In this document: positions 1 to 64,000 of the stretch, piece after piece | Layout of the letters: every line of letters begins with the position of its first letter | Numbering within the stretch: position 1 is the first letter of the stretch | The notes under the pieces: generated by a model | Databases searched by the model: none | Seen by the model: the letters and a program-made list of their open reading frames with translations, nothing else | What the model was told of the DNA's origin: nothing | Made by a program: the position numbers and the translations under genes | Source of the DNA: Bifidobacterium tsurumiense | GTDB taxonomy: Bacteria; Actinomycetota; Actinomycetes; Actinomycetales; Bifidobacteriaceae | Assembly (NCBI RefSeq): GCF_000741765.1 | Contig: NZ_JGZU01000015.1 | Span: forward strand, 310,001-374,000 | Length of the DNA: 64,000 nt | Direction: 5' to 3'

Positions 1-2118
1 GGAAATACGGGGCTGTATGGTTGCCAAACGATGTGCGAAGAAATCACGGGATGCGTACCACAGCGGCTTGCGGTGGCCATAATAATCCACTGCTGCCCAG
101 GACACGACAGGCCAGTCATCGTTGAGCTGCCAGATCAAGGCGCCTGCGTTCACGGGTTCCAGCGAGCGCATATGCTCCACGCCGAAACGCAAGGCATGCG
201 CCTGCTGCAACTGGCATGCCCAATGCCAATCTTCGATGTCATCCCAGTTATCGGTGGGAATGAGCCAATCACGAGTGCCGTCTTCCTTGTAGCTCACGTC
301 ATCCAGATGACCCGGAGTCAAATGCGAACGCATACCGCGGGCCAGCTTGTAGTTGCCACCGCTGGCCTTTTGGTGCACCAGCATCTGATCGCCGAATGGC
401 TCTAGCACTTCATCATGGACCACACGTGTCAATGTGCTCCAGGCCGGTGGCGCCTGATAGCCGAATTCATCGGCGAATCGCGGGGTGTATTGGGCATACA
501 CGCGGTAGTCCTCGCGATTCCACGCATCCCAGATATGCATAGTGCCGTCGGTGTCGAGATTCGGAGAGGTGTATTTGCTGAAGCTCATGGGCGAGCTGGG
601 CAGATACACCCTGGTCGGATCCATCTCATCGAGCAGCCGTGGGAAGAGATGAGAGTAGTACAAGTCACCCCAACCCTTCTCACCGTATCCATATTCATTC
701 GCCGGCAGATCGTCATCGCGCAGAGCCTGCTTGAAACCGAACCATTCAGCGTATGCCACGTAATTCTCGTTGGATCCGTTCCATACCACCAAGCTGGGGT
801 GCAAGCTCAAACGATTGATCTGTTCTCGCGCTTCGGCCTCGATTTCCGCACGGGTATCGGCGTCCTCAGCGTATGCAGCACAAGCCAGCATGAAGTCCTG
901 CCAGACCATGACACCCAGTTCGTCCGCCAACTCATAGAAGTCATCGGACTCATAGATGCTGCCACCCCATGCCCGGACCATATTCGAATTGGATTCGACC
1001 AAGTCCGCAAAGCGCTGCGCATACACATCCCGTGTGGCACGGGTCATGAAGGCATCCACCGGGACGAAGTTGTATCCCCTTGCATGAACGGGAACGTCGT
1101 TGATATAAATCTGGAAAGGCCTACCGGTCGCATCGGCCTTGGTATCTACGCGAACCGTACGGAAACCGACCTTGCCTTCCCAGGATGCAGGGCGGCGATC
1201 GGAACCAGCCGAGCCGACTTCGACCGTGAGATCATACAGTGGCTGATCGCCATAACCGAGCGGCCACCAACGCTTCACATCGGGGACTTCCATGGTCAAG
1301 ACAACGCTATTGCGCCCCTGAGGAATCTGCTCCAGCACCTCTCGACCATCGTTGCCATCGCGCAGACTCAGACTGACAGGAATGGCTTCTTGACCTTGTA
1401 GCGCCTTGTCAGGCGAAGGAACCCTGCCAACTCCGGCTCTTTCGATTTCCACCGTGACGTTGAGCACACCCGTGCCGTCCGGACGAATATCAACCAGCGG
1501 ACGCACCGCGGAAATTCGCGCACCCGACCATTCATCAAGGCCGATGGGCTGCCAGATACCGGCACAAGCCACATCGATGCCCCAATCCCAGCCGAATTGA
1601 TATGAAGGCTTACGAATTTGGTTGAATGCATGGTGCTCGGTATGCGGATAATAGCCATTGCGCTGCTCACGCACATCCGATTCACGGACCGAGGAGCTGA
1701 ACGCCACCGTAATCACATTCCGGCCGGGCTGCAGCAGCTCACGAACATCCCAACGGTACGAGCGGTGATAGTTATTCGCACCGCCGACAATTCGGCCATT
1801 GAGACTCACCGTCGCCACGGTATCCAGTCCATACGCCACCAGGTCAACGCGTTGGGAACCCTTGGACTGCCAGTCGAACGTGCTTTCATATTGCCAATCG
1901 ACATCGCCAATCCATTGCTGATGGCGCTCGTTGTCACCATCAAAAGGCTCATCGATAAGGCTTGCACGCTGCAGGTCCAAGGTCACCTCGCCGGGGACCT
2001 GGGCCGGCACACCGGCAGCCAAGGTATCTTGCAGGGATTCTGGCGCCACTTGAGGATTGAGCGCTCGAACGCGCCAATCACTGTCCAATGGGCTGAATGT
2101 TTGGGGAGTGGTAGTCAT
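1..2118 (-). CDS. Beta-mannosidase, GH2 family (C-terminus beyond left edge)
   Basis: Hydrolyses terminal beta-mannosides, releasing mannose from oligosaccharides brought in by the ABC importer encoded just upstream. Read from the minus strand, 706 residues are visible and the frame stays open to the window edge. The acid/base glutamate lies in WNGSNEN (E451) and the nucleophile in ADEFGYQ (E551), a spacing of 100 that fits GH2 beta-mannosidases. The N-terminal jelly-roll shows GWDWGID and WWPLGYGDQPLY. There is no signal peptide, so the enzyme is cytoplasmic. The ATG at 2118 is preceded by AGAAGGAG. It is the fourth gene of the operon, after binding protein and two permeases. Mannosidase rather than galactosidase or glucuronidase is inferred from the motif set. 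Confidence 0.88.
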   Translation of the reverse strand, partial: MTTTPQTFSPLDSDWRVRALNPQVAPESLQDTLAAGVPAQVPGEVTLDLQRASLIDEPFDGDNERHQQWIGDVDWQYESTFDWQSKGSQRVDLVAYGLDTVATVSLNGRIVGGANNYHRSYRWDVRELLQPGRNVITVAFSSSVRESDVREQRNGYYPHTEHHAFNQIRKPSYQFGWDWGIDVACAGIWQPIGLDEWSGARISAVRPLVDIRPDGTGVLNVTVEIERAGVGRVPSPDKALQGQEAIPVSLSLRDGNDGREVLEQIPQGRNSVVLTMEVPDVKRWWPLGYGDQPLYDLTVEVGSAGSDRRPASWEGKVGFRTVRVDTKADATGRPFQIYINDVPVHARGYNFVPVDAFMTRATRDVYAQRFADLVESNSNMVRAWGGSIYESDDFYELADELGVMVWQDFMLACAAYAEDADTRAEIEAEAREQINRLSLHPSLVVWNGSNENYVAYAEWFGFKQALRDDDLPANEYGYGEKGWGDLYYSHLFPRLLDEMDPTRVYLPSSPMSFSKYTSPNLDTDGTMHIWDAWNREDYRVYAQYTPRFADEFGYQAPPAWSTLTRVVHDEVLEPFGDQMLVHQKASGGNYKLARGMRSHLTPGHLDDVSYKEDGTRDWLIPTDNWDDIEDWHWACQLQQAHALRFGVEHMRSLEPVNAGALIWQLNDDWPVVSWAAVDYYGHRKPLWYASRDFFAHRLATIQPRIS

Positions 2119-2224
2119 AATGCTCCTTCTTCCGTAGTGGCGGCTGCCATATCAAGTCGGCCGCCACCAAGATTCATAGGCGCTTGCGGCACTGCACCGT
2201 CCGCAAGCACAATCCGTCGTATGC

Positions 2225-3130
2225 TTATTCCTTCACGGCACCAGCTGCAATGCCGTTATAGATCTGCTTCTGGAAGACCAGGAACAGAATCAGCATGGGC
2301 AGCAAGGTGATGATGACGCCTGCGCAGATCAGGTTGTATTTGCTTCCCATAGGTCCCGTAAAGGAGTACAGCGCGATGGCGATGGTCTTGAGTTTGCTGT
2401 CCTGCAGATACAGGTTTGCGGCGTAGTACTCGTTGTAGACGCCCACACCCTTCAAAATCATGCAGGTCACGATTGCCGGCTTGAGCAAGGGCAGCAGGAT
2501 CTTCGAGTAGATCGTGAAATACGAAGCGCCATCCACGATTGCGGACTCGTCCAACGAGACCGGAATGTTTTCGAAGAACTGGATGAACACGTAAATTGAG
2601 ATGACATCGGTGCCGCACATCATCAGGATGTAGCCCCATAGGGTGTTCACCGCATTCAGATGCACCATGATGGCATACAAGGACACCTGCATAGCGATGC
2701 CTGGAAGCAGGGCGGCCACCGCGAACATACCGCGGATAATCGTATTGCCGGGGAAGGTGAAACGGCTGAGCACATATGCCAGCTGGGTTCCGATCAATGT
2801 GGTGACCACCAGAACAAACACCAACACGATTATGGAATTCACGAAGGCGAGCCCCATATTCGAGGTTTTGAATGCCTGCACGTAGTTATCGAAATTGAAC
2901 CAGTTTTCAGGTGCCTGCATAACCGAAGTGGATTGATATTCCTTCTCGGTCTTCGCGGCGGTCACGACACAGCTGACCACAGGAAGCAGGAAGCAGAAGG
3001 CGAAGAAAATCAGGCTGAAATACTTCAAGGCCACAAGAATGCTGCGCCTGATGTTGTACCAGCTCAATTCGTATTTGCCGATATGGGGCTTGCTGGCGCT
3101 GACTTGCGCTTGCATGGTTACATCACTCAT
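2225..3130 (-). CDS. Sugar ABC transporter permease, MalG type
   Basis: Inner-membrane subunit of a carbohydrate ABC importer (301 aa, usual size). There are six predicted membrane segments, starting with FSLIFFAFCFLLPVVSCVV. The EAA cytoplasmic loop that contacts the ATPase is visible as DESAIVDGASYFTIYSKILLPLLKP at about residues 195-220, and the C-terminus has the typical IYNGIAAGAVKE ending. The start has GGTGGAG eight bases upstream. It begins 8 bp after the MalF-type partner and lies upstream of the beta-mannosidase. No ATP-binding subunit is encoded in this operon; bifidobacteria commonly share one MsmK-like ATPase among importers, so that is inferred here. Substrate is inferred as a beta-manno- or beta-galacto-oligosaccharide. 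Confidence 0.9.
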   Translation of the reverse strand: MSDVTMQAQVSASKPHIGKYELSWYNIRRSILVALKYFSLIFFAFCFLLPVVSCVVTAAKTEKEYQSTSVMQAPENWFNFDNYVQAFKTSNMGLAFVNSIIVLVFVLVVTTLIGTQLAYVLSRFTFPGNTIIRGMFAVAALLPGIAMQVSLYAIMVHLNAVNTLWGYILMMCGTDVISIYVFIQFFENIPVSLDESAIVDGASYFTIYSKILLPLLKPAIVTCMILKGVGVYNEYYAANLYLQDSKLKTIAIALYSFTGPMGSKYNLICAGVIITLLPMLILFLVFQKQIYNGIAAGAVKE

Positions 3131-3138
3131 GACTCCAC

Positions 3139-4207
3139 CTACTTCCTCTCTGCCGTTGCGATCGCGGCGACTTGCCCACTCGCCCGTTTTCCATTGCGGA
3201 ACAATGGGGCTGCCTTGGCCGAAACGCGACGGCGCTGACGTGCGGAACGCGCTGCCTGCTTACGAGCCTTGGCAACACCGTCATCGGCATTTCTGAACAC
3301 GTATTTGAAGAAGACCTGCTGCAAGAGCGCGCATATCAAGATGATGATCAGCAATACCACGGCCATCGCGGATGCCAGACCGACCTTCTGATTGACATGA
3401 GCCAGGCGATCCATACGCACGAAGTATGTTGCTGTGCCGTTGGCACCGGTTGTGATGACGTATGGGCCTTCGAATGCCGAAAGCGAGCCGGTAATGGAAA
3501 GAATGATATTGAGCACCAGAATGGTTTGATGCCGGAAGAATAATATGACGGAACTGCTGCCACTTATTGGCGCCGTCGATTTCAGCCGCTTCGTACATGC
3601 TCTGGTCGATGGACATCATGGCGCCTATGAAGAGGATGACGTTCTGTCCCAGATATCGCCATATTGATGCGCCCACAAGGGACCAGTTATTGATGGACTG
3701 ATCTTTCAGCCAGTATGGTAGGTTGTTGAGGTCAAAGCCGCACCATTGCAAAACCGTATCGAAAACGAATCCGCGAGTGTAGAAGAACTTGAAGATGAAG
3801 CCGACTGCGATGCCGTTGATCAGGTAGGGGAAGAAATAGATGCCCTTGAACACATTGCCGCCGCGCACCTTGAATGCCAAAATCGTTGACAGGTACAGAG
3901 CGAGTGCCACCTGGATCAATGCGCCGATCATGTAATAGACGCTGAGTTTGAGCGATGACAGCGTATCGGGACGGGTGAAGACCTGGATGTAATTCTCCCA
4001 GCCCACCCATTTTGGAGTGCCGATGTACTTCATGCGGTAGAAGCTGTATCCAACCATGCTTCCAAAGGGAAGATAGGTGAAGAGGACCAGCAAGGCCACC
4101 GGAATGGCACTGAAAGCGACGATGGTGAGCCCTTTTCGCCAATCACGGCGGTAGGTATTGAACGGTATGTCTGCGCTGCCGTTCGGAGCAATGGTTCCCG
4201 AAGACAT
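3139..4207 (-). pseudogene. Sugar ABC transporter permease, MalF type, frameshifted
   Basis: Partner permease of the MalG-type subunit. The frame beginning at ATG 4207 (AAAGGGG upstream) runs correctly through the EAA loop DQSMYEAAEIDGANKWQQFRHIILP, then loses homology near 3540. The rest of the protein (LNIILSITGSLSAFEGPYVI, two further membrane spans) continues in another frame to the stop at 3139. Adding one base at GG (about 3533) and one at CCATT (about 3523) on the minus strand restores LPGIKPILVLNIIL and a 356-residue protein. A single deletion would also restore frame but with a poorer junction. An extra 45-residue Arg/Lys/Ala-rich cytoplasmic tail follows the last span, which is unusual. 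If the frameshift is real, the importer is dead; a base-calling error is equally possible. Confidence 0.82.
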
Positions 4208-4357
4208 GACATCCCCTTTCCTTTGAATGTTGGAGTGTATTGGCGATGCTGATAACCGGTCGACTTGGCTCGGCTTCTTGGGTGATGAACCGTCGTCTTC
4301 GAGGCGGGTCATCCGGTGCGCACATCTCGCGCCGTTGTTGTAAGAATGGTCATGGTG

Positions 4358-4396
4358 AGGGCGCGGCTGCTAGGCAAACCGTAGATGCCGCGCCCT
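4358..4396 (-). other. Intercistronic hairpin between binding protein and permease
   Basis: A perfect 10-bp stem, AGGGCGCGGC (4358-4367) with GCCGCGCCCT (4387-4396), sits in the 209-bp gap after the binding-protein stop. There is no U tract. In such operons a stem here usually protects the abundant binding-protein mRNA and reduces readthrough into the permeases. The pairing is seen directly; the role is inferred. Confidence 0.6.
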
Positions 4397-4416
4397 GATA
4401 TGTGTGGATCCGTGGA

Positions 4417-5811
4417 TTACTTGGCTACTGTGGTGTACTTGACTTCCACGCCTTCGCTTTCCAGAGCGGAATTCCACTTGCTATTCCACTCGTTGACCAT
4501 ATCGTCGTAGCTCTGATCCTTATTGGCTGCGTGCTCGACGATGGCCTGGATTCGTGCATCGCCACCGGCGTTGATGGCCAACTCGGATTCGGTGTTCAGA
4601 GTGTTGAAGAGATCCTCTTCGCCATCCAAAGCCGGCTCGTCCACCACGAACTCAACATCTCCGAAGTCCTCATAAAGCTCAGGAAGCGTGTCATTGTCCT
4701 TGGCCACTGAAATGCCGCCTTCGTTGTATGCGAAGTTGGACTTCTCGGTCATCCACTTGACGAAGATCATGGCAGCTTCCTGATGATCCTTGTCGGAATC
4801 CTTGTTGATGCCGTATGCGTAATCAGCGCCTGAGGAGGTGTATTGCTTGCCGTCCACGCTGATCGGGAATGGCATGTAGCCGACGTCGTCTGGGTTGTCG
4901 CCTGCATCCTTCATCTGGGAAACTGCCCAGGAGCCCAGCACCATGGTGGCGATTTCGCCATTGTTCATCTTGGCCTTGCTGCTCTCCCAATCGGTTGTGG
5001 AATAGTCGTCTTCGGTCAGTCCGTCAGAAACAGCGTCATACAGGATCTTGTACACGTTGTATGCATGGGTGTCGTCACCGGGATCGGAGAACGGATCCTT
5101 GGTGTGCTCGAGTTCTTGGTTCATGTATTTGGCGTCGCCGGTTGCTGTAGCGCCGATGTAGGCATCCCATGCGCCCATGGTCCAGCCTGCAGCATAGTTG
5201 GTGTAAAGCGGAATGGCGCTGGTCTTGTCCTTCACAGCTTGCAATGCGCCGATGAACTCTTCCGGTGTCTTTGGCAATTCGGTGACGCCGGCCTCTTGGA
5301 AGACCTTTTTGTTGTAGACAATGCCCATGGCGTTACCGGTGCTGGAAATGCCGTAGACTTCGCCCTTGTATTCCTTGTCGTGCACGTACTTGATGACCTT
5401 ATCCATGCCATCGGTGCTTCCATACGACAGGAAGTAATTGCTCAATTCAGCCTTATCGATAGCCGGAATCATCATGATGTCGCCCCAGTCGCCGCCCTGC
5501 AGACGGGTCATGGCGCTGTCGCCGTAATTCGTGCCGGCCTCGACATTCACTTCGATATCGGGATACAGCTTGTTGAATTCAGCGATATATTCCTTCCAGG
5601 AAGTGCCAGGATAGGAATCCTGAGCCATATCAGTGCGCTGAGTGTAAAGCTTGATTGAGGTCTTGATGTCTTTTCCGGTGGTTCCCAGATCAATATCGGT
5701 GTACTTAAGGCTGGTGCCGCTTGATGAGGACGACGAACCCCCGCAGGCCGCCAAGCTGAATGCGCACAGGCCTGCGATGGCCGCCGCTGCAATTTTCTTC
5801 GCTGATATCAT
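4417..5811 (-). CDS. Sugar-binding lipoprotein of ABC importer
   Basis: Extracellular solute-binding protein that delivers an oligosaccharide to the permeases encoded downstream. The protein is 464 aa from ATG 5811, chosen because GAAGGAG lies just upstream; an open frame extends 23 codons further but without a ribosome site. The N-terminus is a lipoprotein signal: MISAKKIAAAAIAGLCAFSL then the lipobox LAAC, followed by a Gly/Ser linker. The mature part has the mixed fold of family 1 binding proteins, with aromatic residues suited to sugar stacking (WTMGAWDAYIG, DYAYGINKD). It heads an operon with two permeases and beta-mannosidase, and diverges from lacZ. Substrate is inferred from neighbours only. 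Confidence 0.9.
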   Translation of the reverse strand: MISAKKIAAAAIAGLCAFSLAACGGSSSSSSGTSLKYTDIDLGTTGKDIKTSIKLYTQRTDMAQDSYPGTSWKEYIAEFNKLYPDIEVNVEAGTNYGDSAMTRLQGGDWGDIMMIPAIDKAELSNYFLSYGSTDGMDKVIKYVHDKEYKGEVYGISSTGNAMGIVYNKKVFQEAGVTELPKTPEEFIGALQAVKDKTSAIPLYTNYAAGWTMGAWDAYIGATATGDAKYMNQELEHTKDPFSDPGDDTHAYNVYKILYDAVSDGLTEDDYSTTDWESSKAKMNNGEIATMVLGSWAVSQMKDAGDNPDDVGYMPFPISVDGKQYTSSGADYAYGINKDSDKDHQEAAMIFVKWMTEKSNFAYNEGGISVAKDNDTLPELYEDFGDVEFVVDEPALDGEEDLFNTLNTESELAINAGGDARIQAIVEHAANKDQSYDDMVNEWNSKWNSALESEGVEVKYTTVAK

Positions 5812-5960
5812 TCCTGTCTCCTTCGTTGGTCTTTCGACTGAAACGATGACCGGGGCGTTGAATCCCGATCCGCTGTGCACCGATGCCGTTCACCCGTGAA
5901 CCGCCGCCGCGCACCTCCCTGAAACCGCTCCATTTGGGGTTTTTCAGTTGAGATAAATTG

Positions 5961-5998
5961 AGAATAACACCGAAAAAATGCTTTGTCAACCGGTTAAG
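5961..5998 (-). promoter_or_regulatory. Promoter of ABC/mannosidase operon with LacI-type operator
   Basis: On the minus strand TTGACA (5989-5984) and TATTCT (5966-5961) are separated by exactly 17 bases. The palindrome AACCGGTT (5988-5995), within TCAACCGGTTAA, overlaps the -35 box. A bound LacI-family repressor would therefore block RNA polymerase. Sequence is direct; regulator identity is unknown, since no LacI gene lies in this cluster within the window. Confidence 0.75.
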
Positions 5999-6162
5999 TT
6001 GATTTTGATGGATTTTATAGCAATCATTCGCAATAGCCGATGTTTCACGACTTTGCATAATCGATATTGAAGCGTGCACAACCGTTGTAATTTATGGCTT
6101 ATCAGCCACTATTAAGATATTTCCACAGCGCACTGTTGCAATAATTACCATTCGTTAATTAA

Positions 6163-6176
6163 CTTAACCGGTTTTG
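6163..6176. promoter_or_regulatory. Second LacI-type operator in the divergent region
   Basis: CTTAACCGGTTTTG holds the same AACCGGTT core (6166-6173) as the site at 5988, 178 bp away. It lies 146 bp upstream of lacZ. The two sites could be bridged by one tetrameric LacI-family repressor to control both directions. This is inference from spacing and the shared core. Confidence 0.6.
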
Positions 6177-6276
6177 TTATTACGCAATCCATAACTGTTT
6201 ATCAGTCCGAAACTTATCTATTTCAGCAACCGCCGTCACAGATTCCCCGACATATATCCCCGTGCCGGCATAATAG

Positions 6277-9873
<3,597 letters not shown>

Positions 9874-9913
9874 CCTGGTCACAGGAATCCGCACCCGCGG
9901 CATATCTCCAATC

Positions 9914-9943
9914 GCGGGTTGTTAACGATCCTTGACAACCCGC
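9914..9943. terminator. Stem-loop after lacZ
   Basis: GCGGGTTGT (9914-9922) pairs perfectly with ACAACCCGC (9935-9943) around a 12-base loop, 40 bases after the lacZ stop. No strong U tract follows. Confidence 0.55.
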
Positions 9944-9953
9944 CAATAACGCA

Positions 9954-9997
9954 AGTGTGCCGCACCGAATAGCTTATTGCTACCGGTACGGCACACT
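9954..9997. terminator. Bidirectional stem-loop between lacZ and ilvC
   Basis: AGTGTGCCGCACCG (9954-9967) pairs with CGGTACGGCACACT (9984-9997) with one mismatch. It sits between two convergent genes and can stop transcription from both sides. Confidence 0.6.
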
Positions 9998-10048
9998 GCA
10001 AAACTAGCGCTTATTCAGCCATTCTCAGCCGATCTCACGCAAGGCGAA

Positions 10049-11101
10049 TCACTGCACCTGGGTACGAGCGATCTTGCCGTTGAAGGACTGGGCCTCGTCC
10101 TGATCCTTGACGCCATCCTTGTTCCAGGAGAACATAGCGCGCAGCTTCGGGCCGACCTCTTCGATCCTCTCGTGGCTGTACTTCTCCTGCAGTTCCTTGA
10201 AGTGAGGAGCGCCGGCATCCTGATCGTCGATGAATTCCTTGGCGAAGGAACCATCCTGAATGCGCTTCAGATGGTACTGCATGCGCTCGCGGCAGTCCTC
10301 ACCGATCACGGTGTTGGTGTAGTCGCCATACTGAGCGGTATCGGAGCAGGACCAGCGAGCCTTGTTCAGACCGCCTTCGTTCATCAGGTCAACCAGCATC
10401 TTCAACTCGTGGCAAACCTCGAAGTAGGCGATTTCTGGCTGATATCCGGCGTCGGTAAGCACTTCGAAGCCCATTTCGACGAGCTTGTTCACGCCACCCA
10501 TAAGCACGTTCTGCTCACCGAAGAGATCGGTTTCGGTCTCTTCCTTGAAGGTGGTCTTGATGGCGCCTGCACGCAGAGCTCCCAGTGCCTTGGCATAAGC
10601 CAAGGTCAGATCCCAACCGTCTCCACGCGGATCCTGCTCGACGGCCACAACCACCGGCACGCCACGGCCCGCTGCATATTCACGACGGACGATATGGCCT
10701 GGTCCCTTAGGCGCGACCATGAATACCGGATGGTCTTCGCTTGGCTTGATGTAGCCATAATGAATGTTGAATCCGTGTGCGAAAGCAACTGCCGCACCCG
10801 GCTTGATATTGGGCTCAATATCGTTGGCCCAAATCGTGCGCTGGAACTGGTCAGGAGCCAGAATCATGATGACATCGGCTTCCTTGGTCGCGTCTGCCAC
10901 AGACTTGACCTCAAGTCCCTGCTCCTTGGCGAATTCGACGGACTTGGAGGTAGGACGCAGACCGACCACCACGTCGACACCGGAATCACGCAAATTCAGT
11001 GCGTGAGCATGGCCCTGTGAGCCGTAACCGATGATCGCGACCTTCTTACCCTCGAGCACAGAGAGATCGCCGTCTTGTTCATACCAGATTTGTGCTGCCA
11101 T
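10049..11101 (-). CDS. ilvC: Ketol-acid reductoisomerase
   Basis: Converts acetolactate and acetohydroxybutyrate to dihydroxy acids in valine, leucine and isoleucine synthesis, using Mg and NADPH. The 350-residue class I (short) form has the Rossmann motif [17 protein letters not shown], the phosphate-binding loop LRPTSKS that favours NADPH, and the metal ligands in the ETDLFGEQ helix. A GTG start at 11110 is possible but the GGA of the ribosome site would touch it; the ATG at 11101 has TAAGGAG at proper spacing. It lies downstream of the attenuator-controlled MHS transporter, separated by 455 bp that includes a tiny ORF with three prolines. Bifidobacteria often carry two ilvC copies, so this may be one of a pair. 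Confidence 0.97.
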
Positions 11102-11302
11102 ATTGGGCACTCCTTATAAAGATTTAGTTGTAATACATCTTGAATATTGAATGATGACCAATGTTCGCGATGAACTCTCTCGCACGAGGATTTTGTCCTT
11201 AGCTTCAGCCCATCTTACTCAAAGCATTCAGTTGTTTCCGTGCCATTCCACCAGTCGGGCAGAATACGCGAAGAATTTGCAGAGCCGATGACCGCACCTA
11301 GG

Positions 11303-11336
11303 TGCCGTACGCATCCGGTGCGAACAGCTTACGGCC
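11303..11336 (-). other. Hairpin in the ilvC leader
   Basis: On the minus strand GCCGTAAGC, directly after the stop of the MTMTHPPP mini-ORF, pairs with GCGTACGGC with one A/G mismatch. A second self-complementary segment, GCACCTAGGTGC, follows. No U tract is present, so this is not a standard terminator. Confidence 0.4.
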
Positions 11337-11363
11337 TTATGGCGGAGGGTGAGTCATAGTCAT
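11337..11363 (-). CDS. Putative leader peptide MTMTHPPP upstream of ilvC
   Basis: An eight-codon ORF reads ATG ACT ATG ACT CAC CCT CCG CCA TAA, with AAGGAG six bases before the ATG. It begins 262 bp upstream of the ilvC start and runs straight into a hairpin. Three consecutive prolines are a known ribosome-slowing sequence that depends on EF-P, so the peptide could act in cis by holding a ribosome at the hairpin. It contains no valine, leucine or isoleucine codons, so it is not a standard branched-chain attenuator. The strong ribosome site is seen; function is inference, and a chance ORF this short cannot be excluded. Confidence 0.4.
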   Translation of the reverse strand: MTMTHPPP

Positions 11364-11556
11364 GAATTGCTCCTTATTCAATGTGATGAGTCGATTTTCA
11401 TATCATCGTGTTGAATTTTGCTACTTCACGGCTGCACGCCGAGGAAGGATACCCGTTGATGGAAGACTGAGCGGTTACCGCTTAGGATGCTTATTGCGAA
11501 GATGCGAAGTCATCGTGCATTGCATCCAACAGGAATGGATACCGCTACGGCAGAAA

Positions 11557-12930
11557 CTATGCACTGAAATCAACGTCCCTTGTCTCCCGGCAAGTCAGCA
11601 CAGCGACAAGGCAGCACAACGCCATAACCGCAAGGTACAGTCCGACCGAACGCACACCCCAATGAGAGCTCAGCCATGTGGCGACTGCGGGAACGAATGC
11701 CGCACCTACGATCGCTGCGAGGTTGTAGCCGATTCCAGAACCTGAATAGCGCACATTCGCATCAAATAGTTCAGGCAGGAATGCTCCGATTGGGCCAAAG
11801 GCCATACCCATCAAGGCAAAGCCTACACACAGGAACACCATCACGGCGGCCGCATTGCGATACCCCATCAACAGATATGGGAACACGAGCGCAAACACCA
11901 CCAAAGCGCAAGAGGAAGCCACCAGTACGCGCCTTCTGCCAATGCGATCCGCGTACACGCAAGAGAACACAATCGACGCTGCGAATACGCATACGCCCAG
12001 CATCAGCATGAGCAGATACTCCTGATTGGTGAAGCCCAATCCGCCGCCACCGCGCTCGCGATCCTTGGTGCCATACGCCAATGACCATGTGGCCAAGGTG
12101 TAGAACAGCGTGTAGGTGACCGCGACGATGAATGTGCCCTGGATAAGCTGCTTCCAGCTCTTGCGGAACACTTCGCGCAGAGGCGATTTCACCACGGTGT
12201 TTCGTTGCTGCGCCAGGCGGAATACCGGGGTTTCCTCCATCTGCACACGCACCAGAAGTCCGACGATCACAAGCACTGCGGAAAGCAGAAATGGCACACG
12301 CCATCCCCATGCCAACATCGCGGCATCATCATTGAAGGTTTCAAGCAGGAAATACGTGCCATTGGAAAGGAAGAAGCCGATAGGAGCGCCTAGCTCAGGG
12401 AAGGAGCCGTAGAGTGCTCGCTTGCCCTCAGGGGCGTTCTCAGTTGCCACCAAGGCGGCGCCGGACCATTCCCCGCCAAGGCCGATTCCCTGCACGAAAC
12501 GGCAGAGGCACAGCAGCACAACCGCCGCGATACCCCATGTGGCATAGGAAGGCAGACATCCGATCAGGAAGGTCGCCACACCCATGGTGAATAACGAGAC
12601 CACCAAAGTAACCTTGCGCCCCATGCGGTCACCGAAATGTCCGAAAACAAGAGAGCCCAGCGGACGTGCGATAAATGCAATGGAGAATGTCAAAAGCGAC
12701 ATCAGCAGGGCCACTGTGGAATTGCCGGTGTCCTGGAAAAACACTTTCGGGAAGTAGTTCGCCGCAGCCGTGCCATACGCGTAGAAATCGTAGAACTCAA
12801 TAGCCGTACCCACCATAGAAGCCGCAATCACCGTGCGTACCGACGACCGGCTCATTCGATCCAATTGCGCATGAGCGCGTGAACCCACTCCTGTTTCCGG
12901 CGTACCCATTACGCCGATCTCCTCTGTCAT
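11557..12930 (-). CDS. MHS-family MFS transporter under branched-chain attenuation
   Basis: A 12-span proton symporter of the metabolite:H+ symporter group (457 aa), the family of ShiA, ProP and KgtP. Family features visible are the first span AIEFYDFYAYG, the loop FGHFGDRMGRK, and RFVQGIGLGGEWSGAAL. The ATG at 12930 is chosen because GGAG lies six bases upstream; a TTG four codons earlier is less likely. Its leader carries an Ile/Val/Leu-rich peptide and an intrinsic terminator, and ilvC follows, so its substrate is probably a branched-chain amino acid, its 2-oxo acid or a related metabolite. Substrate is inference from regulation only; sequence alone says organic acid or zwitterion. Confidence 0.88.
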   Translation of the reverse strand: MTEEIGVMGTPETGVGSRAHAQLDRMSRSSVRTVIAASMVGTAIEFYDFYAYGTAAANYFPKVFFQDTGNSTVALLMSLLTFSIAFIARPLGSLVFGHFGDRMGRKVTLVVSLFTMGVATFLIGCLPSYATWGIAAVVLLCLCRFVQGIGLGGEWSGAALVATENAPEGKRALYGSFPELGAPIGFFLSNGTYFLLETFNDDAAMLAWGWRVPFLLSAVLVIVGLLVRVQMEETPVFRLAQQRNTVVKSPLREVFRKSWKQLIQGTFIVAVTYTLFYTLATWSLAYGTKDRERGGGGLGFTNQEYLLMLMLGVCVFAASIVFSCVYADRIGRRRVLVASSCALVVFALVFPYLLMGYRNAAAVMVFLCVGFALMGMAFGPIGAFLPELFDANVRYSGSGIGYNLAAIVGAAFVPAVATWLSSHWGVRSVGLYLAVMALCCLVAVLTCRETRDVDFSA

Positions 12931-13002
12931 GCTTGACTCCAATGCTTAAGTCTTCGCATTCGGACTGTGTACAGGAATGCCCTTGTGGGGCGGTACAACA
13001 AA

Positions 13003-13025
13003 ACCCTGCCGCTGTGTGGCAGGGT
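13003..13025 (-). terminator. Attenuator terminator in the MHS transporter leader
   Basis: On the minus strand ACCCTGCC pairs with GGCAGGGT around a 7-base loop, followed at once by TTTTGTTGT. It lies 73 bp upstream of the transporter start and downstream of the Ile/Val/Leu-rich leader peptide. Transcription stops here unless the antiterminator forms. Confidence 0.88.
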
Positions 13026-13110
13026 CTTTACGCTGGATTGTGTCCGCTCGGGCTCTGCCATCGTTGGCGAGTCCGAACCATATGTCGAATCAGTCCGCCA
13101 ACGAAGACGG
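13017..13110 (-). promoter_or_regulatory. Attenuator: competing 1:2 and 2:3 RNA pairings
   Basis: Segment 1 (13096-13110, minus CCGTCTTCGTTGGCG) pairs with segment 2 (13055-13069, CGCCAACGATGGCAG): nine perfect base pairs, extended by further pairs including one G-U. Segment 2 can instead pair through TGGCAG (13055-13060) with CTGCCA (13017-13022) in the left arm of the terminator. Segment 1 begins immediately after three Ile codons of the leader peptide, so a ribosome stalled for lack of charged Ile-tRNA would cover segment 1, free segment 2 and disrupt the terminator. This is the classical ilv/leu attenuation layout. The pairings were found by eye, not folded computationally. Confidence 0.82.
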
Positions 13111-13161
13111 AATAATAATTCGAACAACTAGGACCAAATCATGCAATTGCATTCCAACCAT
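13090..13161 (-). CDS. Branched-chain leader peptide (23 aa)
   Basis: A short ORF with a near-ideal ribosome site (AAAGGAGG, 9 bases before ATG 13161). The middle of the peptide is LVLVVRIII: eight of nine residues are Leu, Val or Ile, and the three Ile codons (ATT ATT ATT) abut the first arm of the protector stem. It ends with a TGA at 13092-13090. The peptide is too short to have another role and its composition matches the regulatory peptides of ilv and leu attenuators. It senses charging of Ile, Val and Leu tRNAs and controls the MHS transporter downstream. Confidence 0.88.
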   Translation of the reverse strand: MVGMQLHDLVLVVRIIIPSSLAD

Positions 13162-13332
13162 CGTGGCAGACCTCCTTTCGATATTCGTTATCGTATTCAT
13201 CGGTGCTTTACCGATGCTCATAAGCTAGGTCGCATGGCAGTGCTCATACAAGCGCCTGTTCACAATGTGACACAGATCACTTTTGAAATCGTGGTTTCGC
13301 ACCGTACAACACAACCCCGAAAACACAAGAAT

Positions 13333-13402
13333 GCGGCATACGAACGTCCAACGAATAGCCGAAGGGAAAAGCCCTTCGTTGGCGGACTCGCTCGCATGCC
13401 GC
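13333..13402 (-). terminator. Long stem-loop after the second ABC operon
   Basis: Outer arms GCGGCAT (13333-13339) and ATGCCGC (13396-13402) and an inner stem CGAAGGG/CCCTTCG with loop CTTTT (minus strand) form an imperfect 70-base hairpin 117 bp beyond the MalG-type stop. It probably ends that operon. The remaining sequence up to the leader peptide should hold the MHS promoter, which I cannot place with confidence. Confidence 0.55.
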
Positions 13403-13518
13403 AAGAACTATGCCACATAACCCATGTCGTATGAGGCATGGAGTTGGTTCCACATTCCATGATGCGGACCATGCCACTCGACCTGAACTGTGAAGCAAAG
13501 CAATTTTGCGCTGTTCAG

Positions 13519-14382
13519 TTATCCCTTCACTGCGCCGGAGGTTACGCCTTCCACCACAAAACGCTGGAGGAACACGTACAGGATGAGGATCGGCAGCATA
13601 GCCAGCAGCAAGGCGGCCATGATCAAGCCGATATCAGTGGAATAGGTGCCGTAGAAGGCCTGGGTTGCAATCGGGATGGTGTAGAGTTCCTTGCGGCCCA
13701 GCACCAAGGATGGCAGCAGGTAGTCGTTCCAGAATGCCATCGCATCGATTATGGTCACCGTCGCGATGGTCGGCTTCAAAAGCGGGAACACAATACGCCA
13801 GAACGTGCGCCACTTCGAGCAGCCATCGATTTCCGCGGCCTCTTCAAGCTCGGCAGGAATATTCGTGCGAATAGCACCGTGGAACATGAAGGTCGCCAAG
13901 GATACCGAGAAGCCCACATGCATGAGGATCAGCGTGATGCGGCTATTGAGCACGCCCAGCAAACCGCCATAGACGGAGACCAGCGGCACCATAAGCACCT
14001 GGAATGGGATGACCATCGATGCGATCATCAGTGCGAAGAGGATGGCACCAGCCTTCCAACGCGGATTGCGCACAATCACATATGCAGCCATTGCGGAGAA
14101 CACAACCGTCAAAATCGTTGCACTGATCGTGATGATCGTGGAATTGGTGAACACGGTCCAGAAGTTCATCTTCTCCATGGCCGCCGGGAAGTTGGCCAAT
14201 GTGAAGCCATGCTTGCCGACCAGCGACAACGGGTTGGAAGTAATGTCAGCCTTCGTCTTGAAGACGTTGATGACCACCAGGATGAACGGTGCGATAAACA
14301 GCAGAAGCAGAACTATGAGCACGGCCCACAGCAGGATACGGGCGATGACCTTCCTTGGATTCATTGCTTGTGTGTTATTCAT
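13519..14382 (-). CDS. Sugar ABC transporter permease, MalG type (second system)
   Basis: Inner-membrane subunit (287 aa) of the second carbohydrate importer. Six membrane spans; the EAA loop is ELEEAAEIDGCSKWRTFWRIVFPLLKP at about residues 175-205. The C-terminal FVVEGVTSGAVKG is the usual MalG-family ending. Its ATG overlaps the TAA of the upstream MalF-type gene by one base (TAATG), indicating translational coupling. It is the last gene of the operon. No ATPase is encoded nearby. Substrate is unknown; the operator shared with the sucrose genes suggests a glucoside or fructoside. Confidence 0.92.
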   Translation of the reverse strand: MNNTQAMNPRKVIARILLWAVLIVLLLLFIAPFILVVINVFKTKADITSNPLSLVGKHGFTLANFPAAMEKMNFWTVFTNSTIITISATILTVVFSAMAAYVIVRNPRWKAGAILFALMIASMVIPFQVLMVPLVSVYGGLLGVLNSRITLILMHVGFSVSLATFMFHGAIRTNIPAELEEAAEIDGCSKWRTFWRIVFPLLKPTIATVTIIDAMAFWNDYLLPSLVLGRKELYTIPIATQAFYGTYSTDIGLIMAALLLAMLPILILYVFLQRFVVEGVTSGAVKG

Positions 14383-15260
14383 TATGCTTCCACCTCGCCC
14401 TTCTTACCGATGTACACCTGCAGCACGCCGATGACCGCGCAGATGACGAACAGCACCAAGGCTTCGGATTGACCGATACCGTAGTTCTTGTAGACGAATG
14501 CCTGGTTGTAGACGTGCATTGCGGCCATAACCGAAGAGTTGAAAGGTTCGCCCTTGGTCAACGAAAGGTTCAGGTCGTAGACCATGAAGCATCGCGTGGT
14601 GCTCAGGAACAGGCATTGCACGAATGAGGAGCGCATCAGAGGAATGGTGACATTCCACATGGCCTTGGACGGGGAGCAACCATCGATCATGGCCGCTTCT
14701 TTCAGGCTTTGATCGACGCTCATGAAGCCTGCCACATAGATGAGCATCATATAGCCGGCATATTGCCACACGGAGACGAGAATCAAGCAGAACATTGCGC
14801 CATTCGGAGTGGAAAGCAGCGAAGGCGTGGTCTGTCCGGTCATAGCCTCGCCGATGGCGACGAATGCGCGGTTGAACACGAACTTCCACACATAACCCAG
14901 GACGATGCCGCCGATGAGGTTAGGAATGAAGAAGCCTGCTCGGAAGAAGTTCTGGCCTTTGATTCCGCTGGTCACGAGGTAGGCCAGCAGGAAGGCCACG
15001 ATATTGACGAGGATGACGGCAATAACCGAGTACACGACTGTGCGCCCCAAAGCTTGCCAGTACGCAGTATCGGCGAACGCCGCTTTGTAGTTGTCAAAAC
15101 CGACAAAAGGCTTGGTCTTGGATACGCCGTCCCAGCTTGTGAAGGTCAGATACAAACCGTAGAAGAACGGTATGATGACCACTGCACAGAACAGAATCCC
15201 CGCCGGGCCGGCGAACATGAGGAACTGCCCTAATTTATACGAAAATTTATTGTGCTTCAT
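14382..15260 (-). CDS. Sugar ABC transporter permease, MalF type (second system)
   Basis: Partner permease, 292 aa from ATG 15260. This start is chosen because AGAAGGG lies nine bases upstream; two upstream ATGs have no spacing for it. Six spans begin with FLMFAGPAGILFCAVVIIPFFYGLYL. The EAA loop is SLKEAAMIDGCSPSKAMWNVTIPLMR near residue 205. It is preceded by an 85-bp gap holding a strong hairpin after the binding-protein gene and is coupled to the next permease by a TAATG overlap. It forms a heterodimeric channel with that protein. Confidence 0.92.
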   Translation of the reverse strand: MKHNKFSYKLGQFLMFAGPAGILFCAVVIIPFFYGLYLTFTSWDGVSKTKPFVGFDNYKAAFADTAYWQALGRTVVYSVIAVILVNIVAFLLAYLVTSGIKGQNFFRAGFFIPNLIGGIVLGYVWKFVFNRAFVAIGEAMTGQTTPSLLSTPNGAMFCLILVSVWQYAGYMMLIYVAGFMSVDQSLKEAAMIDGCSPSKAMWNVTIPLMRSSFVQCLFLSTTRCFMVYDLNLSLTKGEPFNSSVMAAMHVYNQAFVYKNYGIGQSEALVLFVICAVIGVLQVYIGKKGEVEA

Positions 15261-15284
15261 AATGCACATCCCTTCTTGCGACAT

Positions 15285-15319
15285 GCGGTTGGACGGTGGT
15301 TATGGCACCGCCCAACCGC
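15285..15319 (-). other. Intercistronic hairpin in the second ABC operon
   Basis: GCGGTTGGACGGTG (15285-15298) pairs with CACCGCCCAACCGC (15306-15319) with one mismatch and a 7-base loop, between binding protein and MalF-type permease. The same arrangement occurs in the first ABC operon at 4358-4396. A small second stem GAGGATC/GATCCTC lies at 15330-15344. Confidence 0.65.
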
Positions 15320-15345
15320 TAACCGTAACGAGGATCAGATCCTCA

Positions 15346-16626
15346 TCACTTGGTGTCGTCGGAGAGCGTTGCGCTCTTCCAGTAGGCTTCGATAGCCTGA
15401 GCAAGTTCAGCGCGGTCCACCTCGCCAGCGAGGTACTTCTGCATTTCCGCACCGAGCACTGAATAGTGATCATCAGGCATGTAGTTGTAGCTCGGGATGA
15501 GCTTGCCTGCATCTGCATACTCCTTGACGGAGGCGCCCAGAGGATCGGCAACGGTCAGGGTGTTGTTCTTGAAGGGGGAAACCATGGAGCAATCGTTGAC
15601 GATGAAGGACTTGCCTTCGTCATCATTGACCAGCCAGTTCAGGAAGTCCTTGGCAGCAGTGCGCTGTGCGTCAGAGGTGTTGGAGGAGTTGTCGATGAAG
15701 AAGAACTTCGAGCCACCACCGACGAGCTTCTGGTTGCTGCCGTCATCGGTGTCCTCAGGAACCGGCATAATACCCATGTTCTCGGAATAGTCGTACTGGT
15801 TGAGCACGGACCAATCCCAGTTGCCGCCGAACATGAATGCGATCTGACCTTCTGCAAGCTTCTGTTCGGTGACTTCACGCTCTGCGGAAATTGCAGTGGA
15901 GGCCGCGTAATTATTGGCCTTGAGCACATCGAAGGTGTCCATCAAGGAGTTGTACTTCGCATTGGAGTTCAGATCGACGCCGCCGTCATGCAGCTCCTTG
16001 ATGAATGCCGAAGGATCCGGCTGCTCCTCGTAGACCTCAGCGAGGAAGTGGGCCGCAAGCGACCAGTCTTCCTTCATGATGCCTGTCGGGGTTTCCATGC
16101 CGCCGTCCTTGAGTTCCTGGATCAGTTCCTTGAAGGAATCCAAGGTCTCGTAATCTTCTGGATTAAAGTCTTTTCCGGTGACCTTCTTGATTGCATCAGC
16201 GTTGTAAATCAAACCGCGAGCCTCGACGCTCACAGGGAATCCGTAGGTCTTGCCATCAATGGCAATGGCCTGATCCGTTTCCTTGACCCAGTCCTGGTCG
16301 CTCAAGTCAACAGCATGCTCCTCAGCCAAAGAGTAGACGTCCTTGGCGTCCACCATCGAAATCGTGTATGGCTCGTTGGATGCGTACTTGGTTGCCAAAT
16401 GGGCCGCAACCGTATCGCTTGAGTAATAGACCTCGAGATCCACACCCTTTTCTTCGGAATACTTCTTGGCCATCTCTTCCATCTGGCTTTGAATTTCCAT
16501 CTTGGAGTTGAAAATGGTGATCTTGGTTTCATTGCTTGAGCTTGAGGTACCGCAGGCGGACAGCATTCCGATTGCCAATAATGAAGAGATTGCAATCGCA
16601 CCCATGCGCTTCCATGACATACCCAT
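15346..16626 (-). CDS. Sugar-binding lipoprotein (second ABC system)
   Basis: Family 1 extracellular solute-binding protein, 426 aa. Lipoprotein signal with MGAIAISSLLAIGM then the lipobox LSAC at about residues 22-25 and a Ser/Asn linker. The mature part includes DGKTYGFPVSVEARGLIYNADAI, characteristic of oligosaccharide binders, and the hinge FMFGGNWDWSVL. The ATG at 16626 has AAAGGGAAAG upstream. First gene of the operon; promoter and double operator lie about 100 bp upstream. It captures sugar outside the membrane and hands it to the two permeases. Substrate is not determined by the sequence. Confidence 0.92.
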   Translation of the reverse strand: MGMSWKRMGAIAISSLLAIGMLSACGTSSSSNETKITIFNSKMEIQSQMEEMAKKYSEEKGVDLEVYYSSDTVAAHLATKYASNEPYTISMVDAKDVYSLAEEHAVDLSDQDWVKETDQAIAIDGKTYGFPVSVEARGLIYNADAIKKVTGKDFNPEDYETLDSFKELIQELKDGGMETPTGIMKEDWSLAAHFLAEVYEEQPDPSAFIKELHDGGVDLNSNAKYNSLMDTFDVLKANNYAASTAISAEREVTEQKLAEGQIAFMFGGNWDWSVLNQYDYSENMGIMPVPEDTDDGSNQKLVGGGSKFFFIDNSSNTSDAQRTAAKDFLNWLVNDDEGKSFIVNDCSMVSPFKNNTLTVADPLGASVKEYADAGKLIPSYNYMPDDHYSVLGAEMQKYLAGEVDRAELAQAIEAYWKSATLSDDTK

Positions 16627-16723
16627 GGTCTTTCCCTTTCTATTCCTTACGTGAAGCTACTCTGCCTCGCGCCAGTTCGAAGGTCTTCGCCACCGACGTA
16701 CGCTGTCGTTTCAACGATTCTGA

Positions 16724-16760
16724 CTATCGAACCGGTTAGATTATCTAACCGGTTCGATAG
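16724..16760. promoter_or_regulatory. Perfect double LacI-type operator
   Basis: A 37-bp perfect palindrome: CTATCGAACCGGTTAGA, spacer TTA, then TCTAACCGGTTCGATAG. Each half contains AACCGGTT (16730-16737 and 16747-16754), so two repressor dimers could bind as mirror images one and a half helical turns apart. The core TATCGAACCGGTT matches the operators at the sucP and scrR promoters. Confidence 0.88.
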
Positions 16761-16785
16761 TACATGAAACGCACTCGCTTGTCAA
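16757..16785 (-). promoter_or_regulatory. Promoter of second ABC operon
   Basis: On the minus strand TTGACA (16785-16780) and TACTAT (16762-16757) with a 17-base spacer. The -10 box runs into the double operator, which thus covers the transcription start. The rest of the 457-bp gap to the YesL gene shows only a 12-bp palindrome, GTCGCGCGCGAC, at 16970-16981. Confidence 0.85.
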
Positions 16786-17083
16786 TCGTTCTACGCTCGC
16801 TCACTCGGTTTTCAAGCGACCGCACAGCACCCCAGCCAGGATTCCATTTCACATAGTTGGAGCAAAAATAAGAAAGCACAATACATACATCGATGAATCA
16901 AAATTGCGCAATGCCATTGATACACGAAACGCACTCCCGCCGCGTTCACTCATACGCGTGTCGCGCGCGACCCTGACTTATCGCATACAGTGGCAATTCA
17001 CTTCGTAACTATATCCTGCGAAGAATCGCCACTACACGAACAAATGCACATCAGTAAATAGTTCTTCACAGCAACATGCTGCA

Positions 17084-17731
17084 TTATCCGTGTGAAGCCT
17101 GACCGCCCCGCACGTCTTCACCATCGAGCTTTCGGAACACCGTGTTGTACAGCCATGCGCAGCAATACTGAGGCAGAGTAATACCCAGAAGGATTATGCC
17201 CGGAATCGCATATGCGAAATAATGCACATATGCCACCGCGAATGCACCCAAAACCACAAGCATTGCAAGCGTCCGAGGGAAATATCCCACAGCCAGCATG
17301 GCGGCATTCTTGACCTGAACACGAATCGGATCCTCATATCGTGACAGCAACGGGAATACATATTGCGCCATAACAACGACCACGCAACCAACAATGGCCA
17401 CCACAGCACCCATCATCCACTGCTGTTCCCGAGGCAGGGCGAGCAATACCATCACGTCCACCGCCATAATGATGCCGACCACAAGAAACACGAGCCAAAT
17501 CAGGGTCGCCTGTTTGAAATTGCGTTTAAAAGAATCGAAGAACTGTCGGGAAATATAGGTTTCCTCTCCCCTGACCATATGCCATAGCACATAATGCATG
17601 GCCGTAAGCGAGGCACCTGCTGTCACAATCGGCAGGCACATCAGCAAAGTCAGCAGATTGAGCACAATGAGATCAAAGAAGGTGCCCATGATCTTGAAAA
17701 ACAGATTGTCCTGGTTGAAAAATCGAGACAT
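17084..17731 (-). CDS. YesL/DUF624-family membrane protein
   Basis: Integral membrane protein, 215 aa from ATG 17731. Recognised by the N-terminal pattern FNQDNLFFKIMGTFFDLIVLNLLTLLMCLPIVTAGASLTA and the segment GEETYISRQFFDSFKRNFKQA, which are typical of YesL. Five hydrophobic spans. YesL-like genes usually accompany sugar ABC importers; a role in importer assembly or regulation is suggested in the family but not proven. It lies upstream of the second ABC operon in the same direction, but has its own space (457 bp) before that promoter. The start is less certain: two ATGs 11 codons earlier lack a ribosome site. Confidence 0.8.
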   Translation of the reverse strand: MSRFFNQDNLFFKIMGTFFDLIVLNLLTLLMCLPIVTAGASLTAMHYVLWHMVRGEETYISRQFFDSFKRNFKQATLIWLVFLVVGIIMAVDVMVLLALPREQQWMMGAVVAIVGCVVVVMAQYVFPLLSRYEDPIRVQVKNAAMLAVGYFPRTLAMLVVLGAFAVAYVHYFAYAIPGIILLGITLPQYCCAWLYNTVFRKLDGEDVRGGQASHG

Positions 17732-17902
17732 GACTTCTCGGCGACCTTTCTGACTGCTCATCATGCGAATTTATGCGTTCACACAGCGCCTACGATACGG
17801 CATCATCGCCCGCCACGCCACGCATGAATGCGAACTGCTGAGCCATACAGGCCATAAATGCAATGGAAACAAAGTAGAGGAAACATCAAAGAAGCTGGAC
17901 CG

Positions 17903-17912
17903 CCCCCCCCCC
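17903..17912. repeat. Ten-base C tract (G10 on minus strand)
   Basis: An uninterrupted run of ten C residues in the 282-bp gap between scrT and the YesL gene, about 170 bp upstream of the YesL start. It is the longest homopolymer I noticed in the window. Such tracts slip during replication and could vary promoter spacing. Confidence 0.9.
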
Positions 17913-17962
17913 GACCTTCGTATCTGACCGCCTTCGTTCCGGCAATCGGGTGCGGCACAAAC

Positions 17963-18001
17963 GGGCGCATCCCAGTGCATTTTGCCACTTTGGATGCGCC
18001 C
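17963..18001 (-). terminator. Terminator of scrT
   Basis: GGGCGCATCC (17963-17972) pairs perfectly with GGATGCGCCC (17992-18001), with an inner AGTG/CACT stem. It lies 13 bases past the scrT stop; GTTTGTG follows on the minus strand. Confidence 0.8.
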
Positions 18002-18013
18002 GCGGACTTTGCG

Positions 18014-19603
18014 CTATTTCACTGACTTAATACGCATAATCAACCATGCCGCAAGAAGCACGACGGCGATTGAAACGCATAGCACAATGGTGTAGGCGAA
18101 GGCAGGGGTTTGCTGCACGCCCATGATCTGCTTCACCGTGGCAACAATCAAAGAGGTGGCTGCCGAACCGATAACCGTGGAGAGCGTATTGGCAAGGTTG
18201 AGAATGCCCAAATCCTTGCCGGCTTCTTCAGGATTGGGCAGCACCGCCACATTCAATGCCTGATCGATGGCGTTATATGTGCCGTATCCAAGACCGGAGA
18301 TGCCAGCGAACAGGTACATTCCCCACGCATTCGGCAACAGCAGTGGCATGGCAGCGCCTATTGCAAACAGCACGCTGGAGAGCGCAACAGGAACTTTGCG
18401 ACGCCCTATTGCATCAGCGATCGGACCTGCGCCCAAAGCGGCGATAAGGGACACCGCCAAGGTGATTACCGCCATGCGCGCGATAAGCGCAGGAGCCAAG
18501 GTGTCCGCATCGGGATTGCCGGCGTAAATATAATCAGTGACGATGTACAGCAGATACGTGTACAGCATCCAATATCCGCCCATCATCAGAGTGCGTCCCG
18601 AAAGCGCATAATAGAAGTCGGGGGCATTGCGGGGGAAACGCAGGGAGCGCAAGAGCATTCCTGCAGAGAATGGCTCGTGGCTTTCACGAAGCGAACTCTT
18701 CTCTCGCGGCCAAATCGCGACGGTGATGATGCCAATCAACGAAAACACCGCAAAGCCCATCATCCAACCAAGCCAAATGCCGTTAGGCCTGTCCAACAGG
18801 CTTGCGCCGACCAGATTGCCCAGAGTCTGTCCCGCTGCGATACCCGCACCATAGAATCCAGAAATCGTGCCACGGAATTTATCCGGGACTCGATCAGACA
18901 TCGTCGCCACGAAAGGCGCGAGCATGACGTTGAATCCCAGCTGTGCCGTGCACCAGAAGACGAGAATCAACGGGAAGGAATGCGTGGTGCTGATCAGGCC
19001 CATGGATGCGCCCGCGATAAGGCCCCCGGCAATAATCCATGGAGTACGCTTACCGAAGCGGCTTCTGGTCAAATCCGAGAGAGTGCCGAAGAGGATATTG
19101 GCCACCAAAGCCACAATCGAACCGCAGATGTTGATAATGCCCAACATCATCTCTTTGCTGCCGGCGTCGATTTGCTCCAATACGGCGGGCAATACCAGTG
19201 AAGTCAGGGCAACCCACGGAATGGCACAGACCAATGCGCACACCACGAATCCCACGCCAAGGCGAATAACCTCGGTTCTGGTAGGCACATGCCCATCAGC
19301 ACTCGCCATGGGATCGCGCATATCCAGGAATGCCGAATCCATATCCGGCACTGCTGCATCGACGCTCGCCACCGCGGCTACCGGCATGGATTCCGCTGTC
19401 ATACGCGTGGCCTGCACGCCGGCACCCGTCTGGCTGCTCACGCCACTACCCTTGGGCGCTGGCATCGGCACCGCCAAGCGGGCTATGGCCTCTTTCTCTT
19501 CCGGGCTCAGCGCTTTTTCATAATCCGGTCGATCGTCGATTCCCGGGCGAACGAACTGGGCGCCTGGCAGCGGCTGCTGGGGACGCTTATCATCTTCAGT
19601 CAT
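18014..19603 (-). CDS. scrT: MFS sucrose transporter, ScrT-like
   Basis: Proton-coupled sugar carrier, 529 aa, with 12 predicted spans. The loop LSDLTRSRFGKRTPWII and the span FGTLSDL place it with the glycoside/sucrose carriers of the MFS. An unusual N-terminal cytoplasmic extension of about 110 residues, rich in Pro, Ala, Ser and Met, precedes the first span at VIRLGVGFVVCALVCAIPW. The ATG at 19603 has GGAGGAAGGG upstream. It follows sucP and scrR in the order known for bifidobacterial sucrose loci, which supports sucrose as substrate. A strong terminator separates it from sucP, so it either relies on readthrough or has its own promoter in the 367-bp gap. Confidence 0.85.
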   Translation of the reverse strand: MTEDDKRPQQPLPGAQFVRPGIDDRPDYEKALSPEEKEAIARLAVPMPAPKGSGVSSQTGAGVQATRMTAESMPVAAVASVDAAVPDMDSAFLDMRDPMASADGHVPTRTEVIRLGVGFVVCALVCAIPWVALTSLVLPAVLEQIDAGSKEMMLGIINICGSIVALVANILFGTLSDLTRSRFGKRTPWIIAGGLIAGASMGLISTTHSFPLILVFWCTAQLGFNVMLAPFVATMSDRVPDKFRGTISGFYGAGIAAGQTLGNLVGASLLDRPNGIWLGWMMGFAVFSLIGIITVAIWPREKSSLRESHEPFSAGMLLRSLRFPRNAPDFYYALSGRTLMMGGYWMLYTYLLYIVTDYIYAGNPDADTLAPALIARMAVITLAVSLIAALGAGPIADAIGRRKVPVALSSVLFAIGAAMPLLLPNAWGMYLFAGISGLGYGTYNAIDQALNVAVLPNPEEAGKDLGILNLANTLSTVIGSAATSLIVATVKQIMGVQQTPAFAYTIVLCVSIAVVLLAAWLIMRIKSVK

Positions 19604-19883
19604 TGCTTCCCTTCCTCCGGGGTATTGCTTATAGATTCCTCACAACGGCATTCCGAATGGCAAAGAGCGCGAATATCGCATGCTTCCTCGTAGAATGGTC
19701 ACTCCTCCAGCCACCGGCTTCACCGCACCACCAACCACAGTCACGGCGTAGAGGCAATACTTAACCGCTACACCATGGCCTGCGGCATTGCACGTACACC
19801 TTGTATTGTACTGAGCCAGCTCGATTCCCGCACAGGATGCACACCAAGGTCATTGATGTGCGCCTGGATACTGGCCCAAGCAC

Positions 19884-19933
19884 AAAAAAGTCGGAGATAT
19901 CCGCGGCATGCATTGCCACAAATATCTCCGACT
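19884..19933 (-). terminator. Intrinsic terminator of sucP
   Basis: On the minus strand AGTCGGAGATAT pairs perfectly with ATATCTCCGACT (12 bp; arms 19922-19933 and 19889-19900), followed by TTTTTTGTG. A canonical Rho-independent terminator between sucP and scrT. Confidence 0.92.
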
Positions 19934-19970
19934 GCGTTGTCGAAGGTCAGAAAGATCGGCTGTCGCCTAC

Positions 19971-21482
19971 TCAGGCTGCCACAGGTGGGTTAGCGATGAC
20001 ATCATCGGTGTAGTGTTCTCCAGCTGCATCAGTCCAACGCAGTGCGATCACTGAAGATTCATTATCACGTCCCAATCCGCGACCAGGTTCGAATTCAAGC
20101 GAGGCAGAACTATTGTCTCCCTGCCACTCGAATACAAGGGATTCACCTTCCTTGCGGTAGGAGAACTCACCGTCGAAGGCATCCAGGGTATTGCGCAGCT
20201 TGCACAGGGCATTCAACGCCTTGACCACAGGACGCTCAAGGTTTTCATCCACCTCTGCGGTGGAATAATAATGGCGGTTGATATCACGACCGACATTGGT
20301 GCGCTTGAGCAGGTCCATATCGTTGGCACCCGCCAAAGCTCCCACATAATAGACCTGAGGAACGCCCGGCACAAAGAATTGCACCGCTCTGGCAGCAATG
20401 TAATGCTGGTCGTTGCAACCCAACGCCGAATAATATGTGGAATTAACCTGGTAGAGATCGAGATTGCTGGCTGCTGCGCCGGTAGCTGCCTGCGATTCGC
20501 CATCCGTGTTCTTGTGGATGGTGTTCACCAATGAATCCACCGATTCATCATCCACCAAACCCTTCAGGCCGCGATCAAGCTGGTCTGAACCGATATCGAT
20601 AACACCGATGCCGTCGTGGGTATCCAGCACGGTGACCGCATTATTGGGACGAACATCCACCCAATGCGCGACGGCGTCCACATCGCCTGTGAACAGCGAG
20701 TGCAGGAGCAGTGGCGGCAGAGCGAAGTCATACACGCGATCCACCTTCGAAGCGATTTCGATTTGCTTCTTGTAGTAGGAATGCACCTCGATAAGCGTTT
20801 CCAGACCTCGTTTGGTTCCTTCCTCCTTGATGCGCTCGATCAAATCGAAGGTCTTCGGAGTCATAAAGCAGCTGGTCTTGGCTTCCTTGGCCCCGTATCC
20901 GACTGCATCAAGACGTATGAACTTGACATGGCTTTCTGCAAGGCGATCAAGAATGGATGTCAGATAGCCCCAGCCTTCTGCGGAATCAGTGTCAATATCC
21001 ACCTGCTGAGGAGTGAAGGTGGTCCAGACCAGACGGGTTTTGCCGGCCCATGTGTAGTGGGTGAAAGGCAGACCCGGGCGTGGACGGTAGATGCCGGCCA
21101 GATCCTCTTCGGTTGCACCATCGGGGAAAATGGTCGACATGGTCAAGAACATCTTGTAATACGGACTGGCTTCGCCATTCTTCATAACATCCTGGAATTG
21201 CTTGGATTCCCAAGACATATGGTTCACGATGGTATCCACCATGATGTCATGAGTCTTGGAAAGCTCGGTGACGTCATCCCAGCCTCCCAGTCTTGGATCG
21301 ACCTGGGCGTGATCCACCGGATCGAAGCCCGCATCAGCACCGTCAAACGGCGTGAAGAACGGCAGGATGTGCACCCCCTCATACACACCGTCGAAGCGCG
21401 TACGCAGCACATCGGTCAGCGACTTGATGGTGCCATCTCCTAAACGATCGGCATAGGTGATGAGCTGAACTTTGTTTTTCAT
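19971..21482 (-). CDS. sucP: Sucrose phosphorylase, GH13_18
   Basis: Splits sucrose with phosphate into glucose 1-phosphate and fructose in the cytoplasm, saving one ATP before the bifid shunt. At 503 aa it has the family length. Catalytic residues are in the usual places: nucleophile D192 (RLDAVGYG), acid/base E232 (LIEVHSYY), stabiliser D290 (LDTHDGIG). The acceptor-site segment RPRPGLPFTHY is intact. The sequence agrees closely with what I remember of the B. adolescentis enzyme. Its promoter carries a LacI-type operator just downstream of the -10 box, consistent with control by the regulator encoded upstream. Confidence 0.97.
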   Translation of the reverse strand: MKNKVQLITYADRLGDGTIKSLTDVLRTRFDGVYEGVHILPFFTPFDGADAGFDPVDHAQVDPRLGGWDDVTELSKTHDIMVDTIVNHMSWESKQFQDVMKNGEASPYYKMFLTMSTIFPDGATEEDLAGIYRPRPGLPFTHYTWAGKTRLVWTTFTPQQVDIDTDSAEGWGYLTSILDRLAESHVKFIRLDAVGYGAKEAKTSCFMTPKTFDLIERIKEEGTKRGLETLIEVHSYYKKQIEIASKVDRVYDFALPPLLLHSLFTGDVDAVAHWVDVRPNNAVTVLDTHDGIGVIDIGSDQLDRGLKGLVDDESVDSLVNTIHKNTDGESQAATGAAASNLDLYQVNSTYYSALGCNDQHYIAARAVQFFVPGVPQVYYVGALAGANDMDLLKRTNVGRDINRHYYSTAEVDENLERPVVKALNALCKLRNTLDAFDGEFSYRKEGESLVFEWQGDNSSASLEFEPGRGLGRDNESSVIALRWTDAAGEHYTDDVIANPPVAA

Positions 21483-21567
21483 CGGACCTCCTTTGGCGCC
21501 TTAAGTACCGGTTGCCTCCGGTGATGACGGACACGTCAGCCTCATTGGTGATCGGCGCGTATTCCGG

Positions 21568-21593
21568 TATCAAACCGGTTCGATACAAGGATA
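21568..21593 (-). promoter_or_regulatory. sucP promoter -10 and ScrR operator
   Basis: The 18-bp near-palindrome TATCGAACCGGTTTGATA (minus strand, 21585-21568) follows directly after a TATCCT -10 box (21593-21588). The -35 region is poor. The operator matches the sites at 16724 and 22822, one position aside. Confidence 0.78.
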
Positions 21594-21686
21594 GCACAAA
21601 TTGAGGTAAATGCCATCCGACTCGCTCATCAAGCGTTTATTGGGTAACAATCGACCCTTCATGACGGCGATCCAATTGCCTTGGAT

Positions 21687-22727
21687 TCACTGCTGTTTCG
21701 TGGTTTCACCAAGCATCAAACGCACCGGCACCAGATCATCCAGTTCTCCGGTATGGGACATCTGCATTGATGCGGTCTGCTTTCCTTCCATGGCTTCGAC
21801 CATGCGTCGAACCGTAAGCTCGGCAATGGCATTGAAATCCTGACATATGGCGGTCAATCGTTTGCCTGCCGTATCCGCAAGATATGTGCCGTCATAAGCC
21901 ACCACCTGCAATTCGTCCGGCACAGAAACACCACGTCGATGCGCCTCTTGCACACAGTACGCGGCGCCGATATCAGAACTCACCACCGCATCCACATCGT
22001 CAAAGCGATCGAAAATATCATGCATGGCGTGGGCGTATCCCCGCATGTCATTGACTTCGCCAGCTTCGATGTAATCGTATTTCACACCCTCGCGTTCCAT
22101 ACGCTCCTCCAGCGCGGCGTAGTAGCGAATGGTAGGGAACGTGGTTCCTTCCCCCTCAAGATCATGGAACTGCGAGCGCGGGCCACTGACCATAACCACA
22201 TGGCGGGTACCCGAACGGATTAGCAGATCGGCCACCAGATTGCCGCCCTGTTCATGGTCGGAGCCCAAAGAAGGAATACCCGCGCCAAGATATCGGTCGA
22301 ATGCCACCACCGGCCGGCCAATGGAACTCCAATAGTCCGGAGCATGCGCGGTGTGTGCTGCCATAATGATGCCGTCCATCATGTGTCTACGCAGCATATC
22401 GACATATTCAGCTTCCCCGTTGAGGGAATCAGTGGTCGAGCACAGCATGGTCCTGAAGCCCTTATTGGCCAGTTCCTGTTGGAGCAAGGCAGCAAGAGTC
22501 GCAAAGAACGGATGCCGTATGGTGGGCACAATCACCCCGATGATATTGGTGCGATCATGATAGAGATTGCGGGCAAGCTCATTGGGGATGTAATCCAAGG
22601 CTTTCATCGCCTTCTCCACACGCTTGCGCATATCCTCGGATACGTAACCCGTGCCATTGACCACCAATGACACCGTACTTACGGAGACGCCGGCTTTTTT
22701 GGCCACGTCGCGCATTCCTACCATCAT
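21687..22727 (-). CDS. scrR: LacI-family regulator of the sucrose locus
   Basis: Sugar-responsive repressor, 346 aa. The N-terminal helix-turn-helix is MRDVAKKAGVSVSTVSLVVNG with the hinge helix PNELARNLYHD near residue 55; the rest is the periplasmic-binding-protein-like effector domain (NIIGVIVPTIRHPFFATL onwards). Two adjacent ATGs (22727 and 22724) follow AAAGGCGG; either may be used. It is upstream of sucP and scrT in the same direction. An operator of the same type lies 95 bp upstream of its own start, so it is probably autoregulated. Effector presumably sucrose or a product; not shown by the sequence. Confidence 0.9.
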   Translation of the reverse strand: MMVGMRDVAKKAGVSVSTVSLVVNGTGYVSEDMRKRVEKAMKALDYIPNELARNLYHDRTNIIGVIVPTIRHPFFATLAALLQQELANKGFRTMLCSTTDSLNGEAEYVDMLRRHMMDGIIMAAHTAHAPDYWSSIGRPVVAFDRYLGAGIPSLGSDHEQGGNLVADLLIRSGTRHVVMVSGPRSQFHDLEGEGTTFPTIRYYAALEERMEREGVKYDYIEAGEVNDMRGYAHAMHDIFDRFDDVDAVVSSDIGAAYCVQEAHRRGVSVPDELQVVAYDGTYLADTAGKRLTAICQDFNAIAELTVRRMVEAMEGKQTASMQMSHTGELDDLVPVRLMLGETTKQQ

Positions 22728-22821
22728 GCACCGCCTTTATTATTCCAGGATGTCGCATGCTTCACCTTGTGGGCAGCCGCATTGCAAACGCCACAATATA
22801 TGCATCTGCAAGTTATTCTAC

Positions 22822-22839
22822 TATCGAACCGGTACGATA
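22822..22839. promoter_or_regulatory. Operator at the scrR promoter
   Basis: TATCGAACCGGTACGATA is an 18-bp palindrome with one mismatch and shares its arms with the sucP operator. It indicates autoregulation of scrR. Confidence 0.8.
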
Positions 22840-22967
22840 TGCCAAATGTGACACAGGTGACAAATCTATGCGCCGAAAGTCAACGTCCTGAAAACCCGCA
22901 TTCTGCCCAGATTGGGCATTGCGCGGCATGCGCCGCAATGCTGCTTGCTCGAGACTCGTCTAACCGC

Positions 22968-22985
22968 CCGTATGCAAAGTTGCAT
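22968..22985. other. Palindrome GTATGCAA-AG-TTGCATAC
   Basis: Perfect 8-bp arms around AG, in the gene-free 428 bp between scrR and the FluC gene. It has the form of a dimeric repressor site, unlike the CCGG operators nearby. No assigned regulator. Confidence 0.5.
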
Positions 22986-23011
22986 ACTTGCTCGCTCACT
23001 TACTTACGCAC

Positions 23012-23039
23012 ACTCCTATGCCCGCATGACCGAGCATAG
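23012..23039 (-). terminator. Stem-loop after the FluC gene
   Basis: TCCTATGC (23012-23019) pairs with GCATAGGA (23032-23039), 117 bp beyond the stop of the FluC gene. No U tract; a weak candidate for the end of the purA-FluC transcript. Confidence 0.45.
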
Positions 23040-23155
23040 GACCAAATGCCCGTATAACCACAGCTCATGTAGACATAACACATATCCCGCATGGCCACAC
23101 GCTACGACTATTCATTTGTCCAAGCGAAGTATTGGCTCCCTCATCAACCTGATAT

Positions 23156-23530
23156 TCAACACGTCATGGCGACACCCCAGCCCGCAAAAGCGCAGCCCAG
23201 AGGCACCAGCAAAGTCAGCGCAGCGTATGTAAGCGCCAAGGCTATGTTCTTATGCTGGGACAGCGAGACAATCTGACCTGTCGCCGAAGAAAACGTCGAC
23301 AGGCCGCCCAAAAATCCGGTCACGAAGAGCAGATACGTGCTATGAGGAACAGTGACATTGGCATATGCTCCAGCGGCAATCCCTGCACAAAACGCTGCAG
23401 TCACATTAATCAGAAAAGTGCCAAGCGGAAACGCACGTTTCCACTGACGCTGTATCGAGGTGTCCAGCACAAATCTGGCAACCGCTCCAAGACCGCCGCA
23501 CAGGCATACCGCCATGAATTCAACCATCAT
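23156..23530 (-). other. Possible internal start giving a separate 124-residue FluC
   Basis: Within the tandem gene, ATG ATG at 23530-23525 is preceded by GGTGAGG at suitable spacing. Starting here gives MMVEFMAVCLCGG... of 124 residues, the normal length of a stand-alone FluC. This would solve the topology problem, since the hydrophilic linker cannot by itself invert domain 2. Confidence 0.45.
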
Positions 23531-25042
23531 CGCACCCTCACCGGTCATGGGGTCGGCAATCACATCGATCTCCGCGGTTATGGGATCCGGCTCGAATGAT
23601 GGCGGCTTCTGCCTAGCATCACCGGCATGGACTGCGGAAGCGTTCACCTCTGCATCGGATGCAGAGCCCTCCATCGCAAGATTGGCTCGGATGCCAGTAG
23701 CAGAACCGTCCTTCTGGGCATAACCATCCGCCTGGCGTTGCACCGGATCGTTCCTTGCAATGGTTTTGCCGTCATGCTCTCGCAGTCCGTTCGTTGAACC
23801 TGGATACACTTGTTCGTCGGCTGAATTGATATTGTCTCCCGCCGATCCTCTAGATATTCCGTCCGACATTTGCCCAATGCCATGGTGCTGTGAAGAAGGC
23901 ATGGATACGCCATATTCCTGTTCCAGCACTTGAATCGCTTGTCGAGCCAGTCTCGCTTGCGGATATTGTGGGCGTTGCATCGCACGCATCGACGAAAGTT
24001 CATTCATGCGTTTGGCCACATCCCTCAGAATCGCGACTTCTCGTTGGGAGGCAAGACGTTTGCCGCACCAGACGCCGAGCCCGGCGAATACGACGCCAAA
24101 TACCATGCTCAGCACTAGATATATTGCAGGTTGAATGATATCCCCGCCCTGCATTGTGGTCATCGTTTCCAAGACCAGCGTCGACAAGGTCGACAATCCG
24201 CCGCAGAAACCCACTCCCATGCCGCGACTGAATAACGCCCGATTGCGCTTTCGCATCCACACGGCATGAGACATATATTCCGAAATAACAGCCAGAGCGA
24301 AGCACGCGACCATATTGGCCACAAAAGTCGCCACATGCATGATATCGGAATTGACATGCAACAATGACGCCAAGCCATATCGTACGGCTGTTCCTGCGGC
24401 GCCGCCGAAGAATACGACCACATACATGGGAAAATCTGCAAGTGGATTGAATTTGGCTTGCATGCGCTTCATAGGAGCCAAAGGCACTTGCGGAGGTGCG
24501 GGGTCCGCCGATGCACCGGTAGGCTTGCCACTTCGCTTGACATCTTCAATCCGGAAAGTCGAAGTCTCAGGGTCGGCATTGCCTTGTTGCTTCGCCTCCT
24601 CGTCAGGCTGGGTCAGCATAGCGACAACATCCAAGTCCGGAGCCTCAACAGGCACCGGTTTGCGAAGCGTCCAGGGGCCGAATGATTCAGACAAACCGGC
24701 AGCAACGCCTGAAGCCGTGGACGTGCCGATATCCGCTTCACTCTGGGCATCGCCATCTGCAGCAGTGGATGCACCACTCAAAACCGGATTCTCGTCTGGC
24801 TCGTCATCGGTAGTCCCTTGACGCAAAGTTGGCACTTCAAGATCTGCCATATGCAATATGCGAGAACCATCGTCATGTTCATCGCCTGTCGCATCGACCA
24901 ATGCGACGGAGGCATCGCCGGATTCATTCGCGTCATGTTTCACAGCCCGCATATGCGTCTCAGCACTGTCTCCTTCGACAGTTGAATGCGGCGCTTTGCG
25001 GGCTGCAAGCCGACCCTTAAGGTCATCATCATTCGTTGTCAT
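23156..25042 (-). CDS. Tandem FluC (CrcB) fluoride channel gene with long linkers
   Basis: Two fluoride-exporter domains in one 628-residue frame. Residues 1-200 are hydrophilic and rich in Asp, Ser, Ala and Thr. Domain 1 (about 205-325) has GGAAGTAVRYGL, FVANMVACF and GFCGGLSTLSTLVLE; domain 2 (505-628) has GGLGAVARFVL, LINVTAAFCAG and GFLGGLSTFSS, the pore motifs of FluC. About 180 hydrophilic residues link them, with no membrane span. The basic loop is between spans 2 and 3 in domain 1 (RKRNRALFSR) but between spans 1 and 2 in domain 2 (RQWKR), implying opposite topologies. An internal ATG with its own ribosome site lies at 23530. The gene follows purA by 43 bp. No fluoride riboswitch is seen. 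Confidence 0.85.
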   Translation of the reverse strand: MTTNDDDLKGRLAARKAPHSTVEGDSAETHMRAVKHDANESGDASVALVDATGDEHDDGSRILHMADLEVPTLRQGTTDDEPDENPVLSGASTAADGDAQSEADIGTSTASGVAAGLSESFGPWTLRKPVPVEAPDLDVVAMLTQPDEEAKQQGNADPETSTFRIEDVKRSGKPTGASADPAPPQVPLAPMKRMQAKFNPLADFPMYVVVFFGGAAGTAVRYGLASLLHVNSDIMHVATFVANMVACFALAVISEYMSHAVWMRKRNRALFSRGMGVGFCGGLSTLSTLVLETMTTMQGGDIIQPAIYLVLSMVFGVVFAGLGVWCGKRLASQREVAILRDVAKRMNELSSMRAMQRPQYPQARLARQAIQVLEQEYGVSMPSSQHHGIGQMSDGISRGSAGDNINSADEQVYPGSTNGLREHDGKTIARNDPVQRQADGYAQKDGSATGIRANLAMEGSASDAEVNASAVHAGDARQKPPSFEPDPITAEIDVIADPMTGEGAMMVEFMAVCLCGGLGAVARFVLDTSIQRQWKRAFPLGTFLINVTAAFCAGIAAGAYANVTVPHSTYLLFVTGFLGGLSTFSSATGQIVSLSQHKNIALALTYAALTLLVPLGCAFAGWGVAMTC

Positions 25043-25085
25043 ATCGCTAAGTTGGAGGAAAAGAGCGCTCTATCCAATCCGCAAA

Positions 25086-26399
<1,314 letters not shown>

Positions 26400-26698
26400 C
26401 TATGCGTTGTGTTGTGCGCGTATTTGCACACCTGTCGCCGCGACTAGCATACTGTGAAGCCTCTACTGTTGGTAAGCAACGTGTGGCTTGAACAGGGCTT
26501 TACATCGAATATCTGGACACCATGCTTCGCCTGTGCAAGAGGTATTTCTTCAAACTCCTGAGCATTGGGGAGCGCTCGTTGCACATGCATTCGATCAAAG
26601 ACCTCAGCGGTGGTGGATTTGCTCGGCATCAAGAGGATTGCTGCGTTACCGAGCTGTGCTACGTTGCAACGCCGATAATGCACGCCATTCGCTCTTCA

Positions 26699-26728
26699 TT
26701 GGACGTGATGAAACTCTCAGCGTATGCA
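26699..26728 (+). promoter_or_regulatory. Candidate fba promoter
   Basis: TTGGAC (26699-26704), 18 bases, TATGCA (26723-26728), 36 bp before the fba ATG. Moderate match only. The rest of the 377-bp purA-fba gap shows no hairpin or operator I can support. Confidence 0.35.
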
Positions 26729-26764
26729 TTTCCCTTGGGCAGCATAAAAGGCGATAATGAAGTC

Positions 26765-27829
26765 ATGACTATTGCAACCCCGGAACGTTATGCCGAGATG
26801 CTGGATGCAGCACGTCGCGGCGGTTATGCTTTTCCTGCTATCAATGTCACCAGTACCCAAACATTGAACGCAGCTTTGCAGGGTCTTGCTGAGGCTGAGT
26901 CTGACGGTATCATTCAGGTTTCAGTGGGCGGCTCCGCATATTTCTCCGGACAGGCAGTGAATAATCGCGTCACCGGTTCTTTGGCCTTTGCCTCATTTGC
27001 CCATGAAGTGGCCAAACAATACCCGAATATCACGGTCGCTTTGCACACGGATCACTGCGCGAAGCAGTATCTCGATGACTGGGTACGCCCATTGCTCGCA
27101 CACGAAGCCGATGAAGTTGCTCACGGCAAAGAACCCTCATTCCAATCGCATATGTGGGATGGATCCACTGTTCCGTTGGGGGAGAATCTCGATATTGCCG
27201 AGGAGCTTTTGGAAAAATCAGTGAAGGCCCGCACCGTTCTGGAAATCGAAATCGGCGCGGTCGGAGGCGAAGAAGACGGTCATTCGGCCGAGATCAACGA
27301 TAAGTTGTATTCCACTCCAGAAGATGGAGTTCGAGTCGCACAGCGTCTTGGTCTGGGCGAACGCGGGCGATATATGGCTGCATTCACCTTTGGCAATGTG
27401 CACGGCGCGTACAAACCGGGTGTCGTAAAACTGCGCCCGGATCTACTGGGCGAAATTCAGGCGGAGGTCGCCAAGGAGTTCTCTTCATCCCTTTCTTCTT
27501 CCGATATTACCGATGATGCTGCACGCGAAAAGCCCTTCCTTCTGGTCTTCCATGGCGGATCGGGCTCTTTGCCAGAGGAAATCGCCACTGCCGTCCGTCA
27601 TGGCGTTGTGAAAATGAATATCGACACCGACACCCAATACGCTTTCTCAAGGGCCATTGCCGGCCATATGTTCGCCAATTATGACTCGGTACTCAAAGTG
27701 GATGGCGAAGTGGGCGACAAAAAGCTGTACGATCCGCGTTCATGGGGTCGTGAAGCCGAAAATTCCATGGCGCAGCGAGTGGTTGCCGCCTGCCAACAAC
27801 TCGGCTCAGCTGGACGTGCACTGAAATAA
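26765..27829 (+). CDS. fba: Fructose-bisphosphate aldolase, class II
   Basis: Zinc-dependent cleavage of fructose 1,6-bisphosphate to dihydroxyacetone phosphate and glyceraldehyde 3-phosphate (here mainly gluconeogenic or for the lower bifid route). 354 aa. Zinc and substrate motifs: LHTDHCAKQYLDDWV, GAVGGEEDGH, the phosphate loop HGGSGSLPEEI and MNIDTDTQYAFS. The frame is open 81 codons upstream, but the family begins at MTIATPERYAEML, so ATG 26765 is chosen; AAAGGCG lies upstream at long spacing. A powerful 21-bp terminator stem lies 110 bp downstream. Confidence 0.96.
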   Translation: MTIATPERYAEMLDAARRGGYAFPAINVTSTQTLNAALQGLAEAESDGIIQVSVGGSAYFSGQAVNNRVTGSLAFASFAHEVAKQYPNITVALHTDHCAKQYLDDWVRPLLAHEADEVAHGKEPSFQSHMWDGSTVPLGENLDIAEELLEKSVKARTVLEIEIGAVGGEEDGHSAEINDKLYSTPEDGVRVAQRLGLGERGRYMAAFTFGNVHGAYKPGVVKLRPDLLGEIQAEVAKEFSSSLSSSDITDDAAREKPFLLVFHGGSGSLPEEIATAVRHGVVKMNIDTDTQYAFSRAIAGHMFANYDSVLKVDGEVGDKKLYDPRSWGREAENSMAQRVVAACQQLGSAGRALK

Positions 27830-27938
27830 GCCCGCAGGTTCACCCCCAAACGGCTCCCAGCCGAGATTGCGCGATACGTCAGTGCAACTTGCGTTACCCA
27901 GTGAATCGCGAATTCCGGCTGTGTTCTTGCGGCGTATG

Positions 27939-27986
27939 CGAGAGCGGGCTGTGATGGGATCGAATTCCCATCACAGCCCGCTCTCG
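27939..27986. terminator. Perfect 21-bp terminator stem between fba and the adhesin
   Basis: The arms 27939-27959 and 27966-27986 are exact complements (CGAGAGCGGGCTGTGATGGG and onward) with loop TCGAAT, followed by TTTCT. It serves fba on the plus strand and can also stop the convergent adhesin transcript. Confidence 0.92.
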
Positions 27987-28002
27987 TTTCTGCACCTAGT
28001 GC

Positions 28003-28031
28003 CCAGTGCCTAGATCCACGCTAGGCACTGG
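28003..28031. terminator. Second stem-loop before the adhesin stop
   Basis: CCAGTGCCTAG (28003-28013) pairs with CTAGGCACTGG (28021-28031), 16 bp from the adhesin stop. Probably part of its terminator. Confidence 0.7.
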
Positions 28032-28046
28032 TTTGCGCAGCCAATA

Positions 28047-31000
28047 TCATTTGCCGTGTCGCGCACGATAGCTGTTGCGACGCAATCCCATCACGACTGC
28101 ACCTACGACCAGGCACATTGCCGCAATCGCCACCAAGACTCCGACTTGAGAACCTGTATTAGCCATACGCTTCGGCGTGTTAGGCACCTCCACAACAACA
28201 GGTGGGATTTCTGTGTTGGTTACAGTCAGCCCGTTCTCTTGCTTGGTGTACCCATTTGGTACTGAATCGACGCCATCCGCATTCACCTCGCGTACGCGGA
28301 AGGTGTATGCGTTACCTGCTTCATCGGTCTGCTCGACGTCCTTCCATTCAGCGACGGTATTGCCATTGGCAAGCTCCGCTGGCTTCACTTCCGGCACTGC
28401 GTCCCAATTCTTCCCATCGAGACTACGTTCGAGCAAGAAATAGATGGTCGGGCGCTGAGCGTGCTGTGTGCCGACCCATACCTTATTTGCGGTGACATCA
28501 GCCTTCGGAATCACATAGGTATTGGTGACAGTAAATGAATCACCCTGCTCTCCCATGGCATAGCTTGCCACGTAGTTGCCGGCAACATCGACTTCCAACA
28601 CGGTGTATGCATAAGGCTGCGCCGCACTATCCGTAACCGGCACGCCCTTCCACACATAAGTCAGTCCGCTCGTCTCTACAACATCGCCCACATTTTCCGG
28701 CTCTCCACCATTCAATGTGCGCTGCAATTGCAGGCGTACCTCACCGTGATCGGAATCCGTGCCATCAACCCACACCTTATTGGCTGTGATATCCATGGTC
28801 GGCACCACATAGGTATTGGCTACCGTAAGCGTGCCATCCTCGGCAGTCCCGTAGGAAGCCTCATAATGAGCAGGGATCTGAGTCTCGACAACCGAATAGG
28901 TGTATACATTGCCCTTGCTATCGGTTTGGTCAACGCCTTGCCAAGTGTAGGCCAAGTCGCTGGTCTCGACCACATCGCCAACGCTCTCGACCTCACCACC
29001 GGCTATGCTGCGCTGCAATTGCAGTTTCACTTCGCCATGATCGGCATCGGCGCCATCGACCCAAGTCTTCTGAGCCGTGACATCGCGCTTGGGAATCACA
29101 TAGGTATTGGTCACCGTCAGTGAACCATCCGCAGTAGTGCCGTAGCTGACAGCATAGTTTTCGGGCACCTGCACTTCCACAACCGAATAGGTGTAGAAAT
29201 TAGCCTTGTCATCGGTTTGATCCAAATCCTGCCAAGTGTATGTATGGTCCGCAGTCGTTACCGGATCACCGATATTTTCGGCTTGTCCGCCAGGTAGGCT
29301 TCTCTGCAATTGCAATTGGACCTCGCCATGGTCGGCGTCGGCGCCATCCACCCACTGCTTATTGGCGGTAACACTGATCTTTGGAATGACATAGGTATTC
29401 GTCACTGTGAACGAACCATCATTCTCACCCATTGCGTATGTCGCCACATAATTACCAGCCGTATCTATTTCCTTGACGGAATATGTGTATGGCTTGCCTT
29501 TGATATCAGTAGATGGCACACCCGTCCAAATGTGAGCCAGGCTTTCGGTAGTGATCACATCGCCAACATTTTCCGCGGTACCGCCAGGCAGAGTTCGCTG
29601 CAGTTGCAACTTCACTTCGCCGTGGTCAGCATCTGCACCATTCACCCACACCTTCTGCGCAGAGACGTCCATTGTGGGAACCACATACGTATTGGTGAAG
29701 GTAAATGTCTGTGTTGTTTGAGCCTTATCCTCTTGTGAAGCTACCGTCGTTTGGTAATTGGCATGTGAATCAACTTCGCTGACCGTGTAAGAATATGCCT
29801 TTCCGTTTCCGTCATAACGATCCAGATCGGCCCAGTCATAGCTGAGATCCTTCGTGGTGACAACATCGCCAACTTTCTCAGGATCACCGCCATCCACAGA
29901 TCTCTGCAGTTGCAATTTGACCTCACCGTGATCAGAATCGGCACCGTTCACCCACACCTTGTCAGCATGAACTTTTCTCAGAGGTTCAACGAAACCAGCA
30001 TTGACGCCTCCTGCCAATTCAGAAGCGGCACCAGTTATTGCCAATTGTGCATAGGAACTCATTCCAACAGCGCTGGTCACATAATTGCCTGAAGCATCGG
30101 CAGACACATCCGAATCGGTATCCGATACCTCCGGAGAGACACCCGAAGCTTTTGTTGCCTTTTCGAATCTGGACAGCGTGTTTCCGGAGAATCGAGCCGC
30201 TATGACTTCACCATCAGGCACCACATCAAACCGGTATGCACCTTGTTCATCAGTCACGACGCCGGACGAACTTTGCCGCGCGGTTTGATTTGCACCAAAA
30301 GCATCGCCATTGGCGTTGGCGGTGATAGTCTCGCCATCCTTATCGATAAGCTCTACAGTCACACCCGGAATGGCTTATCAATACCAGCTTCGTATACGCC
30401 ATCGCGATTCACATCATTAAACGCAATACCAGAAATTGACTTGGTTGGCACTTTCACGATCGCCTCATTCGAGATGAGAGCACCATCTGTTGTGCCGGTG
30501 TGTGAATAGCTCGCATCATTGGTCAGCACATCACCATGAGCTTGGTTGAGATTCAAACCAATCGCTACTGTGCTGCGTTCAAACGGCGCCAATTGATCGG
30601 TGCCCCATACCAACGCTGTGGTATTGGTATCGATTGCATATTTGCCGTCTTCGCCAACCGTCACCTCTGTCCACGTCACTCCACAGGTCTCGAAACTGGT
30701 GGCACGAGTGCTCGGCGCAATAGTGTCTCCGAAGGATCGCGCATCGCATGTCGCTGAATTCACCACATCTGTGGTTGCAAAGAGGCGCATCGGTTTGCTC
30801 TTGGCATCACCAGACTGCGCACGCATGGTAAGCGTAACCTCGCCCGATAATGTGCTGTGATTAGAAACTCGCTGGGTACCTCGGTTGTCACTATTGTTTG
30901 GCAGAACATCCAACACATAAAGGTTGATCATGTTTTGTCCCGCTGTTTCAACTGTGGTATTCCAAGACTGCTGATCTGTGACCTTGCCATTTTCTACCAA

Positions 31001-34000
31001 CAACGGGCTTCGCACCGACTGTTGGATTCCAGCTCGTGCAGTACCAACGATATTGGTGATGTACTCACCATTGGACCAGCCATTTGAAAATACCATTACT
31101 GCTCGTCGGACTGACTGCGCAGGAATACTCAAATCTCCTGCGTTGTAATACCGTGAGCCGATGGACACATCCTTGGAATAATCAGATTCATCCCCCAGAT
31201 ATGCACGGTAATACAAGCGATATCGGCCAGTTGTTGGCACAGAGAAATTGCTTGGATCCACTGGCGTTCCACCAGTAAATGTCCCAGGCTTCTGTGGATC
31301 CGGGGCCGGGGTGTAAGTGACTGGATTATCTGGGGTATCCAGCAAAACCTCACCGTATTGATAGGTTTTATCGCCCCTCACAAACGGGTATCGAGGAGCC
31401 CAGGTGCTATCAGCTCGATTCAACAAACCCTTGAGCTCAAGCGGCTCATCACTCAATTTACCGGTGACGTCGAATACCAAGACCCTATCTTCAATACGGT
31501 TTCCGGAAGTGACATCGAAGGTTTTCTGCACTCGCCCGCCATGTTCCTCAATATTGACAAGCCTGGCATCACTACCATTCAATATTCGCGTAAAATCGCC
31601 CTCAGTACTTCCTGAAGGATTCACCACCTGCACCTTGGCACCTATGACACGAACCGAATCACCGTAGTATTCGATTTCGTTTTGCTTGGGAGCGGCGGCT
31701 TCATCATCCCAAGTATCCTTCATATAGCTGCGCTGAGCAGGATCGGCAGCCGATGTGTTATTCGGATCATCCCACGGCAGCAGCAACATGTTATTTGCGA
31801 TAGTGGTGTCGCCCCATGTGTTTTCCGCGACAGCACTTCCATTTGTGTCTTTCCAAGTGTCATCGACGCCGGGAACGCTGTTGCCTGTCCACACTCGATA
31901 GTCAGTAGTGACGGCAGCAACCGTGTCCGGCTCGCCATCCAATGTATAAGGAATCCGTGAAACCCCTAGGAATACTCCGGAAGACCAAATACCTCCACGG
32001 AACTCGATAAGTACGCCGACAATGGTTCCGGCCTGAGCAGCGGCTTCTTTTGTGGGGTAGTACCTCAGCTGATAATCCTGAGTTTGATCTCGCTCGACAT
32101 CGGATGCCCATGCGCTACCATCTGGCTTCACGGCCCACAACACATTGGGTTCTATGCGCTTGCCATTGGTCTCATTCAGATATCCACAGCTACCCATGCC
32201 TAATCCTACTCCACAAATAGTGGGATTACCTGTGATGTGGAAGGCATCGTCGAATTTGATGAGTTGGTTCATTGCGCGTACGTCATAGTCGCGAATCGAA
32301 CTGGTTTTATTCGGCTCATACGTTTGACCAGGTGCAGCAAGATAACTCCACATGGTGTTTCCCTCACCATTGGCCATCATCTGTTTGGTCTGTTGATATG
32401 CAGAACCATAATTCGGAATTGATGCCGCGAGCTCTTTGCTGGCAACACCAGTCCAACCGGTTGCGACGGTAATGCGATTGAAGCCGCCTTCGCCTTCAGG
32501 AAGATATCCAATCGGATATGTGTTGACGTTGTTTGCACCATCGCTATCCTTCAGATCCGCGCCAGACATGCTCTTTCCGGTGAGATCCGAGACCTTAATG
32601 GTGAAGGATCGACCTGTATCGCGGGTATCAGATGTCACAACAGGAACAAAGTACTCTGCCCATACTTGTGCCGACAAATAGTCAGCAGGATTTTGATCTG
32701 CAAGCTTCACCGAGACACTGGTCTCGTTGACATCACCACTGAAGCTGTATGCATGTGGCGGATTATCCCCTTCAGACTTGGGATAATTACCGCTATTCAC
32801 ATTCATTTCGGCAATCGCTTCGATTCCCAAGCCCATATCGTCATCTGTTACCACGCCCGTGGCAAGCTGTGAAATGGTTGTGGGTGAAGTTGCCGAGCGG
32901 ATGCCGATGAGCACCGGCTGGTTCTCTTCGGTATCATCCACTCCCCCGGTTGTTTTGATCTGGGTTGTGATATTCCAAGTAATCGGAACGGTGGGTCGAT
33001 ACGCTCGCTTCCTGCCGAAGTCGGTCTCACACCCATATTGACACCGTATAAACGTCCGTATACCCATCCGTCGCCCGCGGGCTTGGACAGAGAGAATTGC
33101 TTGGTCTGAGCGTTGTAATACCCGGAATACCAAGGATCACTGTCAGTGGTCACGAGACGTCCCGGTCCGACAAGGTCGAATACCGGCTTTGCCGTGAATT
33201 TGATATCACGTGATGTGGTATTGACCGTGTTCTGCTCCCCATCAGCCCACAGCCAGATATCCTCACGAATGGTGACCGCATCTCCGTCAGTCACATTCTT
33301 GCCAATTATGGAGAGGCTATTCTCAAACTCCCCTGGCATCACGATGGCATCTTCACTACCGGTTACTTTCAGACGCCCTTCGATAACCCAGTTTCCATTC
33401 CCATCATCCTTGGCGCTTACCGTGCGGCTGCCCGTATTGAGATCCTTGATTGTTCCTGAGCTTATTTCCAAAGTACCCAACGAAGCTGTAGTTTTGGGCA
33501 ATGTCAAGCGGTATCCAAGCCATACCGAGGTTGCCGTAACGACAGGGGTTTGCTTGGACGCCATACTGATATGGCTAGTCAAATTCACAGATTTATTCGG
33601 CTCCACTTCTATCACATCATTGTGAGAAGTCTCATCATCCAGATATCGCAGGAAGTGACTTTCCAAACGGCCAGATCCTGGCTGGTAATCCGAGCCGGAG
33701 GCATCGATTTGATCTTGCGAAGGAGCGGGAACATATTCACGATCCTCCTGTGGTGCGGCACTTGCGCTAGGCGCTAGCTGCTGAGGGGCTAGCGAATCAT
33801 TCGAATCATTGCCGTTTTGAGCGCTGTCCCCTTCGCTGCTATTGGTGTCCGAATCCGCAGACCCGCCACTAGCATCTCCGTTATTTTGCGCTTCACCCGT
33901 GGCGCTTCCATTCCCGCCAGCATTATCGTCGGAATCGCCCGCCGATGGATCATTGGAATCCTGAGGCTGAGTGTTCACTGTGACACTGCTATTAGTTGAA

Positions 34001-34104
34001 CTATTGGCATCATCCGCCCATGCTGCAGAAACAAGACCAAGCCCGCCCATAGTCATTCCAGCGGCCATGGCTACAGCAATGCACTTCGATATCAATTTTT
34101 TCAT
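28047..34104 (-). pseudogene. Giant sortase-anchored Cna_B adhesin, two frameshifts
   Basis: A surface protein of about 2019 residues when two single bases are restored. Signal peptide MKKLISKCIAVAMAAGMTMGG... with cleavage after WA; then a Ser/Asn/Gly/Asp-rich stretch (about 30-130), a large beta-rich adhesive region, an SdrD-type B module (SGIAFNDVNRDGVYEAGIDKP), six Cna_B-like repeats, and a cell-wall sorting signal: MANTG, a hydrophobic span, and RRNSYRARHGK. Frame is lost near 32993-32995 (one C missing in CGACCC) and near 30369-30372 (one A missing in AAGCCATT); restoration gives ERIDPTVPITWN and GIDKPIPGVTVEL. RBS AGGAAGAG. No sortase or pilin partner is adjacent, so housekeeping sortase is presumed. 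With real frameshifts only the first 370 residues would be made, secreted and unanchored. Confidence 0.88.
28203..29978 (-). repeat. Six tandem Cna_B-like repeats of about 97-101 codons
   Basis: Each unit starts around KVWVNGADADHGEVKLQLQR and ends at TVTNTYVIP. Units begin near 29978, 29672, 29378, 29087, 28796 and 28502. The middle four are very alike, including HGEV.LQLQR and TYSVVE; the last is divergent (PTIYFLLERSLDGKNW). Such folds often carry Lys-Asn isopeptide bonds; the Lys of KVWV and Asn of TNTY fit, by family knowledge. Confidence 0.9.
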
Positions 34105-34271
34105 ACCGAGTCTCTTCCTTCTCTACATTCAATTCTTCACCCTTCGCACCTCATCAACGCCGCTAGGGTACGAACCGATTTTACCATCGACATGGACCGA
34201 AACTCCATGATATTTTCATTGCTGAAAACTTTGTAACTTCACTGTTTTGAAACTCTTGACATGATGAACAT

Positions 34272-34328
34272 CCATAACCGACTGGGGTCGGCGTGGAGCC
34301 CCTGAAATATGCAATTATTCGGTTATGG
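34272..34328. repeat. Inverted repeat upstream of the adhesin
   Basis: CCATAACCGA (34272-34281) and TCGGTTATGG (34319-34328) are exact inverted copies separated by 37 bp, about 170-220 bp upstream of the adhesin start. Could be a regulator site or RNA hairpin. Confidence 0.55.
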
Positions 34329-34485
34329 AATCTTGTATTTCCATGCTTGTCACACTCAGCCCGGCACAGAAATATGTCATGTATTTCTCTGATTCACTCG
34401 TATCAAAGCAGCCCCCGTGCGAACTTTTACACAGCATTCACCAATCAGACAATAATGCATATCAGCAATAACACAATACGTTCGC

Positions 34486-34534
34486 AATAAAAAATGCCTC
34501 GTTCACAACGCACAGCGGCGCTGCTCACGAGGCA
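34486..34534 (-). terminator. Intrinsic terminator of gltX
   Basis: On the minus strand TGCCTCGT pairs with ACGAGGCA (34527-34534 and 34495-34502) around a partly paired GC-rich loop, followed by TTTTTTATT. 26 bp after the gltX stop. Confidence 0.9.
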
Positions 34535-34559
34535 GATCGCAAGGATCACATCCTGCGGA

Positions 34560-36086
34560 TCAGAGATGATCTCTCAGACCACGCAAACGGGCCAAAGTCA
34601 CATCCTTGCCGAGGATCTCCATCGATTCGAAAAGCGGTGGTGAAACCCTGCGACCAGAAACCGCCACACGAACCGGGCCAAAGGCCAGACGCGGCTTATA
34701 GCCGCCTTCCTCCACCAAGGCCTTATTCAGCAGGTTATGCAGATCATCGGTGAGCCATGCGGTTTCCTCAACACCTTCAAGCGCAACAATCGCCTTATCA
34801 AGCACCTCGGCAGCTGAATCCTTCAACTGCTTACGCGCATCGACATCAGGCTCAATGTAGCCTTCGGCGCTGAGCAATGATCCAGCCATGCCCGAAACCT
34901 CGCCGAGCAGTCGCACGCGAGGCTGCACAAGAGGAGCGGCAGCAGTGAGAATCTCGCGCTCGCGATCGGTAAGCGCATCCCACGAATCGGCAGACACCAC
35001 ACCATCACGGTGCAAATACGGAACAGAACGGTTCAGGAAATCCTGGGGCTCCAACATGCGCACATGCTCGGCGTTGATGGAAATTGCCTTGTCCAAATCG
35101 AAATGCGCAGGATTCGCCTTGACATCGCGCACATCGAATTTCTCCACCATCTCTTCCATGGAGAAGACATCGCGATCAGGTGCGATCGACCAGCCCAGCA
35201 GAGCCAGATAATTCAGCAGACCTTCTGGAATAAAGCCGTTCTCACGATGCAGGAAGAGGTTGGATTCAGGATCACGCTTGGATAGCTTCTTCTTACCTTC
35301 ACCCATAACATATGGCATATGCCCAAAGAGCGGCATTTCCTTGGCGATGCCAAGCTCCATCAAGTAGCGATACAGCACAATCTGACGCGGGGTCGAGCTC
35401 AGCAGATCCTCACCGCGGAGCACCACATTGATGCGCATCAAAGCATCATCCACGGGGTTGGTCAGCGTGTACAACGGATCGCCATTAGGACGAACGATAA
35501 CATAATCCGGAACGGAACCGGCCTTGAACTCAATGCTGCCGCGAATCAGATCGTTGAACACCACATCCTCGTCAGGCATGCGCAAACGGAGCGCTGGCCT
35601 GCGACCTTCTGCGCGGAACTGTTCACGCTGCTCCTCGGTCAGATTGCGGTCATAACCGTCGTAGCCAAAGGCCTTCGGACGGCCTGCCGCAACATTGCGA
35701 GCCTCGATTTCTTCAGGTGTCGAATATGACTCATAGGCATAACCGGCCTCAAGCAACTTTGCCGCAACGTCCTTATATATGTCAGCTCGCTCAGACTGAC
35801 GATACGGTCCGTCAGGGCCGCCGACTTCAACACCCTCATCCCAATCAATATTCAGCCACTTCAAGGCGTCAAGAATCTGGTTGTAGCTCTCTTCCGAATC
35901 ACGCTGGGCGTCAGTATCCTCAATGCGGAACACAAACGTTCCCTTGGCATGACGTGCCTCAGCCCAGTTGAAGAGCGCAGTACGCACCATACCCACATGC
36001 GGCGTGCCAGTAGGAGAGGGGCAAAAACGGACACGAACATGCTCAGGCAGCGACGGTTTGCTGTCTTCTACGATTTCATCAGTCAT
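34560..36086 (-). CDS. gltX: Glutamyl-tRNA synthetase
   Basis: Charges tRNA-Glu in the cytoplasm. 508 aa from ATG 36086. The class I signature is [21 protein letters not shown] and the KMSKS-type loop is [17 protein letters not shown] and [13 protein letters not shown] are family hallmarks. The open frame extends 38 codons upstream and an ATG lies three codons earlier (36095); neither has a strong ribosome site, so the start is uncertain by a few codons. Divergent from the DUF805 gene. Ends with a canonical terminator. Confidence 0.96.
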
Positions 36087-36267
36087 GTCCACCATTGTGC
36101 CGCGCAAGTGGGACGTGCCGCCCAAGGCAATCAATCGCCGCGGAATGCCATCCATCCCATGCCCTCTCAACTCGCTCATAACCGCAACTTCCAAAGGCAT
36201 AATGCCAAGTGTTATGCGATAATGAACGCGTCGGCGTACGACCGTCTAGACACCACAGAAACGAGAT

Positions 36268-37302
36268 ATGATGACCGATCCAAACAGCGCTGTACCAGAG
36301 CAATCTCCCTCGCAGCCCAATCCCAATATCCAATATCAACCACCTGAACAAGAGGACCAGCAGGCACAAGCCAAGCAGTCCTCCACGACTTCACATCCGA
36401 TTCAAACCGCGCAACCTACTCCAATGCCGGAGTACGGCCAATATGCCCCGACCGGATCTACGCCAACACCGCAATACCAGGCTCCGGCACAGCACGGCGG
36501 TTATGCCCCTCAACAACAGCCCTATCAGCCACAGCAAACGCCATATACTCCCCAAGCCCAGGCGCAGCCTTATGCGGCTCAACAGCCATACGAACAACAA
36601 CAGCCTTATGCACAACAGCAGGCATATTCACCATACGGTCAGCAGCAGCAACCCTATGGACAGCAAATGCCTTACGGCCAACAGCAGCCGTCCCCTCAGT
36701 CAGGCGCTCCGATTCCGCAAGGTGTGCCGCAATACGTCAGCCAATCCTTCATCGGTGACCCCAGCCTAGATAAGCCGTTCTATGGTATTTCATTCGGCAA
36801 GGCAATAGCGCGCTTTTATCAGAAGTATGCAACCTTTAGCGGCCGAGCGTCCCGCGGTGAATTCTGGTGGGCGGCGCTTTTCATAATGCTTGTCGGATTC
36901 GTTCTGAACATTTTCACAGCATTTTTGCCCAGCCCACTTCCGACGATTATCACCACGATTTGGGCACTCTCCTATGCCGTACCTCTGGCGGCAGTGAGCG
37001 TCCGACGCCTCCATGATGGTTCCCATACCGGCTGGTGGGCGTTGATCTATTTCATACCTTGGGGAATTCAACTTGTTCTCAATATCGTATTACCGCTCTT
37101 CTTCCCCGCGGTAATGCCGTCTTTGTCGTTTGCCGATCTCGCTTATGATTCCGCCCTGCTTATGGCTTGGGGTGCATTTGGACTCGTTACCCTCGTATGC
37201 GACATCGTCTTCCTATGCTTCATGGCATCGAGTAGCAATCCTTATGGCGCAGCATATGACGTACCAGAATCCGGAACCGAAATGCCCCAAAATAACCGAT
37301 AA
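36268..37302 (+). CDS. DUF805 membrane protein with Gln/Pro/Tyr-rich N-terminus
   Basis: 344 aa. Residues 1-150 are a low-complexity cytoplasmic arm of PYxQQ-type repeats (QQPYAQQQAY, QQQQPYGQQMPYGQQQ). Residues 180-335 form a DUF805 domain: FSGRASRGEFWWAALFIMLVGFVLNIF, then VPLAAVSVRRLHDGSHTGWWALIYFIPWG and a last span ending in FLCFMASSSNPYG. DUF805 proteins are widespread and of unknown function. Two adjacent ATGs (36268, 36271) follow GAGAT. Monocistronic, closed by a 13-bp terminator stem. Confidence 0.85.
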   Translation: MMTDPNSAVPEQSPSQPNPNIQYQPPEQEDQQAQAKQSSTTSHPIQTAQPTPMPEYGQYAPTGSTPTPQYQAPAQHGGYAPQQQPYQPQQTPYTPQAQAQPYAAQQPYEQQQPYAQQQAYSPYGQQQQPYGQQMPYGQQQPSPQSGAPIPQGVPQYVSQSFIGDPSLDKPFYGISFGKAIARFYQKYATFSGRASRGEFWWAALFIMLVGFVLNIFTAFLPSPLPTIITTIWALSYAVPLAAVSVRRLHDGSHTGWWALIYFIPWGIQLVLNIVLPLFFPAVMPSLSFADLAYDSALLMAWGAFGLVTLVCDIVFLCFMASSSNPYGAAYDVPESGTEMPQNNR

Positions 37303-37332
37303 TCAATACATGGCGGAATACCGCTGAAACTG

Positions 37333-37364
37333 ATTGTGGGGATGGCCGAAACCATCCCCACAAT
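37333..37364. terminator. Terminator after the DUF805 gene
   Basis: ATTGTGGGGATGG (37333-37345) and CCATCCCCACAAT (37352-37364) form a perfect 13-bp stem with loop CCGAAA. Lies between convergent genes. Confidence 0.85.
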
Positions 37365-37421
37365 TCATATCCAAGAGGCGCAGAGCTTATAGCTCCACTT
37401 CTTCACCGCCTTGCTTTCCTT

Positions 37422-38348
37422 CTACATGGGCGAATTTGGCAGCCAAAGCTCCTTGTTTTTGCGCTCGTCCTCTTCTTTGGCGAGCTTCTTGGCTTCATCC
37501 TTGTCCCACACCAAGTCCTCATAATGCTTGTCCCATTCCGACTTGGCAGCCTGGGCGATAAACAATGTGAACTCGTGAATATCCGTAACACAACGCACGA
37601 GCTCAGGCCATTGCTTCGAAGAAACATATATGCGAGGAATAGCCAGTCGTTCACACACCTCGTCGATATACGGCATCAGTACCACCGATTCACGGGCTGC
37701 AGCCGGGAGCCCGTCTTGTCCATCATGCCCTGAGCCGGTTGTGCCGATCGACTCCTCTCCATCAGTTAAAGCATCGCCTTCCTCACCCAGAGCCGACAGG
37801 GGAATAACGGCCTGCACGGTCTGCGACAGAGCAGACACTGCAATAAGCAAACGATCAATAATCTGCGTTTCCAGATCACGTTCATCGTTGTTGGGCTCTA
37901 ATTCATCTGCAATAGCGGATTCCGCCTCACGAAGCGTTGAGTCCAATGCTTGCCATTGGTCGGCATCCCATGACAACCCGAGTGAATCCAAGGCGTTCAG
38001 AACCAACTCCACGTCGCCCGCACAGGAATAGTCCGCCATATCGTCATATGCATTAATCGCACCGATAAGCGCATCCACTTCTGACTGTTCGCGTCCAGGA
38101 ATGGACTCTGCACCCTCATACACGAATTCAGCGTCGGCAATGGCTATGCTCTGACCGAGCAACACTTCAGCCACGCTTCGGCATACGCGAACTTGCAAGG
38201 ATTCTGCATACTTCGCATCGTTATCCATGTACTTCGCCTCAGTAAGCGGCCACATCTCTATAATGCGCCTACCGGCAGCGCCCGCATCGCGCACGCTCGG
38301 CAACGCAGCCAACATCGAAGCCACTTCTGGGTCTAATCGCACCGTCAT
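37422..38348 (-). CDS. Hypothetical acidic cytoplasmic protein
   Basis: 308 aa from ATG 38348, chosen because AAAGGAG lies six bases upstream; the frame is open further but without a ribosome site. I do not recognise the family. It has no membrane span or signal. It begins MTVRLDPEVASMLAALPSVRDAG, is rich in Asp, Glu and Ala, has an acidic, Ser/Gly-rich linker near 195-215 (TDGEESIGTTGSGHDGQDG) and ends in a charged helix (DKDEAKKLAKEEDERKNKELW) that may be a coiled coil. It follows the histidine phosphatase gene by 46 bp and is likely cotranscribed. Function unknown. Confidence 0.75.
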   Translation of the reverse strand: MTVRLDPEVASMLAALPSVRDAGAAGRRIIEMWPLTEAKYMDNDAKYAESLQVRVCRSVAEVLLGQSIAIADAEFVYEGAESIPGREQSEVDALIGAINAYDDMADYSCAGDVELVLNALDSLGLSWDADQWQALDSTLREAESAIADELEPNNDERDLETQIIDRLLIAVSALSQTVQAVIPLSALGEEGDALTDGEESIGTTGSGHDGQDGLPAAARESVVLMPYIDEVCERLAIPRIYVSSKQWPELVRCVTDIHEFTLFIAQAAKSEWDKHYEDLVWDKDEAKKLAKEEDERKNKELWLPNSPM

Positions 38349-38394
38349 ATCCGCTCCTTTGCAGTACGTACCGAAACCAAGCCTACCGTGTCCT

Positions 38395-39054
38395 CTACTC
38401 CACCTTGGCCGCAGGATCGACGTATGTGATCGATAGCACATCCCCACTCTCGCAGTCATAGGTTATTGAGGTGATCGAAGCCAAAGCCGTGCGGCGCAGC
38501 AACATATTGTGCTCAGGATGACCGGTCTCCAAAAGATGGCGATACGACCAAATGGGCGATTCATGACTCACCACGACGATTTGTTCACCCGCATGCCTCT
38601 CAACCATGTCATGGGCAAAATTCGCGACTCGTGTTGCAATGCTCCGGTAGCTCTCACCCCAACTCGGTCGCCACAGATTAAGCACGAGTTTCCAATTGCC
38701 ATTCTTCCACAACGCGCCCTCGCCATGCCCTATGCGTTTGCCACGGAATTCATTGCGTGCCTCAATGATGCGGTCATCCGTCATAAGTTCAAGAGGCTTC
38801 TGCCCGCGCTCTTCTCGCACGGCATTCACTGCCTGGATAATCGCCTGAGCGGTTTCCCGAGTGCGCTCCAAAGGCGAAGAATACACGGCACTCACCGTGT
38901 TCATTTGCGGACTTTGGGCAATATATCGCCCTGTGGCCTCGGCCATACGCAGACCACGCGAAGAAAGATGGAATCCAGGCAAACGTTCGTACAACAGGTG
39001 ATCCGGATTCTCCACTTGACCATGCCTGACGAAATGAATGGTGGTCGCTGTCAT
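38395..39054 (-). CDS. Histidine phosphatase family protein (phosphoglycerate mutase-like)
   Basis: 219 aa from ATG 39054 with GAAAGG upstream. The catalytic RHG is in IHFVRHGQVENPDHLLYERLPGFHLS; the second arginine motif is SPLERTRETAQAI, and the second histidine is in VVVSHESPIW. This is the histidine phosphatase fold. The LYERLPGFHLSxRG start is shared with actinobacterial members of unknown substrate rather than glycolytic GpmA, which has a different loop. Probably a small-molecule phosphatase. First of two genes in its operon. The 645 bp upstream to the MFS gene hold no gene; a near-palindrome GTGTCGTATATGACGCAC lies around 39384-39401. Confidence 0.85.
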   Translation of the reverse strand: MTATTIHFVRHGQVENPDHLLYERLPGFHLSSRGLRMAEATGRYIAQSPQMNTVSAVYSSPLERTRETAQAIIQAVNAVREERGQKPLELMTDDRIIEARNEFRGKRIGHGEGALWKNGNWKLVLNLWRPSWGESYRSIATRVANFAHDMVERHAGEQIVVVSHESPIWSYRHLLETGHPEHNMLLRRTALASITSITYDCESGDVLSITYVDPAAKVE

Positions 39055-39699
39055 CGTTGTGCCTTTCCGTCGAAACGAGTTTCCCTCACAATGGGTCGCA
39101 GTCACCGCGCGGGTATTCAAGGCCGGCTCTCGGCATTACGGTGTCGACTCCAATGAACGGTCTATGACCGCTTCACCGTGTATGCGTGCGTGGTACTTCC
39201 ATATTCATGTGCCCACTCGCCAATATAGAGCATCCCCACGCATTGCCCAACACCGAGCACTGCATGCATAGAATCTCACCACAATACGGGCGCCAAGCTT
39301 CCGACCGTTTCGCCCCACACTTCCCCGACATCACTTCCATATGCGAAATGCTAAATATTGCAACGAATACAACGTTTTCCCGCGTGTCGTATATGACGCA
39401 CGATAAAGTATGTTGCCGAAGGCATATATCAATGCGCCATGGAGACGCATCCGATCATGCCCCCACACCACCGCACACCGAACCCATCGACCTCAGCCGA
39501 CGAAGCTTGATTGCGTTTCTCGCAGGCAATCTCACCTGAACCGGAGGACGGCAATCCAAGTCCTATGCCTGCACAACCCGAGGCCAAACCTGCATGGGCA
39601 GCTTCCCATATCAAAGATACGAGTTGACCTATGCCAAAACCACAGCCGCTGTGACGCAAAGCAGCAGGCGTTCTCAACCGCGAGCAGAAAGGAGCGGTC

Positions 39700-41043
39700 A
39701 TGACCAACACCCAATCTAATACCGTTGGCGCCGGATTCAAGGAGATCCGCCACCGTTTGTTTGGCGGCTATGCAGAACTGCTGCGTATGCCGCATACCGC
39801 TCGCTTTTCTGTCGGCGCAGTGATCGCATGCATGCCATTCCCCATGGTCGGCATGACCATCACGATCTCGGTGCAGCACTACTACGGGAGCTACACGCTC
39901 GCCGGCGCGCTTACCGCGATACAGGCCATCGCCTTGGCATTGGCAGGGCCTTTGCTCGGATCACTTGTCGACAAGTTCGGACAGCGACAGGTCTCCATAC
40001 CCACCATCGCCATATGGATAGTGGCCGCGACCGCACTTGTGTCATGCATCACCGCAAGGGTCCCGGAATGGATTCTGTTCTGCATCGTACCGTTTATGGC
40101 AGCGATTCCACCGTGGGGAGCCATGAGCCGCAAGCGATGGACCACACTGTTGAAAGGCGACAACGACCGCACGAACACCGCCTTGTCACTGAGCAGCATT
40201 TTCGACGAATGCATGTGGGTCATCGGCAATCCCCTAGCCTCCACTCTCGCAGTTATTTCCGGGGTCTTGTCATTTTCATTTACCGGAGTTTGCGTCTTGG
40301 TCGGCGCAGCCATGTTCCTCGGCGAGCGCAGCACCGAACCCCCTTCACAGACCCAGTTGGCCCGCGCCGCGGGATTGTCTCGCGCGCAATACCGCGAACA
40401 GATCGCCGAACGAGCCGCTGCAATTCAAGGCAATGCAGAGAACACCGCCCAGTCGATCTGGGGTCCCGGTCTCATTGCCCTATGCGTCACTTGGTTCAGC
40501 CTCGGCGCATTCCAGTCCGCCACCGGCATTTCGATTATTTCCTTTGCCAAGGAACAGAATGTGTCGCAATACACAGGCTTCGTATTCGCGTGCTTCTCCT
40601 TCAGCTCGCTTATCGGAGCCTTGGTGTACGGCGCTAAAAGATGGACTATCGCATTGTGGAAGCGATTCTATTTCTGCTTGGCAGTGGTCAATATCGGCAT
40701 CAGCACATTTCTGTTTGCAAACCACCTGTGGGTTATTATGATCATCTATCTGCTCATAGGCGTATGCCAGGCTCCCACATGGATCAACGGCAACCAATTG
40801 ATGTTGCATTTGGTTCCTCCGACTCGGTTCACTGAAGGCATGGCGTGGATGGGCGCCATGAACGCCATCGGCTCTTCTGCGGGCTCGGCAATCACCGGCA
40901 TTTTCATCGACCGGATGGGATCTCATGGCGGATTCATGGTTGTCACCGCACTGGCATTGGCGTCACTCGGCATCGCATTCATCGGCTTCAAGCAGATCAA
41001 GGCCAGCACAGAAACCCCCACGCTTACCGAGGTGGCCTTGTGA
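39700..41043 (+). CDS. MFS transporter, substrate unknown
   Basis: 447 aa with 12 predicted spans. The family loop after span 2 is LLGSLVDKFGQRQVSIP. A long hydrophilic loop between halves (about 205-250) has RAAGLSRAQYREQIAERAAAIQGNAENTAQ. It resembles bacterial MFS exporters of small drugs or metabolites more than sugar carriers, but I cannot assign a substrate. The ATG is preceded by AGAAAGGAG. It stands alone; two hairpins follow. Confidence 0.85.
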   Translation: MTNTQSNTVGAGFKEIRHRLFGGYAELLRMPHTARFSVGAVIACMPFPMVGMTITISVQHYYGSYTLAGALTAIQAIALALAGPLLGSLVDKFGQRQVSIPTIAIWIVAATALVSCITARVPEWILFCIVPFMAAIPPWGAMSRKRWTTLLKGDNDRTNTALSLSSIFDECMWVIGNPLASTLAVISGVLSFSFTGVCVLVGAAMFLGERSTEPPSQTQLARAAGLSRAQYREQIAERAAAIQGNAENTAQSIWGPGLIALCVTWFSLGAFQSATGISIISFAKEQNVSQYTGFVFACFSFSSLIGALVYGAKRWTIALWKRFYFCLAVVNIGISTFLFANHLWVIMIIYLLIGVCQAPTWINGNQLMLHLVPPTRFTEGMAWMGAMNAIGSSAGSAITGIFIDRMGSHGGFMVVTALALASLGIAFIGFKQIKASTETPTLTEVAL

Positions 41044-41111
41044 TGCTCCGTCGAGCATCTATCCGATGCGTTGCCTCTCGGCAGAATTCGACTGTTGCAC
41101 ACTGAATCCCC

Positions 41112-41145
41112 GACATCCTGCATACCATGACGCATGCAGGATGTC
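41112..41145 (+). terminator. Stem-loop after the MFS gene
   Basis: GACATCCTGCAT (41112-41123) and ATGCAGGATGTC (41134-41145) form a perfect 12-bp stem, followed by AATGTTT. 68 bp past the MFS stop. Confidence 0.75.
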
Positions 41146-41208
41146 AATGTTTCCAGAAGCAGGCGCCTCAGTCTTCCATGAATTGCGTCGTGATTCATAA
41201 CCAACGCA

Positions 41209-41237
41209 ATGAGGGACGGCACGAAGCCGTCCCTCAT
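41209..41237. terminator. Terminator between MFS and GtrA genes
   Basis: ATGAGGGACGGC (41209-41220) and GCCGTCCCTCAT (41226-41237) form a perfect 12-bp stem with a 5-base loop, serving the convergent GtrA gene. Confidence 0.8.
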
Positions 41238-41299
41238 CACAGCGCCATCCCATCACATCATTGGTTGATTACCGTTGACATGCCCCATTTCGGCTCTGC

Positions 41300-41896
41300 C
41301 TACTTGGGCCATCCTTGTGGCGTATGCTCCAAGGACCATTTGCCCAGTTTGTACGAAAAACTGTTTTTCCAGCGTTTGTCCAACTCCGCCTGACTGAGCT
41401 GCTTGCCATTGCCCAGCTTTGCCATGGCATGCGTATGAGTGTCATCAAGCAACCACTTTCGGATGACGAAGTTCCACAGAGCCACAACCACCGTGGCGAT
41501 AATCTTGCCGATATTGGTACGCAACGTGTATGCCGCATGGTCCGCGCCTGAGACCATGCCATATGTGCTCAGCCACACGATAAGATCGTTGATAAGCAGG
41601 CCGATTGCCGAAGATACGAGAAAAATCAGAATCTCCATCCACCTGGCCATATCGTCTCTGTGCACGAATACATAGCGCATACTTGCCAGATAATTGAAGA
41701 CCAGGGATATCAAGAAACTCGTCGTTGCTGCGACCACATTATTCACATGGAATGCCAACAGAAGATTCATCAAACCAAAATCGATGACGAATGCGATAGC
41801 GCCCACTACGCCGAATTTCACCAGCTGCTCAATCAATTTCTTCACGCGCACTATTAAACACGTCATCGCTGACCGCTTGGACAGATTCTGCCTCAT
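41300..41896 (-). CDS. GtrA-family membrane protein
   Basis: 198 aa from ATG 41896, chosen for GGGAGG ten bases upstream with GGAG again just before the ATG. Four spans in the order typical of GtrA: QLVKFGVVGAIAFVIDFGLMNLLL, ATTSFLISLVFNYLASMRYVF, WMEILIFLVSSAIGLLINDLIVW, and NIGKIIATVVVALWNFVIRKWLL. GtrA proteins are thought to move lipid-linked sugars across the membrane for cell-surface glycan synthesis. A C-terminal hydrophilic tail of about 55 residues (KRWKNSFSYKLGKWSLEHTPQ) is longer than usual. Divergent from the tautomerase gene. Confidence 0.85.
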   Translation of the reverse strand: MRQNLSKRSAMTCLIVRVKKLIEQLVKFGVVGAIAFVIDFGLMNLLLAFHVNNVVAATTSFLISLVFNYLASMRYVFVHRDDMARWMEILIFLVSSAIGLLINDLIVWLSTYGMVSGADHAAYTLRTNIGKIIATVVVALWNFVIRKWLLDDTHTHAMAKLGNGKQLSQAELDKRWKNSFSYKLGKWSLEHTPQGWPK

Positions 41897-42044
41897 TCTC
41901 CGGCAACCTCCCCCATACATCCACGGTTCTTCGGTGCCAATACGCAGTTTGTATTGATTTCCAGTGCTTACAATGGCTGAGGAATCGAGATGCGGCATCT
42001 CAACCAAGCGATGCCCGTATTCCATGATTACATCAAGGAGCATT

Positions 42045-42392
42045 ATGCCAGTAATTCACACTCATGTTTCCGTATCCACAACTCCTCAACAGCGAGAGGC
42101 GCTCAAAACGGCATATGGCAAGGCAATCACAGCGATACCGGGCAAATCAGAAGGCTGGCTTATGTGCCCCTTTGAAGACAATATGCCGATCTATTTCGCC
42201 GGTGATGACAATGAATCCGCCGCTTATGTTGAGGTGAATGTATTCGGAAGCAGCGTTCCGCGCACTGCATGGGAAAGCCTTGGCGAGCACATTATGGAAG
42301 CGCTGAACAAGGAGCTTGGTATCCCTAAGAATCGCACGTATATTCGATATACCGCCACATCCGACTGGGGATGGAACGGCAGCAATTTCTGA
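42045..42392 (+). CDS. MIF-like tautomerase
   Basis: 115 aa, the size of the macrophage-migration-inhibitory-factor / phenylpyruvate tautomerase family. Start ATG 42045 has AAGGAG; it is followed by Pro, the expected catalytic N-terminal proline after Met removal (MPVIHTHVSV). Further matches are EGWLMCPFEDNMPIYFAG and the C-terminal NRTYIRYTATSDWGWNGSNF. Acts in the cytoplasm; natural substrate unknown. An upstream frame extension (from 41964) lacks a ribosome site. Followed by an 18-bp terminator stem. Confidence 0.88.
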   Translation: MPVIHTHVSVSTTPQQREALKTAYGKAITAIPGKSEGWLMCPFEDNMPIYFAGDDNESAAYVEVNVFGSSVPRTAWESLGEHIMEALNKELGIPKNRTYIRYTATSDWGWNGSNF

Positions 42393-42405
42393 TTCGTTTA
42401 CGATC

Positions 42406-42457
42406 GCATGGTCAATGATGTCGGCCCCACAAACGAGAACGACATCATTGACCATGC
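42406..42457 (+). terminator. Terminator of the tautomerase gene
   Basis: GCATGGTCAATGATGTCG (42406-42423) and its exact complement at 42440-42457: 18 bp, 16-base loop. The next 400 bp up to the small peptide gene hold no gene; a stem GATCGTATG/CATACGATC lies at 42505-42535. Confidence 0.85.
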
Positions 42458-42756
42458 ACCACAACGGCGCTGCGTGAAATGAACAAATGCCATCTCACCC
42501 ATATGATCGTATGTCCAACCAGCTTCCATACGATCTATCAATAGCGACAATTCGAACCCACGCATGAGTGCGCCCAAATTCGCACCGGCTCACCCAAGGC
42601 CAATGCAGGTTTCCCAAACCTGTTGCCGCATCATCGCGCCCCTTCTTGTCTTAGTCATGCCACCATGTCAAGCATGACTCGCATCGCCATTCATGCGATT
42701 CTCCCTCATACGCGAGTAAGAGTAGAGGAGCGTCTCCCAGTTCCTGAATGTAAGTT

Positions 42757-42808
42757 GAGAAAATCATCGACACGCCACAGCGGTATCATACGAATGGTCA
42801 GATTTTCT
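42757..42808. promoter_or_regulatory. Spaced inverted repeat upstream of the peptide gene
   Basis: AGAAAATC (42758-42765) and GATTTTCT (42801-42808) are inverted copies. TTGACT (42813-42818) and TAAGAT (42840-42845) downstream are possible promoter boxes, but their 21-base spacing is too long to be confident. The repeat could be bound by the response regulator encoded nearby. Confidence 0.35.
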
Positions 42809-42865
42809 GAGTTTGACTAAAAAATACGCGACATTCTTGTAAGATTGCTTCTTAAAACATGCTAC

Positions 42866-43063
42866 ATGATCGGACGGCCTATGACACGTTTACTGAGCAC
42901 TCTGGTTATTGTAATCGCACTTATTTCTACGCCGAGCACGGTTGACACGAATTCGACTTCGCACGCCTTGGCACAACAAGCAGTCACGTCACTAGCCGCA
43001 ACGACATTACCGGCTGGCCTTCCTTGCCCAGCCTGGCTGCAATGGCTGTGCGGCAGTAAATAA
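42866..43063 (+). CDS. Small secreted peptide precursor with CX7C ring
   Basis: 65 aa from ATG 42866 (or 60 from ATG 42881; both have weak ribosome sites). A clear signal peptide: positive start, hydrophobic core LLSTLVIVIALIS, and a signal-peptidase site SHALA before QQ. The predicted 29-residue product ends LPAGLPCPAWLQWLCGSK, whose two cysteines enclose seven residues (PAWLQWL). This looks like a disulfide-closed, hydrophobic signalling or bacteriocin peptide. It is convergent with a two-component operon, the stops only 17 bp apart. I know no family for it. Function inferred from context: a pheromone or effector controlled by, or sensed by, the kinase. Confidence 0.6.
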   Translation: MIGRPMTRLLSTLVIVIALISTPSTVDTNSTSHALAQQAVTSLAATTLPAGLPCPAWLQWLCGSK

Positions 43064-43080
43064 ACATTTGTACTGGCGCA

Positions 43081-44256
43081 TTATTGCTGACTTGGAATTT
43101 GGATGGCAATGGTCCATTCATCGCCATCCACTCCGTAATGCGCTTGGCCATTTATCGCTTGCAATCTCGATTCCATTAGCCGCAGCCCATACGAAGAACC
43201 ACGTTGTTCGCCATGCGTGGCAAGAATATTGGATGACGTTACTCTCACTCCCTCGCCTTGATATGGCTGCACCACCAAGGCATATTCACCCGGAGCCCCA
43301 TGCTTGGCAATATTCGTTCCTAATTCCGTTATGATATCCGGAAGCATTGCCGCCACCACAGAATCGCATCGCGTCATATCACCCATTAAGGAACGACCTT
43401 CATAGCCTAGGGCAGCAAGGAACTCGTCGGTGTAATCAAGCCTTTCAGACAGCGCGTGACTAATATCAACCACCTGACGTGGCACTTCAACTTTCTCGAC
43501 TTCTTCTGCCTCTTCCGCTCCGTCCAACAACTTCCACGCGGGTTCTATGATTTCACTGCGAATATCAAGCAGGGCCTTCGAGATTAATACCTCTACCTGC
43601 TCCCATTCATTGGCTTGGCTGCTGCGCTCAGGAACGGTAGCTCGGGCATTTCGACAACGTAGCACTGCCACGGACAGTGTCCCCGCCACAGAATCATGCA
43701 TAATACGTAGCATATGGATTTGCCTCTCGCGCTGTTCAGTCAAAGCTAGATCTCTCTGACGACGCTGAACTTGGTGTTTCCACACTCGCAAACCCACACC
43801 TATCAAATACGCCAATACACATAGCCATGTAATTCCCAGAGTTGACGCTTCCAACCAACCCCATGCCAGCGCAGCGCCTATATATCTGCCGACAATAACC
43901 GTCATTGCAACACAGAAAGCAGGCCACTTATGCCATCGCAATGCCAGAACAATAAGCGCATACCAAACACCCCATTCGATAGAAGGTCCGCTGACGTCTT
44001 GGGGAATGAGGTTCATAACCAAGCTGAGTGCACAAAGCGCCAGTGCAGAAGGCGCATACACGACTGGCATGCAACAAACAGCTACTACATAGATGGCATA
44101 CATAATCCAAGCAAAAGGCGGATCAACCACTATTGTGGACAGTTCCAAACCGAAGAATGCCACACATAGCACAGCAAATACCAAGTCGAACTGGCGCCGC
44201 TTATCCATATCAGACACCGCATGGGCCAAAGAAAGCGGCTTTGGGCGAATGCTCAT
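43081..44256 (-). CDS. Sensor histidine kinase, NarL/HPK7 type
   Basis: 391 aa from ATG 44256 with AGGAAGGA upstream; this ATG overlaps the response-regulator TGA (ATGA), indicating coupling. Five hydrophobic spans occupy residues 24-156 with almost no extracellular domain, the form of kinases sensing membrane-associated ligands or peptides. A helical linker (VWKHQVQRRQRDLALTEQRERQIHM) leads to the phospho-accepting H187 in LRIMHDSVAGTLS. The ATPase domain has the N box ELGTNIAKHG and G box GSSYGLRLMESRL, with the DxGxG replaced by SSN as in many actinobacterial kinases. An acidic insert (AEEAEEVEKVEV) is at 248-258. Partner of the regulator encoded upstream. Confidence 0.92.
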   Translation of the reverse strand: MSIRPKPLSLAHAVSDMDKRRQFDLVFAVLCVAFFGLELSTIVVDPPFAWIMYAIYVVAVCCMPVVYAPSALALCALSLVMNLIPQDVSGPSIEWGVWYALIVLALRWHKWPAFCVAMTVIVGRYIGAALAWGWLEASTLGITWLCVLAYLIGVGLRVWKHQVQRRQRDLALTEQRERQIHMLRIMHDSVAGTLSVAVLRCRNARATVPERSSQANEWEQVEVLISKALLDIRSEIIEPAWKLLDGAEEAEEVEKVEVPRQVVDISHALSERLDYTDEFLAALGYEGRSLMGDMTRCDSVVAAMLPDIITELGTNIAKHGAPGEYALVVQPYQGEGVRVTSSNILATHGEQRGSSYGLRLMESRLQAINGQAHYGVDGDEWTIAIQIPSQQ

Positions 44257-44882
44257 AGAATTCCTTCCTGCATGCACACCACAATGGCCTGCGATCGGTT
44301 ATGCACCCCCAACTTCTTGTATGCCTTATTGGCATGGGTTTTCACTGTACCCTCTCCCATATTGAGTTCTTCGGAGACCTGCCTCACCGTGTATCCGCCC
44401 AGAAACAGCCGCAACACACGAATCTCCGTTTCTGTCAGATCGACGGCCCGGGTGTCAACGGATTCACCATTCGTCCCCCAACGGGCCACAGATTCAATGC
44501 CCGCCGCCTTGCCGATCGCCTGCACCATATTGGCAAGATTGGCGTCTTTGTACAACACATCACTCATGTCTGAGTGCTCCATTTGGAATTCATCGATGGG
44601 GCTGTGAAATGCGGTCATCCCCACAACACCTATTCCTGCAACATGTACGGAGATCCAACGTGCCAGTCCCATGCCGCCCATTACCGGCATATTGAGATCT
44701 GTGAGCACCACATCCGGTCTTTGCGACTCTTTCAGGCACAGACGCTGGGCCTTTGCCGCGGTATCCACACTCCACATCACGCGTACAGGCACACGCTCCC
44801 CTGAAAACATGGGTGCCAATGCATTGGCCACTAAGGGGTCATTGTCCACAATGCCGATGCGCACCACGGTGTCCGTCATCAT
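44253..44882 (-). CDS. Response regulator, NarL/FixJ type
   Basis: 209 aa from the first of two ATGs at 44882/44879, with GGGAG eight bases upstream. Receiver domain: acidic pair VDND near the start, phospho-acceptor Asp in VVLTDLNMPVMGG (about D62), Thr in GMTAFHS and Lys in LYKDANL. The C-terminal LuxR-type helix-turn-helix is LTETEIRVLRLFLGGYTVRQVSEELNMGEGTVKTHANKAYKKLGV. It is the first gene of a two-gene operon with the kinase. Likely target: its own operon or the peptide gene at 42866; this is inference. The 232-bp gap upstream to pepD should hold the promoter. Confidence 0.92.
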   Translation of the reverse strand: MMTDTVVRIGIVDNDPLVANALAPMFSGERVPVRVMWSVDTAAKAQRLCLKESQRPDVVLTDLNMPVMGGMGLARWISVHVAGIGVVGMTAFHSPIDEFQMEHSDMSDVLYKDANLANMVQAIGKAAGIESVARWGTNGESVDTRAVDLTETEIRVLRLFLGGYTVRQVSEELNMGEGTVKTHANKAYKKLGVHNRSQAIVVCMQEGIL

Positions 44883-45029
44883 CACATTCACTCCCAACAG
44901 CCTTGCGGCCAGTGAATACTTTTGCACGTTATTCAACATTACACTGCATGGCTATTCATGTGGAGGATGGGCCATTCGGCGAGTCATTATTGGATTGATT
45001 AGAAACACCTGAATTCCAGCTTTTGCAAC

Positions 45030-45071
45030 GCATAGGGCCGCCCCATCACTCGAGATAGGACGGCCCTATGC
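45030..45071 (-). terminator. Terminator of the C69 dipeptidase gene
   Basis: GCATAGGGCCG (45030-45040) pairs with CGGCCCTATGC (45061-45071), and the stem extends to 15 of 17 pairs inward. 44 bp beyond the dipeptidase stop. Confidence 0.75.
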
Positions 45072-45114
45072 ATGGATGTTGCCTTGGCTATGGCCAAAGG
45101 TTTCAAAGCAATTG

Positions 45115-46719
45115 TTAATGGTCAGAACGATTAAAACCGTTCTTCATCTTCATGCTGGTGATGTACAGCACCTTGTCCAGCAGATCATCGGTATGCTTCT
45201 TGAGCTGTGCCGCCATGGACTCGTTGGCCGTCGCAAGGATCTCACGCACTTCGCCGTTACGCGTGGCTTCGATTATGGCTTCCGGCTCCATTGGCTCGAT
45301 ATCGCCATCAGCCGCCGCATCGAATTCCGCCTCCGCCATCTCACGGGCATCAGAACCGCCCAGGCGCGCCACTTGGGCATCCGTCGCCGCCACCATACGA
45401 TGGCCCAGAGCACCGGTCTCCTGCTGATAGCGTTCCACGGCATTGGCCGTGTCGGCGAATGCCGAGTCACACAGTGCCGCAATAATGCGATTCTGCCAAT
45501 AGAAGTTCTCGGAAGTAACCCTAGTGGTGGTGTCTTCCAAATACTTCGGCGTCGAATCCACATTCGGGAAGAATGGCACCAAGGTATTGAACGGATTGGA
45601 ACCATATGCCATCCACTGAATCACGCGATTCGACTGCGGACGATACGGTCGAATCTGGATTACCGCAAGCTGGCTCTGGCGATTGATGCCGATTGGCCTG
45701 TACATATGGCGGCTGTGTCCATCACCGAGCTTGCCATAAGGATCGTACGGCGTGCCCTGATAATGAGAGCTCAGCACATACTTCACATCTTCAATCGTTA
45801 TCTTACGCTCGGGTTGACGCGCCCATGGGATGTCATCGCTCTCCGGACGATGATCAGCTCCCTCGCCATCCCAAACTTCGTCATAGGGGTTGAGCACACG
45901 CTGGATACTCCACGCGCGTGGGGTGTTGTACACATGATCCGAATCAGAATGCGAGCCGAAGGCGTCGCGAGGATTGAACGGGGTCGTTGCCTCTACTGCC
46001 AAATCGAGGTGGTTGAATGCAATGAACTCTGCCAGATCAGCGGAGCACATGTGATCTTCCCGATCACCCAAAGCATCCTCAAGATCGAATTCATCAATAC
46101 CCAACTGATTGGGCATGGTCACATACGCCTCATCCGGAACGCGCTTAGCGACCCAATGGTGTCCGCCAACGGTTTCCAACCACCAGATCTCTTCGGAATC
46201 CGAGAACGCTACTCCGTTCATCTCGTATGTGCCGAATTCCTCAAGCAATGCCCCCAAGCGCTGCACACCTTCGCGAGCGCTATGCACATAAGGCAACACA
46301 ATGGTCAGGAAGTCTTCTTCACCAATGCCTCCCGGCACTTCGGGCTCGTATCCTTCTTCGCCTTCAATGCCGCGGGCAGGAACCAGCTCAACCAGCGGAT
46401 CAGCACCAAGCACGCGCTCATTGGAGGTGAGCGTTTCGGTGGCGCTCATGGCCACATTGGCTTCGTTCACGCCTGCCTCGCCCCATATGCCCTCTTTGAG
46501 ATCGGCATTGGGAACTGCAGAATACTGCAATGGGGTATCAGGAAGGTCGATCTCCACATGACTGAGCACACTGCGATACTTTCGAGGTTGCTCTTCCGGC
46601 TTTACGATCACAAAACGCTTGGGGCAGAACTCCCCGTTGCCTGAATCTTCATTGCGAGCGATGATGGTGGACCCATCGTAGCTAGCATCCTTGCCGACCA
46701 GAATAGTGGTGCATGCCAT
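45115..46719 (-). CDS. pepD: Dipeptidase, peptidase family C69
   Basis: Cytoplasmic Ntn-hydrolase that cleaves dipeptides. 534 aa. The N-terminus MACTTILVGKDASYDGSTIIARNEDSG carries the nucleophile cysteine at position 3, which must become the N-terminal residue after removal of Met-Ala. Further family motifs: NEANVAMSATET, FSDSEEIWWLETVGGHHWVAKRVPDEAYVTMPNQ, and HMYRPIGINRQSQLAVIQIRP. Length is slightly above the 470-500 of lactic acid bacterial PepD, owing to inserts. Alone in its transcript; a hairpin follows. Confidence 0.93.
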   Translation of the reverse strand: MACTTILVGKDASYDGSTIIARNEDSGNGEFCPKRFVIVKPEEQPRKYRSVLSHVEIDLPDTPLQYSAVPNADLKEGIWGEAGVNEANVAMSATETLTSNERVLGADPLVELVPARGIEGEEGYEPEVPGGIGEEDFLTIVLPYVHSAREGVQRLGALLEEFGTYEMNGVAFSDSEEIWWLETVGGHHWVAKRVPDEAYVTMPNQLGIDEFDLEDALGDREDHMCSADLAEFIAFNHLDLAVEATTPFNPRDAFGSHSDSDHVYNTPRAWSIQRVLNPYDEVWDGEGADHRPESDDIPWARQPERKITIEDVKYVLSSHYQGTPYDPYGKLGDGHSRHMYRPIGINRQSQLAVIQIRPYRPQSNRVIQWMAYGSNPFNTLVPFFPNVDSTPKYLEDTTTRVTSENFYWQNRIIAALCDSAFADTANAVERYQQETGALGHRMVAATDAQVARLGGSDAREMAEAEFDAAADGDIEPMEPEAIIEATRNGEVREILATANESMAAQLKKHTDDLLDKVLYITSMKMKNGFNRSDH

Positions 46720-46839
46720 CTGGTATTCCTTTCCGTACTCGTATCGATTTCGATAGACGATGTCACATATTACCGAGTCTTGCGATTGTCATGATTGTTC
46801 TTGAGGCGAAGCGGCATTCCTGTGAGACGAAACGCTGCC

Positions 46840-46872
46840 GATGCCGTCACGCACCTCTGCCGCAACGGCATC
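46840..46872 (-). terminator. Stem-loop after the PEBP-like gene
   Basis: GATGCCGT (46840-46847) and ACGGCATC (46865-46872), 38 bp past the stop; no U tract. Confidence 0.4.
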
Positions 46873-46910
46873 AGATTGCATTGTCTCCTTGAGAAGCCAA
46901 CAGCAATTAC

Positions 46911-47468
46911 TCAGACTGTGCCTGTCAGCACTATGCTGCCGTAATCCACCACTCCGGCATCCTCTGCATTGCGCAGACCGCGCAGCATCTCGTTAAGCCA
47001 GAATCCCTGAGACAAACCCTTGATTGGACGCTCGCTGCCCCACACATTCAGGCAATACTGATGATCCGCATCCGGAGGGTATGGCCCGTTGTATCTCATG
47101 CTCACCGCAGGATTCGTGCTCTTGACCAGCTTGCTTGCAGAAGAATTTCGTCCCTGCAACGCCTCTGGAATCATGGAGGCCATTGAACGTGAAAAATCAG
47201 CCGGTATGGCCAATGCATGAGAATCATTGAAGTCATACATCAAGGCGTCAACAGGCATATTAGCCACAGACCAATGTATCCATTCGAAGCCACAGACTGG
47301 AATAGAGTCCGGATCGATGAATTCCCAATGCAAATAGCGAGCGTTTGGGTTCAAATCATCAATATAGAAAGGAAATGACACAATCGGCGTGCCATCCACG
47401 CAATTCTCCAAAGGCGCCGCCTTGGCGTACTCGTCTGGAATAACAGTAAAATCGGCGGAAATCTTCAT
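46911..47468 (-). CDS. YbhB/YbcL-like PEBP-family protein
   Basis: 185 aa from ATG 47468. The phosphatidylethanolamine-binding protein (Raf kinase inhibitor-like) pattern is visible: LHWEFIDPDSIPVCGFEWIHWSVANMP, followed by RYNGPYPPDADHQYCLNVWG, which line the anion pocket. Cytoplasmic. Bacterial members have no firm function. The frame is open 67 codons upstream but has no ribosome site there and family homology begins at MKISADFTVIPDEYAKA. The 301-bp gap to the EIIC gene downstream of that gene's stop holds only short palindromes such as GGTCAGTGACC. Confidence 0.87.
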   Translation of the reverse strand: MKISADFTVIPDEYAKAAPLENCVDGTPIVSFPFYIDDLNPNARYLHWEFIDPDSIPVCGFEWIHWSVANMPVDALMYDFNDSHALAIPADFSRSMASMIPEALQGRNSSASKLVKSTNPAVSMRYNGPYPPDADHQYCLNVWGSERPIKGLSQGFWLNEMLRGLRNAEDAGVVDYGSIVLTGTV

Positions 47469-47769
47469 ATATTCAGTATCACCCACCGCTATGACTTGGA
47501 CAATACACAGTGAGTGTATGTGTTCTTGCTCTATCCAGCTCCGGGGCGTTACTCCACACGCAGACCTTGGCGTATATCCGCTAGCAATATGAACAGAGGC
47601 ACGGGCCAAATTCTCGTTGACCTTTCGTCGGCGCAAACTCGTCACCCGAATAATGCAAAACGGCTGCACAGGTCAGAGAATGACGAGTATCGCCTTCTCG
47701 GTCGTGCAGCCGGATATGTGCCATAAGGCTTATGAAGTTGCCGTGGTCAGTGACCTGCGGGCTTCTTCC

Positions 47770-49290
47770 TTATGCCTGAGCCTTTTCCTTGGCCTTGGCT
47801 TCCTTGGCAGCTGCCTTCGCAGCCTTCTCTTCTGCCTTGACCTGCTCAATGAACTCAGCATGTTCCTTTGCAGGCAGCCAACCGGAATTGACCACCTTGA
47901 CCTGCCAGATCCAAGCAGCGCCGAAGAGCACGGCGGCCAAAATCAGCAGGGCAATGGCGCCGCCGATAGGACCCCAGTGAGCCATGCCGCCGGTCACGAT
48001 GCCAAACCATGCGAAGTCAGCATCGCCGAAGGTGGAGTTGGACACACCGAAGGTACCCATAACGGTCATCAGGAATGCCGGAAGGAAGGTAATCAGCAAA
48101 CCGTTGACGAAACCGCCGATGATAGCGCCGCGGCGACCGCCGGTAGCGTTGCCGAATACACCGGCACCGCCGCCATCGAAGAAGTGAGGCACCATGCCAG
48201 GCAGAATCAAAGCCAGACCCCAGACCGGTCCGAGCCATGCGGCGATGATGCCCAATGCGACCAGACCGCCCACGAAGGAGGAGAGGAAGCCGATCAACGA
48301 TGCATTTGCGCCATAGGGGAACACAATCGGCACATCCAGTGCAGGACGGGCACCGGGGACGACCTTGTTGGCAATGCCCTGGAATGCGGGAACGAGCTCG
48401 CCCAGGATGATACGGACACCATAGAGGATGATGCTCACGCCGATGCCGAATTGCAAGGCCTGAGCGAAGGCTGCCATGATGAAGGAGCCGTAGTTGTCAG
48501 GGGCACTTGCGAATACCGAGAAAGCATCCTCGGCCGGCAGCACGATTGCAGCCCAGATAGCGAAGACCAGGTAGAGCACCACCATAAGCAAGGTGGTGGA
48601 AACCATGGAGTCACGCAGGAAGCTCAAGCCCTTGGGGAAGTTGATATCTTCGGTGGACTTGGACTTCTTGCCGGTCACAGAACCCAAAGCGCCGGCGGTG
48701 ATGTAGCCAAGGCTGTTGAAGTGGCCGATCGACAGCTTGTCACTACCGGTTACGCGATTCATGAATGGCTGGGCGAATGCCGGCATGACCACCATGATCA
48801 CAGCCATCAAGACGGAGCCAACGATGATGACGAGCAACTGGTTATCGCTGCCCATACCTACCGAGAGCACCAATGCAAGCATCATCGACATGAACACCAT
48901 ATGATGGCCTGTCAGGAAGATGTACTTCAGAGGGGTGAAACGGGCCACAACCAACATGATGAGGAAGCTCAACACGATGATGTATGCCGAAGTGGCGCCG
49001 AACTGAGTGGAAGCCTGAGCGGTGATGACCTCATTGGTCGGGACCACGCCATGAGCGCCGGTGGACTTCAGCACAAGATCACCGAATGGCGCCAGAGCCG
49101 CAGTCACCACACCTGCACCGGCGCCCAAGATAAGGTAGCCCATGGCTGCCTTCAGGCCACCGGCTATGACCTGACCTGCACTACGCTTCAATGCAATCAG
49201 GCCGATTGCAGCGATAATGCCGATCAGATACGCCGGAACATTAAGAATTTCCTGGCTAATGAAATTCAAGATCTGAACAACAATGTTCAT
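47770..49290 (-). CDS. ulaA: PTS ascorbate-type EIIC (UlaA-like)
   Basis: Membrane permease of a phosphotransferase system, 506 aa. UlaA features: N-terminal LNFISQEILNVPAYLIGIIAAIGLIALK, GHHMVFMSMMLA, and the substrate-binding segments GHFNSLGYITAGALG and FFDGGGAGVFGNATGGRRGAIIGG. Eleven or so spans. A Lys/Ala/Glu-rich cytoplasmic tail (EQVKAEEKAAKAAAKEAKAKEKAQA) makes it longer than the usual 465. AGAAGGAG precedes the ATG. It lies 41 bp downstream of EIIB. Family knowledge suggests ascorbate or a similar sugar acid; none of the ula catabolic genes (lactonase, decarboxylase) is nearby, so the substrate is open. Confidence 0.93.
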   Translation of the reverse strand: MNIVVQILNFISQEILNVPAYLIGIIAAIGLIALKRSAGQVIAGGLKAAMGYLILGAGAGVVTAALAPFGDLVLKSTGAHGVVPTNEVITAQASTQFGATSAYIIVLSFLIMLVVARFTPLKYIFLTGHHMVFMSMMLALVLSVGMGSDNQLLVIIVGSVLMAVIMVVMPAFAQPFMNRVTGSDKLSIGHFNSLGYITAGALGSVTGKKSKSTEDINFPKGLSFLRDSMVSTTLLMVVLYLVFAIWAAIVLPAEDAFSVFASAPDNYGSFIMAAFAQALQFGIGVSIILYGVRIILGELVPAFQGIANKVVPGARPALDVPIVFPYGANASLIGFLSSFVGGLVALGIIAAWLGPVWGLALILPGMVPHFFDGGGAGVFGNATGGRRGAIIGGFVNGLLITFLPAFLMTVMGTFGVSNSTFGDADFAWFGIVTGGMAHWGPIGGAIALLILAAVLFGAAWIWQVKVVNSGWLPAKEHAEFIEQVKAEEKAAKAAAKEAKAKEKAQA

Positions 49291-49331
49291 GTCTTTCTCC
49301 TTCTATCCTTCTGGTCACGCACTAGTGAGCA

Positions 49332-49604
49332 CTAGTCGTCGTATTTCTCCAGAATTCCCTTGATCTCTTCTGCATCCATGAAGTTCTCCACGGTCTCCAC
49401 CGGGGTGGTGGTACCTTCCAGCTCAGGGGCGAGCTGCGGAGAGGTGAGAACCAGGTCGTTCATATTGGCAGTTCCCTTGGCGCTACCTGCATCGGAAGTG
49501 GTGACGGTAACATCCATGCCCAAATCGGCGGCTGCCGACTCGACATTGATCTTCAAAAGCACGGAGGTACCGATGCCGTTACCGCATACGCAAAGAATAT
49601 TCAT
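49332..49604 (-). CDS. PTS EIIB, UlaB/SgaB type
   Basis: 90-aa cytoplasmic phosphocarrier. The active-site cysteine is in the P-loop CVCGNGIGTSVLLKI (C7). GAGGAATATT precedes the ATG. It accepts phosphate from EIIA (encoded 340 bp upstream) and gives it to the incoming sugar at EIIC (41 bp downstream). Size and P-loop fit the ascorbate/galactitol EIIB group. Confidence 0.93.
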   Translation of the reverse strand: MNILCVCGNGIGTSVLLKINVESAAADLGMDVTVTTSDAGSAKGTANMNDLVLTSPQLAPELEGTTTPVETVENFMDAEEIKGILEKYDD

Positions 49605-49645
49605 AATATTCCTCGATTCTGTTTATGGGTGGGTTATTTATTGAT

Positions 49646-49659
49646 GTGCCATATGGCAC
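49646..49659. promoter_or_regulatory. Palindrome GTGCCATATGGCAC upstream of EIIB
   Basis: A perfect 14-bp palindrome, 42 bp before the EIIB start, in the 340-bp gap between EIIA and EIIB. It fits a repressor site or the base of a leader hairpin. I see no other feature in that gap. Confidence 0.5.
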
Positions 49660-49944
49660 TGTGCGCAGTTGTCGGCCGCGCAGACGTCTGGTTTCTTGTC
49701 ACTTCCATACGTCAAGAATCAGGATGCCGGGTTGTGTCTCGCATTGATACGCCCCAGCAGTTGCAACTTCAAATCACTGAGTTGTAAACAATTTTCAAGC
49801 TTTATACGCTCAGATTGTTCCTACACTTAAGGTCACAGACTTTGTGGATCTTATTGAGTTATGCGATGGGTATTCCCTGCGCATCATTGCTTTCACATCG
49901 TGCAAATGTGAATAATTATCACCATGATGCGCAGGAATGCCTAC

Positions 49945-50391
49945 TTATCCCTTAAGTACGTCGCGAATGTCTTCAGGCGTCGCAGCGCTTGCGAGCTTTT
50001 CGCGCTTATCAGCCTTGGAAAGCGCCGCTGCAATGGCTGACATCACAGTGATATGCTCACTTTCATCGCGGCCAGCCAAACCGATGACCAGAGAAACCGG
50101 ATCATTGGCCTTATTGCCGAATTCGACCGGCTCATCCAGCCTCACCCAGCTCAGACCAGTGTTCAGCACTGCATCTGAAGGGCGAGAATGAGCCAATGCC
50201 AGGCCTGGAGCGATGACAATATATGGCCCCATCTTTTCGACGGTTTCGATCATTTCGTCGGTATACGCCTCGGTGGTAAATCCTGCGGCAACCAGTCCGG
50301 CACCAGCCAAACGGATCGCCTCGCGCCAATCGGCCGCGTGCGCACCCAGATTGAATGCCGAATCAGGCAGGAATGCATCGATGTCACTCAT
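49945..50391 (-). CDS. PTS EIIA, mannitol/fructose/ascorbate type
   Basis: 148-aa phosphocarrier from ATG 50391 (GTAGGA upstream). The phosphorylated histidine is H68 in VIAPGLALAHSRPSDAVLNTGLSWVRLDEPV, the hallmark of the EIIA-2 family that includes UlaC. It passes phosphate from HPr to EIIB. It follows ptsI by 165 bp, and precedes EIIB-EIIC in the same direction. Confidence 0.93.
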   Translation of the reverse strand: MSDIDAFLPDSAFNLGAHAADWREAIRLAGAGLVAAGFTTEAYTDEMIETVEKMGPYIVIAPGLALAHSRPSDAVLNTGLSWVRLDEPVEFGNKANDPVSLVIGLAGRDESEHITVMSAIAAALSKADKREKLASAATPEDIRDVLKG

Positions 50392-50490
50392 GGTCCTACT
50401 CACTTTCTTGGTACTCCCGCTACAGGGAAAGGGTCGCATCGTTCCTCGTTGTCAACAGTGAACGGGACGAACAGGAGGTGGGTTTCATCC

Positions 50491-50523
50491 TTGGTGCAGC
50501 ATCCGCTATGCATGCTGCACCAA
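50491..50523 (-). terminator. Stem-loop between ptsI and EIIA
   Basis: TTGGTGCAGCAT (50491-50502) and ATGCTGCACCAA (50512-50523), 12 bp perfect; a second stem CCCTCG/CGAGGG follows at 50532-50547. Positioned just after the ptsI stop, giving partial termination. Confidence 0.6.
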
Positions 50524-50556
50524 GCTCTTATCCCTCGGATTCGAGGGCGGGATTAT

Positions 50557-52209
50557 TCATTCAGCAGGGTTATAGAATTGGCCATCCAATGCAGCCTCAG
50601 CCTTAGCCTTGGCTTCTTCCATGGTGTACTTGGCCAATTCGGCGCGCACATCATCCAAAGCCACAGGGGTCATGGACAGTGAGTTCACACCGATACCAGC
50701 CAGCACAACAGCCAAGTCAGGATCAGCCGCGGCTTCACCGCACACGCCGACCGGCATGCCATTGGCATTGCCAGCATCTGCGATCAGCTTGATGGCACGC
50801 AGCACAGCCGGATGCCATGCGGTCTGATAATTGGCCACAGAGCCCAAAGTACGGTCTGCCGCCAACGTGTACTGGGTCAAGTCGTTGGTGCCGATGGACA
50901 CAAAGTCGGCGACCTTGGCCACCTTGTCAGCGACCAAAGCGATGGATGGCACTTCGGCCATGACACCGACCTTCTTCAGTCCCTTGGACTTGCCCAGCTT
51001 GACGAAGTATTCCGCTTCATGCTCGTCCGCAACCATCGGAGCCATTACCCACAGGTCGGCATCGGTCTGGGCGTCGGCACGAGCCAATGCCTCAAGCTGT
51101 CCTTCAAGCACATTCATATGCGCCTTCAATGTGCGCAGGCCACGCAGACCCAAGGCTGGATTCGGCTCATCCTCTGGGGTGAGGAATGGCAGCGGCTTGT
51201 CAGCGCCCGCGTCGAGCATACGAATAACAACCTTCCTGCCCGGGAAGCGGCTGAGCAGTTCGGCATATGCCTTGGTCTGCTCTTCCACGCTTGGCGGCTC
51301 GGAATTGCCGATGAACAGGAATTCGGAGCGGAACAGACCCACGCCTTCGGCGCCGTATTCGAGCGCGGGATCGGCATCCTTGGGCTTGCCGACATTGGCC
51401 AGCAAAGGAATAAGTGTGCCATCCTTCAAAGCGCCGGGCCGGCCACGCAGTTCCTTGGCCTTGGCTGCCTGAGCGCGAGCCTCTTCAGCCTGTGCGATCT
51501 CGTCTTCAGAAGGATCGACTGCAACTTCACCCTGCGCTGCGTTGACAATAACCATGGTGCCGTCCTGAAGCTGTTCTTCCGCCTCAGAAGCCGATACCAC
51601 AGCGACAATGCCACGCGCACGAGCCAGAATGGCGGTATGGCTGGTAGGGCCGCCCTGAATGGTGACGATTGCCAAAGTCTTGTTCATATCCAGGCTTGCT
51701 GTGTCGGCTGGGGACAGATCGTCAGCCACAAGAACAAACGGCTTGTCACTCTGCGGCACACCTGGAGCCGGCACACCCATCAGATCTGCGATGACTCGCT
51801 GACCGACATCATGCAAATCTCCTGCACGCTCAGCCATATATCCGCCCAAAGCGGTGAGCATCTGCTCGAAGCCTGCGAAACCTTCAAGTGCCGCACGCTC
51901 TGCACTCTTGCCCACATCCACCAAGTTCTTGATGGAATCCAACAATGCCGGATCCGCAGCCATCTGGCCCAGAGCCTGCAAAATCGGGGCGGCTTGCTTG
52001 GCTCCGTCATCGCCTTGAAGAGCCGCTTCCGCTCGTGCATTCAGATCTTCCTGCACCTTAGCAAGGGACTTCTTCACACGCTCAAACTCATGTTCGGCGC
52101 TTACCGATTCAGCTCGCGGCGCATCCGAGGGCTCGGGCAGCGGTGCCGCCATACGAATAACTGGACCAACCGCAACGCCACGGCCAATGCCAACACCTTT
52201 GATAACCAT
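50557..52209 (-). CDS. ptsI: PTS enzyme I
   Basis: Takes phosphate from phosphoenolpyruvate and hands it to HPr. 550 aa. Phospho-histidine H191 lies in GGPTSHTAILARARGI. The PEP-binding barrel shows VGLFRSEFLF, IRMLDAGADKPLPFL, GLRGLR and SIGTNDLTQYTLAADR, with the C-terminal VCGEAAADP. RBS GGAGCACAA. Divergent from ptsH, with the regulator gene beyond. General PTS proteins next to one specific EII set suggest this PTS may be the only or main one in the genome; that is inference. Confidence 0.97.
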   Translation of the reverse strand: MVIKGVGIGRGVAVGPVIRMAAPLPEPSDAPRAESVSAEHEFERVKKSLAKVQEDLNARAEAALQGDDGAKQAAPILQALGQMAADPALLDSIKNLVDVGKSAERAALEGFAGFEQMLTALGGYMAERAGDLHDVGQRVIADLMGVPAPGVPQSDKPFVLVADDLSPADTASLDMNKTLAIVTIQGGPTSHTAILARARGIVAVVSASEAEEQLQDGTMVIVNAAQGEVAVDPSEDEIAQAEEARAQAAKAKELRGRPGALKDGTLIPLLANVGKPKDADPALEYGAEGVGLFRSEFLFIGNSEPPSVEEQTKAYAELLSRFPGRKVVIRMLDAGADKPLPFLTPEDEPNPALGLRGLRTLKAHMNVLEGQLEALARADAQTDADLWVMAPMVADEHEAEYFVKLGKSKGLKKVGVMAEVPSIALVADKVAKVADFVSIGTNDLTQYTLAADRTLGSVANYQTAWHPAVLRAIKLIADAGNANGMPVGVCGEAAADPDLAVVLAGIGVNSLSMTPVALDDVRAELAKYTMEEAKAKAEAALDGQFYNPAE

Positions 52210-52335
52210 TTGTGCTCCTTATGCTTTGCGGGTTTCCAGCAGTGGATACCCTTCATGACTCGCTCACATCATCGCAAGAAAATCATTTCTAACGACTGTC
52301 AGTATACACTTCGCAATCCGCTTTGCAAATACGGT

Positions 52336-52343
52336 AAACGTTT
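52336..52343. promoter_or_regulatory. AAACGTTT operator in the ptsI-ptsH divergent region
   Basis: GGTAAACGTTTTC is a CG-centred LacI-type half-palindrome set. It lies upstream of a TATACT box (52371-52376) about 55 bp before ptsH. The LacI regulator encoded after ptsH is the obvious candidate to bind it. Confidence 0.5.
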
Positions 52344-52430
52344 TCTGAATTTTCCGCAACTTCGTGCTATACTCATTCCGAAAGCAGCCAAGAAGACGGC
52401 CGCATTTCAACCGACTCAAAGGAGTGTCTT

Positions 52431-52700
52431 ATGGCAACCGCAACACGTACCGCAGTCATCAACGATCCTGTTGGAATCCACGCTCGTCCGGCCGCAGAAT
52501 TTGCCCAGGCAGCAACCGCATCCGGTGCAACCGTAACCATTTCCAAGGAACCAGGAACCCCTGGCGTCAGCGCTGGCAGCATCCTTTCCGTTATGGGATT
52601 GGGCATCAAGCAGGGCGATACCGTTGAACTCACCGTTGACGGTGACAACGCTGAGGCGATCGCCGACGATCTCATTGCAACCCTCACCAAGGGTGAGTGA
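52431..52700 (+). CDS. ptsH: HPr phosphocarrier
   Basis: 89 aa. Active histidine H17 in NDPVGIHARPAAEFAQ. The region of the regulatory serine is AGSILSVMGLG (S50), where the usual Lys before Ser is Gly. AAAGGAG precedes the ATG. Carries phosphate from EI to EIIA in the cytoplasm. Divergent from ptsI, sharing a 221-bp control region. Confidence 0.97.
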   Translation: MATATRTAVINDPVGIHARPAAEFAQAATASGATVTISKEPGTPGVSAGSILSVMGLGIKQGDTVELTVDGDNAEAIADDLIATLTKGE

Positions 52701-52737
52701 GATTTCTCACATCGACGTTATGTGATGAATTCACTTC

Positions 52738-52773
52738 GTGTTGCCGCCACGCCTTAGGGGCAGGCGGCAACAC
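52738..52773 (+). terminator. Terminator of ptsH
   Basis: GTGTTGCCGCC (52738-52748) and GGCGGCAACAC (52763-52773), perfect 11-bp stem followed by TATTTAG. Confidence 0.82.
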
Positions 52774-52837
52774 TATTTAGGCGTCAGCGTGCCCAAAGAC
52801 GGGTTTGCAGCCTTCTGTAAGCGCAAATGGAGAGCAT

Positions 52838-53938
52838 ATGGAGTCCAAGGAACAGGCACCGGCTTCCGGCAGTTCCATCGTGAACGTGGCCGCCCTAGCC
52901 AAGGTCTCAACCGCCACTGTGTCCCGAGTACTGTCAGGGCGACGTACCAAGGATGACGATATCGCCCGTCGTGTGCGTAAAGCTGCAGAAGCGCTGAATT
53001 ATTCCGCTGATTACGCGGCAAGCACTTTACGCAGCAGTTCAACGAATACTTTGGCTTTGGTTTCAACATCACCCAGCAATCCTTTTATTGCAAGGATGCT
53101 TGTCGCACTTGAAGCCGCCGCATCAGAAAATGGCAAAGAGCTACTCGTCGGGCTGGGCGACACCTCCGAAAGGCAGCGCATTCGAATCGACGCATTGCTG
53201 TCACGCAAACCGGACGGCCTGATCGTAATGCCTTCAACGCAGGACGATATGTCTGCGGTTCTGGAAAAATATGCGTCGACCACGCCCACTGTTCAAATAT
53301 CAGGCAAATTCACTTCTTTCCATGTCAATTGGGTCGGCGTCGACAACAATGCCGCCATGGAGTTGGCGTTGGCGCATTTGGCTGAACACAATGCACAATA
53401 TATTGCCTTCTTCAGCGCCTCAGTGAATTCAAGTGAAGCGGCGGAGCAATTCATCACTTTCCAGACTTCGGCAAGCCGGCTCAATCTCCCAGCCCAGCCT
53501 CAGTGGACCACCTTCGGGGATTGCACGGTACGCAGAGGCTATGCCGATGCCCTTCGAATCTTCTCTGCTAGTGATGCTTCCCATTCATCCGCCTCTCCTA
53601 TGGCAAGGCCCGATGCTGTGATATGCGCTTCGGATGATATCGCATTGGGAGTGTGCATGGCCTTGGACACCTTGGGATTGCGCGTCCCTGAAGATGTGCA
53701 AATAATCGGATCAGGAGACACGGCACCGCGCGATGAAGCACTGCCGTCATTAACCACAACGCGACCCCATTACGAGCGCATCGCCAAAGAAACCCTTCGC
53801 TTACTCGAAGCCAACAGCCGAGTCACCCACTGGCTGCCAGCCCACACGGCATTCCCCCCAAGATTGATCGCGCGTGAATCAACCAGTGAACTCTGGTGGG
53901 ATTCCAGCGCCATGGTCACGCCGGACAAAGATCTGTGA
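52838..53938 (+). CDS. LacI-family regulator next to PTS genes
   Basis: 366 aa from ATG 52838 (TGGAGAG upstream). Helix-turn-helix VNVAALAKVSTATVSRVLSGRR at about residues 16-37, then the hinge NYSADYAASTLRS and a ligand-binding domain (TNTLALVSTSPSNPFIARMLVAL, CASDDIALGVCMALD, IIGSGDTAPRDEALPSLTT). Placed 137 bp after ptsH behind a terminator. Likely controls the PTS genes in response to the transported sugar or its phosphate. In 163 bp after it nothing is seen before holB's stop. Confidence 0.92.
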   Translation: MESKEQAPASGSSIVNVAALAKVSTATVSRVLSGRRTKDDDIARRVRKAAEALNYSADYAASTLRSSSTNTLALVSTSPSNPFIARMLVALEAAASENGKELLVGLGDTSERQRIRIDALLSRKPDGLIVMPSTQDDMSAVLEKYASTTPTVQISGKFTSFHVNWVGVDNNAAMELALAHLAEHNAQYIAFFSASVNSSEAAEQFITFQTSASRLNLPAQPQWTTFGDCTVRRGYADALRIFSASDASHSSASPMARPDAVICASDDIALGVCMALDTLGLRVPEDVQIIGSGDTAPRDEALPSLTTTRPHYERIAKETLRLLEANSRVTHWLPAHTAFPPRLIARESTSELWWDSSAMVTPDKDL

Positions 53939-54101
53939 TCAAATTCGAGTCGACTACCACCGTTCCAGCGTTCCCGGCCACGCTTGGTTATGTATGCAAC
54001 CTTTATATACCCGAGTGCGCCAAGCCAAACGTCGAAATGTCTCGTGGATGATGAGAAACACGTTGACAATCGGTATTCCAGCCATCCTGGGAAAATAAAA
54101 G

Positions 54102-55253
54102 TCAAACCAACAGCGCACAGAACAGCGCTTCGAACACCAGAGCGGGGTTGACGTTGCCGGCCAGACGTCGTCGGGCAGTCGCCACATCTTCCAGCCGCCT
54201 CACAGCACCCTGCCGATCGAGCTGCACGGACAATTCCGTTATAGCAGAACGATTTTCCAGATTGATCATTCCCACTGAGTCTTCGGCGTTATTCTGCAAA
54301 ACCGCAACATCTCGATAGATGCTAGCGATGGAATTCAAAGCCCTATCCAACACATCACGGCTGCGCCGAGTGGCTTTTCTTCGCAATTCCTCTTTTTTGG
54401 TTAAGGCATTGAATGCCGAACGCAGTTTGGGCGGAATGCGGTCGCTAGGAGACAGTCCGTTGATGCGAAGAAAATCCTCCTTTGCCTTATCCGCTTCCCG
54501 CGTCGCATCCTCCATCGCCTGATCCTGCGCACTATCTATCAATCGCGATGCCAACACTATGGCATCCGAAGCGCGACGGAGATTCAGCACACCGACAATC
54601 AATTCATCGCGGTCACTCATCACCTGCTCATCAGTGGCATACAATCGAGCCACACCAATATGACCCTCAGAAAGTCGTGCCGCACGAATGGCAATTTTGT
54701 GCTCAACGCCAGTATTGCTCTCCAAAAATTCGGCGACGGCCTTTGTTGACGGCACCGCCAAATTCACGATGCGGGTACGCGAGCGGATAGTGGGCAGAAC
54801 ATCCTGAGCGCTTGGTGCGCATAGCAGCCAGATCGTATGCTCGCTGGGCTCTTCGATCTCCTTGAGCAGCACATTCGTCGTGCGCTCCAGCATTCGATCC
54901 ACATCCTCAATAATGATGATGCGCCACGGCGCAGTGCTCGGCATCTGTTCCGACAAGTTGATGAGCTCGCGAACCTCATCGATACCGATGGTCACCTTAT
55001 TCGTGGCCAGCACACTGACATCGGGGTGGCTTCCGGACAACACATTCATAGTCGTTTTGGTCGGCTCGTCACCAAGACCGTGGTCCGGACTTTCCAACGC
55101 CGCCGCGAATGCCCTTGCCACATTCGAGCGGCCAGATCCCGGAGGGCCACATATCAACCACGACTGAGCGATGGACTGAGGATCACAGGAAGCAACGGTG
55201 CGCAACTGATCGACAACCCTGTGTTGCCCGACGATGTCATCCCACACGCTCAT
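54102..55253 (-). CDS. holB: DNA polymerase III delta-prime subunit
   Basis: Clamp-loader subunit, 383 aa. AAA+ fold: [17 protein letters not shown], a degenerate Walker [10 protein letters not shown] (Arg for Lys, typical of non-ATP-binding delta prime), [34 protein letters not shown] and the sensor segment [14 protein letters not shown] zinc-binding cluster is absent. Its ATG overlaps the end of tmk. Third gene of topA-tmk-holB. Confidence 0.94.
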
Positions 55254-55960
55254 GCACTCTCTCCATTCGCCGTGTCGGAGAACTCCAAGTTAGTGAACTC
55301 CAATTTAGTCTGGAAAGGCCCAGATTGCATCTGGGAAGATTCTGCCGATTGCAACACCGTATCCATATCCGATTTGATGGCATCCCACACCGAATCAATG
55401 CTGCCACCGGCGTCAATGACCAAGCAGCGGCTTTCGTTTCGCTGTGCGATATCGAGAAATGCTTGTCGAGTCCGACGCTGGAACGCATCACCCGCGGATT
55501 CCATACGATCTTCATCATGCGCCAACCGGCTATGAGAAAGCCGCGGATCCATATCAAGCAAATACGTGCGACGAGGCCACAGGCCGTCCGTTGCCCATTC
55601 GCTCAATCGCTTGATATCTTCGGACGACGATTCCCTGCCACCGGCTTGATAAGCCACTGAGGAATCGATATATCTATCCGTAATGACCACGGCGCCCCGT
55701 TCCAAAGCAGGACGAATCACCTCATGCACATGTTGCGCTCGATCCGCGGCAAACAGCAGCGCTTCTGCGCGAACGCCTATCTCCCCGCCGTGCAAGAGCA
55801 TCTCCCTCAAAGCAATGCCAAGACCTGTGCCTCCTGGCTCGCGGGTCATCACCACCTCACGCCCAAGCGACTGCAGATATTCACGCAAGCGTTCGGCCTG
55901 GGTGGTTTTGCCCACTCCGTCAACCCCTTCGAAGGAGATGAAGATACCTTCCGCGGTCAT
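55250..55960 (-). CDS. tmk: Thymidylate kinase
   Basis: Phosphorylates dTMP to dTDP. 236 aa. P-loop [16 protein letters not shown], the DR[Y/H] motif [16 protein letters not shown] and [10 protein letters not shown] are all present; the lid segment is [27 protein letters not shown] hydrophilic extension of about 30 residues follows the usual end. It overlaps topA and holB by 4 bp each, so the three are translationally coupled. Confidence 0.96.
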
Positions 55961-58908
55961 GCCGAGGCACTCTTCTTACTTGCACGTGTTGTGCTGGATG
56001 ATTTCGCGGTCGTTTTAGCCGCTGTGGTTTTGCGGGTCGTCGAGCGCGTGGACGACTTTGTAGTGGTCTTCTTCGTTGACTTAGCGGAAGATGCCTTGGT
56101 CTTCTTGGCTGTGGAAGACTTGGTGGAACGGCGACGCTTGGTCGGACCGGCCGCCCTCTTCTCGGCCAAAAGACGGAATGCTTCTGCAGGTTCTATCGAT
56201 TCCGCAGTGTATTGCTTGGGCAGTGTGCGGTTGGTCTCGCCATCGGTGATGTACGCACCATAGAAGCCGTCCTTGATGGTGACGGGCTTTCCATTTTCCG
56301 GATCGGCACCGAGCTCGCGCAGCGGAGGCTTCGCAGTTCCACGACCGCGGCCACGTCCATACTTGGGCTGTGCGAACAATTCCTTCGCAGCATCCACAGT
56401 CACTGTGAAAATCTCATCCTCACTGCCCAAGGAACGCGTATCCGTTGAACCGTCAGCAGCTTTCTTGGTCAGGTATGCACCATATCGACCATTATTCGCC
56501 TCAATGGTGGATTGGGTTATTGCACCGGTTTCAGCATTGGTCTCTTCAATCACACCGACTTGGCGAGGAAGTCGCAATAGTTTCAGCGCATCATCCAATG
56601 TCAGGGTTTCTGGCGTCATCGACTTGAAAAGCGATGCCATCTTGGGGCGGGCAGCCTCTTCGGCCGCCTTTTTTGAACCACGTTTGGCAGGCTTGGCAGC
56701 TTCTTTCGCTCCCGATTCGGCAGACTCCGGCATGACCAACGCCACATATGGGCCGAAACGGCCAGTTCGCACCTCAACGGTACCGCCGGTCTCAGGATCT
56801 TTGCCCAGCTCACGCGGACCGCCGGCGTTGCTTTCGATGAGCTGATGGCCTTCGGCCACAGTGAGCTCATCAGGAGCCAATGTGTCAGGCACTGATGCAC
56901 GCTTCGGATTGCCTGAAGCGTCAAGGTTCTTGGTATCTTCCAGATATGGTCCGTAGCGTCCGACCCTCACATGCAGACCATCGCCGATATCGATGGTATT
57001 GATCTCACGGGCATCGATTTCACCCAGTTCGGCAACCTGCTGCTGCAACCCGCCGTGTGCTTCATCGGCATTATGTGCGGCATCCTCACCAGTACCGAAA
57101 TAGAACCTCGTCAACCACTCACGACGTGTTTCCTCGCCATGGGCTATTTGATCAAGGCCATTCTCCATATCGGCGGTGAACTGATAATCCACATACTTCG
57201 GGAAATTGCTCTCCAAAAGCTTGATCACAGCAAACGCCAACCACGAAGGAATCAGCGCACGACCTCGTTCATACACATACCCACGATCGATAATCGTAGA
57301 AATAATGCTTGCATATGTGGAAGGCCGACCGATCTCCTTTGCCTCCAGAGTCTTGACCAAAGAAGCTTCGGTGTATCTCGCCGGAGGTTGGGTTTCATGC
57401 CCGACCGCAACCACGTCGACGGGGTCGATCATATCGCCGGTGGACATTGGCGGAAGAGACTCATTGGAATCAGCAGACCCAGCGTTCTTGGATTCGCCAT
57501 CCTGAGAAGTCTTGGCATCTTTCATGGAGCGACGGCCCTCGCCAGTCGCCTTCAGGAATCCAGGGAATTCGATAACTGTTCCGGAAGCCTGGAAAATCGC
57601 ATCCCCTTGCTGCTCAACCGGAGCAGAGAGCTTCACAGTAGCGGTGGAACCCGTGGCATCAGCCATCTGCGAAGCCAAGGTACGCTGCCAAATCAGGGTG
57701 TACAGTCTCAGCTGATCAGGGGGAACCTTGGTTGCCAATTCCTCAGGGTTGCGGAACCGTGAGCCCGAGGGACGAATACACTCATGCGCTTCCTGAGCGC
57801 CTGCGGTTCTTGTTGCATACTGCTTGGGCTCATCAGAAAGATATGCCTCGCCGAATTTCTGCGAAACAGCCTCTCGAGCGGCTTCGATAGCCTCTTGAGA
57901 CAGGGTTACCGAATCGGTACGCATATATGTGATGTAACCATTCTCATACAGACCCTGCGCAGCTCGCATGGTCTGACGAGAACTCATCGACAGACGATTT
58001 CCCGCGGTCTGCTGAAGCGTGGAAGTGGTAAACGGGGGCAAAGGACGCCTGCGGTATGGCTTCGTTTCCATGGATGCCACCATGAATGATTGCTGACGAA
58101 GAGCCTTGGCAATGGCTTCAGATTGTTCCTGATCCAATTGCAGCACGCCATCTTTGCTTGCAGCATCCGTCAGCGATCCGTTATCGGAGAAATCCTTCGA
58201 ACCAGCCAGGCGCTTGCCATCCAGCGAAACCATATGCGCTTCGAAAACCACAGGCTCACCCTGAGCTCCATCCGCCTGCAATTGGGCACTCACATCCCAA
58301 TAAGACGCCTTGACAAAGGCCATGCGTTCACGCTCACGCTCAACAATGAGGCGCGTGGCCACCGACTGCACACGACCGGCCGACAGACCCGGTCCGACCT
58401 TGCGCCACAGCACTGGCGACAATTCATAGCCATACAAGCGATCAAGCACACGACGTGTTTCCTGCGCATCGACCATATGACCGTCGACATCACGAGTCTT
58501 GCCCAGAGATGCCTTAATGGCCTCAGGTGTGATCTCATGGAATACCATGCGCTTCACCGGCACCTTGGGCTTGAGCGTTTCCACCAAATGCCAAGCGATT
58601 GCCTCTCCCTCGCGATCCTCATCAGTCGCCAGGTACAATTCGGAAGCATCGCGCAATGCTTCCTTCAGCTCGGAAACGGTTTTCTTCTTGTCGGCGCCAA
58701 CGATGTAATACGGCTCGAATCCGTCATTGACGTCAACACCGAACTTACCGAACTTTTCTTTTTGTCCAGCCGGCACCTGACTGGGCTGTGCAAGATCACG
58801 AATATGGCCGACAGAAGCCATGACGTTATAGTCTTGGCCTAGATATCCCCCGATTTTCTTGGCCTTGGTGGGAGACTCCACGATGACGAGCTTAGTGCCG
58901 TTTGCCAT
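55957..58908 (-). CDS. topA: DNA topoisomerase I
   Basis: Relaxes negative supercoils. 983 aa. Toprim domain (1-130) with E11 in [17 protein letters not shown] and the acidic set [13 protein letters not shown]; the nucleophile is Tyr328 in [14 protein letters not shown]. The C-terminal half has repeated single-strand-binding modules of the form GPYxxx ([38 protein letters not shown]) instead of zinc fingers, and ends in a Lys/Ser/Thr-rich tail (about 925-983), as in other actinobacteria. First gene of topA-tmk-holB. Confidence 0.97.
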
Positions 58909-59007
58909 TGCCTCTCCTTAACTATCGTTTCGGAACGCCATCATACTCACCATATGTGGCCTATCGCCAAATTTCGTGTGCCGCCGGAACTCATTTGTTG
59001 AGACAAT

Positions 59008-60027
59008 TCATTGGGTCGGAGGTGTTGGCGGCGCTCCCACCAAACCCAATTTGCTCAACGGTGCAGCAGTGATTTGGCGCATCGCTGCTTCAAGCCCGAA
59101 TACCAGTGCAGAGAGCCCGACAATCGCGGCAATTGCCGACACATGCGCCGCCGGATGAGTCCACTGTGCACTCAACGACAGCCCGGGCTGTATCTGCCAA
59201 AGCAGGTATGCACTATACAACAGTGCCATCACACCCGCAGTAATCAGAACACTGGCAACGATTTGAATACTCGTCGAAGACACCCGCGTGCCCGGCCTAT
59301 CCATACTCGAGGCACGTGTGAATATCATGACGAGCATCATCCAACCGGCTGCAATGCACAGAGACATCACAACATCAGTGGGACGATGCCATTGCCCATA
59401 TATCAAGGACAAACCCGTGAGCGATGCATAACCGACGGCGATCACGGCAGCCACGGCTCTCCATGCCCGAGATACCGCAAACACAAGCACCATTCCGGAA
59501 GCCACTGCCAATAGCATATGTCCCGAAGGCGCGGAATTAGACTGCTGCGATTCCACATTAATCAAATACGGCCTTGGCAAATATTCTTTGAGCAACGATG
59601 AGGCAGCGCAGGCCAATACCAGTACAACGGACTGCCCTATCGCCCACCATCTGCGCCTCGCGACCAAAACAATAAGCGCAACGACCATCAGCACAACGCT
59701 AATCGAGGCTGAAACCCATTCAGATACCAAGGGGCGGATCGTGACCGCCAACCAGCTGGGCACAGCCTCGGACTTGAATGACGAGAAGACCATGTCATCG
59801 TAAGACTGGCCTTCCATGGTTCGCACGCCCAGCCACCAGATACCTACAGATGCAGCAAAAAAGAATACGGCGAAAACAGCACACAGCACACGGCTTGAGG
59901 TTCGCGGTCGGACGGTAAGAGGGTCCAAGCGCGCCAAACCACGGTCGACCTCCGCGGCGCTCAAGCCATCAGCATCGTCGGCCGCAGTACCGACCAGTAT
60001 CGGATGAGTGTTCAATTCGTCGGTCAT
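59008..60027 (-). CDS. PAP2-superfamily membrane phosphatase
   Basis: 339 aa from ATG 60027. About eight spans. The three phosphatase motifs are in order: KEYLPRPYL (residues near 170), SAPSGH, and SLIYGQWHRPTDV. Active site faces the outer side of the membrane in this family; substrates are lipid phosphates such as undecaprenyl pyrophosphate or phosphatidate. The N-terminal 60 residues are cytoplasmic and hydrophilic. The start is chosen at MTDELNTHPILVG; the ribosome site is weak. A longer frame to 60144 exists. Confidence 0.88.
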   Translation of the reverse strand: MTDELNTHPILVGTAADDADGLSAAEVDRGLARLDPLTVRPRTSSRVLCAVFAVFFFAASVGIWWLGVRTMEGQSYDDMVFSSFKSEAVPSWLAVTIRPLVSEWVSASISVVLMVVALIVLVARRRWWAIGQSVVLVLACAASSLLKEYLPRPYLINVESQQSNSAPSGHMLLAVASGMVLVFAVSRAWRAVAAVIAVGYASLTGLSLIYGQWHRPTDVVMSLCIAAGWMMLVMIFTRASSMDRPGTRVSSTSIQIVASVLITAGVMALLYSAYLLWQIQPGLSLSAQWTHPAAHVSAIAAIVGLSALVFGLEAAMRQITAAPLSKLGLVGAPPTPPTQ

Positions 60028-60220
60028 AATGTTGACTCTACGGCGAGTGGGTAGACAGAGCCGCATATGCGCTGCAAACATCCACAAAAACCACGGAATG
60101 GGTTCCAGTTCAGGAACGATATCCGTCGACGCAATATCTTCCATAGACTTTCAGGCAATATGCACAGCACCGGCCCTCATAAGCATCGCATTTCGCTATT
60201 TCTCAGTATCACATCGAAAT

Positions 60221-60251
60221 TGGGCCCGTATCCAGACAGGACACGGGCCCA
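60221..60251 (-). terminator. Stem-loop after the esterase gene
   Basis: TGGGCCCGT (60221-60229) and ACGGGCCCA (60243-60251), perfect 9-bp stem, 55 bp past the esterase stop. Confidence 0.65.
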
Positions 60252-60305
60252 GGCATTCAATAATTGAATCCAATATGACATGCATATACGGCAATGCACG
60301 GAGAC

Positions 60306-61370
60306 TTACAACTTCTGTTCCAACCAATCGAACACGATATTCAATGCACGAGCGGAACGGAAACCGTAGCATGCGTGGCACGCATTGTCGAGCTTCAGGA
60401 AGGTCACATCTTTATCCAAGGCTTTCATCGTGGCATACAACCGACAGCTCTGATTAAAGGGAACCAGCTGATCGCGGCCGCCATGCATGATCAGCGTCGG
60501 AGGCGTCGGGACGTCGGCTGACAAATACGACATCGGAGAGGCCACACGGCTGCGATCAGGATATTCCAGCACATCCACGCCCCCTATTTCCACACCTTCA
60601 GGGCATTCAGGAGCGCTATGGTTTTGCGAGCTCGCGTAGAAGTTCATTTTGACAAAGTCCGTTGGCCCATACCAATCCACAATCGCCTTGACTTCAGCGC
60701 TCTCCTCCCCATACAAAGGGGTATCTGGTTCACGATCACCGGTAAATCCTGCCATAAGCACTGTATGGCCGCCAGAGGAATCACCCCACAGTACGACACG
60801 ATCCTTATTGCAATGGAATCGTTCCGCATTCACACGCATGAAACGGACTGCGGTCTTGCAATCCAACATCTGCGCAGGGAACGGGGCAACGTCACTATGA
60901 CGATATTTCATCGCCGCAACCACATAGCCTTTTTCGGCAATACGCACATAGTAGTTTGAGTAATCAGGCACATTCTGTTCATGGAACGCTGAACCCCGCA
61001 CGAAGACGATGACCGGCCATCCGCCTTCAGGCATATGACTCTCAGGGGCATTATCCAAACCGGGAGTGAATACCCACATCGGTAAATCCATCGATGTGCC
61101 ATCAGCCAGCGTACGTGTGGCGTAGGTGACCTCTTCAAAACTCACGGAATAACCGAAGTCATCCTCATCGAGATCAGAAATCACAGTGCAACCATCTGGA
61201 ACCTCATCTGTGTGGGGGAAGTTCTTCGTCTGTTCAATCGGGGTTGGTATTGTCGCCAATGGTTCCACTGATGCCGGCTCCACCAGCGAATCGACATCAA
61301 TCTCCGGACGTATATCGTCTGAATGAATAGTCAGCCACTGATCCGTCACTATATTCAGATCATCACTCAT
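60306..61370 (-). CDS. Alpha/beta-hydrolase (esterase)
   Basis: 354 aa, cytoplasmic. The nucleophile serine lies in VVLWGDSSGGHTVLMAG, the oxyanion region is VIVFVRGSAF (replacing the HGG of hormone-sensitive lipases), the acid is in LIMHGGRDQLVP and the histidine in NACHACYGF. This places it with the BD-FAE/carboxylesterase group that removes acyl groups from sugars or drugs. GAGGATATG precedes the start. It follows the MFS gene by 86 bp in the same direction, so an imported acylated compound is the likely substrate; which one is not visible. Confidence 0.86.
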   Translation of the reverse strand: MSDDLNIVTDQWLTIHSDDIRPEIDVDSLVEPASVEPLATIPTPIEQTKNFPHTDEVPDGCTVISDLDEDDFGYSVSFEEVTYATRTLADGTSMDLPMWVFTPGLDNAPESHMPEGGWPVIVFVRGSAFHEQNVPDYSNYYVRIAEKGYVVAAMKYRHSDVAPFPAQMLDCKTAVRFMRVNAERFHCNKDRVVLWGDSSGGHTVLMAGFTGDREPDTPLYGEESAEVKAIVDWYGPTDFVKMNFYASSQNHSAPECPEGVEIGGVDVLEYPDRSRVASPMSYLSADVPTPPTLIMHGGRDQLVPFNQSCRLYATMKALDKDVTFLKLDNACHACYGFRSARALNIVFDWLEQKL

Positions 61371-61456
61371 TTGTCATATCCTCATTTCTTTATCAATTTG
61401 TGCAATCTGGGTCTCAGGCACAGAGGCCGATGCCATCTCTTATGCCGATGACTCAA

Positions 61457-62710
61457 TTACGCAGCTTCATGGGCATTATTCTTATCGAACGCATTGAATG
61501 CCAATATCATTGCGATGCAAACAACCATGAGCACAGCTGCGAAATTCATTGACTTCCATGTGCTGGTCACACCGGTGATAGCGCCGATAGCCGCAAAGGC
61601 ATAGGTTGGCAGGAACGAGCCGATGCTGTTTCCGAAGAAGGCATACGAAGTGGCCTGAGCGGATAACGTTGGGTCGGTATGTTCATTGACCAGGAAATTG
61701 ACATACGGCATGAACCAGCAGAATCCGACACCGAATAAGACGGCAGCGGCGAACCAGATATTCAATGATGACGTGTTCGCCCACATCGCCAAACCGATTG
61801 CCTCCAATGCGATAGCAACGATGCCAATGCGCATGCCAAGGAAGCGCTTGGCAAAGCCGAACAGGAAGCCACCGACTAGCGAAGACATCGATACAACGGT
61901 CATGACCGTCGCCGCCTGAACCGCACTGATTGTGCCAGTTTCCTCAGCCGCCAAAGAAAGATTCACCGTATAGAAACCGTATCCAGTAGCAAAAACAATT
62001 TGCACAAGCATGCCGAAGTAAGCGGATAGCGGCATCTTGCGCTTTTTAGCATTTACGGCTCCGCCCGTGTTCTGTGCATTCGAGCGTCGCACACGACCGA
62101 TCTCATTGACAGAATTTGGCACGAAAACCAGCACGATGACAAATACCAACAGCGCTATGAAATATACGAAGTAGAAGTAGTGCCAATCAACAACCATGAT
62201 GCCGGCAATAGCGGAGGAAAAGATGGTTGCACCAAGTCCTACCATTGCTGACTGGATTCCCATCATCGTGTCTGCCTCACGACCCTTCTTGAAGCAATCC
62301 ACGATCAATGAGGCCGATAGCGGCTGGATAAGCCCCACGCCAAATCCGCACAGCGCGCGAAGTGCGGTCTTCATATCCAGATCAGGCACGAACATCGGCA
62401 AAAATCCACCGAGGAAGCACAGCAAGGTGCCTGCCAAGCATAGATTTTTCTTGCCTACTTTTGCTGCAAGAAAACCACCCACCAAAGTGGCAATAATGCC
62501 GCCGATCACTGGAATATTGACAAAACCCTGCAATTCCATGGTGCTGGCATTCGGGTAATCCTGTCGAAGGCTTGAAACCACGGCCATTGTGACCGATACG
62601 CTGCACAACAGCAATGACAGCGACAGGATGGCTACTTTCATAAGGTGACGCCGCGCACCAGACTGAGGCAACGTAGCTGTCGAAGCAGTAACAATTGCAT
62701 CCGATTCCAT
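61457..62710 (-). CDS. MFS transporter paired with esterase
   Basis: 417 aa, 12 spans. Loop motif LVGGFLAAKVGKKNLCLAG between spans 2 and 3; VDCFKKGREADTMMGIQSA between 4 and 5. RBS AAAGGAG. It heads an operon with the esterase and lies 180 bp downstream of the AraC regulator gene. The substrate is unknown; it is presumably taken up for hydrolysis by the esterase. Confidence 0.87.
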   Translation of the reverse strand: MESDAIVTASTATLPQSGARRHLMKVAILSLSLLLCSVSVTMAVVSSLRQDYPNASTMELQGFVNIPVIGGIIATLVGGFLAAKVGKKNLCLAGTLLCFLGGFLPMFVPDLDMKTALRALCGFGVGLIQPLSASLIVDCFKKGREADTMMGIQSAMVGLGATIFSSAIAGIMVVDWHYFYFVYFIALLVFVIVLVFVPNSVNEIGRVRRSNAQNTGGAVNAKKRKMPLSAYFGMLVQIVFATGYGFYTVNLSLAAEETGTISAVQAATVMTVVSMSSLVGGFLFGFAKRFLGMRIGIVAIALEAIGLAMWANTSSLNIWFAAAVLFGVGFCWFMPYVNFLVNEHTDPTLSAQATSYAFFGNSIGSFLPTYAFAAIGAITGVTSTWKSMNFAAVLMVVCIAMILAFNAFDKNNAHEAA

Positions 62711-62807
62711 GGGAACTCCTTTGTTATGGGCAGACCCGGCAGAGCAACGTTATTCTGCCGATCCACTCCTGTGGAACTCCTCAATTATCTGGACAATAAT
62801 CCACTGA

Positions 62808-62843
62808 AAATATGTAGTTTTCTGATATTAACTACACATATTT
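62808..62843. promoter_or_regulatory. Inverted repeat upstream of the MFS-esterase operon
   Basis: AAATATGTAGTT (62808-62819) and AACTACACATATTT (62830-62843) are inverted copies with a 2-base offset, about 100-130 bp upstream of the MFS ATG. Candidate binding site for the AraC regulator encoded upstream. Confidence 0.6.
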
Positions 62844-62890
62844 GACCAATGCTGATTCAAAACCTGACGACCTCATTACGACCTGGATCA

Positions 62891-63829
62891 TTAGATTTCT
62901 TGGAGACGCTCATGGTTCGCACGCCGAAAAACAGAAGGCATCATGCCATAGCGTTTGAAAAATGCCGTGGAAAAGGCACGAGCCGAGCGGAAACCGCTAT
63001 CCTGCGCAATCTGACTGCAGGACACCCTCGAAGAAACCAACACATCTACGGCATGTTGCAACCGCAACTCGGTTAAATACCGCTCAGGAGACATGCCGGC
63101 ATGCTTGGAGAACAAGCGGGAGAAATATTCCGGACTGTATCCAAATTCCTTCGCAGCCTGCGTCACCGTCACACCGCTTGCGTAATTATGGTCAAAGAAA
63201 TCAACCATCGGCTTTATACGCTCATCGACGGCGTCAGAACCCGCAGCAGCGCTGAGCTCACAGCTTTCCGAAGCATAGTGTGTGTAAATATGCTCCAGCA
63301 GTTGGAATACCAGACGGGCGGCTCGTATGAATCTCAGCTCAGAGGTATCATCAGCCAACGAAACAATGAGATCCTCGCATATCAGCTCCAAATCGGCATC
63401 AGGCCATGCGGTTCCACGCCCGATTGGCACGCCTTGCTTCAAATAACGGTCGTGAAGACCGGGTGCCAGTCGAGCGATCTGACGGTTATCGAAGGTCACA
63501 GACAACACGCTTTGCCCAGTGCTTCGTGGCATCGGATGAATGGCATGCCGCGCATTGGGACTGATAAGACAGAACTGACCTTCCTCAATCGTTACACTTC
63601 GTCCGTCCACGAAGACTCGCAGCCGTCCTTGGCATGCATACAACATTTCCGCACCTTTATGCCAATGAAGAGGTACGTCTTGGGCAGGCATTTCCTCATG
63701 CAACTGCACCAGCGCGGGATACCGCGGAGAGAATCCCAACTGCTCGCGGCCGTCCAGTTCGATTGTTCCCTCGAAAACAAGGTGTTGAGTAATGCGAATC
63801 GAACCCAGCGGAGCAACCTGAACGGACAT
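62891..63829 (-). CDS. AraC-family regulator with cupin sensor
   Basis: 312 aa. The N-terminal 150 residues form a cupin (VPLHWHKGAEMLYACQGRLRVFVDG, IEEGQFCLISPNARHAIHPM), the sugar- or metabolite-sensing domain. The C-terminal 100 residues carry two helix-turn-helix motifs: VTVTQAAKEFGYSPEYFSRLFSKHAGMSPERYL and VSCSQIAQDSGFRSARAFSTAFFKRYGMMPSVFR. Probably activates the downstream MFS-esterase operon when its ligand is present. The ribosome site for the ATG at 63829 is weak. Confidence 0.92.
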   Translation of the reverse strand: MSVQVAPLGSIRITQHLVFEGTIELDGREQLGFSPRYPALVQLHEEMPAQDVPLHWHKGAEMLYACQGRLRVFVDGRSVTIEEGQFCLISPNARHAIHPMPRSTGQSVLSVTFDNRQIARLAPGLHDRYLKQGVPIGRGTAWPDADLELICEDLIVSLADDTSELRFIRAARLVFQLLEHIYTHYASESCELSAAAGSDAVDERIKPMVDFFDHNYASGVTVTQAAKEFGYSPEYFSRLFSKHAGMSPERYLTELRLQHAVDVLVSSRVSCSQIAQDSGFRSARAFSTAFFKRYGMMPSVFRRANHERLQEI

Positions 63830-63849
63830 AGCGGGTTAATGGACAAAAT

Positions 63850-64000
63850 GTGTGTCTGATGGTTGGCGTCGGGGTTTGTGCTTGTTGGTGTGTCGGGGTT
63901 GTTTTAACGGTTTTGGTGTTAATGTCCGGGTTCGTTTGCTTTTTCGGTGTATGTGTGCTGTTTGATTGCTGTGCATGGTCAAGAGGAAATCGTCCCGTGC
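63850..64000. other. T/G-rich non-coding end of the window
   Basis: The last 150 bases of the plus strand are strongly T and G rich with few A and C (for example GTTTGTGCTTGTTGGTGTGT), unlike the rest of the window. No open frame, hairpin or RNA gene is complete here. It could be the leader of an operon that starts beyond the edge. Confidence 0.4.

Follow-up and report, generated by a model that had tools for sequence, protein, structure and literature searches.

The window analysed here is a stretch of 64,000 nucleotides from the genome of Bifidobacterium tsurumiense. On its minus strand, a gene for an MHS-type MFS transporter is followed by ilvC and preceded by a short leader ORF and by a U-tailed terminator, the latter 65 nt upstream of the transporter gene. 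The features of the locus, in the direction of transcription and with the basis of each in brackets, are:

13258..13270, minus strand: palindrome TCACATTGTGAAC upstream of the leader, a candidate operator (65 of 82 leader loci)
13171..13178, minus strand: Shine-Dalgarno sequence AAAGGAGG of the leader ORF (sequence)
13090..13161, minus strand: leader peptide ORF MVGMQLHDLVLVVRIIIPSSLAD plus stop, 23 codons, ATG at 13161, stop ending at 13090 (sequence)
13086..13122, minus strand: segment A with B, hairpin CGAAT..ATTCG, inner CCGUC..GGCGG (pairing; predicted fold of the window)
13111..13119, minus strand: three Ile (ATT) codons in the leader ORF (codon counts over 82 loci)
13095..13106, minus strand: segment B, the first stem arm of the original prediction, within the last leader codons (B:C covariation)
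13059..13072, minus strand: segment C, partner of B or of D (pairing in the alignment)
13052..13060, minus strand: segment D, antiterminator strand UGGCAGAGC, partner of C or of E (D:E covariation)
13017..13026, minus strand: segment E, 5' arm of the terminator and 3' arm of the antiterminator (terminator scan, E:F and D:E pairing)
13002..13026, minus strand: terminator hairpin GACCCTGCCACACAGCGGCAGGGTT (sequence, hairpin scan)
13002..13010, minus strand: segment F, 3' arm of the terminator (E:F pairing)
12995..13003, minus strand: U tract UUUUGUUGU of the intrinsic terminator (sequence)
11557..12930, minus strand: MHS-type MFS transporter gene, first gene behind the attenuator, ATG at 12930 (profile match, orthologue position)
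10049..11101, minus strand: ilvC (ketol-acid reductoisomerase), second gene, after a gap of 455 nt (gene order conserved in named species)

The leader peptide and strong ribosome site claimed in the original prediction, which had been made from the letters of the window, are both present on the minus strand at the place given, and the strength of the leader Shine-Dalgarno sequence is matched in nearly all relatives. In those relatives where the terminator scan detected a hairpin, a T-rich tail lies 3' of it. The region had been suggested for folding, and a 270-nt stretch of it proved more stable than 200 of 200 dinucleotide shuffles (z = -3.2).

The original prediction also proposed a search for the same peptide and terminator upstream of orthologues. 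Protein searches show that orthologues of the transporter with 75-85% identity exist in most of the genus. The core CGAATTAT[T/G]A was found 213-610 nt before the aligned protein start in 47 of 47 orthologues (at least 75% identity), these being all that had upstream sequence and having been gathered by the transporter protein search alone. A pattern derived from the core matched 79 of 112 Bifidobacterium genus genomes and the reversed control pattern matched none, which, together with the presence of the core in every orthologue, indicates that the element is not a chance occurrence. Exact matches within a collection of 84,980 species were confined to Bifidobacterium and Galliscardovia. At E<1e-14 a covariance model (R1) detected the element in 87 of the 112 genus genomes; it also did so in three of the four genomes from a sister genus, there too upstream of an MHS gene. 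An order-wide sample supplied 138 genomes from other families, and the model found the element in none of them. Across 77 distinct loci the leader C-terminus RII[I/S]P[S/L]SLA[D/A/V] is kept and the N-termini differ freely in length and sequence; leaders of a divergent clade end in RIIISPSAG or similar. When a filter for runs of at least four Ile, Leu or Val residues was applied, the leader was seen only in the B. tsurumiense genome and two relatives, a result that would have implied no conservation because the true invariant is shorter.

That family-wide invariant is the codon core CGA-ATT-ATT. Over the 82 leader loci, CGA is present in 82, the first ATT in 81 and the second in 79, counts to be read with the bias of the pattern search towards the core, as the loci were partly gathered by a pattern containing these codons (the 47-orthologue count is free of it). 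The third codon of the run is not fixed, being ATT in 40 loci, AGC in 29 and ATC in 13, and such an exchange of Ile for Ser agrees with the prediction that stalls at codons 1 and 2 matter most. In their transporter and ilvC genes, relatives encode Ile with ATT at 130 of 2162 positions and Arg with CGA at 35 of 1689, so that the choice of leader codons departs from general usage. The claim of branched-chain sensing stands in part: the Ile-Ile run is conserved in related leaders, but the Leu and Val codons are not, their run being restricted to the window leader and a few others. The two near-invariant Ile codons, rather than the Leu/Val run, are therefore the likely sensor. With no conservation of the Leu/Val codons, the amino acid sensed would be isoleucine and not branched-chain amino acids in general, and there is fair evidence that the attenuator is isoleucine-specific.

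Structure statistics were taken from an alignment of 65 sequences (A1). Helices B:C and E:F together contain 96.2% standard pairs, with 30 doubly changed cells as against 9.3+/-2.4 in shuffles. B:C alone is 94.5% paired, and in 5 of its 12 pairs both partners have changed; in E:F, 99% paired, this holds for 2 of 7. The antiterminator helix D:E is 96.7% paired, both partners vary in 3 of its 7 pairs, and 7 cells are doubly changed (2.8+/-1.4 in shuffles). Sliding the partners by 1-3 columns as a control lowered pairing to 25-58%, and RNAalifold, run without a supplied structure, recovered most of B:C and E:F. At one relative locus (L042) a joint C-to-U and G-to-A change runs across C, D, E and F with the pairings kept. 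The A:B hairpin is paired in 96% of cells and shows few changes and weak covariation, and C:D is paired in 86% of cells with covariation not above shuffles; these two helices consequently rest on pairing and on simulation. The protector, antiterminator and terminator that had been proposed in classical order are thus borne out by covariation of B:C, D:E and E:F, but the chain is probably longer than the 1:2, 2:3, 3:4 scheme and of the AB/CD/EF kind known from his.

Of the features by which an attenuator is recognised, a short ORF with a Shine-Dalgarno sequence, conserved tandem Ile codons, covarying and mutually exclusive helices, and a terminator with U tract before the gene are present, and the evidence that the element is a leader-peptide attenuator is good. 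Very probably it is a transcription attenuator of the ribosome-mediated kind that senses isoleucine and governs the MHS-type transporter gene, with ilvC perhaps reached through read-through. In the proposed mechanism the short leader would be translated by a ribosome which, when Ile-tRNA is ample, would pass the two Ile codons and cover segment B, leaving C to pair with D; with C:D formed, the E:F terminator would form and transcription would end before the transporter. When Ile-tRNA is scarce, the ribosome would stall while an Ile codon occupied its A site, B would remain free to take C, and D, thus released, would pair with E, so that no terminator would form and the transporter would be made. 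If the leader were not translated, the A:B hairpin would be expected to hide B and lead again to termination. Both the response to isoleucine and the direction of regulation are inferred.

Ribosome positions were simulated by thermodynamic modelling, in which the RNA was folded as it stands just before or just after segment E is made and the ribosome was taken to block the RNA as far as 12 nt downstream of the first A-site base. With a ribosome holding Ile codon 1 or 2 in its A site, 98-100% of the 65 sequences formed both B:C and D:E; once it had moved beyond these two codons, 89-100% had formed C:D before E was made. When the A site was scanned along the leader, antiterminator formation was greatest no more than one codon away from Ile codon 1, whichever 3' edge from +11 to +14 was assumed, and was lowest at about the stop codon. 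Equilibrium folding with the full terminator (F present) separated the ribosome states poorly, for which reason cotranscriptional truncation was required. In the window itself the antiterminator UGGCAG:CUGCCA has 6 bp followed by a mismatch and is weaker than in most relatives. Its simulated D:E forms if the upstream RNA is treated as occupied and does not form if that RNA is free, possibly owing to competition with E by the CTGCCA on the Shine-Dalgarno side (13169-13164).

This CTGCCA (13164-13169, minus strand) lies beside the leader Shine-Dalgarno sequence, has the same letters as a part of segment E and could base-pair with D. It may be a peculiarity of the B. tsurumiense genome.

The controlled gene had been described as an MHS-family symporter next to ilvC, and profile searches agree, TIGR00883 (metabolite/H+ symporter) being the nearest profile and ilvC the next gene. 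The transporter gives a full-length best match to TIGR00883 at 418 bits, slightly below the curated cut-off of 443, and no equivalog profile fits it; judged by its sequence, it is a relative of this family and not a certified member. An MHS orthologue is the first gene behind the leader in 73 of the 77 distinct loci and also in the divergent clade, and the placement of the attenuator on a transporter gene is clear. Three genomes (G016, G018 and that of B. moraviense, G033) have the leader on a BASS-type transporter, unrelated to MHS, with no adjoining ilvC; G018 and G033 are without a close MHS orthologue. The nearest named equivalog of the BASS transporter is PanS (NF047939), the ketopantoate/pantoate/pantothenate transporter, whose cut-off of 400 bits is not reached (239 bits). 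B. moraviense has, in addition, a second leader copy directly on ilvC and a degenerate leader on an MHS paralogue. Apart from this degenerate copy, no leader was found on MHS paralogues of 48-57% identity, and none was seen in the inspected region upstream of ilvB in the B. tsurumiense genome. The simplest reading makes the transporter the chief target, with a substrate that belongs to isoleucine metabolism or borders on it. The occurrence of the leader on a BASS/PanS-like transporter and on ilvC as well implies that it marks an isoleucine-related gene set and not one substrate. The transporter may move isoleucine itself or a nearby metabolite, such as a 2-oxo acid or precursor.

It could be argued that the real target is ilvC, either within a leader-transporter-ilvC unit or through an ancestral ilvC attenuator into which the transporter was inserted, in which case the leader would say little on the substrate. 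Where the flanking sequence is long enough, nearly every species does have ilvC 3' of the MHS gene, and the B. moraviense copy shows that the leader can stand on ilvC directly. However, every close orthologue of the transporter comes first behind the leader, ilvC copies that are not behind the transporter are without the leader except in B. moraviense, the three BASS-type loci have no ilvC beside them, and the gap between transporter and ilvC, about 250-590 nt, holds its own conserved block upstream of ilvC. Control aimed chiefly at ilvC is therefore rather unlikely.

Conservation of the C-terminal residues of the leader beside a freely varying N-terminus would also be expected of a nascent peptide, RII[I/S]PSSLAD, that arrests the ribosome on a small molecule in the manner of TnaC and not for lack of Ile-tRNA. 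Against this, the bases conserved in the last codons coincide with the partners of segment C, with which they covary, and the divergent clade loses a codon (IISPSAG) and keeps the pairing. The invariance is moreover one of codons (the rare CGA and ATT) and not of residues alone, and two tandem codons for the amino acid of the downstream pathway agree with tRNA sensing; peptide arrest is accordingly very improbable. Hardly any weight attaches to a plain terminator, or a riboswitch or T-box, with an unrelated small ORF nearby: a terminator and a structured leader do exist at the locus, but a search of Rfam, T-box included, matched no family even at a lax threshold, and the ORF with its Shine-Dalgarno sequence and Ile codons is kept in frame across the family.

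Enterobacterial attenuators of ilvGMEDA and ilvBN carry several branched-chain codons and control biosynthesis operons. The Bifidobacterium element resembles them in having Ile, Val and Leu codons just before the first stem arm and a terminator before the structural gene, and differs in having only two invariant Ile codons and a transporter as first gene. In architecture it resembles the enterobacterial his attenuator (PMC10989985), with which it shares tandem regulatory codons and an EF terminator with U tract and probably also a six-segment chain with read-through by BC plus DE. The simulated behaviour agrees with that chain (AB, CD, EF versus BC, DE): a stall before B would give read-through and a ribosome at the leader end, covering B, would give termination. 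The Bifidobacteriaceae element has Ile codons instead of His codons and a transporter instead of a biosynthesis target, and no sequence relation is expected. The candidate leader peptides predicted for Corynebacterium, Mycobacterium and Streptomyces (Seliverstov et al. 2005, PMC1262725) likewise come from actinobacterial ORFs with Ile, Val and Leu codons and terminators, but stand on ilvB. That study covered B. longum, for which it gives neither a branched-chain attenuator nor a transporter target, and it cites work in which mutations of the S. coelicolor ilvB leader codons were without effect on regulation. Leader ORFs of the Salmonella mgtCBR operon (PMC3641672) likewise control transcription of a transporter operon, there with a Mg2+ transporter, whereas here the codons match the neighbouring ilv pathway. 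Naville and Gautheret 2010 describe attenuation of ABC transporter genes and leader peptides and do not mention Bifidobacterium, and Bifidobacterium leader genes are treated only statistically, bar one unrelated example, in PMC4833913 (2016). No prior description of the element was found in a non-exhaustive search of open-licence papers, nor a branched-chain attenuator described in this genus of gut bacteria. The device is thus of a known kind, a leader-peptide attenuator, on an unusual target, a transporter. It offers a physiological approach to a transporter whose function cannot be assigned from sequence alone, and predicts induction on isoleucine limitation only, dependence on the two codons, and transport of a compound in or next to isoleucine metabolism. 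The presence of one leader on two unrelated transporters and on ilvC also raises the question of how such devices pass between genes.

In 65 of the 82 leader loci (0.3 expected from shuffles) a palindrome like TTCACATAGTGAA precedes the Ile codons by 130-200 nt; it is a candidate operator of some regulator. The B. tsurumiense genome holds only five sites, including that at the leader locus and one within a coding region. The others lie before a BASS/PanS-like transporter, between ThrE-like exporter and PEP carboxylase-like genes, and near a PanE-like reductase, these neighbours being named from unscored reading of their sequences. We tentatively suggest that the MHS and BASS/PanS-like proteins could be interchangeable carriers of one metabolite, most likely a branched-chain 2-oxo acid or a pantoate precursor, that share the attenuator and the operator palindrome, the leader marking an isoleucine-responsive transport set in Bifidobacteriaceae.

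The BASS-type gene of B. tsurumiense itself (L242:1590-2603) shares 82% identity with its leader-bearing counterpart; it is preceded by the palindrome but by no visible leader ORF or terminator. Within the transporter-ilvC gap of the window, a small ORF (MTMTHPPP) with an SD-like sequence lies at 11337-11363 (minus strand) and was not seen in the relatives compared. The same gap contains the block GGACAAAATCC at 11188-11198 (minus strand; GACAMAATC in a small inverted repeat), which occurs behind a TAAGAT-like hexamer in most relatives examined. Between D and E, the attenuator itself contains the similar GGACACAATCC (13045-13035, minus strand). In many species (L138, L141, L151 and others) the transporter is followed by two copies of ilvC, which share about 83% and 94% identity with the window ilvC.
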